Shown: positions 1 through 44,693 of the stretch, in pieces | Layout of the letters: the number at the start of each line of letters is the position of its first letter | Position numbering within the stretch: position 1 is the stretch's first letter | Assembly (NCBI GenBank): GCA_028282405.1 | Contig: JANQIA010000164.1 | Span: 1 to 44,693, forward strand | DNA: 44,693 nt | Origin: Rhodovibrionaceae bacterium | GTDB taxonomy: Bacteria; Pseudomonadota; Alphaproteobacteria; Kiloniellales; DSM-21159 | Direction: 5' to 3' | Notes under the pieces: generated by a model | Database searches by the model: none | What the model saw: only the letters and a program-made list of their open reading frames with translations | Told to the model about the DNA's origin: nothing | Translations under genes and position numbers: made by a program

Positions 1-393
1 TTCGACAACCGGTGCCGGCGGGTTGCCATAGCTGAAGGAAAGCAGCCGGGCTTCGGTTTCTTTTCCCATGCGCACGATCTGCGGCATCAGTTCGGCAAAG
101 TCGACGCGGATTTCCGCGCTTTGCGGGGTTGGCGCGCGCACCAGGGTGCCGCTGCCGGGCCGCCGCTCGATCAGCTTGTCCGCCGCCAGCGCATCCAGCG
201 CCCGGCGAATCGTGACACGGGACACGCCGTGGCTTTCCGCCAACGCAAGCTCGCCAGGCAGAGCGTCGCCGGGCATATGACGGCCGTTCACGATGGCATC
301 GCGCAGGATTAGATAGACCCGGCGGGCCTTCCCGCCGTCGGGGACCGTGTGTGCCTGAGGTTGGGCCAGGTCGTGCTTATCCATGCCGTCCAT
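1..393 (-). CDS. GntR-family transcriptional regulator, truncated at the window edge
   Basis: Manual minus-strand translation MDGMDKHDLAQPQAHTVPDGGKARRVYLILRDAIVNGRHMPGDALPGELALAESHGVSRVTIRRALDALAADKLIERRPGSGTLV shows a typical GntR winged-HTH. The ORF runs off the left edge. Confidence 0.85.
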   Translation of the reverse strand, partial: MDGMDKHDLAQPQAHTVPDGGKARRVYLILRDAIVNGRHMPGDALPGELALAESHGVSRVTIRRALDALAADKLIERRPGSGTLVRAPTPQSAEIRVDFAELMPQIVRMGKETEARLLSFSYGNPPAPVVE

Positions 394-424
394 ACTAGCC
401 GCAGTGCGCATCTGCGCAAGAAAT

Positions 425-444
425 CTGTTCTCAATTCAAAACAG
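425..444. promoter_or_regulatory. imperfect 20-bp palindrome upstream of the GntR gene, candidate autoregulatory operator
   Basis: CTGTTCTCAATTCAAAACAG, 8 of 10 symmetric positions match, about 32 bp upstream of the GntR start. Confidence 0.4.
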
Positions 445-491
445 CTCGTTGCAGCAAGAAGGACAGTCGATAGGTATGGTTTTCGCCCTCT

Positions 492-1139
492 TCACTCCCA
501 GTCGACGTCGAAGGCTTTGACGACCTCACGGATCTGTTGCTCCGTCAGTCCCTTCGTCTGGGCGCCACGCAGCAGCAAGGTGAGCTTGGCCGTCTCCTCG
601 AGTTCTTCCATGGCGAAGACGGCGGCCTCCAGCTCCTTCGCCGCCACGACCGGGCCGTGGTTGGCCAGTACGACCGCGCTGCGCCGGCCGGCCAGGCTGC
701 GGACGGCATCGCCCATCGCGGGGTCGCCGGGCCGGAAGAAGGGCAGGAGTTGGACCTTGCCCAGCCGCATGATCGAATAAGCGGTCAGCGGCGGTAGCAT
801 GTTTTCCGGGTCGGTATCGGTCAGGAGCGTGAGGGCGGTCGCATGGGTCGAGTGCAGATGCACCACGGCCCCCGTGGTTGCGCGGGTTTCGTAGAAAGCG
901 TCGTGCAGCGCCATCTCCTTGGTGGGCGGATCGCCCTCGACATGGCGCCCGGCGGCGTCGAAGCGCGACAGGCGCGCCGGATCGAGCCGTCCGAAACTGG
1001 AGCCGGTCGGCGTGACGAAGAGGCCGCCGTCCTCGGTCCGCGCCGAAATGTTGCCTGACGCGCCGCCGGTCAGGCCGCGGTCGAACATGGACTTGGCCCA
1101 GAAGCAGATGTCTTCGCGAAGCCGGTTGTCGCGCGTCAC
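492..1139 (-). CDS. otnC: class II aldolase/adducin family, 3-oxo-tetronate 4-phosphate decarboxylase (OtnC-like)
   Basis: VTRDNRLREDICFWAKSMFDRGLTGGASGNISARTEDGG...VVHLHSTHATALTLL is a class II aldolase pattern. GTG start at 1139 overlaps the otnK stop. Adjacent to a DUF1537 kinase. Confidence 0.85.
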   Translation of the reverse strand: MTRDNRLREDICFWAKSMFDRGLTGGASGNISARTEDGGLFVTPTGSSFGRLDPARLSRFDAAGRHVEGDPPTKEMALHDAFYETRATTGAVVHLHSTHATALTLLTDTDPENMLPPLTAYSIMRLGKVQLLPFFRPGDPAMGDAVRSLAGRRSAVVLANHGPVVAAKELEAAVFAMEELEETAKLTLLLRGAQTKGLTEQQIREVVKAFDVDWE

Positions 1140-2386
1140 GGCGTGGCTTCCAGGACGGCGGCGGCCCGCGCGAAGAAGTCGGGCGCTCCGAAGTTGCCGG
1201 ACTTCAGCGCAAGGGTCAGGGTCTCGCCCGCCCGGATCGCCGGCACGCCTGGGGCGATCTCCGGGCCGATCGCGAGTTCGGTCAAGGCAAGCCCTTCCAC
1301 GACGGCACCGGAGGTCTCGCCGCCGGCCGTGATCAGCCGGGTGACTCCCCCGGCTACGAGGCGTCTTGCGACCTCGGCGAACAGAGCCTCGAACGCGGCG
1401 GCGACCGCCGCGCCGCCGTGCCGCTGCTGCGCCGCCAGCACCGCGTCCGGGTCGGCGGAGGAGTAGGCCAGCGGCAAACCCTCCTGAGCCAAGATCCACT
1501 CCGCCACCTCTTCCGCGCTCGTCCGCCCGGCCATGACTTCGTCGGCATCGAGTCGCAGGGCCGGCTGCACACGCGCGTGCTCCGCGACCTGCCCTCTCGT
1601 GGCTTGCGAGCAGGAGCCGGACAGGGCGGCGGCGCGTCCGGCTTGTCCGTGCCACGGCTCCGCGCTCGCCGCGAGCTCGCCGCGGACACGGAAGTTCTCC
1701 GGCAGGCCGAGCGCGATCCCGGAGCCGCCGGTGATCAGCGGTAGCTCGGCTGCGGCCTGGCCCAGCATCCGAAGGTCCTCGTCGCGGACGGCATCGGCGA
1801 CGATCAGCCGATGGCCCTTTGCCTGCTCCGCCTCAAGCCGCGTGCGGATTGCCTCTGGACCTTCGGCGACGACGGCGAAAGGGAGATGGCCGACGCTGCC
1901 CTTGCTCTGCCGGTCGAGGACGCGGCGCAGATCCGGATCGGTCATGGGAGTCAGCGGATGGTTCTGCATGCCGGACTCCGACAGCAGTCTGTCACCGACG
2001 AACAGATGGCCTTGGTAGACGGAGCGGCCGGTTGCCGGGAAAGCGGGACAGACGATGACCTGCGAGGCCTCGAGCGCGTCGGCAAGGGCTTCCGCGACCG
2101 GTCCGATGTTGCCGGCATCGGTGCTGTCGAAGGTCGAGCAGTACTTGAAGAGAAACTGCGTGCAGCCCTGAGCGCGTAGCCACGCGAGTGCCTGCAGCGA
2201 CAGCGCGACGGCCTGGTCGGCCGGCACGGAACGCGACTTGAGGGCGACGACGCCGGCCTCGACCTGGCTGTCCGCCGGACCCTCGGGCACGCCCACGTAC
2301 TGCACGCAGCGCATGCCCTCTCGGGTCAAGGTGTTGGCCAGGTCGCTGGACCCGGTGAAGTCGTCGCCGATGCAACCCAGCAGCAT
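1136..2386 (-). CDS. otnK: 3-oxo-tetronate kinase (DUF1537/OtnK family)
   Basis: MLLGCIGDDFTGSSDLANTLTREGM and C-terminal GGETSGAV, typical of four-carbon acid sugar kinases. Confidence 0.9.
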   Translation of the reverse strand: MLLGCIGDDFTGSSDLANTLTREGMRCVQYVGVPEGPADSQVEAGVVALKSRSVPADQAVALSLQALAWLRAQGCTQFLFKYCSTFDSTDAGNIGPVAEALADALEASQVIVCPAFPATGRSVYQGHLFVGDRLLSESGMQNHPLTPMTDPDLRRVLDRQSKGSVGHLPFAVVAEGPEAIRTRLEAEQAKGHRLIVADAVRDEDLRMLGQAAAELPLITGGSGIALGLPENFRVRGELAASAEPWHGQAGRAAALSGSCSQATRGQVAEHARVQPALRLDADEVMAGRTSAEEVAEWILAQEGLPLAYSSADPDAVLAAQQRHGGAAVAAAFEALFAEVARRLVAGGVTRLITAGGETSGAVVEGLALTELAIGPEIAPGVPAIRAGETLTLALKSGNFGAPDFFARAAAVLEATP

Positions 2387-3295
2387 CTATTCTCTCCCTG
2401 GCAGCGGTAAGCCTGCTTCGCCGGCGTAGAGCTGTGTGATCGCCGAATCGTCGAGGGTGCCCAGGCCCTTGCTCGAGGCTTCGCGGAAACGGGTGAGAGC
2501 GGCGTGCGCGACCGGCGTGGAGAGCGCCGCACGCTCGGCGATCTCGGTGACGATGCCCAGGTCCTTCGGCCAGATATCGATGGCGGAGCGGGCCGCATAG
2601 TCCCCTTCGACGACGCGTGGGGCGCGGTTCTCGAACATCCAGCTTGTCCCCGCCGACACGGAGATAACCTCAAGAATCCGCTCCGGCGTCAGCCCCTGAC
2701 TGACGCCGAGCGTCAGAGCCTCGCCCATGGCCGCGATATGCACGCCGGCGAGAAGCTGGTTCACGGCCTTCATTGCGGAGCCGGCGCCCGCCTCGCGGCC
2801 CAGGTCGTGCACGGACTGCGCCATGGCCGAAAGGGCGGGCGCGGCGGCCTCGAAGGCCTCCCGACTGCCGGAGGCCATGATCGAGAGTTCGCCCTGCGCC
2901 GCCCGGGCCGCGCCGCCGGAGATCGGTGCGTCGAGATAGAGCAGGCCGAGCTGTGCGGCCCGTTCGGCGTTGTCCCGGGCGTTCTGGGGGGAGATGGTTG
3001 CAGAACTGACGATCACCGCGCCCTTCGGCAGATGCCGGGCAAAGCCGGACTCGCCGTAGAGGACGTCCCGCGTCTGGGCTGCATTCAGCACCACGCTGAC
3101 GAAGATCGCGGCCTCGCCAGCCCCGTCCGGCGTGAGCGTCTCGCCGCCCATGTCGATCAGCCGCTCGACGGCGGCTTCGTTGAGATCGAGGCCGAGCACG
3201 CGGTGGCCGGCGCGCAGGCAGGACTGCGCCATGCCCAATCCCATCGCGCCCAGGCCGACGAACGCAATCGTCTTCGGGTCCATCGTCTGCGGCAT
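2387..3295 (-). CDS. ltnD: NAD-dependent 3-hydroxyisobutyrate dehydrogenase family, L-threonate dehydrogenase-like
   Basis: IAFVGLGAMGLGMAQSCLRAGHRVLGLDLN Rossmann motif, LDAPISGG and K in SAMKAVNQLLAG. Operon context with otnK/otnC. Confidence 0.8.
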   Translation of the reverse strand: MPQTMDPKTIAFVGLGAMGLGMAQSCLRAGHRVLGLDLNEAAVERLIDMGGETLTPDGAGEAAIFVSVVLNAAQTRDVLYGESGFARHLPKGAVIVSSATISPQNARDNAERAAQLGLLYLDAPISGGAARAAQGELSIMASGSREAFEAAAPALSAMAQSVHDLGREAGAGSAMKAVNQLLAGVHIAAMGEALTLGVSQGLTPERILEVISVSAGTSWMFENRAPRVVEGDYAARSAIDIWPKDLGIVTEIAERAALSTPVAHAALTRFREASSKGLGTLDDSAITQLYAGEAGLPLPGRE

Positions 3296-3298
3296 GCT

Positions 3299-4582
3299 TC
3301 AGCCTCTCCCAAGGAACAGCTCGACCGGCGCCAGGGTGATGGCCGGCACGTAGGTGATGATCATCAGGCAGCAGAAGACTACCAGAACGAACCAGATCAG
3401 TTGCGGGATGATGCGTTCGACGGGCATGCGCGCGACCGCGCAAGCGGCGAAGAGGTTCACGCCCAGCGGCGGTGTGATCATGCCCAGCGCCAGGTTCACC
3501 ACCACGATCAGGCCGAAGTGCACCGGATCGACCCCGTAGCCGATGGCGATCGGTGCCAGGATCGGTGCCAGCACCAGGATCGCGGCCGAAGTCTCGATGA
3601 ACATGCCGACGAACAGAAGCAGGAGGTTCACCGCCAGCAGAAAGGTGAAACGGGACTCGAAGACGGTGTTGAACCAGCTGGCGATCTCGCTGGGCAGGCC
3701 CGAGCGTGCGATCAGGAAGGAAAAGAGCGCGGCGGCGGAGATGATCAGCATGATGGCCGTAGTGGAGATGACCGTGCGCTTCAGGATCATCGGCAGGTCG
3801 CGCCAGGACAGCTCTCGATAGAAGCCGAAGCCGACCAGCAGGGCCGCAGCGACGGCGGCGGCGCTCGCCTCCGTCGGGGTGAAGATGCCGAGGTAGATGC
3901 CGCCGATGATGATGATGGGCACCATGAGCGCGGGCAGCGCGGCCCGGGTCGCGGCGCGCAGGCTTGGTCGATCTTCGCGGTCCTGGAGGCCCAGCCCGCG
4001 GACCCGGCAGATCACGATGACGGTCAGCATCAGAGCGCCGGCGATCAGGATGCCCGGACCGATCCCCGCCACGAAAAGCTGGCCGATCGAGGTGTCGGTG
4101 GCGACGCCGTAGAGGATCAGCGGGATCGAGGGCGGGATCAGCACGCCGAGCTCGGCCGAGCTGGCCTGAATGGAGGCGGCGAAGGGTTTCGGATAGGCGT
4201 GCTTCACCATGGCGGGGATCAGGATGGCGCCGATCGCGAAGGTGGTGGCGACGGACGACCCGGAGACGCTGGCGAACATCAGGCAGGTCAGCACGCAGGA
4301 ACAGGCGAGACCGCCCTGGATGCCGCCGACCATCGCCTTGGCGAGATCGACCAGCCGTTGCGAGATTCCGCCGGCGGACATCAGATTACCGGCCAGGATG
4401 AACAGCGGGATCGCCATCAGCGGGAAGCTGTCGATGCCTGCGAACATGCGCTGCGCCACCAGCAGCATCGGCAGGCGGTCATGCAGTTGAATGCCGACGA
4501 CGGACGCCAGACCGATCGCGATCGCGATGGGAACGCCGACGAAGATCAGGATGATGAGCGAGAGACCGATCGCCAGGTTCAT
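3299..4582 (-). CDS. dctM: TRAP transporter large permease (DctM)
   Basis: Polytopic 427-aa protein with GxxxPxxxxxG motifs; MITPPLGVNLF, IPPSIPLILYG. Confidence 0.9.
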   Translation of the reverse strand: MNLAIGLSLIILIFVGVPIAIAIGLASVVGIQLHDRLPMLLVAQRMFAGIDSFPLMAIPLFILAGNLMSAGGISQRLVDLAKAMVGGIQGGLACSCVLTCLMFASVSGSSVATTFAIGAILIPAMVKHAYPKPFAASIQASSAELGVLIPPSIPLILYGVATDTSIGQLFVAGIGPGILIAGALMLTVIVICRVRGLGLQDREDRPSLRAATRAALPALMVPIIIIGGIYLGIFTPTEASAAAVAAALLVGFGFYRELSWRDLPMILKRTVISTTAIMLIISAAALFSFLIARSGLPSEIASWFNTVFESRFTFLLAVNLLLLFVGMFIETSAAILVLAPILAPIAIGYGVDPVHFGLIVVVNLALGMITPPLGVNLFAACAVARMPVERIIPQLIWFVLVVFCCLMIITYVPAITLAPVELFLGRG

Positions 4583-5112
4583 GGACTGTCTCCCGCGGCT
4601 GCCGGAGATTTCTCAAGCGGGACGACGGCGGCCGCCACGTCCTGCGTGGCCAAGGCGCGCGTGATGCAGCCGGCGATGGCGATCATCGCGAAGACGGACC
4701 CTACGGGCAGCGCGGCATAGACCCAGGCGATGGAGACTTCGAGCGCTGCCAGCTTCTGGGCGGCGACACGCTCGGTCATGCCCCAGCCCTGCCAGAACAG
4801 AATCGCGAAGAAGAGCGTGGAAAGCAGGTTGGCGACCAGAAACAAGCCCAGGCCGAGCCGGCGCGGCAGCGAGCGTTGGATGATCTCCATAGCGATCATC
4901 GAGCCGTGCCGGTAGGTCGCGGCGACCCCCATGAAGATCGCCCAGATCATGGCGGAGCGCGTGATGACTTCCGACCAGGTGGAGGGCTGTCCGAAAACGA
5001 AGCGGGTGGTGACCTGCCACATGGCCAGCGCAGCGGCGATCACCAGGAAGGCGATGGAGAGCGCCAGGGCTATCCGGGTCGACTGCCGCTCGAAGCTCTG
5101 AAAGAAGTTCAT
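4579..5112 (-). CDS. dctQ: TRAP transporter small permease (DctQ)
   Basis: 177-aa four-TM protein overlapping the dctM start by 4 nt; RFVFGQPSTWSEVITRSAMIWAIFMGVAATYRHGSMI. Confidence 0.88.
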   Translation of the reverse strand: MNFFQSFERQSTRIALALSIAFLVIAAALAMWQVTTRFVFGQPSTWSEVITRSAMIWAIFMGVAATYRHGSMIAMEIIQRSLPRRLGLGLFLVANLLSTLFFAILFWQGWGMTERVAAQKLAALEVSIAWVYAALPVGSVFAMIAIAGCITRALATQDVAAAVVPLEKSPAAAGDSP

Positions 5113-5154
5113 GTCGTCCGACCGGCGTCTCGCTTCGCATAGAGCGAAGGGAAA

Positions 5155-5193
5155 GCCAGGACACGCTCGCCCGCGTGGCGGTCGTGTCCTGGC
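5155..5193 (-). terminator. intercistronic stem-loop after the TRAP binding-protein gene
   Basis: Perfect 11-bp inverted repeat GCCAGGACACG (5155-5165) / CGTGTCCTGGC (5183-5193), followed in the minus-strand direction by TTTCCCTT. Confidence 0.6.
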
Positions 5194-5230
5194 AATGGAT
5201 GCGGTACTGAGAGCCTTGCGCTCGAGGGCC

Positions 5231-6202
5231 TTACTCGACGGCCCGGATGCGCTCGACCATCTCAGGGCCGTACTGGTCGGTATAGACGCTGTAGGAGGCT
5301 TCGGCGAGGTCGCGGAAGGGAGCCTTGTCGACTTCGGTGATCACCTCCATGCCGTTCTCACGCAGCAGAGCCACGCCGGCTTCTTCGAGCCGGTTGACCT
5401 CGGCCCGGGTGGCGGCGACCGAGGCCGCGGCGGCTTGTTTGAACCAGCCCTTTTCCTCGTCGCTCAGGCCGTCCCATAGCATCGGCGAAGCCAGAACCAC
5501 CGCCGGCGAATAGACGTGACCGGTCAGCGAGACGTAGTTCTGGACCTCCCAGAACTTCGAGGCCTGGATAACCGTGATGGGATTCTCCTGGCCGTCGACG
5601 ACACCCTGCTGCAGGGCCGAGAAGAGTTCCGGGAACGCCATCGGCGTGGGGGCTGCGCCCATCTCCTCAAAGGCGGCCATGTGAACGCGGTTTTCCATCG
5701 TGCGGAGCTTCAGGCCGTCGAGGTCTTTGGGGGAGGTGACGGGGCGGATCGAGTTGGTCACGTGACGGAAGCCGTTCTCCGACCAGGCCAGGCCGACCAG
5801 GTTATGATTACCGATGCTGGCAAGCAGTTCCTGGCCGATCTCGCCGTCCAGCGTCTTGCGTGCATGGTCGTAGTCGCGGAACAGGAAAGGCAGGTCCAGG
5901 CTGTAGACTTCGGGCACGAAGTTGCCGAGCGGGCCGGTCGAGGTGATGACCAGATCCAGGGAGCCGATCTGCAGCCCCTCGATCATGTCACGCTCTCCGC
6001 CAAGCTGGCCGGCGGGTGCCTCGGTGCCGGTCCAGGCGCCGCCAGACGCCTTTTCCAGGGTCTCGATGAAGGCCTTGGCGCCGACGCCGTAATGGCTCTG
6101 CGGCGACAGGGTATGGCCCAGCGTGACGTTGTTCTGGGCATGAGCGCTGCCGCTCATGGCAATCGCCGCCGCAGCGGCCAGTCCGATAATCGTGTGTTTC
6201 AC
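5231..6202 (-). CDS. dctP: TRAP transporter substrate-binding protein (DctP)
   Basis: GTG start with RBS AAGGGAG, signal peptide VKHTIIGLAAAAAIAMSGSAHAQ, then DctP-like sequence LRTMENRVHMAAFEEMGAAPTPMAFPELFSALQQGVVDGQENP. Confidence 0.9.
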   Translation of the reverse strand: MKHTIIGLAAAAAIAMSGSAHAQNNVTLGHTLSPQSHYGVGAKAFIETLEKASGGAWTGTEAPAGQLGGERDMIEGLQIGSLDLVITSTGPLGNFVPEVYSLDLPFLFRDYDHARKTLDGEIGQELLASIGNHNLVGLAWSENGFRHVTNSIRPVTSPKDLDGLKLRTMENRVHMAAFEEMGAAPTPMAFPELFSALQQGVVDGQENPITVIQASKFWEVQNYVSLTGHVYSPAVVLASPMLWDGLSDEEKGWFKQAAAASVAATRAEVNRLEEAGVALLRENGMEVITEVDKAPFRDLAEASYSVYTDQYGPEMVERIRAVE

Positions 6203-6234
6203 TTGGCTAGTCTCCCTTGGGTTTTGGGCGCGTT

Positions 6235-7221
6235 TCACGCCGCTTTTGAAAGAGTTTCCATATGCGCGCGCAGCAGAGCCTCGAAGCTCGCATCGGGGGT
6301 GAATCCCAGGGCTTGCGCGCGCGGCGTTTCGATGCCTCCCGGCCAGCTCGATACGATGGCTTCGATCGCCGCATTCGGAACCGACCGCACCCGAGCGGCC
6401 ACGTCCTCGCCTGCGACCTCCGAGAGGGTGGCGAGCATGTCTCCCACCGAGACAGAGATGCCTGGGAGCGTGATCGTGGTCTCGCCGGCCAAAAGATCCT
6501 GGTGCAGGGCGGCCGCATGGAAGAGTGCCGCGCGCGCGGCCCCAGGGGAGGCCAGATGCAAGCGCAGGTCGGGGCCGACCGGTAGCTCTGCGGGCAAGCC
6601 GGCCAGAGGTTCGCGCAAGATGCCGCTGGCGAAGCTTGAGGCCGCCTTGTTGGGTTTGCCTGGCCTCACCGCGATGGTGGGGAAGCGCAGGGAGCGGCCG
6701 AGGACGAAGCCCTTACGGCTGACGTCGCGGATAAGAATCTCGCCCATCAGCTTCTGCGCACCGTAACTGCTGCGCGGCTGGGGCGGTGTCGTGTCGCTGA
6801 TGATTTCGTTGGCGGCGCAGGAGAAGACCGCGACCGAAGAGGCGAAGAGAAGCACCGGCGGTTCCGGCAGGCCGCGTAGGGTCTCGATCAGCGCCACTGT
6901 GGCGCCGAGGTTGACCTGCATGCCCAGTGTGAAGTCGGCTTCCGCCGCGCTTGAGACGACGGCGGCGAGGTGGACCACCAGGCCGGGTTCGGCGGCCGCG
7001 ATCGCGGCAAGGGTTTCGGGCGCGTCGAGCGGGCCGACGAGGGGCTGCACGCTTTCGTAGGTATCGGCCAGCTGGGTCAGAGGCTCGGCGGCAAGGTCGC
7101 AGGCCAGGATACGCGAAACCTCGCGGTCGCTGCCGTTCACGGTCAGCGTGCCTCTGCGCGCGAGGTCTTCGACGAACTGCCGCCCAAGGAAGCCGCCGGC
7201 TCCCGTTACCAAAACGCGCAT
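6235..7221 (-). CDS. denD: NAD-dependent epimerase/dehydratase family, D-erythronate dehydrogenase-like (DenD)
   Basis: MRVLVTGAGGFLGRQFVEDL, SSYGAQKLMGE (YxxxK). Context with otnK/otnC supports DenD. Confidence 0.8.
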   Translation of the reverse strand: MRVLVTGAGGFLGRQFVEDLARRGTLTVNGSDREVSRILACDLAAEPLTQLADTYESVQPLVGPLDAPETLAAIAAAEPGLVVHLAAVVSSAAEADFTLGMQVNLGATVALIETLRGLPEPPVLLFASSVAVFSCAANEIISDTTPPQPRSSYGAQKLMGEILIRDVSRKGFVLGRSLRFPTIAVRPGKPNKAASSFASGILREPLAGLPAELPVGPDLRLHLASPGAARAALFHAAALHQDLLAGETTITLPGISVSVGDMLATLSEVAGEDVAARVRSVPNAAIEAIVSSWPGGIETPRAQALGFTPDASFEALLRAHMETLSKAA

Positions 7222-7272
7222 CGCGCGTTCCTCCCAGAGAATTTTCTTGTTGGGCGGAACTTGCCAGATCTA

Positions 7273-7286
7273 TGACAGCGCTGTCA
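7273..7286. promoter_or_regulatory. perfect 14-bp palindrome, LacI-type operator candidate
   Basis: TGACAGCGCTGTCA, with a CpG-containing centre typical of LacI-family operators, in the divergent denD/lacI intergenic region. Confidence 0.75.
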
Positions 7287-7396
7287 AACAGGCTCAATTT
7301 TCTACTAAAAATCCATGATATGTCTGTGCTATACGCTGTCATCTCAATAGCGTGCGTGGCTCTGACGAGACCAAGGGCCCGGTGGTGCGGTAAGAT

Positions 7397-8443
7397 ATGT
7401 CTGATGGGAAAGGGGGTGTCGGAAGGCTCGTGAAGATCGATGTCGATAAAGCGGACCGCGTGACCCTGGCCGACGTGGCCGAGGCAGCCGGAGTCAGCGA
7501 GATCACCGTATCGCGCGTCGTGCGCGGCATGGCGAATGTCTCGCAGGTCACCGTCTCCAAAGTGGAAGAGGCCATCGCCCGGACGGGCTACGTCCGCAAC
7601 CGTCTGGCCGGGGCGATGGCGGGGGCTGTTTCCAATCAGATCGCGGTGATCCTGCCGTCGCTCTCGAACAGTGTCTTCGCCGACGTGCTGGACGGGCTGG
7701 AGGCGCGGCTGCAGTCCGCTGGCTTTCACTCGGTTCTCGGCATTTCCAACTATGACAGCGAGCGCGAGGCGCAGCTCATCGAGGGGCTTCTCGGTTGGCA
7801 GCCGGCGGGTCTGGTCATCGCGCCCACCCTGCTGTCCGAGCGCTCGCTGCGACTGTTGGAGCGCGGACGGCTTCCGGTGGTCGAGGTGATGGACATCGAT
7901 AGCGACCCGGCGGATATGGTGGTCGGGATTTCTCATCGCCAGGCCGGCAAGTCGATGGCCTACTACCTGATCGGCCGGGGCTATCGGTCTTTCGGTTACG
8001 TCGGCCACGACATCGAGGCCGACCATCGCGCCGCGGTCCGCCGCGACGGCTTTCGCGCGGCACTGCAGGAAAATGGCCTCGATTTCGAGACCGAAGCCAG
8101 GGCGGACGAGGAATCCTCCGTTCCGCTCGGGCGCCGCTTGACCGGGCAGATCCTCTCGGACGGAGCGCCCCGGCTTCTCTACTTCTCCAACGACGACATG
8201 GCGATGGGCGGCCTCTTCGAGGCCATGTCACGCGATTTGCAGGTGCCGCGAGATCTTGCGCTGGCCGGCTTCAACGGTCTTCAGATCGGCCAGTCGGCGC
8301 CCGTCGCGCTGACCACGATCGAATCTCATCGCGCGCTGATCGGCCAGCGTGCCGCCGAGCAGCTTCTCGGCCGCTTCGCCGGGACCGAGGTGGAGCGTCG
8401 GATCGACGTCGGCTTCACCCTGCTGCCGGGCGCCTCGGCGTGA
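7397..8443 (+). CDS. LacI-family transcriptional regulator
   Basis: VTLADVAEAAGVSEITVSRVVRGMANVSQVTVSKVEEAIARTGYVRNRLAGAMAG, a canonical LacI HTH plus periplasmic-binding-like domain. Confidence 0.95.
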   Translation: MSDGKGGVGRLVKIDVDKADRVTLADVAEAAGVSEITVSRVVRGMANVSQVTVSKVEEAIARTGYVRNRLAGAMAGAVSNQIAVILPSLSNSVFADVLDGLEARLQSAGFHSVLGISNYDSEREAQLIEGLLGWQPAGLVIAPTLLSERSLRLLERGRLPVVEVMDIDSDPADMVVGISHRQAGKSMAYYLIGRGYRSFGYVGHDIEADHRAAVRRDGFRAALQENGLDFETEARADEESSVPLGRRLTGQILSDGAPRLLYFSNDDMAMGGLFEAMSRDLQVPRDLALAGFNGLQIGQSAPVALTTIESHRALIGQRAAEQLLGRFAGTEVERRIDVGFTLLPGASA

Positions 8444-8503
8444 GGCTCTAGGCAAGAACGACCAATGGCAATGTCACACGCGTCGGTGGGCCGCGTCAGC
8501 GCC

Positions 8504-9772
8504 TCATTCGGCTGCTGCCCGCCGTTCGACGGCCGCGCTCGGGCGCTTGTGGAAGGCGCCATCTTTCATGATGGCCCGCAAGCGGTCGGCGTCTTGCAGG
8601 ATGGAGACGTCCTTGGACGGATCGCCGTCGACCAGCAGGAGGTCGGCGAGGTAGCCTTCCCGTAGCAGGCCGATCGCCTCGCCGAACAGCTCGCCGCTGT
8701 ACTGCGTCGCCGCCTGAATGGCTTCGAGCGGCGTGTAGTCGAGCAGCTTGACGAAGTGCTCCATGTCGCGCGCGTTGGTGCCGATCGGGTTCCAGGCGAA
8801 GCCGTAGTCTCCGCCGGGCAGCACGCGCACGCCGCGCTTCTTCAGCTCCTTCATGTTGCGGGCGCCGGTGTCCAGCTCGGCCGCAAAGAACTTCGCCACC
8901 GGATGGTTCTCGTCGATGCCGTAGTCGCGGCCTTCGCCGGTCGCGGTGACGTAGGCCATGCCGGCGGTGGGCGCGACGAAGATCTCGTCCTTCTTGGCCT
9001 CCATCATGTCCAGCGCCTCTTCGTCCGACAGGGTACAGTGATAGAGCACCTGGGCGCCGTACTTGAGGCTGAGCTTGACGCTCAAGGCCGAGCGCGCGTG
9101 GGCGGCGATCTTCTTGTCCCGCGAATGGCCGACCTCGCAGACCGCGGAGATCTCGGCTTCGTTCATCACCGTTTGCGCCGCGCGGGCGAAGGGGATGAAC
9201 TCGTCGCCCGAGGGATTCATCTTCAAGGTATCCACGCCCTCGCGCACCATCTCCCGCGCCGCGCGGCGGAACTCGTCGGCGCCGTCGCAACAGATGGCGA
9301 AGGTTTCCCGATGGATGTGGCGGCGGCGCACGTCGCCGAGGCCGCTGGTCGGCGTCAGCTCGGGGCTGGCGGCGCGCATGCGGGGACCGGGAATGTCGCC
9401 CGCGTCGATGGCGTTGCGGATCACCACGTCGAGACGCGGCTTGGCCGCGGCCGCGCTGAACAGGGCCGTGAAGCCCTGATCGAGCATCTTGCGCGCGTAC
9501 TTCATGGCCAGGAGCGTGTGCTCTTCCGGCGGAATGTCGCCCAGGCTTTCCAGGTCCGGCGTGTCGCAAAAGCTGATGTGGGCGTGCGGCTCGATCAAGC
9601 CCGGCATCAAGGTGGCGCCGCCGCCATCGACGACCTCGGCGCCGTCTGCGGCGATGCTGCCCTCCTTGGCCACGGTCTTGATGCGGTTGCCCTGGACCAG
9701 CAGGGAGCCGGCGAAAGGCTCGCTGCCGCTTCCGTCGATGATCCGGACGTTGGTGAAGAGCGTCCCCGGCAT
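8504..9772 (-). CDS. metal-dependent amidohydrolase family protein
   Basis: LMPGLIEPHAHISF, GVDTLKM, downstream His/Asp motifs (HARS, LPGGDYGF). Start chosen at MPGTLF, preceded by GGAGGA. Confidence 0.85.
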   Translation of the reverse strand: MPGTLFTNVRIIDGSGSEPFAGSLLVQGNRIKTVAKEGSIAADGAEVVDGGGATLMPGLIEPHAHISFCDTPDLESLGDIPPEEHTLLAMKYARKMLDQGFTALFSAAAAKPRLDVVIRNAIDAGDIPGPRMRAASPELTPTSGLGDVRRRHIHRETFAICCDGADEFRRAAREMVREGVDTLKMNPSGDEFIPFARAAQTVMNEAEISAVCEVGHSRDKKIAAHARSALSVKLSLKYGAQVLYHCTLSDEEALDMMEAKKDEIFVAPTAGMAYVTATGEGRDYGIDENHPVAKFFAAELDTGARNMKELKKRGVRVLPGGDYGFAWNPIGTNARDMEHFVKLLDYTPLEAIQAATQYSGELFGEAIGLLREGYLADLLLVDGDPSKDVSILQDADRLRAIMKDGAFHKRPSAAVERRAAAE

Positions 9773-9789
9773 GGGTTCCTCCAGCGGTC

Positions 9790-9809
9790 GTTTATTCAGT
9801 CCACTAAAC
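9790..9809. promoter_or_regulatory. degenerate GTTTAnt/ACTAAAC inverted repeat upstream of the amidohydrolase gene
   Basis: GTTTATTCAGTCCACTAAAC, sharing the ACTAAAC half-site with the ABC-side element at 9990-10006. Confidence 0.5.
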
Positions 9810-9976
9810 TTTTTCTTTTCCGGGGCTTGCCGCACTGCATCAATGAGTTTCCGCAGTGCAGCAATTATCCACCGACTGGCGCAGTCTAGCAGACATAATC
9901 TTGTCAGAAAACGCCTTCGAACGAGCCTGTTGTTTCATTTTTGGGTCTTCGTCCGTCTCTTGCCGATTGACAAAAG

Positions 9977-10006
9977 TTTAGTTCAGAAGTTTAGTATCAC
10001 TAAACC
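9977..10006. promoter_or_regulatory. operator candidate upstream of the ABC/DHA operon
   Basis: GTTTAGT (9977-9983) and perfect inverted repeat GTTTAGT-ATC-ACTAAAC (9990-10006). Confidence 0.65.
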
Positions 10007-10099
10007 AGCGGAGTTTTCCGGAGGGCCTCATGCTCCTGCTGGCGGCGCACAAGGCACGCGCCGGACAACTCTCCAACGGCCCGCACTAGGGAGGAGTTC

Positions 10100-11416
10100 A
10101 TGCGAAAAATTGGGACCTTTGTGGCGACGGCGTTGCTGGCCGCAGGCGCCGGCGCAGCGAACGCTCAGGATAAGGAGCTCACGCTCTGTTGGGCGGCGTG
10201 GGACCCGGCCAATGCGCTGGTCGAGCTGTCCAAGGACTTCACGGCGCAGACCGGTATCAAGATGAACTTCGAGTTCGTGCCTTGGACCAACTTTGCCGAC
10301 CGGATGCTCAACGAGCTCAACTCGGGCGGAAAGCTCTGCGATCTCATGATCGGGGACAGCCAGTGGATCGGCGGCGGCGCCACCTATGGCCACTACGTCA
10401 AGCTCAACGACTTCTTCGATGCCGAAGGCATCTCGATGGACGACTTCCTGCCGGCCACGGTCTACGCCTATTCGACCTGGCCGAAGGGAACCCCGAACTA
10501 CTACGCCTTGCCGGCGATGGGCGATGCCTTGGGCTGGGTCTATCGCAAGGACTGGTTCGAGCGTCCGGAGATCCGCGAGGCCTTCAAGGCAGAGTACGGG
10601 CGCGATCTCGAGGTGCCGACGACCTGGGTAGAGCTGAAGGAGATCGCCGAGTTCTTCCAGGGTCGCGAGATCGACGGCGAGACCCGCTACGGCGCTGCGA
10701 TCTACACCGAGCGCGGCTCCGAGGGCATCACCATGGGCGTCACGGCAGCGCTCTATCCCTGGGGCTTCAAGTACGTGAACACGCCGGGTGAGTACGACAT
10801 GGAGGGCGCGGTCAACTCGCCGGAAGCGGTCGAGGCGCTGGAGTTCTACAAGTCGCTCTACGACTGCTGCACCCCGCCGGGGCATTCCGACGCCTACATG
10901 GTGGCCAACCTCGACGCCTATAAGTCCGGCCAGGTCGCCATGCAGATGAACTGGTTCGCCTTCTTCCCGGGCATCGCCAAGGACGAGGTGGTGGGCGGCG
11001 ACGTCTCCGGCTTCTTCGTCAACCCGGGCCAGAACATCGAGGCCTCGACCCTCGGCGGGCAGGGTATTTCGGTTGTGGCCTACTCCGACAAGCAGGCCGA
11101 GGCGTTGGAGTACATCAAGTGGTTCGCCCAGCCCGACGTCCAGGCCAAGTGGTGGGAGCTCGGCGGCTATGCCGTTCATGTGGACGTGGCCGGTGCGCCC
11201 GACTTCCCGGACTCGACGCCCTTCGCCGGCGAGTTTCTCAAGGCCATGGATGGCGTCCAGGACTTTTGGCAGGAGCCGATCTATGCCGAGCTGATGCTCG
11301 CCATGCAGAAGCGCATCCATGATTACGTGGTGGCCGGCGACGGCACCGCGAAGGAGGCCCTCGACAAGCTGATCGAGGACTGGACGATCTCCTTCGAAGA
11401 CGACGGTAAGCTGTAG
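10100..11416 (+). CDS. ABC transporter sugar/polyol-binding protein (extracellular solute-binding family 1)
   Basis: Signal peptide MRKIGTFVATALLAAGAGAANAQ, then SBP-like sequence with repeated YxW and WWELGGYAVHVD. Confidence 0.9.
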   Translation: MRKIGTFVATALLAAGAGAANAQDKELTLCWAAWDPANALVELSKDFTAQTGIKMNFEFVPWTNFADRMLNELNSGGKLCDLMIGDSQWIGGGATYGHYVKLNDFFDAEGISMDDFLPATVYAYSTWPKGTPNYYALPAMGDALGWVYRKDWFERPEIREAFKAEYGRDLEVPTTWVELKEIAEFFQGREIDGETRYGAAIYTERGSEGITMGVTAALYPWGFKYVNTPGEYDMEGAVNSPEAVEALEFYKSLYDCCTPPGHSDAYMVANLDAYKSGQVAMQMNWFAFFPGIAKDEVVGGDVSGFFVNPGQNIEASTLGGQGISVVAYSDKQAEALEYIKWFAQPDVQAKWWELGGYAVHVDVAGAPDFPDSTPFAGEFLKAMDGVQDFWQEPIYAELMLAMQKRIHDYVVAGDGTAKEALDKLIEDWTISFEDDGKL

Positions 11417-11429
11417 GAACCGTCTTGCG

Positions 11430-11475
11430 GCGGCCGGTGCCAAGGTGCCTTGCCCCAGGCGCCGGCCGCTTTCTT
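11430..11475 (+). terminator. intercistronic stem-loop after the ABC binding-protein gene
   Basis: GCGGCCGGTGCC (11430-11441) / GGCGCCGGCCGC (11458-11469), a 12-bp stem with one G-U wobble, followed by TTTCTT. Confidence 0.65.
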
Positions 11476-11542
11476 CTATCGACACCACGCAATCCGCTGA
11501 CGCGCGGGCGTGGTAGGCTGAGCGATCGCTAGGAACCACGCG

Positions 11543-12493
11543 ATGTCGGGCGGAGCTATGGAATCGGTGGCGGATGCGGCGGCACGGGCCACGCCGAAGC
11601 GGATGGCCGGCCGGCTGCGCGGCCTTTCCGACCGCGCCATCGCCTGGCTGTTCATCTCTCCGACCATCGTCTTGCTGCTGGCGATCAACATCTTCCCGCT
11701 GCTCTGGACCGTCTATCTCTCCTTCACCAACTACCGCGCCAATCAGCCCGGCCGCGAGGTGAAGTGGATCGGTACCCGCAACTACGAGCGCTTGCTGGGC
11801 AGCGAGGACGTCTGGGGCTACATGCAGGCGACGGCCCACTTCCTCGTCTGGACCATGGTGCTGCAGGTGGTGATCGGGCTCGGGCTCGCGCTGCTGATCA
11901 ACCGCGGCTTCCGCACCTCCGGCTTCTGGACCACGGTCATCCTCATTCCCATGATGTTGTCGCCGGCGGTGGTGGGCACCTTTTGGACCTACCTCTACCA
12001 GCCGCAGACCGGCATCTTCAGCTACATCATCAACACCTTCGCCGAAGTTGGCGCGCTCAACATGATCGGCTCGGTGTCGCTGGCGCCCTGGGCCATCGTG
12101 ATCGTCGACACCTGGATGTGGACCCCCTACATCATGCTGCTCTGCCTGGCCGGGCTGCGCTCCATCCCGCCCTATCTCTACGAGGCGGCGGAGATCGACC
12201 GGGCCAACGCGCTGCAGAAGTTCTGGTACATCACGCTGCCGCGCATCCTGCCCTTCCTGATGCTGGCGGTGCTGTTCCGCGGCATCGAGAACTTCAAGAT
12301 GTTCGACATGGTTGTGGAGCTGACCTCGGGCGGGCCCGGCTCGACCACCGAGCTCGCCTCCATCAACCTGAAGCGCGAAGCCTTCGAGAAGTGGCGAACC
12401 GGCTATGCCTCGGCCTTCGCCGTGATCCTCTTCGTCACCGTGTTCGGCCTCGCCAGTATCTACGTCAAAGCGCTCAACAGGGTGCGGTCATGA
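11543..12493 (+). CDS. ABC transporter permease (MalF/UgpA type)
   Basis: LFISPTIVLLLAINIFPLLWTVYLSFTNY; EAAEIDRANALQKFWYITLPRILPF (EAA loop). Confidence 0.92.
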   Translation: MSGGAMESVADAAARATPKRMAGRLRGLSDRAIAWLFISPTIVLLLAINIFPLLWTVYLSFTNYRANQPGREVKWIGTRNYERLLGSEDVWGYMQATAHFLVWTMVLQVVIGLGLALLINRGFRTSGFWTTVILIPMMLSPAVVGTFWTYLYQPQTGIFSYIINTFAEVGALNMIGSVSLAPWAIVIVDTWMWTPYIMLLCLAGLRSIPPYLYEAAEIDRANALQKFWYITLPRILPFLMLAVLFRGIENFKMFDMVVELTSGGPGSTTELASINLKREAFEKWRTGYASAFAVILFVTVFGLASIYVKALNRVRS

Positions 12494-13443
12494 GCGCGCG
12501 CAGCACCGCCTATTCCGTCGGCGAAAGCAGCACGCGGACCAAGTGGATCGCCGCCGTGCTGGTGATCGGCTATGCCCTGGTCGCCATGATCCCGCTGGTC
12601 TGGATCGGCATGACCGGCTTCAAGTCGCCGCCGGACTCCATCGCCTATCCGCCCAAGGTCTTCTTCGAGCCGACCCTGGAAGGCTATGTCAATCTCTTCA
12701 CCACCCGCTCGCGCCAGACCGACGAGTACATCGAGAGCCTGGGGCCGCCGCAGACCTGGTACGACGAGCTGGTGCGCGAGCGAAACATGGTCATCACCGG
12801 CCCCTCGCGTTTTGCCGACCGCTACAAGAACTCCATCGTCATCGGCTTCGGCTCGACCTTCCTCGCGGTCTTCCTCGGGACCTTGGCGGCCTATGGCTTT
12901 TCCCGCTTCAAGGTGCCGCTGAAGGACGACCTGCTGTTCTTCATCCTCTCGACGCGGATGATGCCGCCGATCGCCGTCGCCATTCCGATCTTCCTGATGT
13001 ACCGGGAGCTTGGGCTGTCGGACACAGCGCTCGGCATGATCCTGCTCTATACGGCGGTCAACCTCTCGCTGGCCGTGTGGCTGCTCAAGGGCTTCGTCGA
13101 CGAGATCCCGCGTGAGTATGAGGAGGCCGCGGTGGTCGACGGCTACACGCGCTTCCAAGCCTTCTACAAGGTGGTGCTGCCGCAGATGCGCTCCGGCATC
13201 GCCGCGACCGCCATCTTCTGCCTGATCTTTGCCTGGAACGAGTATGCCTTCGCCCTGCTGCTGACCAGCGGCGAAGCGCAGACCGCACCCCCCTTCATCC
13301 CGATCATCATCGGCGAGGGCGGGCTCGACTGGCCGGCCGTTGCGGCGGGCACCACCGTGTTCCTGCTGCCGGTCGTGATCTTCACCGTGCTGCTGCGCAA
13401 CCAGCTCCTGCGCGGCATCACCTTCGGAGCCATCCGCAAATGA
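12490..13443 (+). CDS. ABC transporter permease (MalG/UgpE type)
   Basis: EEAAVVDGYTRFQAFYKVVLPQMRSGIAATAIF EAA loop; 4-nt overlap with the preceding permease. Confidence 0.92.
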   Translation: MSARSTAYSVGESSTRTKWIAAVLVIGYALVAMIPLVWIGMTGFKSPPDSIAYPPKVFFEPTLEGYVNLFTTRSRQTDEYIESLGPPQTWYDELVRERNMVITGPSRFADRYKNSIVIGFGSTFLAVFLGTLAAYGFSRFKVPLKDDLLFFILSTRMMPPIAVAIPIFLMYRELGLSDTALGMILLYTAVNLSLAVWLLKGFVDEIPREYEEAAVVDGYTRFQAFYKVVLPQMRSGIAATAIFCLIFAWNEYAFALLLTSGEAQTAPPFIPIIIGEGGLDWPAVAAGTTVFLLPVVIFTVLLRNQLLRGITFGAIRK

Positions 13444-13658
13444 GCGCCCCGGGAACAGGTACGCTACAGAAAACCAAGGGCAGAGGGCTCGCCCGCTGGT
13501 TCCGGCGCGGCCCCTGGGAGAACGTTGCGAGCGTCCTCATCGCGCTCGGGATCTTTATGCTGATGCAGCCCTTTTCCGAATGGCTCTACGGCTGGTCCTT
13601 CGCCGTCATCCTGACCGGCACCATCGGTTTCGTCATCGTCAGCCACTTTCCGGAGTAG
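13440..13658 (+). CDS. small two-TM protein of unknown function in the ABC operon
   Basis: 72 aa, two hydrophobic segments (VASVLIALGIFMLMQPFSEWL, SFAVILTGTIGFVIVSHF). Starts in a 4-nt overlap with the permease stop. Confidence 0.75.
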   Translation: MSAPGTGTLQKTKGRGLARWFRRGPWENVASVLIALGIFMLMQPFSEWLYGWSFAVILTGTIGFVIVSHFPE

Positions 13659-13664
13659 GACGGC

Positions 13665-14762
13665 ATGGCGGAGATCAGGGTCGATAGCCTGAAGAAGAAC
13701 TTCGACGATTTCGTCGCGGTCCAGGATTCGAGCTTCACCGTCGAGGACGGCGAGTTCTTCGTCATGCTCGGCCCCTCCGGCTGCGGTAAGACGACGACCT
13801 TGCGCATGATCGCCGGTCTCGAGATGCCGACCGAGGGGAAGATCCTGCTCGACGGCGAGGACGTGACCTACAACCGTGGCTCCGAGCGCGACATCGCCTT
13901 CGTCTTCCAGCTCTTCGCGCTCTATCCGCATATGAGCGTGCGGCGGAACATTTCCTTCCCGTTGCGCATTGCCGGGATGCCGCGCCGCGAGGTGCGCGAG
14001 CGGACCGAAGAGGTCGCGCGCCTGCTGCAGATCGAGCATCTGCTCGACCGCGGGGTCGGTGGGCTGGCCGCCGGCGACCGTCAGCGGGTCGCGCTGGGCC
14101 GCGCCATCGTGCGCCGTGCCAAGGCCTTCCTGATGGACGAGCCCTTAGGTGCGCTCGACGCGGAGTTCCGCGACCGCATGTGCGAGGAGCTGCGTCTGCT
14201 GCACAACCGCATCGGCGCGACCACGGTCTATGTCACGCACGACCAGATCGAGGCCATGTCGATGGCCGATCGCATCTGCATCATGAACCAGGGCGAGGTG
14301 CTGCAGATCGGTCCACCGCTCGAGGTCTATGAGCGGCCTGCGACCAAGTTCGTTGCCGGCTTTATCGGAAGCCCGGCAATGAACTTCTTGAGAGCCATGG
14401 GCAAGTTGCCCGCCGGTGCCACGGAAGTCGGCATCAACGGCGCCACGGTGGCGATGCCGGAAACGCGCGAGCCGCTGACGGCCGATGAAGCGGTGCTCGG
14501 CGCACGGCCCGAGCACATCCGGATCTCCGAAGACGGGCCGTTGCGCGGCCGCGTTTTCGGCGTCGAGTACATGGGCGCGCGACAGCTGGTCACGGTCGAC
14601 ACCGAGGCCGGGCGCCTAAGGGTGCGGGCGCCCAACACGGTCAAGGTCGGCTATGGCGAGACCGTCGGCCTGACCTTCGACGCTGAACGGGTCGTGCTCT
14701 TCGATCCCGAAAGCGACCGGGCCGTCGCCAGCACCTTGTTCGAAGAGGCCGGCCATGGCTGA
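13665..14762 (+). CDS. ABC transporter ATP-binding protein (MalK/UgpC type) with degenerate signature motif
   Basis: Walker A GPSGCGKTT, FVFQLFALYPHMSV, Walker B LMDEPLGALDAE, VTHDQ. The signature position reads LAAGDRQRVALGRA. Confidence 0.93.
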   Translation: MAEIRVDSLKKNFDDFVAVQDSSFTVEDGEFFVMLGPSGCGKTTTLRMIAGLEMPTEGKILLDGEDVTYNRGSERDIAFVFQLFALYPHMSVRRNISFPLRIAGMPRREVRERTEEVARLLQIEHLLDRGVGGLAAGDRQRVALGRAIVRRAKAFLMDEPLGALDAEFRDRMCEELRLLHNRIGATTVYVTHDQIEAMSMADRICIMNQGEVLQIGPPLEVYERPATKFVAGFIGSPAMNFLRAMGKLPAGATEVGINGATVAMPETREPLTADEAVLGARPEHIRISEDGPLRGRVFGVEYMGARQLVTVDTEAGRLRVRAPNTVKVGYGETVGLTFDAERVVLFDPESDRAVASTLFEEAGHG

Positions 14763-15801
14763 GGCGGCTCTGAGGGAGGTGACCAAGCGCTTCGGTGAGA
14801 CCGTTGCGGTCTCTGACGTTTCGCTCGAGGTGAGCGACGGCGAGTTCGTCGTGCTGCTGGGGCCGACCGGGGCCGGTAAGACCACCACGCTGCGGCTGTT
14901 CGCCGGGCTTGAGCAGCCCGAAGAGGGCGTGGTCGAGATCGCTGGCCACGATGTCACGCATCTTGCCCCGGCGCAGCGCGACATCGCCTTCGTCTTTCAG
15001 CAGTACTCGCTCTATCCGCACTATACCGTCTTCGAGAACCTGGCCTTTCCGCTGAAGGCGCCGGGTCGGCGGCTCTCCTCTGCGGCGATCAAGAAGCGGG
15101 TGACCGAGATCGCCGAGATGCTGCGCATCGAGAGCAAGCTCAAGAACCGCGCGACCGAGCTCTCCGGCGGCGAGATGCAGCGAGTTTCCATCGGCCGTGC
15201 GCTGGTGCGCGAGCCGAGCCTCTTCCTGATGGATGAGCCGCTGTCCTCGCTCGACGCCAAGCTGCGTGAAGACCTGCGCGTCGAGCTGAAACGCATCCAG
15301 CGGGAGCTGGGAGCCACCATCGTCTACGTCACCCATGATCAGCTCGAAGCTATGACCCTGGCCGATCGCATCGGCGTGCTGGCCGAAGGCACCCTGGTGC
15401 AACTCGATGCCCCGCGGGAGATCTACGAACGACCGGCCAACATCTATGCGGCCCAAAGGCTCGGCAGCCCGCAGATCAACTTGCTGGGACGTGGCGCCCT
15501 GGCTATCCAAGGCGCGCCGGACGGCGCCAAGGCCATCGGTGTGCGGCCCGAAGACGTGGTGATCAACGGCGGGGGCGTGGACGCCAGGGTCTTGACCATC
15601 GAGCATCTCGGGGTCGAGTCCATCGCCTTGCTGGACGTCGCCGGCAGCCAGGTCCATGCCCTCTTGGGCGCGCGCACCCGCCTCCGCGAAGGTGAGGAGG
15701 TGATGGCCTCCGTGCGGCCTGGCGCGGCGCTCTTCTTCGACGGGGCGGAACGGCGTCTGGACGGTGCGGTGAGCAGGGGGGAGGTAGCCCATGAAGACTG
15801 A
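14755..15801 (+). CDS. ABC transporter ATP-binding protein (MalK/UgpC type)
   Basis: Walker A GPTGAGKTT, canonical signature LSGGEMQRVSIGRA, LMDEPLSSLDAK, VTHDQ. Confidence 0.93.
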   Translation: MAEAALREVTKRFGETVAVSDVSLEVSDGEFVVLLGPTGAGKTTTLRLFAGLEQPEEGVVEIAGHDVTHLAPAQRDIAFVFQQYSLYPHYTVFENLAFPLKAPGRRLSSAAIKKRVTEIAEMLRIESKLKNRATELSGGEMQRVSIGRALVREPSLFLMDEPLSSLDAKLREDLRVELKRIQRELGATIVYVTHDQLEAMTLADRIGVLAEGTLVQLDAPREIYERPANIYAAQRLGSPQINLLGRGALAIQGAPDGAKAIGVRPEDVVINGGGVDARVLTIEHLGVESIALLDVAGSQVHALLGARTRLREGEEVMASVRPGAALFFDGAERRLDGAVSRGEVAHED

Positions 15802-16402
15802 ATTCTTGCGGGCGGTGATTGACCGCGCGGCCGAGACCATGCGCGCGCACAGCCCGGAGCTGACCGAGCTGGATCAGGCCATCGGCGACGGCGATCACGG
15901 CACTAACATGCAGCGGGGCTTCAACGCCATCGAGGCGGCGGCGGACGAGATTTCGGCCCTCGACTTCGGCCCCGCCCTGCAGAAGGCGGGCATGACCCTG
16001 GTCACCACGGTCGGCGGCGCCTCCGGGCCGCTCTATGGCTCGCTCCTGATGTCCATGGGCAAGGCGGCCGCCAACAAACCGACCGACCGGGCAAGCTTTG
16101 CCGCCGTGTTCTCCGAAGGCGTCGAGGCGGTGAAGCGTCGCGGAAAATCGGATGTCGGCGCCAAGACCATGCTGGACGTTCTGGTGCCGGTCCTTCATGC
16201 GCTGCAGGAGGATGGCGGCGATGCCGTCGTGGCGGCGCGGCAGGCTGCCGACGAAGGGCTGGAGTCGACTCGTACCATGCTGGCCACCAAGGGGCGCGCG
16301 TCCTTTCTGGGCGAGCGCTCGGTCGGCCATCTCGACCCGGGGGCTCGGTCCTCGGCGCTTCTGGTCCATGTCGTCTGCGATCTCATCGAGGAGAGCCAAT
16401 GA
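15791..16402 (+). CDS. dhaL: dihydroxyacetone kinase subunit DhaL
   Basis: LDQAIGDGDHGTNMQRGF, GGASGPLYGSLLMSMGKA, KTMLDVLVP. Confidence 0.93.
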   Translation: MKTEFLRAVIDRAAETMRAHSPELTELDQAIGDGDHGTNMQRGFNAIEAAADEISALDFGPALQKAGMTLVTTVGGASGPLYGSLLMSMGKAAANKPTDRASFAAVFSEGVEAVKRRGKSDVGAKTMLDVLVPVLHALQEDGGDAVVAARQAADEGLESTRTMLATKGRASFLGERSVGHLDPGARSSALLVHVVCDLIEESQ

Positions 16403-16788
16403 GCGAGTCCGTCTCCATAGTGATTGTCTCTCACTCGCCCCAGGTCGCACGCGGCGCCGCCGACATGGTGCGCGAGATGGTCGGTGAAGAGGTCCAGGTC
16501 GCCCACTGCGGCGGCAATCCTGCCGGTGGCCTGGGCACCGACGTCATGGCGATCAAGAGCGCGATCGAGTCGGTCTACAGTCAGAAGGGCGTCGCCATTC
16601 TGGTCGATCTCGGTGGCGCGGAAACCAACAGCGAAATGGCCGTCGAGATGCTGCCCGCCGAGATGGGCGAGCGGGTGGTGATCTGCAACGCACCCATTGT
16701 CGAAGGCGCAGTCATGGCCGCTACGGAAGCGGCTGGTGGTGCCCCCTTGGAGGCGGTGAAGGCGACCGCGGAGGAGTTCCTGTCATGA
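16399..16788 (+). CDS. dhaM: DHA kinase phosphotransferase subunit DhaM, EIIA domain only
   Basis: VSIVIVSHSPQVARGAADM (phospho-His in SHS); ILVDLGGAETNSEMAVEML. 129 aa with no HPr/EI fusion. Confidence 0.9.
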   Translation: MSESVSIVIVSHSPQVARGAADMVREMVGEEVQVAHCGGNPAGGLGTDVMAIKSAIESVYSQKGVAILVDLGGAETNSEMAVEMLPAEMGERVVICNAPIVEGAVMAATEAAGGAPLEAVKATAEEFLS

Positions 16789-17081
16789 GTGGTTTGGTGA
16801 AAGAGGCCGGCTATGTGCACGGCGCCGCCGTGATCCAGGACCCGACCGGCCTGCATGCGCGCCCGGCGGTCAAGCTGACCAAGAGCGCCAAGCGCCACGG
16901 GGCGGAGGTGGAGGTGCGCGCGGGCGAGGCGGGGAACTGGGTCAACGCCAAGTCGCCCAATGCCGTGATGAAGCTGAAGGCCGGGCACGGTGAAGAGCTG
17001 CAGTTCCGCGCGCGGGGCGAGGACGCCGAAGCCGCCGTCGCCCAGATGGTGGCGCTGGTCGAGCGGGATTTCCAGGAGTGA
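16785..17081 (+). CDS. HPr-family phosphocarrier protein
   Basis: IQDPTGLHARPAVKLTKSAKRHGAEVEVRAG...VNAKSPNAVMKLKAGHGEEL, His in GLHARPA. Confidence 0.93.
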   Translation: MSGLVKEAGYVHGAAVIQDPTGLHARPAVKLTKSAKRHGAEVEVRAGEAGNWVNAKSPNAVMKLKAGHGEELQFRARGEDAEAAVAQMVALVERDFQE

Positions 17082-17097
17082 TTGGACGCATCGAGCC

Positions 17098-18726
17098 ATG
17101 ATCGATCCGGACGGCGAGCGCGTTCTCCATGGCATCTCCGCCGCCGATGGCTTGGTGATCGGCGGCGTGGTGCTGGACGCGCCTGCCGCGCCCGATGGCG
17201 TGTCCAGCGCCAACGATGAAACCTCGCGTCCTTCGTTCGATGCGGCGCTTACCCAGGCCCGCGAAGAGCTGGCGGCGCTGATTGCGGGTGCGGACGAACT
17301 GGCCGGTGAAATCCTGGAGTTCCAAGAGGCGCTGCTTGAGGATGATGATCTCTTGGACCCGGTGAAGGCGGCGATTGCCGAAGGCAAGACGGCGGCGGAG
17401 GCTTGGAGCGCGCATTTGGACAATGAGGTCGCCATCTACCGTAGCGGCGACGACGCCTACCTAGCGGCGCGCGCCGAGGACCTTGTCGATCTCAAGCAGC
17501 GTGTCCTGAGGGCCTTGTCGGGCGCATCCGCGGTAGCCGCGGAGGTCGCTCCGGGGTCGATACTCCTCGCGCAAGACCTGACGCCCTCGCGCTTCATCGA
17601 GATCGACTGGACCCGGGTCGCAGGCGCCGCCATTTGCGGCGGCAGCAAGACCAGCCACGTGGCCATTCTGGCTCGGGCCCGCGGCGTTCCTCTCGTGGTC
17701 GGCTTGCAGGGCGATCTTTCGAGCGTCGCCTCCGGCGTGCAAGCCCTCCTCGACGCCGATCGCGGGCACTTGGTGATCGCGCCTGCGCCGGAAACCTGCG
17801 AGAGCGCGCGCAAGCGCATGGCGTTGCACGACGAGGAAGCCAAGTCTGCGGCCGAGCTGCTGGAGAAACCCGCCGTCACGGCCGGCGGAGAACTCGTCTC
17901 GGTACAGATCAACGTCGACGAGCCGTCGATTTTGGATGACATCTCCCCGGATGCTGTCGACGGCATCGGTCTCACTCGGACCGAGTTCCTGTTCCACCAA
18001 GGCCGCTTGCCCGACGAAGAGACGCAGTACGCGACCTATCTCCGCATCGCGCGGTGGGCCGGGGAACGGCCGGTCACCATCCGCACCCTGGATGCCGGAG
18101 GCGACAAACCAATCGCCGGGGTCACGGTCGATGGCGAGAGCAATCCCTTCCTCGGCGTGCGCGGGCTGCGCCTGTCCCTCATCCGGGACGAACTCTTCCG
18201 CACCCAGCTTCGTGCTCTGGCGAGGGCGGCCGCCGAGGCGCCGCTGCGGGTCATGGTCCCGATGGTCACGGTGCCGGATGAGATGCAGAGGGTGCGCAGC
18301 CTCTTCGACGAGGTGCTCGCCGATCTGGCAAAGGAAGGTGTGGCCTGCGGCCGTCCGCCGCTCGGCATGATGGTCGAGGTGCCCGCCGCCGCTCTCATGG
18401 CCGAGGACTTCATGGCCGACTTCTATTCGATCGGCTCCAACGACCTGGTGCAGTACGTCACCGCCTGCGCCCGCGACAATCCGGCCCTCACGGCCTTGGC
18501 CGACCCGCGCAATCCGGCCATCCTGGAGTTGATTGGGCGCACCGTTGGGGCCGCCCGCAAGCGCCAAGTCGATGTCAGTCTCTGCGGCGACATGGCTTCC
18601 GACCCGGAGCTTGTTCCGCTGTTGCTCGACAGCGGTCTGCGCTCGCTCTCGGTCGCGCCGGCTCTGGTCGGGCGGGTCAAGCTCGCGGTCAGCCGCTACG
18701 GCAGCCCGGCCGGTCCGGAGGCGTGA
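17098..18726 (+). CDS. ptsI: PTS phosphoenolpyruvate-protein phosphotransferase (Enzyme I)
   Basis: GGSKTSHVAILARARGVPLVVG phospho-His motif; GIGLTRTEFLF; DFYSIGSNDLVQY; VSLCGDMASDP. Confidence 0.93.
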   Translation: MIDPDGERVLHGISAADGLVIGGVVLDAPAAPDGVSSANDETSRPSFDAALTQAREELAALIAGADELAGEILEFQEALLEDDDLLDPVKAAIAEGKTAAEAWSAHLDNEVAIYRSGDDAYLAARAEDLVDLKQRVLRALSGASAVAAEVAPGSILLAQDLTPSRFIEIDWTRVAGAAICGGSKTSHVAILARARGVPLVVGLQGDLSSVASGVQALLDADRGHLVIAPAPETCESARKRMALHDEEAKSAAELLEKPAVTAGGELVSVQINVDEPSILDDISPDAVDGIGLTRTEFLFHQGRLPDEETQYATYLRIARWAGERPVTIRTLDAGGDKPIAGVTVDGESNPFLGVRGLRLSLIRDELFRTQLRALARAAAEAPLRVMVPMVTVPDEMQRVRSLFDEVLADLAKEGVACGRPPLGMMVEVPAAALMAEDFMADFYSIGSNDLVQYVTACARDNPALTALADPRNPAILELIGRTVGAARKRQVDVSLCGDMASDPELVPLLLDSGLRSLSVAPALVGRVKLAVSRYGSPAGPEA

Positions 18727-18733
18727 GGCGGTC

Positions 18734-19162
18734 ATGGCAGCGATAGCGGAAGGCAGCGACGGCGATGCGGCGATTGCCGCCTACAAGCGCCTACTGAAGG
18801 ACTGCCTCGACCGCCGTCCTTCGGGCACCCGACAGCGCTTGGCCGCGGCGCTGGGAACCCACAAGAGCTTTATCTCCCAGATCACCAACCCGAACTACCG
18901 CGTGCCGCTCCCGGCCCAGCACGTGCCGGCGATCTTTCAGATCTGCCACTTTTCGCCGGAGGAACGCGATGCCTTCATCGCGGCCTATGAGAAGGCGCAT
19001 CCGGGCCAGGCGCCCTCCAGCACGGCGGACAGTCAGCCCCTCGGCCTAACCGTGACGATCGAGGTGCCGCGCTTCGCCGATCCGGCGCGCCAGGCAGAGG
19101 TGGCGGAAACCATTCGCGACGTGGCCGCGCGCATCATCGCGCTGGCAAAGAAGGAACGCTAG
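18734..19162 (+). CDS. 142-aa HTH (XRE-like) protein of unknown function between EI and DhaK
   Basis: [58 protein letters not shown] resembles a Cro/CI-type HTH. Confidence 0.65.
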
Positions 19163-19194
19163 GTCAACCAACGACACCTGCGGGAGGAAGAGAC

Positions 19195-20184
19195 ATGAAG
19201 AAGCTGATCAACGATGTTGAAGACGTGCTGGCGGAGAGCCTGAAAGGCTTCGGACAAGCGCATAGCGATCTGGTCAAGGTCAGCTTCCAGCCGCAGTACG
19301 TGACCCGCGCCACGCCGAAGGAGAGCGGCAAGGTTGCCTTGGTGTCGGGTGGCGGCTCCGGCCATGAGCCGATGCATGCCGGCCTCGTCGGCCTCGGCAT
19401 GCTCGATGCCGCCTGCCCGGGGGAGGTCTTCACCTCGCCCACGCCCGATCAGATGATTGCGGCAGCCCAAGCCGTCGATGGCGGGGCCGGCGTGCTCTTC
19501 ATCGTCAAGAACTACTCCGGCGACGTCATGAACTTCGATATGGCCGAGGAGATGCTGGAGAACACGGCGACCGTGCTGGTCAACGACGACGTCGCCGTCG
19601 AGGACTCCCTCTTTACGCAAGGCCGCCGCGGGGTTGCCGGCACCGTGGTGGTCGAGAAGATCGTCGGTGCGGCGGCGGAGGCCGGCGCCGATCTCGCCGC
19701 GTGCAAGGCGCTGGGCGAGCGAGTCAACGCGGCGAGTGGCTCGATGGGGGTGGCGCTGACGAGCTGCACGGTCCCTGCCGCCGGCAAGCCGACCTTCGAC
19801 CTTGCCGAGGACGAGATGGAGATGGGCGTGGGAATTCACGGCGAGCCGGGTCGCCGCCGCGTCGCGCTCAAGCCGGCAAGCGAGATCGCCGCCGAGATGA
19901 TCGAAGCCATCTGCGAGTCCCTGCAGCCCGCCACGGGCGACGAGGTGCTGCTCTTCGTCAACGGCATGGGCGGCACGCCGGCGATGGAGCTCTATCTCGT
20001 CTATCACGCCGCTGCCCAGCTCTGCGAAGCGCGCGGCTTGAAGATCGCGCGCAGCCTGGTCGGCAACTACTGCACATCGCTCGACATGGCCGGCTGCTCG
20101 ATCACCGTGACCAAGCTGGATGCGGAGATGCAGCGGCTCTGGGACGCGCCGGTCAAGACCGCCGCGCTGCGCTGGGGTCTCTAG
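19195..20184 (+). CDS. dhaK: dihydroxyacetone kinase subunit DhaK
   Basis: [32 protein letters not shown] (substrate-binding His); [13 protein letters not shown]. Confidence 0.94.
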
Positions 20185-20191
20185 AGTGTGA

Positions 20192-20374
20192 CGACACCTG
20201 ATCCGGTCCCGTCTGGTCGAAAGCGAAGGCAAACGGCACCCTGGTGGCGATGCGGTCATCCTGATCACCGAGGAGACACGAAACGCCGTGGGCGACAGGT
20301 TTGCGACGGAAGCGATCGGGGAAACCAAGTTGCCCGGTCGCGCAAATCCCGTGACCCTGTTCCGAGTTGTCTGA
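20192..20374 (+). pseudogene. C-terminal remnant of an adenylate/guanylate cyclase catalytic domain
   Basis: Frame reads RHLIRSRLVESEGKRHPGGDAVILITEETRNAVGDRFATEAIGETKLPGRANPVTLFRVV-stop, matching the end of class III cyclase domains (GDAV.. lITEeTR..lGDRF..E..G...LKG...PV.lyrV). No start codon and preceded by an in-frame stop. Confidence 0.65.
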
Positions 20375-20406
20375 TCTGAACCCAGCGAGGTAGGAGTAGA
20401 GGGAGC

Positions 20407-20781
20407 ATGTTCGGCCTCTTCGGTCTTTTCGGGAAGTCCAAGCAGATGACGGCGCTGGAGACCGAGCTGCGCACGGCCGGCCTGCATCCGCATCTCTTGC
20501 ATGACTCCATCAAGCTGACGGTGCTGCGGCTTTTGCCGGAAGGCGGTAAGGCGGCCCGGCCCGAAGAGTTGCGCTCTGCCGCGCAGCTTCTCGCTTACGC
20601 TATCCTGGGACCGCGGGACTTTGCCGAGGCGACCTCCCTGCGTGAGAAGGACGAGGTCGAACGGCGTTTGGACGCCGTTCTGGATCACCCAGACTCCTTG
20701 GATGCCCAGATCGTCATGCTGGCGCTGAAGACCGACAACGCCGATCCGGTGATAACCGAGCGCTTCCAGGTCGAGACCTAG
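20407..20781 (+). CDS. hypothetical protein (124 aa)
   Basis: MFGLFGLFGKSKQMTALETELRTAGLHPHLLHDSIKLTVLRLLPEGG..., preceded by GGTAGGAG. Confidence 0.6.
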   Translation: MFGLFGLFGKSKQMTALETELRTAGLHPHLLHDSIKLTVLRLLPEGGKAARPEELRSAAQLLAYAILGPRDFAEATSLREKDEVERRLDAVLDHPDSLDAQIVMLALKTDNADPVITERFQVET

Positions 20782-20818
20782 AGCCTGATAGGGCTCTACG
20801 GCTATGTCGCTGCCGCGC

Positions 20819-21118
20819 TCAGCGCTGCGGCAGCGCGTCCACCTCTCCGGTGACCGTCACAATCACGGGCACGCCCTTGATTTCGCGGGGCAGCTGCGCC
20901 GCGACGCCGGCATCCACCACGCCCACCACAAGCGCTTCGCCGCCCGCGGGACCATGGCCGATACCGACAGAGGTCACGCCAGGCACTGCGAGCAGGCGCG
21001 CCTCCTCGCTTGCCAACAGCGCTCCCAGCGTGCCTTGCGGCAGGGCCTCGGCCGGGGCGTACTCGACGGGGCCGGAACCAGAGAAATCCGGCCCTGGGGT
21101 CTTGGTGTCGTCACCCAT
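20819..21118 (-). CDS. small VGxGxG-domain protein, free-standing version of the N-terminal domain of NAL1-like proteases
   Basis: LAVPGVTSVGIGHGPAGGEALVVGVVDAGVAAQLPREIKGVPVIVTVTGEVDAL fits the pattern [nV..VGiG....g...ivV.V......LP..i.GVPV.V...G]. Confidence 0.7.
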   Translation of the reverse strand: MGDDTKTPGPDFSGSGPVEYAPAEALPQGTLGALLASEEARLLAVPGVTSVGIGHGPAGGEALVVGVVDAGVAAQLPREIKGVPVIVTVTGEVDALPQR

Positions 21119-21153
21119 GGCGTCGTCTCCTTTTCCACCCCCGAAAAGATATG

Positions 21154-21187
21154 TGGCCGGCCGCCCAATTGGAAGAGCGGCCGGCCA
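21154..21187 (-). terminator. intercistronic stem-loop between protease and small-domain genes
   Basis: Perfect 11-bp inverted repeat TGGCCGGCCGC (21154-21164) / GCGGCCGGCCA (21177-21187), 12-nt loop, then CATATCTTTTC on the minus strand. Confidence 0.6.
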
Positions 21188-21193
21188 TTGCGA

Positions 21194-22387
21194 TCAGGGC
21201 AGCAACCTGATGTTCAGTGCGCCGAGCACGGCGCCAATCGGGTTGGCAAAGGTGGTTCCGCCGCCACCTGCGAAGAGCAGGCCGACCGGCCGCACGCCTG
21301 TCGCCCAGTGCCAGATCAGCGAGCCGGAGTCACCGCCAGCCGAGAAGGGATTGGCGTTGACCGAGCGGATTGCGATCTGATTGCGGAACAGGGCGATGCG
21401 TCCGCCACCGAAGTTGACGTTCACCGACACCCCGATCTGCGTCACCCGCCCCATTGTGAGGCCGGTGGTGCGGCCGCTCTTGCCGACGGTCATCCCCAGC
21501 GAGGCACCGAGCGGCGACGTACCCGTGCGGTAGTAGGCCGGTCGACCGCGCGAAAGGTAGTACTGCTCGCCGCGAATGCGCTGATGCCATGCCCAGCCGA
21601 AGGCGCAGTCCACGAAGTTCGCCGCGCCGCCAAACCTGATCGGTACCCAGCGCGCGAGGACCGCGATCTGATCGGCGGGGTGGCGCCCGCCATCCGCCGG
21701 CCCTGGCTGGATGATGCTGTCGTTCACCCGGGCGGCGTTCGAGTTGGCCAGCACGTGGTTGTTGCTGAGGATCAGGTGACGGTTGCTCCACGGCGATGTC
21801 AGACCGATGGCGCGGCTTCCGAGCGTTCCAGCCGTGATGTTCACGTGTCCGACAGAAACGCCGCCGGGTGCAGGGCGGTGCCGCGCGCGGTGCGAGTAGG
21901 CGTCGACCGTGCCGACCGTCACCTGTTCCACCGGCACGCTGGAGAGCGCGCGCGTGCCGGCGCTCTCCGCCACCTGACTCATCAGTGCCTCTTGCGGCAG
22001 AGCGCTCTCGGTGAACAGAGTCAGGGTCGGCGCGCCTGGGCCGCCGGCGTCGAATGCCATGCTGTCGGGGTCGCCCAGACCAATACCGACGCCGACAATG
22101 CCTCCGGTGGACGATGCTTCCGAGCGGGCTTCGGCTTGGCCAGAGGCGGCAAGCAGCTTTGCCTCGACCGCGTCGCGAAGTGCGAGCAGGCCGCTCGACA
22201 CGCCGGCTTCAGCGAAAACAGCTTGCTGCTCGGCCTCGAAACTGGCGGCCTCGAGGCCGCTGCCAGCCGCGTCCGGATCTTCGGGGCTGGAAGACGGAGA
22301 TGTGTCTCCGACGTCCCTGATCGGGCCGTCGTCATCACCTGCGCCTGGGTTCTCGATGGAAGGGGTACCGTTGGTATCACTGCTCAT
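21194..22387 (-). CDS. trypsin-fold serine peptidase (NAL1-like) with N-terminal VGxGxG domain
   Basis: GGIVGVGIGLGDPDSMAFDAGG...; catalytic-type motifs LILSNNHVLANSNAA, FVDCAFGWAW, SAGGDSGSLIWHW; no signal peptide. Confidence 0.8.
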   Translation of the reverse strand: MSSDTNGTPSIENPGAGDDDGPIRDVGDTSPSSSPEDPDAAGSGLEAASFEAEQQAVFAEAGVSSGLLALRDAVEAKLLAASGQAEARSEASSTGGIVGVGIGLGDPDSMAFDAGGPGAPTLTLFTESALPQEALMSQVAESAGTRALSSVPVEQVTVGTVDAYSHRARHRPAPGGVSVGHVNITAGTLGSRAIGLTSPWSNRHLILSNNHVLANSNAARVNDSIIQPGPADGGRHPADQIAVLARWVPIRFGGAANFVDCAFGWAWHQRIRGEQYYLSRGRPAYYRTGTSPLGASLGMTVGKSGRTTGLTMGRVTQIGVSVNVNFGGGRIALFRNQIAIRSVNANPFSAGGDSGSLIWHWATGVRPVGLLFAGGGGTTFANPIGAVLGALNIRLLP

Positions 22388-22653
22388 GATTGTCCTCCTC
22401 CAAGTGACTAGTGAACAAAAAGTTGCACCACATTGTGAGAGGCAAAACGATGAGCGCGACTGCGCCGCGGCTAGGATTGATCAACAACACCGGGACGCAG
22501 CCCGTGTCATCACTCCCAATGTGCCTCGTAATGTGCCAGGGAGTGTGTCGGGTTATCTGCTATATCTTTGTGACCGTATGGCGCTTCATGTCGCAATAAT
22601 CTTGCGCCGATAGCTGCCTCTCGGCCGGGTAAGAGCCAACGTCAGGCACGCTG

Positions 22654-23955
22654 CTAAGCAGCCTGGGGCGGGGGCCGGCGCGATGATTGCCTGGCCAGCA
22701 ATAGGAACCAGGCGACGCTCAGGACATTTAGAACGATCATACCAGCAAGCGCCGCCTTGTAGGCATCGACTGGCTGGCCGCTGCCGCTGCTGTCGGGCCA
22801 TAGGTGGAGAATGAGGCCAAAGGCGCTCTGCGCGACGAACGCAAACATGAAAACGAGAATGTTGAAGGCGGTGACGGCCCGACCGCTGAACTCGGCCCCG
22901 AAGTGCTGGGCAATCACCGCGTAAAGCACGACGGCGACCGTGGCGAAGAACCCGAACGCGAACCAGACGGCATAGCCCTGCGTTGCGATGTTGAGCAGGA
23001 TGAGGATTTCCGCACCGATGTACGCGACGGTCGCGATCAGAACCAGATTGGGCAGCGACAGCCGCAAGAAACCGGCGAGCTTGCCATACAGACCGCCACC
23101 CGCCAGGCCGAGGATCATCGCAATCGATACGACCAGCAGGTAGCGCGAGCTTTCGAGCGGTGTGAAACCGACGACGTGCTGTTGCCAGGGCCCGAGCCAC
23201 AAGCCCCGCATGGCCAGGAAATTGCCGAAGGGAAGCGCCATCGCCGCGACCTGCCAGAAGAAGCGATCGCTGTAGACCACTTTGAGGCTGACGACTTCGT
23301 CCCAAAGACTGGCCCGAGCTGCCCCCGCCTCGGGCTTCGGCTTGTCCCGAACCGCGAAGAGGATCAAGACAGCCACGGCCAGGGTCAGTCCGCCCATCAG
23401 GAAACAGAGGTTGCGCCACCCGAACTCCAGCTCGAACAGCTTGCTGGGCATCGTCACCATCAGCGACCCGACGCCGCCGGCGACGAGAATGATGCTGTTG
23501 AAAAAGGGAATCTCGCCCGGCTCGACCCAATCGGCGATGGCCTTGATCGCGGCCATCAGACCGCCCGCCATGCCGATGCCGAGGATGGCCCGTCCGATCG
23601 CAAGCTCGGTCGCGTTCGTGGCAAACCCGAAGATGACGATGCCGACGGCACCCAGCGCGAACAGGAGACTCTGGGTCTTGCGCGGCCCCCAATAGTCGAG
23701 AAGGACGCCGAGCGGTAGCTGGACCAGGGCGAACGTCAGGAGATAGAGGGAGGTGATCCAGCCGACTTCGAAGTTGTCGAGCTTCAGGTCCTGACTGATG
23801 GGGTGGGCGAGAATGGCGTTGATCGCCCGAAACCCCATGGCCAGGAAGTACCCGAGCGCGAAGGGCAGGATGACCGACAGCCAGAGCGCCGCTCGTCGGG
23901 TGCCGGGCTCTCGCCGCGCCTCGGATGGTGGGCTGGATTCGTCCCGCCGCGTCAT
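22654..23955 (-). CDS. MFS transporter
   Basis: Polytopic; YLLTFALVQLPLGVLLDYWGPRKTQSLLFALGAVGIVIFG typical MFS loop 2-3 motif. Start chosen at MTRRDESS. Confidence 0.9.
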   Translation of the reverse strand: MTRRDESSPPSEARREPGTRRAALWLSVILPFALGYFLAMGFRAINAILAHPISQDLKLDNFEVGWITSLYLLTFALVQLPLGVLLDYWGPRKTQSLLFALGAVGIVIFGFATNATELAIGRAILGIGMAGGLMAAIKAIADWVEPGEIPFFNSIILVAGGVGSLMVTMPSKLFELEFGWRNLCFLMGGLTLAVAVLILFAVRDKPKPEAGAARASLWDEVVSLKVVYSDRFFWQVAAMALPFGNFLAMRGLWLGPWQQHVVGFTPLESSRYLLVVSIAMILGLAGGGLYGKLAGFLRLSLPNLVLIATVAYIGAEILILLNIATQGYAVWFAFGFFATVAVVLYAVIAQHFGAEFSGRAVTAFNILVFMFAFVAQSAFGLILHLWPDSSGSGQPVDAYKAALAGMIVLNVLSVAWFLLLARQSSRRPPPQAA

Positions 23956-24182
23956 CAGCTCAAATCTGTCTCGACCGCTTCCTCGATCGGCCACTATGCG
24001 GCAAGCGCGCCTGCAAGAATAGCCTGCGCGTCGCCTCGGCATCGATGATGAGTCCGGGAGCCGGTGCCGCTCGCGCGTGCGTGTTGTGCACCGCTTTCTG
24101 CGCGATGGTTGTAACCGAAACAGACAAAAAAGTTTCCCATAGTCTTAACCGACCGAAGCGGCGGGACGGGAGTAGGTTCGCC

Positions 24183-24212
24183 CGGCAATTGCCGAGAGCA
24201 ATCGGTTTTTTT
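24183..24212 (+). promoter_or_regulatory. 12-bp palindrome and T7 tract in the leader of the giant gene, possible attenuator
   Basis: CGGCAATTGCCG (24183-24194), overlapping hairpin potential ATTGC-CGAGA-GCAAT, followed by TTTTTTT at 24206-24212, about 44 nt before the ATG. Confidence 0.35.
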
Positions 24213-24255
24213 GGGCCGAATTTCCTGACTCTATTCTCACTTGGGGAGCTTTAAG

Positions 24256-27200
24256 ATGGCGCGCGACCTGAACGGTGCGACTCTGGGTACGGCAGACGAG
24301 ACGGGCATTCCGAGGATCGACGGAAACGATACCGCCCTGTTTCGGTTCTCGGCTTTCGCGCCCGATGAGGCGCTGCGCCTGGTGCCGGGGACAGCATCGC
24401 TCGAGCCGATCTCGACCTGGGCGCTCGGCCTGGATGCCTACATCGAGCAGCCCAGCGCTGCCTTTGTCAGCCTCCTGCAAACCGGTGACGGCGACGGCGA
24501 TCTCTTCCTGCGCGACAACGGCGATGGCACCGCCGGAATCGGGATCGATGGCGTGTACGATGGCGCCGTGTCCTTCGATGCCTGGAACCGCATCGTCGTG
24601 ACCGTGACCGAGGAAGGCGGCAACGCGGTCCTGCGCACCTACGTCAACGGCGAGCCTGTCGGAACCCAGGACCTTGGCGTCACCGACCGTTGGGACATCG
24701 ACCCGGACTTGGGCCTGAAGCTGTTCAGCGACGACAGCGGCGAGACGGCGGGCGGCGCTGTCTCCTCGGTCTTCTTCTCCACCGACGTGCCGAGTCCGGC
24801 GGAAGTCGCCGGGCTGTTGGCGACCGTTCCGACGGCGGACGCGGCAGGCTTCTTTCCCGCCCAGCCGACCCAGTCGGCGGTGGAGATCAACTTCGACAAC
24901 CAGGACGTCCAGCCCCGCTACGGCGATGCGGAGGTGGCCCTGGACGGCTTGGGCTTCCAGACCCCGGCCGCGATCGGCGACAGCGCCATCGCCTTCTCGA
25001 CCCAGTTCGGCATCGAGGGGCCCGGCGGCGCGGACATCGCGGTTCTCGACTATGCAGGCTATGCCCCGAACGAGGGTGTTCTCGTCGAGCTGCCGCTCCT
25101 CTCCTCGGATCTCTCCACCTACACCGCCGTCTGGGACATCCGCTTCGACGAGCTTCCCGGCTTCCAATCGCTGCTGCAGACCGATGTGAGCCAGGGCGGC
25201 GACGGCGAGCTTTTCATCCGCAGCGATGGCGGCATCGGCATCAACGGCGACTATGACGGGACAGTCTCGGTCGACACCTGGCACCGCATCGCCATCACGG
25301 TGGAGGACCAGAACGACGGCACCGCCATCCTGTCGAAGTACCTCGACGGTGCCTTCCTCGACAGCCAGACCGTCAGCGCCGACCGCTTCACCCTCTCGGC
25401 CGAAACGGGCTTCCTGCTGCTGAGCGACAACGATAGCGAGACCTCGACTGGCTATCTGGGGCACTTCGGGCTTTCGGAGGCGGTGCTCGACGCAGCGGAG
25501 ATCGCCGCGCTCGGCGGGGCGGACGGCGACGGGCCGTTCGAGGCGGTGGACCCTGTCGGGACGCGCAGCCTGACGCTCAACTTCGACTCGAGCTTCCGGC
25601 CCTACGACAGCCAGACCGGCTCCGTGCTCGTGTCTCTCGACGGCGGCGCGTTCACCTCGCTCTTGACCCTCGACACCTCGACGGTGCCGGGCGGGGCCAG
25701 CGCGCTGACCCGTGTCAACGAGGCCGTCTCTCTCAGCTTCGAAGTGCCGGAAGCGACCCAGACGGTCAGCTTCCAGTTCGCTTACGAGAACGCGGACAAT
25801 GACTGGTGGTGGGCGGTCGACAACCTGTCGGTCACCGAGAACGGCTCTGCCCTCTTCTCGGAGGACTTCGAAGGCCTCCCCCTCGACCCCTTCGTCTCGC
25901 CGGGCGAAGGCGGCGGTGACGGTACCGACTGGACCAATGTCGCGCCGGACGCTTGGAGCCGCGACAACACCACGACGCCGACCGGCGGCGTCGTCGAGTT
26001 CGAGGGCTGGACTTTCCTAGACAAGAACAGTTGGGTCGCGACCGCGGAAGACCAGGGGCGTGGGCAGTTCACGCTCGGCGAGGGCATCGTGGCGGTGGCC
26101 GATGGCGACGAGTACAGCGACCTCGGCGCCATCGGCGGCGATTCGATCAATGTCCTCCTGACCACGCCCGACATCGCTCTTCCCGGGAGTGACGGCGACT
26201 CCCCCGCGGCGGGGGACGAGGGGGCGCCGACCTACCAGATCGGCTTCGACAACTACGCGCCGACGGTCGAGTTCGGCTTCGGCGACGTGGCGGTGATCGA
26301 CGAGGAACCTGGCGCGCCCCTCCAGGACAACATCAACGACCTGCTGATCACCGAGGGCGAGGAGTCGCCCGAGATCGACCTCGCGGCGGTCTTCGGCGCC
26401 GGCGCAAGCAACTTCTCGGTCACCACCTCCGACGGCAGCTCGGTCGAGGCGGAAATCGACGGCACGACGTTGACGCTGAGCGGGCTGGCGCTCGGCCACT
26501 CGGACATCACGGTTACGGCCGTGGCAGAGAACGGTGGGGAGCTCGTCGAGAATTTCCGCGCCATCGTCGCCGGCGAGAACGCCTATGTCTTTGCGATCAT
26601 TCCCGACACACAGGACTACACCTCGAACCCGGGGATCGCCGAGACCTTCGGCAACATGACCGACTGGCTGGTCGAGCAGAAGGACAGTCTGGCAATCCAG
26701 CACGCGATCCACGTCGGCGACATCGTGCAGTTCGGTGCGGCCAACCAGTGGGAGATCGCCGAGGACGCCATGGAGCGGCTGGACGGCGAGATCTCCTACA
26801 CCCTCGCGGTCGGCAACCACGACCAGCAGCGCCCGGGATTCTCCTCGGCCTTCAGCTTCGAGAGCGACGTCGACACCTACTTCACGCCCGAGCAGGTGGG
26901 TGCGACGGCGGCCCAAGGCGGTGGAACCTACGACGGCTTCGACGTGGGCGAGGACACCTTCCAGAACGGCAACACCTACGCGGACTCGATCCGAAACCAC
27001 TACACCACGCTGACCACGCCGGACGGCACCGATTGGCTGATCTTCAGCCTCGAGTTCGGCATGCCGGACGACGTGCTGCGCTGGGCCTCGGAGGTGATCG
27101 AGAACCACCTGGACCACCGCGTCATCATCGACACGCACTCCTGGAATGGCGGTGACGGTCGTATCACGCCCACGACCGAGCCGCTCAACACCGACAACGG

Positions 27201-30200
27201 CGGCTGGGGTTACGCAATCCGTGACAACCCGCGGAGCGTGAATGACGGCGAGGACGCCTGGCGGGAGTTCGCCTCGAAGTATCCGAACATCACCTTCACC
27301 TTCAACGGCCACAACTTCATGGGTGGCGCCGAGACCGTGGTGAGCTACGGCGCCGGCGGCAATCCGGTCCACCAGGTCTTCGTGAATTACCAGAACGGTG
27401 CCTGGGCCGGTGTCGAGGGCGTCGGCACGAACGGTGGCAACGGCGCGATGCGCCTGATGGTGATCGACCCGGACAACGACCGCATCACCACCCATACCAA
27501 GGTGGTCGAGCTCGACAGCTACTACGACGCATTCCCGGACCACCAGGAAGTCTTCGAGGGCGTCAACCTCGGCACGCCCGAGCAGATCGCCATCGCCAAG
27601 GCCGGCGAGACCATGACGGTGACCGGCGACGGCATCTCGGCAACGGTCGAGCTCGATCCCTCGGCGACGATCGGCGATACGGCCGGGGCGACTTTCGAGT
27701 GGTTTGCGGCCGATGGCGAGAAGCTGGGCGAGACCGACGGCGGCGTGCTCTCGGTCGATCTCAAGACCGGCACCAACCGCCTGCTGCTGGAGGTCACCGA
27801 CCAGAACGGTAACGTGTCGACCGATGAGAAGGTGGTGATCGTCGAGGCGCCGGACGCGCTCTTGACCGAGACTTTCGACGACGGCGATTTGGCGGGATGG
27901 GGTTCGCCCGCGGGCGACCCCGCCAATCTCTTCGACCTCGGCACCGATCTCGGTTTCTCGCTGCCGTCGATCGGCGGCGTGGCGCAGATCCCGATCACGC
28001 TGCAGTTCGACTCTAGCTTCCGGCCCTACGGCGCCATGACCGGCGAGGTGATGGTCAGCTTCGACGGCGGCCAGAGCTTTTCGACGCTGTTGACGCTCGA
28101 CCCGAATACGGTCCCGGGCGGCTCCAGCTCGCTCGACCGCGCGAACGAGGAGGTCACCCTCGAGGTCTTGGCCCCGAGCAGCGCCAGCGACATCCAGTTC
28201 GCCTGGCGTCTCAGCCAGGCCGACAACGATTGGTGGTGGGCGATCGACAACGTCGAGGTCACCGGCCCGCTGGGCGTCGGCCAGACGCTCCTCGTCGAGA
28301 ATTTCGACGGCCTGCCGCTGCAGGACGTCGTCGACGAGCCCGCACCCGATCCGAACCGCCCGGTCTGGACCCCCACGCCGCCGGCCAACTGGACTCAGGA
28401 GGTTGCGCCTACGACTTCGCAGGGCACCACCGAGTGGCAAGGTTGGACCTTTGCCGACAAGGACTTCTGGATCTCCGTTGCGGGTAATCAGGCGCGCGAC
28501 ACTTTCGCGCTGGGCGAGAACACGCTCGCCATCGCCGATCCCGACGAGTGGGACGACAACAACGCCGGTGCGGCCGGGGACACGGACGAGTTCGACAGCA
28601 CGCTCAAGACCCCGGCGATCGACATCACCGGCATCGGCGGCGGTCAGCCGGCCGGGAGCGAGGCCGGTGTCGTCCGGGTCCCGCCGCTCTCGGGTGTCGA
28701 TGGCCTGCTGGTGACGCCGACCAGCTCCAGCGGCGAGATCGACACCTACAGCCTGATCTTCGACATCCTGCTGACGGAAACGACGCAGAGCTTCACGTCG
28801 CTCTTCCAGACCGACGTGAGCAATGGGGGCGACGCCGAGATCTACCTGCGCAACGATGGTGCCACGGCCAGCATCGGCATTTCCGGGGACTATGACGGCG
28901 CACTGACCTACGGCGAATGGGGCCGGCTCGCACTCGTTTTCGAAACTGACGAGAACGGCCAGCAGTCCCTGTCCAAGTACCTCGACGGCGTCTTCCTCGA
29001 CAGCCAGGTCGTCGACAGCGACGTCTCCGACGGCTCGCGCTGGACGATCGATGCGGACGAAGGCTTCCTGCTGTTCTCCGAACCGAACGGTTTCACTTCG
29101 GAGATCTTCACCAACGCGGTCCACTTCACGCCGGAGGCGCTGGACGCGGCGACCATCGCCGCGCTGGGCGGCGTCGACGTCGATGGGCCGGTGGATGCCG
29201 CCACCAACCCGGAGGCCTTCCAGTTCAACTTCGACAGTGCGCTCGACAGCTTGGACTACGGCACGGCAGGCCTCGCGCCGGTCAGCCTGGCCGGGCCGGA
29301 CGCCACCTCCTACCTGGTCAAGGGCTCCATCTTCGGCAATCCCAACGGCGAAGGCGAAGCGGCGCTCTATCAGCAGTCCAATGGGGCGAATGAGGTCCTG
29401 GTGTGGCTCGGCGAAGGCGCGGAAAGCTGGAGCGACTACGTCTTCGACCTGGTGGTGGAACCGGCGGATAACGATACCATCGGCGCCGTGTTCTACTACC
29501 AGGATGACGAGAACCACTATCGTCTGACCCTGAATCAGGAAGGCGATACCCGCACGCTGTCCAAGTTCGAGGAGGGTGTCGAAACGGTTCTCGCCACGGA
29601 GGCCGGGTCCTATCGTCACTTCGCGGCACAGGATCTGCGCATCGCGGTGCTGGGCAGCGAAATCGTCGTCACGCTGGACGACGAGCTGCTGTTCGACGGA
29701 CCGGTGACCGATGCAAGTCCGCTCGCCGGCGGCACCGTCGGGGTGCTGTCGCAGCTCATGGACCGCGCGATGTTTGACAACATCTCGGTCAATCCGATCG
29801 ACTTGGCCGCACGCGCACTGACCTCCGAGCCCTCCGGTCGCTGGGTCGCGGACCTGGACGGCAACGGGACGGCGACGGTGAACCTGACGGCCGCCGCCAG
29901 CCTCTCGGCCGCCGGTGTGGCCTCCTACGAGTGGCTGGTCGACGGCGAGGTCAGGGCAACCGGCGAGGCGGCGGCGCTGAACCTGGTCCCGGGCGAAACC
30001 ACGGTCACCCTGCGGGTCACCGATACCGACGGCGCGACGTCCGAGGACCGGATCACCGTCGAGGTCGCCGACAGCCGCGCCATCCTGGCGGCGGACGACT
30101 TCGAGGACGGCAATCTTGCCGGTTGGACCATCGTCGACGAGGGCACCCAGGAAGGCCCCTCGGACTGGCAGGTCGTGGACGGCGAGCTCGTGCAGGCCTC

Positions 30201-31035
30201 GGACATCCAGTCGGATCAGCAGGGCACCGGCAGTACCGCGTTCTCCGTGGAAGGCGATGGGCCCTACATCCTGCGCGACGGCACCTATGCGCTCTGGGAT
30301 GAGCCGGATGCACTGGAGTGGACCAACTACGCCCTCGAAGCGACCATCACGCCGAACGATGACGACGGCATCGGGCTGCTGTTCCGCTATACGGACCAGG
30401 ATAACTACTACAAGCTCGAGGCCGACGCACAGACCGGGCTGGTCATGCTGACCCGGCATCTCGACGGCCGAGAGACCATCCTGGCCCGAGGCTACGACGA
30501 CTATACCCCGGGCGAGAGTCAGCACTGGCGCATTGAGGTCAAGGACGGTGTGATCACGCCGTACATCGACGGCAAGAAGGTCTTCGGGACCGAGATCGAG
30601 GACCGGACCTTGGACAGTGGCACGGTGGGTCTCTACGCATGGGCCTCGGAAGACCTCGCCTTTGACGATGTGTTGGTGACCGAGCTTGGTGAAGCGTCCG
30701 GCGTCACCGAGATCGTCGGCACGGACGGCAATGACCGCCTCGTCGGCACCGACGGTGACGACATTCTCAACTCCCTTGGCGGCCGCTCCGATGTCCTGAC
30801 TGGCCTCGCCGGCTCGGACATTTTCGACTTTTCGGACACGACGAGCAACGGCGTTCGGGAGGTCCGGCGCATTACCGACTACAACGAAGAGGAAGACAGT
30901 ATCCTCCTCGGCCCGGACGTAGAGGTCGCACGTGTGCGGGAGACGGGAGTGGGAACGCTCCTGTACCTCGACGGCGACCAAGACCTCATCATCCTGGAAG
31001 GAATCAGCGGCCTCTACAGCGATGGGTTCTTCTAG
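24256..31035 (+). CDS. giant (about 2,259-aa) secreted multidomain protein: LamG/ConA-like modules, calcineurin-like metallophosphoesterase, PKD-like spacers, C-terminal RTX motif
   Basis: MPE motifs FAIIPDTQDY, HVGDIV, AVGNHDQ, DTHSW, FNGHNF. LamG-like repeats at several positions. C-terminal GTDGNDRLVGTDGDDILNSLGGRSDVLTGLAGSDIFDF. Confidence 0.9.
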   Translation: MARDLNGATLGTADETGIPRIDGNDTALFRFSAFAPDEALRLVPGTASLEPISTWALGLDAYIEQPSAAFVSLLQTGDGDGDLFLRDNGDGTAGIGIDGVYDGAVSFDAWNRIVVTVTEEGGNAVLRTYVNGEPVGTQDLGVTDRWDIDPDLGLKLFSDDSGETAGGAVSSVFFSTDVPSPAEVAGLLATVPTADAAGFFPAQPTQSAVEINFDNQDVQPRYGDAEVALDGLGFQTPAAIGDSAIAFSTQFGIEGPGGADIAVLDYAGYAPNEGVLVELPLLSSDLSTYTAVWDIRFDELPGFQSLLQTDVSQGGDGELFIRSDGGIGINGDYDGTVSVDTWHRIAITVEDQNDGTAILSKYLDGAFLDSQTVSADRFTLSAETGFLLLSDNDSETSTGYLGHFGLSEAVLDAAEIAALGGADGDGPFEAVDPVGTRSLTLNFDSSFRPYDSQTGSVLVSLDGGAFTSLLTLDTSTVPGGASALTRVNEAVSLSFEVPEATQTVSFQFAYENADNDWWWAVDNLSVTENGSALFSEDFEGLPLDPFVSPGEGGGDGTDWTNVAPDAWSRDNTTTPTGGVVEFEGWTFLDKNSWVATAEDQGRGQFTLGEGIVAVADGDEYSDLGAIGGDSINVLLTTPDIALPGSDGDSPAAGDEGAPTYQIGFDNYAPTVEFGFGDVAVIDEEPGAPLQDNINDLLITEGEESPEIDLAAVFGAGASNFSVTTSDGSSVEAEIDGTTLTLSGLALGHSDITVTAVAENGGELVENFRAIVAGENAYVFAIIPDTQDYTSNPGIAETFGNMTDWLVEQKDSLAIQHAIHVGDIVQFGAANQWEIAEDAMERLDGEISYTLAVGNHDQQRPGFSSAFSFESDVDTYFTPEQVGATAAQGGGTYDGFDVGEDTFQNGNTYADSIRNHYTTLTTPDGTDWLIFSLEFGMPDDVLRWASEVIENHLDHRVIIDTHSWNGGDGRITPTTEPLNTDNGGWGYAIRDNPRSVNDGEDAWREFASKYPNITFTFNGHNFMGGAETVVSYGAGGNPVHQVFVNYQNGAWAGVEGVGTNGGNGAMRLMVIDPDNDRITTHTKVVELDSYYDAFPDHQEVFEGVNLGTPEQIAIAKAGETMTVTGDGISATVELDPSATIGDTAGATFEWFAADGEKLGETDGGVLSVDLKTGTNRLLLEVTDQNGNVSTDEKVVIVEAPDALLTETFDDGDLAGWGSPAGDPANLFDLGTDLGFSLPSIGGVAQIPITLQFDSSFRPYGAMTGEVMVSFDGGQSFSTLLTLDPNTVPGGSSSLDRANEEVTLEVLAPSSASDIQFAWRLSQADNDWWWAIDNVEVTGPLGVGQTLLVENFDGLPLQDVVDEPAPDPNRPVWTPTPPANWTQEVAPTTSQGTTEWQGWTFADKDFWISVAGNQARDTFALGENTLAIADPDEWDDNNAGAAGDTDEFDSTLKTPAIDITGIGGGQPAGSEAGVVRVPPLSGVDGLLVTPTSSSGEIDTYSLIFDILLTETTQSFTSLFQTDVSNGGDAEIYLRNDGATASIGISGDYDGALTYGEWGRLALVFETDENGQQSLSKYLDGVFLDSQVVDSDVSDGSRWTIDADEGFLLFSEPNGFTSEIFTNAVHFTPEALDAATIAALGGVDVDGPVDAATNPEAFQFNFDSALDSLDYGTAGLAPVSLAGPDATSYLVKGSIFGNPNGEGEAALYQQSNGANEVLVWLGEGAESWSDYVFDLVVEPADNDTIGAVFYYQDDENHYRLTLNQEGDTRTLSKFEEGVETVLATEAGSYRHFAAQDLRIAVLGSEIVVTLDDELLFDGPVTDASPLAGGTVGVLSQLMDRAMFDNISVNPIDLAARALTSEPSGRWVADLDGNGTATVNLTAAASLSAAGVASYEWLVDGEVRATGEAAALNLVPGETTVTLRVTDTDGATSEDRITVEVADSRAILAADDFEDGNLAGWTIVDEGTQEGPSDWQVVDGELVQASDIQSDQQGTGSTAFSVEGDGPYILRDGTYALWDEPDALEWTNYALEATITPNDDDGIGLLFRYTDQDNYYKLEADAQTGLVMLTRHLDGRETILARGYDDYTPGESQHWRIEVKDGVITPYIDGKKVFGTEIEDRTLDSGTVGLYAWASEDLAFDDVLVTELGEASGVTEIVGTDGNDRLVGTDGDDILNSLGGRSDVLTGLAGSDIFDFSDTTSNGVREVRRITDYNEEEDSILLGPDVEVARVRETGVGTLLYLDGDQDLIILEGISGLYSDGFF
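25570..26130 (+). repeat. intragenic repeat copy 1 (FDSSFRPY...DNDWWWA.DN...GWTF.DK.. module)
   Basis: TLNFDSSFRPYDSQTGSVLVSLDGG...VPGGASALTRVNEAVSLSFEV...ADNDWWWAVDNLSVT...FEGLPLD...EGWTFLDKNSWVATA. Confidence 0.85.
27995..28560 (+). repeat. intragenic repeat copy 2 of the same module
   Basis: TLQFDSSFRPYGAMTGEVMVSFDGG...VPGGSSSLDRANEEVTLEVL...ADNDWWWAIDNVEVT...FDGLPLQ...QGWTFADKDFWISVA. Confidence 0.85.
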
Positions 31036-31092
31036 ACGAGGCCGTTCAAACACAACCCGGCGACACGCGTGAAGTGACGAGAGGAGAAAAAG

Positions 31093-31608
31093 ATGAACAA
31101 ACTCCAAGCGGCCATCCTTGGCCTTTTCCTGGCGACCGGCCCATCACAAGTAGCGGCCGTTCCCATTGATACCTCGGACTTCGACAGCCAAACGCGGCTT
31201 GTGGAGACAACGGGGTCTGTCGTCTTCGACGGCTTTGGTGACATATTCATTGCGTCCGATGCCGGGTCGACAGTCAGCGTCGATTCCTTCCTGGTGTCGG
31301 ACCCGACCAATGCGTCTCTCGATTTCGTTGACCTGCCGAGCATCCTCTCGCCGGCCACCGCTGTGTCGATCATGGAGGAGATAGTCGAGTTCTTGTTTGA
31401 GGACGGCGGCGTTGGCTATTTGCTCGTCGTTGATGTGACCGGCGGGGGCGTCGATTTCACGGACGCAACGTCCTTCGTCGACAGCGATGCCTTTATCACG
31501 CTCGATGAGCTGACCCGTGCGGCACCGCTGTCGGTCCCTCCTACGCTTCCGTTGTTGATCGCTGGCGTCGCTGGTCTTGCGCTCATCCGGCGCGCGCGTT
31601 CGTCTTAG
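31093..31608 (+). CDS. small exported protein with PEP-CTERM/VPLPA-CTERM-like C-terminal sorting tail
   Basis: N-terminal signal peptide MNKLQAAILGLFLATGPSQVAA; C-terminus VPPTLPLLIAGVAGLALIRRARSS (Pro motif, TM segment, Arg cluster). Confidence 0.75.
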   Translation: MNKLQAAILGLFLATGPSQVAAVPIDTSDFDSQTRLVETTGSVVFDGFGDIFIASDAGSTVSVDSFLVSDPTNASLDFVDLPSILSPATAVSIMEEIVEFLFEDGGVGYLLVVDVTGGGVDFTDATSFVDSDAFITLDELTRAAPLSVPPTLPLLIAGVAGLALIRRARSS

Positions 31609-31736
31609 AGCTTTATCGGGCTCGATTGAACCATTCTGACGGAGCGCCTTTACGGTCAAGAGAGAAGCAGACTTGTTTCCATCTAGCCTGACAAGGCTTT
31701 GACAAGACCGCCATCGAGGGCGGTGATCGAGGCTTC

Positions 31737-33275
31737 TCAGTCGTACCCGAACGCCTTTATCATGGGCTTGAGCCGGTGCATGTGGGGCTCGAGGTACTGG
31801 CGATAGTGCCGCCAGCGCCCGATCGAATCCCTGTGTATCGGCTGGCGCACCTCGGAGTGGGTCGGCGAATTGACATGCCTGTTCGCGATCTGGCTTCGGT
31901 AGTCCCGAACAGCCTCGTCCCAGGACAGGCCGACCGCGTCGAGTGAGCGCCGGGCTTCCCGCTCGAAGTCGGCGACCACGTCTTCGTAGCGCACCTCGAC
32001 CCAGGTGTCCGCGTCGAGCAGCTCGCGGTAGCGCAGCCAGGCCTCCATCTCGAAGCGATACATCTCGCAGGCCGTCTCCCAACTGAGCAGCATGGCGCTG
32101 GTCTCGGTGAGGCGGAACATGCGGAGAATGCAGCTTACGATCACATCCCGCGGATCGCGCAGGGCGACGATGAAACGCGAGTCTCCAAAGAGGCGCAGCA
32201 AGCCGGGAAGCAAGGAGGTGTGGTTCGGGTTCTTGTCTAGGTGCACCCGTCCGGACAGGGGCTCTCCAAGCGCGGCCGCCATGTAGTCGATGTAGCGCGT
32301 CCTTTCCCGCGCGATGGCCTCGGGCGGGATGGCATTCAGGGTCTCGACCGTCAGCGCGCCGCCGCCGGCCCTGCACAGGCGGGGAAAGATGTCGCGGCTG
32401 AAGACGACCCGCTCGGGCGAGGCGACCAGATCGGGATGGGCGTCGAGGCATCGCTCCAGCAAGGTGGTGCCGGAGCGGGGAAAGCCGATCAGGTGCGCGA
32501 TGCCGGAGCAGCGAGGGTCGGGCGCGAGCGCCGTGCGCTGCCAGGACTCGATGGTGCGGCGATCCAGTCGCTCCGCCAGACGGCCAAGCGCGGCGTTGTT
32601 CGCCCGGGCTCTTGCGATGAGCTGCCCGGTCTGGGGTAGGCCGAGAACGAGGGCATGCGCCCGGCCGATGGCCTTGGCCGCGGCCTCGTAGTCGCCCTCG
32701 GCATCTCTGATGTGGCAGAGCTCTGACCAGGCTTCGGATTGGACGCGGATATCGAGGTCTTCTTTTGTCAGCGAAGCGAAGGTCGCTTCGGCATCTCGGA
32801 AATGGCCTATTCGCCGCAGAATGCGACCGCGCACCAGCTTGGGCTCCGGCGCCCCTGGGGCTTCGCGAATGCAGGCTTCGATGGCGGAAAGCGCATCGTC
32901 GAGGCGTCCCGATTGTTCATAGAGCACCGCCAACTCGGCCCGTATGGCCGGCGGCACCTGCTCTTGCCGTTCCAGCAGTTCGATCGCCCGCTGTTGCCGG
33001 AAGATGCGCGCATAGCTCTGGGCGATGACCGGGGAGACGCGACCGTCAGCCCCGCCCAGGCGCGTGGCTTCTTCGAGCAGTTGTTCTGCGCGCAGGATCT
33101 CGTGCCGGCCGCCGAAGGCGCGCGCAGCTTCGAGAAGGGCGCGCACGTTCTCCGGCCGTTCGCGGAGCGCCGCATCGAAAGCCTGAAGCGCCGCGTCGAG
33201 GTCGTGCTTGGCCCAAAGCGCCCGCGCCTTCTGCAGCGCGCCGAAGTCGGAGAGCTGCTCGGCAGAAACAATCAT
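31737..33275 (-). CDS. TPR-containing sulfotransferase family protein
   Basis: N-terminal TPR-like helices; GIAHLIGFPRSGTTLLERCLDAHPDLV (PAPS-binding 5'-loop), FIVALRDPRDVIVSC (3'-loop), HLDKNPNHTSLLPGL. Confidence 0.9.
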   Translation of the reverse strand: MIVSAEQLSDFGALQKARALWAKHDLDAALQAFDAALRERPENVRALLEAARAFGGRHEILRAEQLLEEATRLGGADGRVSPVIAQSYARIFRQQRAIELLERQEQVPPAIRAELAVLYEQSGRLDDALSAIEACIREAPGAPEPKLVRGRILRRIGHFRDAEATFASLTKEDLDIRVQSEAWSELCHIRDAEGDYEAAAKAIGRAHALVLGLPQTGQLIARARANNAALGRLAERLDRRTIESWQRTALAPDPRCSGIAHLIGFPRSGTTLLERCLDAHPDLVASPERVVFSRDIFPRLCRAGGGALTVETLNAIPPEAIARERTRYIDYMAAALGEPLSGRVHLDKNPNHTSLLPGLLRLFGDSRFIVALRDPRDVIVSCILRMFRLTETSAMLLSWETACEMYRFEMEAWLRYRELLDADTWVEVRYEDVVADFEREARRSLDAVGLSWDEAVRDYRSQIANRHVNSPTHSEVRQPIHRDSIGRWRHYRQYLEPHMHRLKPMIKAFGYD

Positions 33276-33464
33276 CCACTGGCCATCCCGAGCGACAGCT
33301 CCTCCAAGAAACGATCTATGGGCCGTTTTGAATCACGCGCAAAGCCGGCGCAGGTTGGCCTGTTGGCCGGGTGCACAGCGACCGAGCGTTCGGTCCGCCG
33401 CGCATGGTAGTGGGGTCCTCACCAGGTGCAAGAAGAGCTTCGGGTGGTAGACGGGCGTCAGAGG

Positions 33465-34361
33465 TCAGGGCGCATCCGCAGGGCCGAACGACCCGATAAG
33501 CCATGTCCGGAACCGCTTTACGAAGTCCAGGTGGGCGGCGTGGTCGGGGACGACGACCACGTAGGGCTGGACCGAAGGAATGCTCCGTTCGAGCGGAGCG
33601 ACCAGCTCGCCCCGGTCGATCATGTCGCGCAGCAGGAGCCGGTGCCCCATGGCGACGCCGCCGCCTGCGCGCGCCGTGTCGATCGCCATGCTGTAGTGGG
33701 TGAAGAACTGACCGTCCCCGCCCAGCCTGTCCGCGACACCCGCATCCGTCAGCCATCTCGGCCAATCGTCCGACCAATAAGTGTCGTGGAGCAAGACGCA
33801 GCGCGCGAGATCCTCGGCTGTTCGGATTGCGTGAAGCTCCGCGTATTCCGGCGTGCAAACGGGCGTCAGCGCGTCATGTCCGAGCAGGGTCGATGTCAGC
33901 CCGCTCTGCGCGGTCGCCCCGTAGCGAATGCCGATCTGCGCGTCCGATTTTGCAAAGTCGACAACCTCCGCCTCGGCCGCGATCACGATGTCCAAGTGGG
34001 CCGCCGATTTCTGGAACTGCGGCAGGCGCGGCACGAGCCAGAGCGCCGCGAAGGCGGGCAGGACGGTCAACTTCAGTTGCCCGCGAAGGCGCGAGCCGGC
34101 GAGCCGTTCGGTCTCCGCCTCGAGGATGTTGAAGGCGTTTCTCGCTGCAGAGTGATACCGCCGGCCGGCGTCCGTCAGGGCCACGCGTCGACCAACTCTT
34201 CTAAACAAAGAAATTCCGAGATACTGCTCCAGATGACTGACCTGCTGGCTGACAGCGCCTTTCGATACCCTCAGCTCGTCTGCGGCCTGGGAGAAACTCT
34301 CGAACTCGGCGGCCAGCTCGAAATAGCGTACCGCCTTCAAGGGAGGCATCAGCCTTGTCAT
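33465..34361 (-). CDS. LysR-family transcriptional regulator (GcvA-like)
   Basis: MPPLKAVRYFELAAEFESFSQAADELRVSKGAVSQQVSHLEQYLGISLFRRVGRRVALTDAGR. Confidence 0.94.
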   Translation of the reverse strand: MTRLMPPLKAVRYFELAAEFESFSQAADELRVSKGAVSQQVSHLEQYLGISLFRRVGRRVALTDAGRRYHSAARNAFNILEAETERLAGSRLRGQLKLTVLPAFAALWLVPRLPQFQKSAAHLDIVIAAEAEVVDFAKSDAQIGIRYGATAQSGLTSTLLGHDALTPVCTPEYAELHAIRTAEDLARCVLLHDTYWSDDWPRWLTDAGVADRLGGDGQFFTHYSMAIDTARAGGGVAMGHRLLLRDMIDRGELVAPLERSIPSVQPYVVVVPDHAAHLDFVKRFRTWLIGSFGPADAP

Positions 34362-34375
34362 CGTTTAGAAAACCT

Positions 34376-34392
34376 ATTCTGTAGTACAGAAT
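34376..34392. promoter_or_regulatory. perfect 17-bp palindrome, LysR (T-N11-A) operator candidate
   Basis: ATTCTGTA-G-TACAGAAT, 15 bp upstream of the LysR ATG, in the divergent LysR/oxygenase promoter region. Confidence 0.75.
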
Positions 34393-34465
34393 CTCGTTAT
34401 TGATGTTGTCGCCGATTGCGTCAAACCTGACCCGGGTGGTGAGCCCAAGACAGCCGGAGGCGAAC

Positions 34466-35269
34466 ATGCAGTTGAGCGACCAGCAGCTTCGAGACCTTGA
34501 AACGGACGGGTTCCTCATCTTGCCTGACTGCTTCACCCAGGCCGAGGTCGAGGCGATCCGCGGTCGCCTGCCGCGCCTCTTTTCCGAGGACAGCGAAGCC
34601 AACATCATCGAGCGCCATTCCGGTGAGGTCCGCACGGCGATGGGGCTGCACCTGCGCGACGCGCTGTTCGCCGACCTGGTCCGTCACCCGCGGCTGATCC
34701 AGCCTGCGCTTCAAGTGCTCCAAGAGCCGGTCTACGTTCAGCAGGTCAAGGTGAACGTCAAAGCGGCCTTCTCCGGCGAGGTCTGGCAGTGGCACAACGA
34801 CTTTGCGACCCATCACCAGGAAGACGGGGTGACGCTGCCGCTGGCGCTGAACCTGCACATCCTCCTGGACGAGGTGTCGGAGTTCAACGGGCCGCTCTAC
34901 TTCCTGCCGGGCTCGCATCGTGCCGACGAGCACCCCTCACGCCTGGACGACGAAACCACCAGCTATCCCCTTTGGGTGACCGATCTCGACCGCGTCCGCG
35001 ACATGGCGAACAGGTTCGGCATGGTCTCGGCGACCGGCAAGCCCGGCACCGTCCTGATCTTCCACGACACGCTGCTGCACGGCTCGCCCAACAACATGTC
35101 GCCCTGGGACCGCTCGATTTTCTCCTTGATCGTCAATCCCGTCTCGAATGCCTACACCGCCCCCACGCGGCCCGACCACAAGCACCACCGGGATCTGACG
35201 CCGATCGCGCCTCTCGCCGACGATTGCCTCGCGCGTTACGGGACGCCGGCCGCGGCGCTGTCGGCATGA
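34466..35269 (+). CDS. phytanoyl-CoA dioxygenase (PhyH/EctD-like Fe(II)/2-oxoglutarate oxygenase)
   Basis: LRDLETDGFLILPDCFTQAEVEAIR; WQWHNDFATHHQEDG (HxD); LIFHDTLLHGSPNNMSPWDRSIFSLIVNP. Confidence 0.9.
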   Translation: MQLSDQQLRDLETDGFLILPDCFTQAEVEAIRGRLPRLFSEDSEANIIERHSGEVRTAMGLHLRDALFADLVRHPRLIQPALQVLQEPVYVQQVKVNVKAAFSGEVWQWHNDFATHHQEDGVTLPLALNLHILLDEVSEFNGPLYFLPGSHRADEHPSRLDDETTSYPLWVTDLDRVRDMANRFGMVSATGKPGTVLIFHDTLLHGSPNNMSPWDRSIFSLIVNPVSNAYTAPTRPDHKHHRDLTPIAPLADDCLARYGTPAAALSA

Positions 35270-36567
35270 GCCCGGATGCTTCGGCCCAGGCAGGCAACGC
35301 CTTCGACGACTCGCTGGGTGCGTACTTCGGATGCGATCTCGCCGACGCCGATGGCGATGTCGCCGCCTTGGTTCGCGCCGAAGGCGACCGCCAATCCCGC
35401 AACATCGAGCTGATCGCGTCGGAGAACGTCGTCAGCCGAGCCGTCCTGGAGGCGCAGGGGTCCTGGTTCTGCAACAAGACGGTCGAAGGCTATCCCGGTG
35501 CCCGCTACCACGGCGGGGCGGAGATCGCGGACTCGCTGGAAACGTTGGGCGAGCGCCGCGCCTGCGCCTTGTTCGGGGCGCAGCACGCGAACCTGCAACC
35601 GCATTCGGGCAGCCAGGCAAACCTCGCCGTCTTTTCGGCACTCTTGAAGCCGTTCGAGTCCGTTCTCGGCCTGGACCTGAAGTGCGGCGGCCATCTCAGC
35701 CATGGGTCGCGCGCCAACATCAGTGGCAAGGTCTACCGAACCCAGGCCTATGGCCTGCGTCCGGGCGATGGGCGGATCGATATGGACCAGGTGCGCGACA
35801 TCGCCCGGGAGCAACGCCCCAAGCTGATCGTCGCCGGCGGCTCGTCCTATCCAAGAGAATTGGACCTAGCGGCTTTCCGCGAGATCGCCGACGAGGTCGA
35901 CGCGCGACTGCTGGTGGACATGGCGCATTTCGCGGGGCTCGTGGCGGGTGACGTTCTCGCCAATCCCGTGGAGCATGCCGACGTGGTCACGACCACGACC
36001 TACAAGTCTCTGCGCGGGGCACGAGGCGGCATGATGTTGTGGAACGACGACCGCCTGTCGCGCCCGCTGCGCGCCGCGGTGTTCCCGGGCGTTCAAGGCA
36101 GCCCGTTGCTGCACATGATGGCAGGGAAGGCCGTCGGGCTCGGCGAAGCGATGCAGCCGGCCTTCAAGATCTATGCGCAGCGCGTTCGGGATAACGCGCG
36201 AGCCCTGGCGGACGAGATGATGACGCATGGGCTGACGGTGGTGACGGACGGCACCGACACGCCGCTGATCCTGGTCGACCTGACCGATCTGGACATCGAC
36301 GGCCAGACAGCCTGCGACCGGCTCGCCGCCATCGGCATCACCTGCAACAAGAACCTGATCCCGAACGATCCGCGGCCACCGTCGACGACGTCAGGCCTGC
36401 GGTTCGGCGTCTCGGCGATGACGTCGCGGGGCATCAGGGAACCCGACATCCGTTGTGTCGGCACGTGGATCGCCGATTGCTTGCTGGGCCGCACGGGCGA
36501 CCCCAGCGAAGTGCGTCAGGACGTTGAACTCATGGCGCGCAACTTCGGATTCTACCCGATGCCCTAG
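35266..36567 (+). CDS. serine hydroxymethyltransferase family PLP enzyme, divergent
   Basis: NIELIASENVVSRAVLEAQGS; NKTVEGYPGARYHGG; PLP motif VVTTTTYKSLRGARGGMML (versus the usual TTTTHKTLRGPRGG). Confidence 0.88.
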   Translation: MSPDASAQAGNAFDDSLGAYFGCDLADADGDVAALVRAEGDRQSRNIELIASENVVSRAVLEAQGSWFCNKTVEGYPGARYHGGAEIADSLETLGERRACALFGAQHANLQPHSGSQANLAVFSALLKPFESVLGLDLKCGGHLSHGSRANISGKVYRTQAYGLRPGDGRIDMDQVRDIAREQRPKLIVAGGSSYPRELDLAAFREIADEVDARLLVDMAHFAGLVAGDVLANPVEHADVVTTTTYKSLRGARGGMMLWNDDRLSRPLRAAVFPGVQGSPLLHMMAGKAVGLGEAMQPAFKIYAQRVRDNARALADEMMTHGLTVVTDGTDTPLILVDLTDLDIDGQTACDRLAAIGITCNKNLIPNDPRPPSTTSGLRFGVSAMTSRGIREPDIRCVGTWIADCLLGRTGDPSEVRQDVELMARNFGFYPMP

Positions 36568-36642
36568 CGCAACAGCGCCTTCGCAAACCAGAGGCCTTCC
36601 CAACAAATCCAGCCCCTGTCCGGCTACTCGGCAGCGCCGACC

Positions 36643-38028
36643 CTATTGCGGCCAGAGCGCGGTTTGCGGATGGAACTGAGACCAGGCAAACCAGAAAGCC
36701 TGATGACTGACGAGATCGCTGCCGTCGGAATCGACCGCTCTGACGCCACCCCCGTCGAGCGTCAGGCGTATGTTCTCATAGGCGATGTCGTGGCCGCTTC
36801 TGAGGGCCGCGACGGCCGTGCTGCGTTGAAAGGCAACCGGGTGACCGGATGCGGCGATCACGCCGATCACGTCCTCATGGACCGGCAGACGCGGGTCGAC
36901 ATTGCCGATCGGAAAGATCGGACCGTTGGCGTCACGGCCCTGGCGAAAGTTGTAGTTCCGGCCGAACGCGAGGGCTTCGACCAAGACCGTCGTCTCGGGA
37001 TGGGCTGTCTTCCAGGTGCCCCAGTCCGTCGTCACGACACTCGTCTGCTCAAGCTGCAGCTTCTTCTCCGCAAGCGGGCCCGTGACCGCCTTTCCCAGAA
37101 AGGTGTCGAACACCGAGTGGGTCACGATGTCGTACATCACTTTGTTGGACCGAATGAGCAGCCCCGAGGTGCGCAGGATCGGACGTTCGATTTCCTCCGG
37201 CAGTCGATCGGTGAAGTAAGCCTGCGCGGCACCGCAGAGCGTGCAGTAGGGAATGGCAAGATGCCGACCGCCCAAGGTGTCGTTGACCATCTCTCGCACT
37301 TCCATGATACGCCGCGGATAGGCCCGGTACGCGCCGTTCACCGCGACGCCGAAGACGATGTCGCTGTCCTTCAGCCATGTTGCCTCCGCCGCGCTGCTGA
37401 CCTCGGGATTGTCGGCGGCGGGAATGCAGTGGCAGGGCACGTCCGTCGTGTCGTAGGGGCGATCGTCTATGTTGACGCCACCCCAGGACACGAGCCGCCA
37501 GTCGATGTCGCCTTCGACGAACAAGTCGTCCCAGCCCGTTCCGAAATGGGTGAAGATGGCGCGCTTGTCCGCGAGGTAGCCGGGATAGGAGGGAACATCC
37601 CATGCAATGAGGTGGTTGGTTATCTCTTCCCAGAGATCCAGCTCTTGCAGCTCCAAACCGAGAACCTCGGCCGCCGCATCGGTCATGTCTTCGTAGCGCT
37701 CGCGGTCCCAGGCATAGCGGAGCGCATCGCTGAGGATCCAGCCGATCCGGGGATCTTGTGACGTGGCGAGCTTTTCAAGCGCTTGCCTGTGATCGGCGCC
37801 CCAGTTCGCTTGCGTCGCGCCCTCGATGACAGCCAGCCGCACGGCGGCTTGAAGCTCTGCGGATAGCGGCCCTGCCGGACTCTCCGGCGGAGTGCCGAAT
37901 TCCTCGATGACGTAGTCCGGAAGCGGCGGCTGTTCCTCAGCCGGCAGGCTGGTGCCCCAGAACAGCGACAGCAGAACCGCCAAGAGCACCAGGACAGTGC
38001 GGTGCCGTGATCCGCTTGCAAACGTCAT
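36643..38028 (-). CDS. DUF3179-family exported protein
   Basis: Signal-like MTFASGSRHRTVLVLLAVLLSLFWGTSLPAEE; VNGAYRAYPRRIMEVREMVNDTLGGRHLAIPYCTLCGAAQAYFTD. Confidence 0.75.
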   Translation of the reverse strand: MTFASGSRHRTVLVLLAVLLSLFWGTSLPAEEQPPLPDYVIEEFGTPPESPAGPLSAELQAAVRLAVIEGATQANWGADHRQALEKLATSQDPRIGWILSDALRYAWDRERYEDMTDAAAEVLGLELQELDLWEEITNHLIAWDVPSYPGYLADKRAIFTHFGTGWDDLFVEGDIDWRLVSWGGVNIDDRPYDTTDVPCHCIPAADNPEVSSAAEATWLKDSDIVFGVAVNGAYRAYPRRIMEVREMVNDTLGGRHLAIPYCTLCGAAQAYFTDRLPEEIERPILRTSGLLIRSNKVMYDIVTHSVFDTFLGKAVTGPLAEKKLQLEQTSVVTTDWGTWKTAHPETTVLVEALAFGRNYNFRQGRDANGPIFPIGNVDPRLPVHEDVIGVIAASGHPVAFQRSTAVAALRSGHDIAYENIRLTLDGGGVRAVDSDGSDLVSHQAFWFAWSQFHPQTALWPQ

Positions 38029-38191
38029 CGAATGGTCTTCCGTCTGCCAATCGCTCGCTTCGTACAGACATACTGCGCTTTTCGATGCTGGCCGCCGCAC
38101 GGCCGCGCGGCCAATCAAGCGCAATGAGAATTCGGTGAGCTGCTGTCAGACGCTATGCCGAGCCATCAAGCTGCCGGTGCGGTTCGCCGTT

Positions 38192-38848
38192 TCAGGCCTC
38201 CGCCCGGCGGGCGCTGGTGGCTTCCAGGTACTGAATGACTTCGTCGCGGGCGACGACGTCGCCGTACTTTGCGTTGATGTCGAAGAGGTTCGCTTCGTGC
38301 GGGCCCTGGTGGCGGTCGCCGACGCACTCGCGCGGGACGATAACGTGGAAGCTATGCTGCATGCCGTCGATCGCCGTCGCGCGGATGCAGCCGCTCGTCG
38401 AACAGCCCGCCAGGATGAGGGTGTCGATACGATCGGCCGAAAGCGTCGCCTGCAGCGAGGTGCCGAAGAAGGCGCTGGCGTAGTTCTTGACCACGACGAG
38501 CTCGTCCGCGGTCGGCCGGACCTGTTGATCAAACTCGCCGAGAGCGGCCCCGGGAACGAGCTTGCGAAGGGACGGCACCTTCTTGACGAACAAACCGCCG
38601 TCCTTGCCGGAGGGATGGAACGACACGCGGGTATGGATGATGGGGATCCCCACCTTGCGGGCGACGGCCAGCAGGGCGATCGACTGCCCCACCGCATCGA
38701 CCACGCCCTCGGCAAAGAAGTCCGAGCCCGGCGTCGTGTAGGCCGCCATGAAATCGATCACCAGGAGCGCCGGACGCGTGCCGAAGCCGACCCGGCCGTC
38801 GAAGACGCCCGCGTAGTTCTCCGCGGCGCTCGATTCGCTAGCTGCCAT
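38192..38848 (-). CDS. isochorismatase-like cysteine hydrolase
   Basis: ALLVIDFMAAY (Asp), VVVKNYASAFFGTSL (Lys), LILAGCSTSGCIRATAIDGMQHSFHVIVPRECVGDR (Cys). Confidence 0.92.
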   Translation of the reverse strand: MAASESSAAENYAGVFDGRVGFGTRPALLVIDFMAAYTTPGSDFFAEGVVDAVGQSIALLAVARKVGIPIIHTRVSFHPSGKDGGLFVKKVPSLRKLVPGAALGEFDQQVRPTADELVVVKNYASAFFGTSLQATLSADRIDTLILAGCSTSGCIRATAIDGMQHSFHVIVPRECVGDRHQGPHEANLFDINAKYGDVVARDEVIQYLEATSARRAEA

Positions 38849-39713
38849 AGCGCTTCTCGAATTCCCAAACGTCTTCGAAGCCGACGGTGCGGCTGAAGTT
38901 GTCGAAGTCGTCGAGCTGGTTCTGGACCGCCGCCGTGGAGCCGTCGCGTTTCAGCGCGCCATAGACATGGCGCAGGATCTGCGCGGTCGCGAGGAAGCCT
39001 GTCGCCGGGAAGATCGCCAGCGAAAAGCCGAGGTCGGCCAGGCGCTCGCGGCTCAGCACCGGCGTGCGGCCGCCCTCGACCATGTTGGCGACCAGCGGGC
39101 AGTCGAGCGCGGCGACCACCTGCTCCATCTCGGCCTCAGACTCCGGCGACTCGACGAAGACGACGTCGGCGCCGGCATCCCGGTAGGCCTGGCCACGGCG
39201 AATCGCTTCGTCGAGCCCCAGGGCGGTGCGTGCGTCGGTGCGCGCGATGATCAGAAAATCCGGGTCGGTCCGGCTGTCGACGGCAACCCGCACCTTGGCG
39301 ACCATGTCTTCCATGGGAATGCACTCGCGTCCCAGCGTGTGGCCGCAGCGTTTGGGGAAGGTCTGGTCTTCAAGCTGGATGGCAGCGGCGCCGGCCTTCT
39401 CATAGCCGCGCACGGTGTGGCGCACGTTCAACAGCCCGCCATAGCCCGTGTCGCCGTCGGCGATCAGCGGCGTCGAGCAGGTGCCGGCGATGCGCTGCAC
39501 GCAGTCCACCATGTCGCTGTAGGTGGCGAGCCCGGCATCCGGCACGCCGAGATAGCTCGCCGAGATGCCATAGCCGGTCATGTAGAGCGCATCGAAGCCG
39601 AGGTCGTCCGCGATGCGCGCGGAAATCAGGTCATAGATGCCCGGCGCCACGACCAGGTCGCGGGCTTTGATCTTCTCTTTCAAGCGCTGTCTCTCTTGCG
39701 CTCCGTTGATCAT
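38838..39713 (-). CDS. isocitrate lyase/PEP mutase superfamily C-C lyase
   Basis: PLIADGDTGYGG; IQLEDQTFPKRCGHTLGRECIPMEDMVAKV. The KRCGH motif supports a lyase rather than a PEP mutase. Confidence 0.9.
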   Translation of the reverse strand: MINGAQERQRLKEKIKARDLVVAPGIYDLISARIADDLGFDALYMTGYGISASYLGVPDAGLATYSDMVDCVQRIAGTCSTPLIADGDTGYGGLLNVRHTVRGYEKAGAAAIQLEDQTFPKRCGHTLGRECIPMEDMVAKVRVAVDSRTDPDFLIIARTDARTALGLDEAIRRGQAYRDAGADVVFVESPESEAEMEQVVAALDCPLVANMVEGGRTPVLSRERLADLGFSLAIFPATGFLATAQILRHVYGALKRDGSTAAVQNQLDDFDNFSRTVGFEDVWEFEKRYGS

Positions 39714-39747
39714 GGCTGTTCCTTCGTTTGGGGTGTTGGTCGGGACT

Positions 39748-40398
39748 CTAGCTTTGTGGGCCGAGGGCTTCGGCGGTCCCGATCATGCTGTCGCGCGTCA
39801 CCAGCTCGGCGAGCGCGGACTCATCGAGCCCGTCCGTGCCCGGCGGGCGGCGGGGTATCACGAGAAAGCGGAGGTCGGCGGTGCTGTCGAGCACACGGAC
39901 CTTAGCCCTGTCCGGCAGCTCGAGGCCGAATTCCTGCAGCACACCGCGCGGGTCCTTGACCACGCGCGAGCGATAGGCCGTGCTTTTGTACCAGGCCGGC
40001 GGCACGCCCAGGATCATCCGCGGGTAGCAGGAGCAGAGCGTGCAGACCACGACGTGGTGCAGGTCGTCGGTGTTCTCGACCACCTGCAGTTCGGCGATGG
40101 CGCCCACATCGATCCCCATCTCGCCCAGGGTCGCGCGGGGGTCGTCGATCAGGTTCGCCTTGAACCCAGGATCGCTCCAGGCCTTGGCGACCAGATCCGC
40201 GCCGAGCGCCGGGTTCCGCGACTCCGTCGCATCGATCTGGGCGTGGAGGTCGGCGGCGGTGAAGAGGCCTTTCTCGATCAGGAGCTCCCGGATCGCCGTT
40301 TCCAGCAGCTCGAATCGAGAGATCGGGCCATCCTGATCGCTGATCGGCGCATGGTCGTGGTCGTGATGATGGTGATGATCGTGATCGTGGGTGCTCAT
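39748..40398 (-). CDS. nitrile hydratase alpha / thiocyanate hydrolase gamma homologue, Co-type
   Basis: His-rich N-terminus MSTHDHDHHHHHDHDH; metal motif VCTLCSCYPRMILGVPPAWYKSTAYRSRVV; VIPRRPPGTDGLDESALAELVTRDSMIG. Confidence 0.92.
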   Translation of the reverse strand: MSTHDHDHHHHHDHDHAPISDQDGPISRFELLETAIRELLIEKGLFTAADLHAQIDATESRNPALGADLVAKAWSDPGFKANLIDDPRATLGEMGIDVGAIAELQVVENTDDLHHVVVCTLCSCYPRMILGVPPAWYKSTAYRSRVVKDPRGVLQEFGLELPDRAKVRVLDSTADLRFLVIPRRPPGTDGLDESALAELVTRDSMIGTAEALGPQS

Positions 40399-40724
40399 GC
40401 GCCCTGGTCCCTCTGTCGTTCCTGGTCCGGCTCCAGCCAGTGCTCGAAGATGTCGGCCTCGATCTCGTCATCCGCCGGACCGCCATAGCCGGGCCAGAGA
40501 TCGCGCTGAGAAAAGCGGATGCGATAGAGCGTCTGCAGCGGCATGCCGGGCTTGTGGTAGGCGAGACGCTCCGGGTCTCGGAAGCGGCCGGCGACGCTGA
40601 CAATGGTGCCGGTTCTCCCACGCAGATAGACCGGCGTACGGCAATGCCCCAGGGACGCACGGTCGCTGACCCGGACTGTGCTCCCCGGCGCAAAGCGCGT
40701 GTCGTTAGCGGCGGTGCCGGTCAT
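40395..40724 (-). CDS. nitrile hydratase beta C-terminal half (SH3-like) as a separate ORF
   Basis: FAPGSTVRVSDRASLGHCRTPVYLRGRTGTIVSVAGRFRDPERLAYHKPGMPLQTLYRIRFSQRDLWPGY...ADIFEHWLE. Confidence 0.88.
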   Translation of the reverse strand: MTGTAANDTRFAPGSTVRVSDRASLGHCRTPVYLRGRTGTIVSVAGRFRDPERLAYHKPGMPLQTLYRIRFSQRDLWPGYGGPADDEIEADIFEHWLEPDQERQRDQGA

Positions 40725-41101
40725 ACCGGGCTCCGATCCACCTCGATGCCCTCCGCGGCATAGCGGTCGGCAATGGCCTTGATGCGCTCCTCGAGTTCTT
40801 CGGCGCCGATCACCTCCTGCTCCAGGAGCAGTTCGCGGATCGCCTTGATCCAGCGGTCGTAATAGGCGGTGCCGTCGTATTCCTGGGCACTGTATTCCTC
40901 GACCGCACGGCGCAGGGCGTCGACCCGAAAGATCTGATGCCGCGCCAACAACATGAGGATCGCGTCGACCCGCTTCTCGTAGTAGCTCAGGTCATGCTCG
41001 CTGCGGTCGATGGGCCCGAAATCGAGGCCGCCGACATCCTGCACCGTGCGTCCGCCGGCGCTGTCGCGCAGGCTGTTCTTGCGTTCTAGAGCCATATCCA
41101 A
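40721..41101 (-). CDS. nitrile hydratase beta N-terminal half as a separate ORF
   Basis: VQDVGGLDFGPIDRSEHDLSYYEKRVDAI...FRVDALRRAVEEYSAQEYDGTAYYDRWIKAIRELLLEQEVIGAEELEERI. Confidence 0.85.
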   Translation of the reverse strand: MDMALERKNSLRDSAGGRTVQDVGGLDFGPIDRSEHDLSYYEKRVDAILMLLARHQIFRVDALRRAVEEYSAQEYDGTAYYDRWIKAIRELLLEQEVIGAEELEERIKAIADRYAAEGIEVDRSPV

Positions 41102-41122
41102 ATCACCTCGCGAAGACTGTGA

Positions 41123-42199
41123 TCACCGTCCAAATACCAAAATCGCATCGGGCTCGACCGTCAGAAACACGCTCTGTCCAATGACGAAGGTGTCCTGGGC
41201 GGCAATGCCCCGGATGCGTCGCTGAGCCAACAGCCGCAAACCCTGCTCGGTCTCGACATAGAGCTCTACATGGGGGCCCTTGTAGACGACTTCCGAGATC
41301 GTGGCGGCGATGCTGTTCTCCCTGCCCACGGGGCTCTCGGTTTCGACCAGGAACTGCTCGGGCCGGATGCCGAGCTGAACGTCGCGGCCGCTCTCCAGCG
41401 CGTCGCTGACCTTGAGGGTGTGGCTGTCGCGGATCTTGATATGAGAGCCGTCCTGTTCTGCCGAAACGGCCGTGCCGTCGAGAATGTTGGAGGCGCCGAG
41501 AAACTCCATCACGGCGCGCGAACCGGGCTCGCGATAGAGCGTGGTCGGTGTGCCGACCTCCTGGATCTGGCCATCGAACATCACCGCAACCCGGTCGGAG
41601 AGCGACAGGGCCTCTTCCTGATCGTGGGTGACGATGATGGTGGTGATGCCGGAATCCCGCTGGATGCGTTTGAGCTCGACCTGCATCTGGTCGCGTAGCT
41701 TGCGGTCGAGCGCGCCCAGCGGCTCGTCGAGCAGGAGCACGTTGGGCCGGATGACCAGCGCCCGGGCCAGGGAAACGCGTTGCTGCTGACCGCCCGACAT
41801 CTGGCGCGGCAGGCGATCCGCGAGCGTGTCCAACTGAACCAGCTCCAGGGCCTCGGCGACGCGCTGTTTGCATTCCGCCGCGGGAACGCTGCGCCGCTTG
41901 AGGCCGTAAGCGACGTTCTCGGCCACGGTCATATGGGGAAACAGCGCATAGTCCTGAAACACCAGCCCCACGTTGCGCTTGTGCGCCGGAACGCCGACGA
42001 CCGGCTGGCCGTTGAAGCTGATGGAGCCCGATGTGGGCTGCACGAAACCGGCGATGCAGCGCAGGGTCGTCGTCTTACCGCAGCCTGAGGGACCGAGCAG
42101 CGCCAGGCAGGTGCCCTCCTCCACCGTCAGGTTCACCGAGCGCAGGATGTCCAGCGCGCCGACGGAGAAGCAGAGATCCGAGAGGTCAAGTCGCGCCAT
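41123..42199 (-). CDS. ABC transporter ATP-binding protein (PotA/FbpC-like)
   Basis: GPSGCGKTTTLRCIAGF, MSGGQQQRVSLARALV, LLLDEPLGALDRK, VTHDQEEAL. Confidence 0.94.
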   Translation of the reverse strand: MARLDLSDLCFSVGALDILRSVNLTVEEGTCLALLGPSGCGKTTTLRCIAGFVQPTSGSISFNGQPVVGVPAHKRNVGLVFQDYALFPHMTVAENVAYGLKRRSVPAAECKQRVAEALELVQLDTLADRLPRQMSGGQQQRVSLARALVIRPNVLLLDEPLGALDRKLRDQMQVELKRIQRDSGITTIIVTHDQEEALSLSDRVAVMFDGQIQEVGTPTTLYREPGSRAVMEFLGASNILDGTAVSAEQDGSHIKIRDSHTLKVSDALESGRDVQLGIRPEQFLVETESPVGRENSIAATISEVVYKGPHVELYVETEQGLRLLAQRRIRGIAAQDTFVIGQSVFLTVEPDAILVFGR

Positions 42200-42202
42200 G
42201 CG

Positions 42203-43003
42203 TCACCGTCCAACCGAAAGCGAGATGACCTGGTAGCGTTTCTCGACGAACATGATGACCAGGCTGATGATCAGAATGTAGAGCGTCGAAAAGGCCGCCG
42301 GGGTCGGGTCGAAGTTCTGGGAGATGTAGTTGAACAGCTCGATGGGCATGGTGGTCAGGCCGCCGCGCACCAGGAAGATGCTGATCGGGTAGTTGTCGAA
42401 GCTGATCAGGAAGGCGAAGAGGAAGCCGCTGATGATGCCGGGTTTGAGCTGCGGCAGGGTCACGGTCCAAAACACCACCCAGCGATTGGCGCCAAGCGAC
42501 GAGGCGGCCTCCTCGATGTTGGGATTGTAGAGCGTCATCGAGGCGACGATGGTGCGCACCGGATAGGCGGCCACCAGCACCATGTGGCCGATGACGAGGC
42601 TGTACCAGGTGAAGGCGATGTCGAGCCGGATGAAGAACTGCACCAGCGCGATGCCGATGGCGACGATCGGCACGGCGACGGGCGACAGGAGAAAAGAGGT
42701 CAAGGCGGCCTTGCCGGCGAAGTCGTAGCGCACGATCGCCATCGCCGTGCCCAGCGCCATGACGGTCACCAGCGTCGCCGCAATGGTCGCGATCAACAGG
42801 CTGATCAGCGTCGCCTCGCCGATCTTGTTGATGTTGGCGATGTTCCGGTACCACTCCAAGGAATAGGACGAGGGCGGGAACTCGATGAAGAACGAGCCGT
42901 TGAACGACACCAAGAGGGTGACGATCACCGGAAAGACCAGAAAGGCCATCGCCGCCCAGCCGAGGACGTTCACCACCAGGCGGAAGTCGCGTTCTTCAGA
43001 CAT
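42203..43003 (-). CDS. ABC transporter permease (PotC-like)
   Basis: EEAASSLGANRWVVFWTVTLPQLKPGIISGFLFAFLISFDNYPISIFL. Confidence 0.92.
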   Translation of the reverse strand: MSEERDFRLVVNVLGWAAMAFLVFPVIVTLLVSFNGSFFIEFPPSSYSLEWYRNIANINKIGEATLISLLIATIAATLVTVMALGTAMAIVRYDFAGKAALTSFLLSPVAVPIVAIGIALVQFFIRLDIAFTWYSLVIGHMVLVAAYPVRTIVASMTLYNPNIEEAASSLGANRWVVFWTVTLPQLKPGIISGFLFAFLISFDNYPISIFLVRGGLTTMPIELFNYISQNFDPTPAAFSTLYILIISLVIMFVEKRYQVISLSVGR

Positions 43004-43883
43004 CGACCCGCAACATTCTGCGCACGAGGACCGCGTAGACGAACACCAGCGCGAAGGTGAAGGCGGTCAGGATGAAGATGATGGCCGAGCCGAGCGGGAA
43101 GTTGAGCTGCACCAGCAACTGCTCGGCGGCGACCTGAGAGATCATCGCCGTCGAGGGTGAGCCCAGCATTAGCGGGGTGACGAATGCGCTGGCGCAGATG
43201 GCGAAGCACAGGGTGGTGCCGCCAAAAATGCCGGGTGCGGAAAGCGGCAGGATGACCGTGCGCAGGGTCGTCCAGGAATTGGCGCCCAGGGTGCGCGGCG
43301 CCTCCCACTGCGAGGGCGGAATGCGAATCAGCGCGCCATAGATCGGCAGGATCATGAAGGGCATGCAATAGTGCACCAGCGCGACGATGATCGCGCCTTC
43401 ATTGTAGACCAGCCGCTGGGACCGCTCGAAGATCCCGAGCCCGACGAACAGGTTGTTGATCGGCCCCTGGTCGGCCAGCACGACCAGCCAGCCGTAGTTG
43501 CGCACGATCAGACTCGCCGCCAGCGAGATGAAGACCACCATCAGCACGGCTGAGCGGATGCGCGGGCCGAGCCACAGCATCATCACAGCGACCGGGTAGC
43601 ACAGCAGAAAGGTGATCAAGACCGAGATGAAGGAGAGCTCGAACGTGCGCCAGAGGGCGCGCATGGTGCGCGCGCTCTCGAAGGCCTTCTCGTACTGATA
43701 GAGCCAGGTGCCGGTGGCCTTCACCTCTTCCGGATCGTTGACCCAGAAGCCGAAGCTGACCCGCAGCATCTCGGCGAAGGGAATGACGTAGAACGCCAAG
43801 AGAAAGACCAGCATGGGCGCGAGCAGAAGCGCTGCGGGCCCATGCCGGAGTATGTTGTCGAGTGGTGCCTGCCGGACAGCCAT
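42996..43883 (-). CDS. ABC transporter permease (PotB-like)
   Basis: APRTLGANSWTTLRTVILPLSAPGIFGGTTLCFAICASAFVTPLMLG. Confidence 0.92.
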   Translation of the reverse strand: MAVRQAPLDNILRHGPAALLLAPMLVFLLAFYVIPFAEMLRVSFGFWVNDPEEVKATGTWLYQYEKAFESARTMRALWRTFELSFISVLITFLLCYPVAVMMLWLGPRIRSAVLMVVFISLAASLIVRNYGWLVVLADQGPINNLFVGLGIFERSQRLVYNEGAIIVALVHYCMPFMILPIYGALIRIPPSQWEAPRTLGANSWTTLRTVILPLSAPGIFGGTTLCFAICASAFVTPLMLGSPSTAMISQVAAEQLLVQLNFPLGSAIIFILTAFTFALVFVYAVLVRRMLRVDV

Positions 43884-43904
43884 GGCGGGCAGTCTGGCGT
43901 GAGA

Positions 43905-44693
43905 TCAGCCGAAGATCTCGTTCCACTTCTCGGTCATCTGGGGCCGGTTTTTCGACAGGTAGCCCCAGTCGGCATAGGTGATGTTGTCCGGCGGGCCCAT
44001 CAGATCGAGCGTCCGTGCGGAGGCGTCGACCTCCTTGTGCGCGCTCCGGGTGCGCAGCACGCTGTCGATCTTCTCCTGGAAGGCCTTGTCATAGCTCATG
44101 TTGACGTAGACCTCGGCCAGCTCGGCATTCTTGGCGTTGACCGGCATGTTCAGGCCGACGATTTCGCCGTGCATGCCCTCGGCCAGCGGATGTGCCGGCG
44201 CGATCGGCGCGCCCTTGTCGATCAGCGGGTTGATGAAGATGCCGTAGAAGGGAACGATCGGAACCTGGCCGCTTTGCAGCATCTGAATGGCCTGCGGCGC
44301 ACCGGTATAGACCGTGACCCCGTTCTCCTTCAGCTTGGCCAGGTGCGCGAGGCCGGCCTCCCACTCGTATTGGGCTTCGGACAGCGGCTTGCCGGTCGCG
44401 ACCTGCGCGGCGCTGGTGACGATGCGCACGCCGCTGTTCCAACCGACCGGCGCGATGGCGATCCTGTCGGCGTTCTTGGAGTCCCAGAGATCGGCCCAGG
44501 CTGCTGGCTTATCGACACCTGAGTCGGTGTTGTAGAACAGCGTGTGCGTGGCATCGATCACGCCGGCGGAGAAGTTGTCCGCCAGCAGGAAGGCCTCGCG
44601 GACGTTCGCCATGTTGGGGATGTTCTTAGGCTCATGCGCGCGGAGCAGCCCGTCGTCGCGGGCGATGAAGACACCGGCTTCGGAAAACTGCAT
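43905..44693 (-). CDS. ABC transporter substrate-binding protein (spermidine/putrescine-type), truncated at the window edge
   Basis: LFYNTDSGVDKPAAWADLWDSKNADRIAIAPVGWNSGVRIVTSAAQ...GQVPIVPFYGIFINPLIDKGAPIAPAHPLAEG. The ORF is still open at the right edge. Confidence 0.85.
   Translation of the reverse strand: MQFSEAGVFIARDDGLLRAHEPKNIPNMANVREAFLLADNFSAGVIDATHTLFYNTDSGVDKPAAWADLWDSKNADRIAIAPVGWNSGVRIVTSAAQVATGKPLSEAQYEWEAGLAHLAKLKENGVTVYTGAPQAIQMLQSGQVPIVPFYGIFINPLIDKGAPIAPAHPLAEGMHGEIVGLNMPVNAKNAELAEVYVNMSYDKAFQEKIDSVLRTRSAHKEVDASARTLDLMGPPDNITYADWGYLSKNRPQMTEKWNEIFG

Follow-up and report, generated by a model that had tools for sequence, protein, structure and literature searches.

Operon structure and gene content

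The window, by which we mean the whole 44,693 nucleotide stretch analysed here (contig JANQIA010000164.1 of the Rhodovibrionaceae bacterium assembly GCA_028282405.1), encodes near its end a nitrile hydratase (NHase) in three consecutive open reading frames (ORFs). The two domains of the NHase beta subunit, here called betaN and betaC, are made separately and precede the catalytic alpha subunit. These genes belong to a minus-strand operon in which a substrate-binding protein, two permeases, an ATPase, betaN, betaC, alpha, a lyase-like and an amidohydrolase-like enzyme follow one another:

43905-44693 (-): ABC substrate-binding protein, continuing past the end of the window
42996-43883 and 42203-43003 (-): two PotB/PotC-type ABC permeases
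41123-42199 (-): PotA-type ABC importer ATPase, upstream of betaN in the same operon (TIGR01187, 376 bits, above cut-off)
40721-41095 (-): betaN subunit, AnhD/ScnB-type, with the NHase beta N-terminal domain (PF21006); 124 aa from ATG
40721-40724 (-): 4-nt ATGA overlap of betaN and betaC
40395-40724 (-): betaC subunit, AnhE/ScnA-type, with the SH3-like NHase beta C-terminal domain (PF02211); 109 aa
40395-40398 (-): 4-nt overlap of betaC and alpha
39748-40398 (-): alpha subunit, catalytic and Co-type (PF02979); 216 aa
38838-39713 (-): C-C lyase resembling methylisocitrate lyase and petal-death protein, with a KRCGH motif, downstream of alpha
38192-38848 (-): isochorismatase-family cysteine amidohydrolase (PF00857)

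All three subunits score above the Pfam gathering score: betaN as NHase_beta_N (E 3.9e-17, 62.8 bits), betaC as NHase_beta_C (E 1.6e-22) and alpha as NHase_alpha (E 3.9e-77). Among solved structures in the PDB, betaN aligns to residues 4-92 of the Pseudomonas putida NHase beta chain and to residues 44-144 of ScnB, betaC aligns to residues 129-218 of the same beta chain (E 2e-13) and to ScnA (E 6e-11), and alpha aligns to both NHase alpha and ScnC. An earlier note on this DNA had proposed that an NHase beta subunit is made here as two ORFs, one for each domain, with which the Pfam and PDB alignments agree; since they cover beta residues 4-92 and 129-218, the gene break corresponds to the inter-domain linker. 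The three ORFs and both overlaps lie where that note had placed them, and the scnB-scnA-scnC-like gene order that it described is common to thiocyanate hydrolase (SCNase) and other three-subunit NHases. Its 126-aa betaN ORF was right in position and domain, but the start needs revision: a Shine-Dalgarno sequence, AGGTGA at 41103-41108, stands 7 nt from an ATG at 41095 and about 1 nt from the TTG at 41101, and because of this spacing the ATG, giving 124 aa, is the more likely start. The ATGA overlap suggests that betaN and betaC are translationally coupled.

The full operon order is kept in L125, an independent metagenome-assembled genome (MAG; 'Rhodovibrionaceae bacterium PL25b_bin.61'), and in Ferrovibrio (L128), while the importer and NHase part is also found in L063 and L036; the ATPase and both permeases are conserved in all four. 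The substrate-binding protein is 96% identical in L125. The lyase-like enzyme (93% in L125, 66% in L128) and the amidohydrolase (91% and 56%) are not conserved beyond the closest relatives, so that any pathway of which they form part would be specific to the sub-clade of the window. The closest solved relative of the amidohydrolase is N-carbamoylsarcosine amidohydrolase (PDB 26st, E 1e-51). The same strand encodes, downstream of the operon (36643-38124), a DUF3179 protein with a signal-peptide-like start, kept in L125 (83%) and absent from L128. Elsewhere in the window, the Pfam matches of an ORF of about 2268 aa (24229-31032) are all weak and lie towards the C-terminus (3keto-disac_hyd, BiPBP_C).

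The split beta subunit and its lineage

The earlier note had named beforehand a sequencing frameshift in beta as one finding that would tell against it, and this is ruled out. L125 has the identical split in three overlapping ORFs, its alpha being 94% identical to that of the window, and the differences between the two loci are mostly synonymous (NG86 dN/dS approximately 0.06 for betaN, 0.21 for betaC and 0.12 for alpha); purifying selection acts on all three ORFs. The idea that an ordinary two-subunit NHase has had its beta gene broken by sequencing error or recent mutation draws on the different frames of betaN and betaC and on beta being normally a single chain, but it deserves practically no credence and is ruled out as a frameshift or pseudogene by the recurrence of the split in L125, by this selection, by some 140 betaN-betaC-alpha loci from several phyla, which have start codons and 4-nt overlaps, and by the grouping of the window alpha with split-type alphas.

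Of 289 genomes scanned within the class, 103 contain relatives of alpha. Among the classified loci that we fetched, 140 have the betaN-betaC-alpha arrangement and 62 an alpha with fused beta; the 140 include repeats of one locus, and 133 different alphas from them enter the tree. The 4-nt overlap of betaN with betaC recurs in 66 of 139 betaN-betaC-alpha loci and that of betaC with alpha in 47 of 139. These loci are mostly alphaproteobacterial, but occur also on one plasmid each of Streptomyces and Planktothrix (cyanobacteria), as well as in various MAGs that include Chloroflexota and Rokubacteria. Enzymes of this kind have been described before and form a large, little studied group, in which a single locus such as that of the window is unsurprising.

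In a tree of 86 alphas, a single branch (bootstrap 100, SH-aLRT 99) divides split from fused NHases, with the gamma subunit of thiocyanate hydrolase on the split side; the tree is unrooted and implies no order of the two states. Every split-type alpha but one falls on the split side, the exception being L211, a betaN-betaC-alpha locus that falls next to a fused relative (L217) and was handled as a separate case. The fused side also holds a few beta splits of the form alpha-betaN-betaC-activator. A FastTree of all sequences placed 146 of 147 split and 67 of 68 fused alphas on the expected sides, the one fused exception being an SCNase locus of Azospirillum (L221). A phylogeny had been among the checks proposed in the earlier note, for which a position inside the ordinary fused NHases would have been the second finding to tell against it; the alpha tree places the window within the split lineage, outside the ordinary fused NHases; its sister is L125, and both belong to a separate clade of four rows (95/90).

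The same genome carries an ordinary Co-type NHase on contig C284 (L001), arranged alpha-beta-activator and adjoining a solute-binding-protein gene, and the two NHase types thus coexist. That enzyme shares homologous domains and the catalytic motif with the window's, but differs in its fused beta, its gene order, its place on the other side of the 100/99 branch and the Trp that it carries at the position of alpha R127, described below.

Other arrangements were encountered among the relatives. Loci in the order betaC-alpha-betaN (L222, L223, L224, L131, L174 and L175) form one clade in the alpha tree, and their plasmid copies in Rhizobium and Agrobacterium adjoin CbtA/CbtB cobalt transporter genes and mostly an aquaporin gene too. 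At six loci (L042:2071-3156, L047:3813-5051, L048:5944-6999, L049:7452-8513, L066:3762-4883 and L193:4590-5621) a single ORF joins betaN to alpha by way of a His-rich linker, and betaC is missing from the surroundings; G025, G157 and G255, three genomes from the same genus, have only one betaC (PF02211) apiece, in no case beside a betaN-alpha fusion. An NHase-like protein that dispenses with the SH3-like beta domain would, if true, be an unusual variant.

Active-site residues and thiocyanate hydrolase

The residues that bear on metal binding and on the substrate pocket were located as follows:

40027-40044 (-): metal-binding motif C119-T-L-C122-S-C124 of alpha, the Co-type signature
40018-40020 (-): alpha R127, at the position of ScnC gamma-R136 and of Pseudonocardia alpha-W117
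40910-40912 (-): betaN R64 (numbered from the TTG), at the position of Pseudonocardia betaR52 and ScnB R91, a predicted contact of the modified cysteines
40898-40900 (-): betaN E68, equivalent of P. putida betaE56
40638-40646 (-): betaC H27-C-R29, equivalents of P. putida betaH147 (H27) and Pseudonocardia betaR157 (R29)
40351-40392 (-): His/Asp-rich N-terminus of alpha, HDHDHHHHHDHDH

The features expected of a Co-type NHase are present, namely an NHase_alpha domain with CTLCSC and beta N- and C-terminal domains bearing both cysteine-contacting arginines. Residues C119, L121, C122, S123 and C124 are invariant in 23 split alphas. Arginine stands at the betaN R64 position in 145 of 147 split and 70 of 70 fused proteins and at betaC R29, the counterpart of ScnA R55, in every protein compared, which bears out the earlier suggestion that both arginines are retained across the split. 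The E68 position is Glu in 144 of 147 split and all 70 fused proteins (N or A in the two SCNases examined), while the betaC H27 position is His in 143 of 143 split proteins and Tyr in SCNases. At the position of alpha R127 the two sides of the tree mostly differ: 137 of 148 alphas on the split side have Arg there, and 60 of the 68 motif-bearing alphas on the fused side have Trp; the corresponding R136W difference is visible between PDB 2DD4 and 3VYG. The His/Asp-rich N-terminus recurs in other split alphas, in ScnC and in the fused-type alpha of the same genome, and is possibly a metal-acquisition tail. With TIGR01323, the equivalog profile of NHase alpha, the window alpha scores 240 bits, below the cut-off of 249.85; other split alphas score 232-257, so that this cut-off runs through the split lineage.

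Several of these features are shared with the thiocyanate hydrolase of Thiobacillus thioparus, ScnB-ScnA-ScnC (PDB 2DD4/2DD5), and would be expected if the window encoded that enzyme or a close functional equivalent. The gene order and the split are identical, both enzymes have three subunits, the CTLCSC motif, the two cysteine-contacting arginines and a His-rich alpha N-terminus, alpha is 48% identical to ScnC and has the Arg of gamma-R136, betaN R65 matches ScnB R92, and the alpha-type chains of SCNases lie on the split side of the tree. There they form a long branch, and although the best tree does not join them to the window, a joint clade is compatible with the data (AU test, p 0.345).

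We nevertheless regard this identification as very improbable, and reject thiocyanate hydrolase itself on sequence criteria, namely the profile cut-off and the residues. With TIGR03887 the window alpha reaches 200 bits against a cut-off of 291.45 (the Azospirillum SCNase gamma reaches 357), and searches of 399 and 343 genomes gave no match to this profile over cut-off; the SCNase references were accordingly a plasmid record (L221) and PDB entries. ScnB R90 and ScnC gamma-R136 are reportedly the pocket arginines that set thiocyanate selectivity; the window has Leu at the R90 position, where Arg is specific to thiocyanate hydrolases. It also retains the NHase Glu (ScnB N95) and His (ScnA Y53) that both SCNases have lost, its alpha has neither the insertion of about 11 residues nor the C-terminal extension of ScnC, and there are no sulfur-oxidation genes among the annotated neighbouring genes.

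At the Azospirillum ramasamyi plasmid locus (L221:5054-6696) the annotated SCNase gamma adjoins a fused betaN-betaC ORF, so that the beta part of SCNase is not always split. A published SCNase tree was built from homologues at least 50% identical to ScnC (PMC10098168), and since split alphas come close to that threshold, as the window alpha does, it may contain three-subunit NHases.

Cobalt loading, substrate and wider meaning

The window is best read as encoding a three-subunit Co-type NHase, a betaN-betaC-alpha complex in which betaN is probably the cobalt chaperone and which would hydrate nitriles or N-cyano compounds supplied by the importer, with processing of the product downstream; we hold this reading with high confidence. 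The operon would yield betaN, betaC and alpha by translation in that order, and these would assemble as (betaN betaC alpha)n, betaN and betaC each supplying one arginine to the oxidised cysteines of the CTLCSC cobalt site of alpha. Free betaN, to which the NHase activator (a protein encoded on its own) is homologous, would probably double as cobalt metallochaperone and subunit-swapping partner, and for this reason no activator gene would be needed.

The distribution of activator genes is consistent with such a role. None lies in the betaN-betaC-alpha operon of the window, and an activator was found beside none of 145 non-redundant split-type alphas and beside 53 fused-type alphas. None of the 22 genomes with split NHase only matched TIGR03889 over cut-off, against five of five with a fused NHase, including that of the window, whose one activator is encoded on C284 with the fused enzyme; the association (Fisher p 1.2e-5) disregards shared ancestry and reflects essentially one transition (3 parsimony changes). 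About a dozen of the 66 fused loci also have no activator nearby. The recent splits on the fused side, L104 and that of Aminobacter MSH1 (L227), retain an activator, and splitting of beta alone therefore does not abolish the need for one. Both have the order alpha-betaN-betaC-activator and split independently; L227 (4986-6662) is on plasmid pUSP2 of MSH1, a dichlobenil-soil strain, and adjoins CbtAB cobalt transporter genes and an amidase gene. That betaN is itself a misnamed activator is ruled out, as it scores 62.8 bits with PF21006 against 21 bits with TIGR03889 (cut-off 46), and true activators form a profile of their own, separate from betaN.

The characterised system closest in architecture is AnhD-AnhE-AnhA of Streptomyces canus, which matures without an activator and whose genome encodes none; the role of metallochaperone falls to AnhD, which is homologous to betaN, and AnhD2A loads cobalt and swaps alpha, whereas AnhE does not (PMC7329996). 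The window resembles this system in the betaN-betaC-alpha order, the domain split, the lack of an adjoining activator gene, the Co-type motif and the retained second-shell Glu and His. A locus with this architecture on a Streptomyces plasmid (NBC_01176, and not from S. canus) is 39, 52 and 48% identical to the window in betaN, betaC and alpha; it adjoins an aquaporin and a Ni/Co transporter, in contrast to the ABC importer, lyase and amidohydrolase of the window. S. canus also differs in belonging to another phylum and in having a genome free of activators, where that of the window has a fused NHase with its activator. Toyocamycin NHase, ToyJKL of Streptomyces rimosus, is likewise a three-subunit NHase (PMC7329996, citing Nelp et al. 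2014), likened to the window here by its reported architecture alone.

As AnhD and the activator are both homologues of betaN, an AnhD-like mechanism is the likeliest for the window, and activator-free maturation with betaN as chaperone is accordingly likely on comparative grounds. The C284 activator, which exceeds the TIGR03889 cut-off and belongs to a complete alpha-beta-activator NHase, might conceivably act in trans, in which case the three-subunit enzyme would be real but its cobalt would be loaded by that protein and not by betaN. We consider this improbable, given the 22 split-only genomes that lack an activator over cut-off and the maturation of AnhDEA without one (PMC7329996). At a related locus (L038:10528-10899) a second, stand-alone betaN-like ORF of 124 aa stands upstream of the betaN-betaC-alpha operon, possibly as a dedicated chaperone copy.

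For the three-subunit NHase of the window, the natural reading of the operon is a catabolic route of import, hydration, hydrolysis and cleavage. The PotABCD-type importer would bring in a nitrile or N-cyano compound, the enzyme would hydrate it, the amide or carbamoyl product would then probably be hydrolysed by the N-carbamoylsarcosine-amidohydrolase-like enzyme, and the carbon skeleton would be cleaved by the methylisocitrate-lyase-like enzyme.

The identity of the amidohydrolase makes an N-cyano or cyanamide-like substrate attractive. A stricter proposal holds that the natural substrate is not a simple alkyl nitrile but an anionic one or an N-cyano compound (cyanamide or cyanoimine), and that the carbamoyl group is removed by the neighbouring enzyme. 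Beyond the similarity of that enzyme to N-carbamoylsarcosine amidohydrolase, the Arg in place of Trp in the alpha pocket points in this direction, as does the use of S. canus AnhDEA on acetamiprid and thiacloprid, both of which are cyanoimines. However, isochorismatase-family amidohydrolases take many amides, and this one is not conserved beyond the nearest relatives; we treat the stricter proposal as tentative and somewhat unlikely.

What is most interesting here is the loss of the activator across a lineage, together with an alpha Arg common to thiocyanate hydrolase that is Trp in fused NHases. On a broader reading, the case for which seems to us nearly but not quite balanced, split and fused NHases would be two deep sister lineages, the whole split lineage, which is very common in Alphaproteobacteria and further phyla, being activator-independent through betaN and SCNase its specialised branch, and the Arg-for-Trp exchange in the pocket would imply different substrates, such as anionic or N-cyano compounds. 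Classical cobalt NHases are valuable catalysts that require a co-expressed activator. A lineage that is free of activators, if true, would offer simpler expression and a route to testing the activator, as a betaN homologue, against the beta subunit. The Arg/Trp switch in alpha and the loss of Glu and His in thiocyanate hydrolases only are residues with which the divergence of NHase and SCNase could be tested. Public annotation scatters the split enzymes under names such as 'SH3-like domain-containing protein' and 'nitrile hydratase subunit alpha', and by criteria of sequence identity some are possibly also filed as 'thiocyanate hydrolase'.
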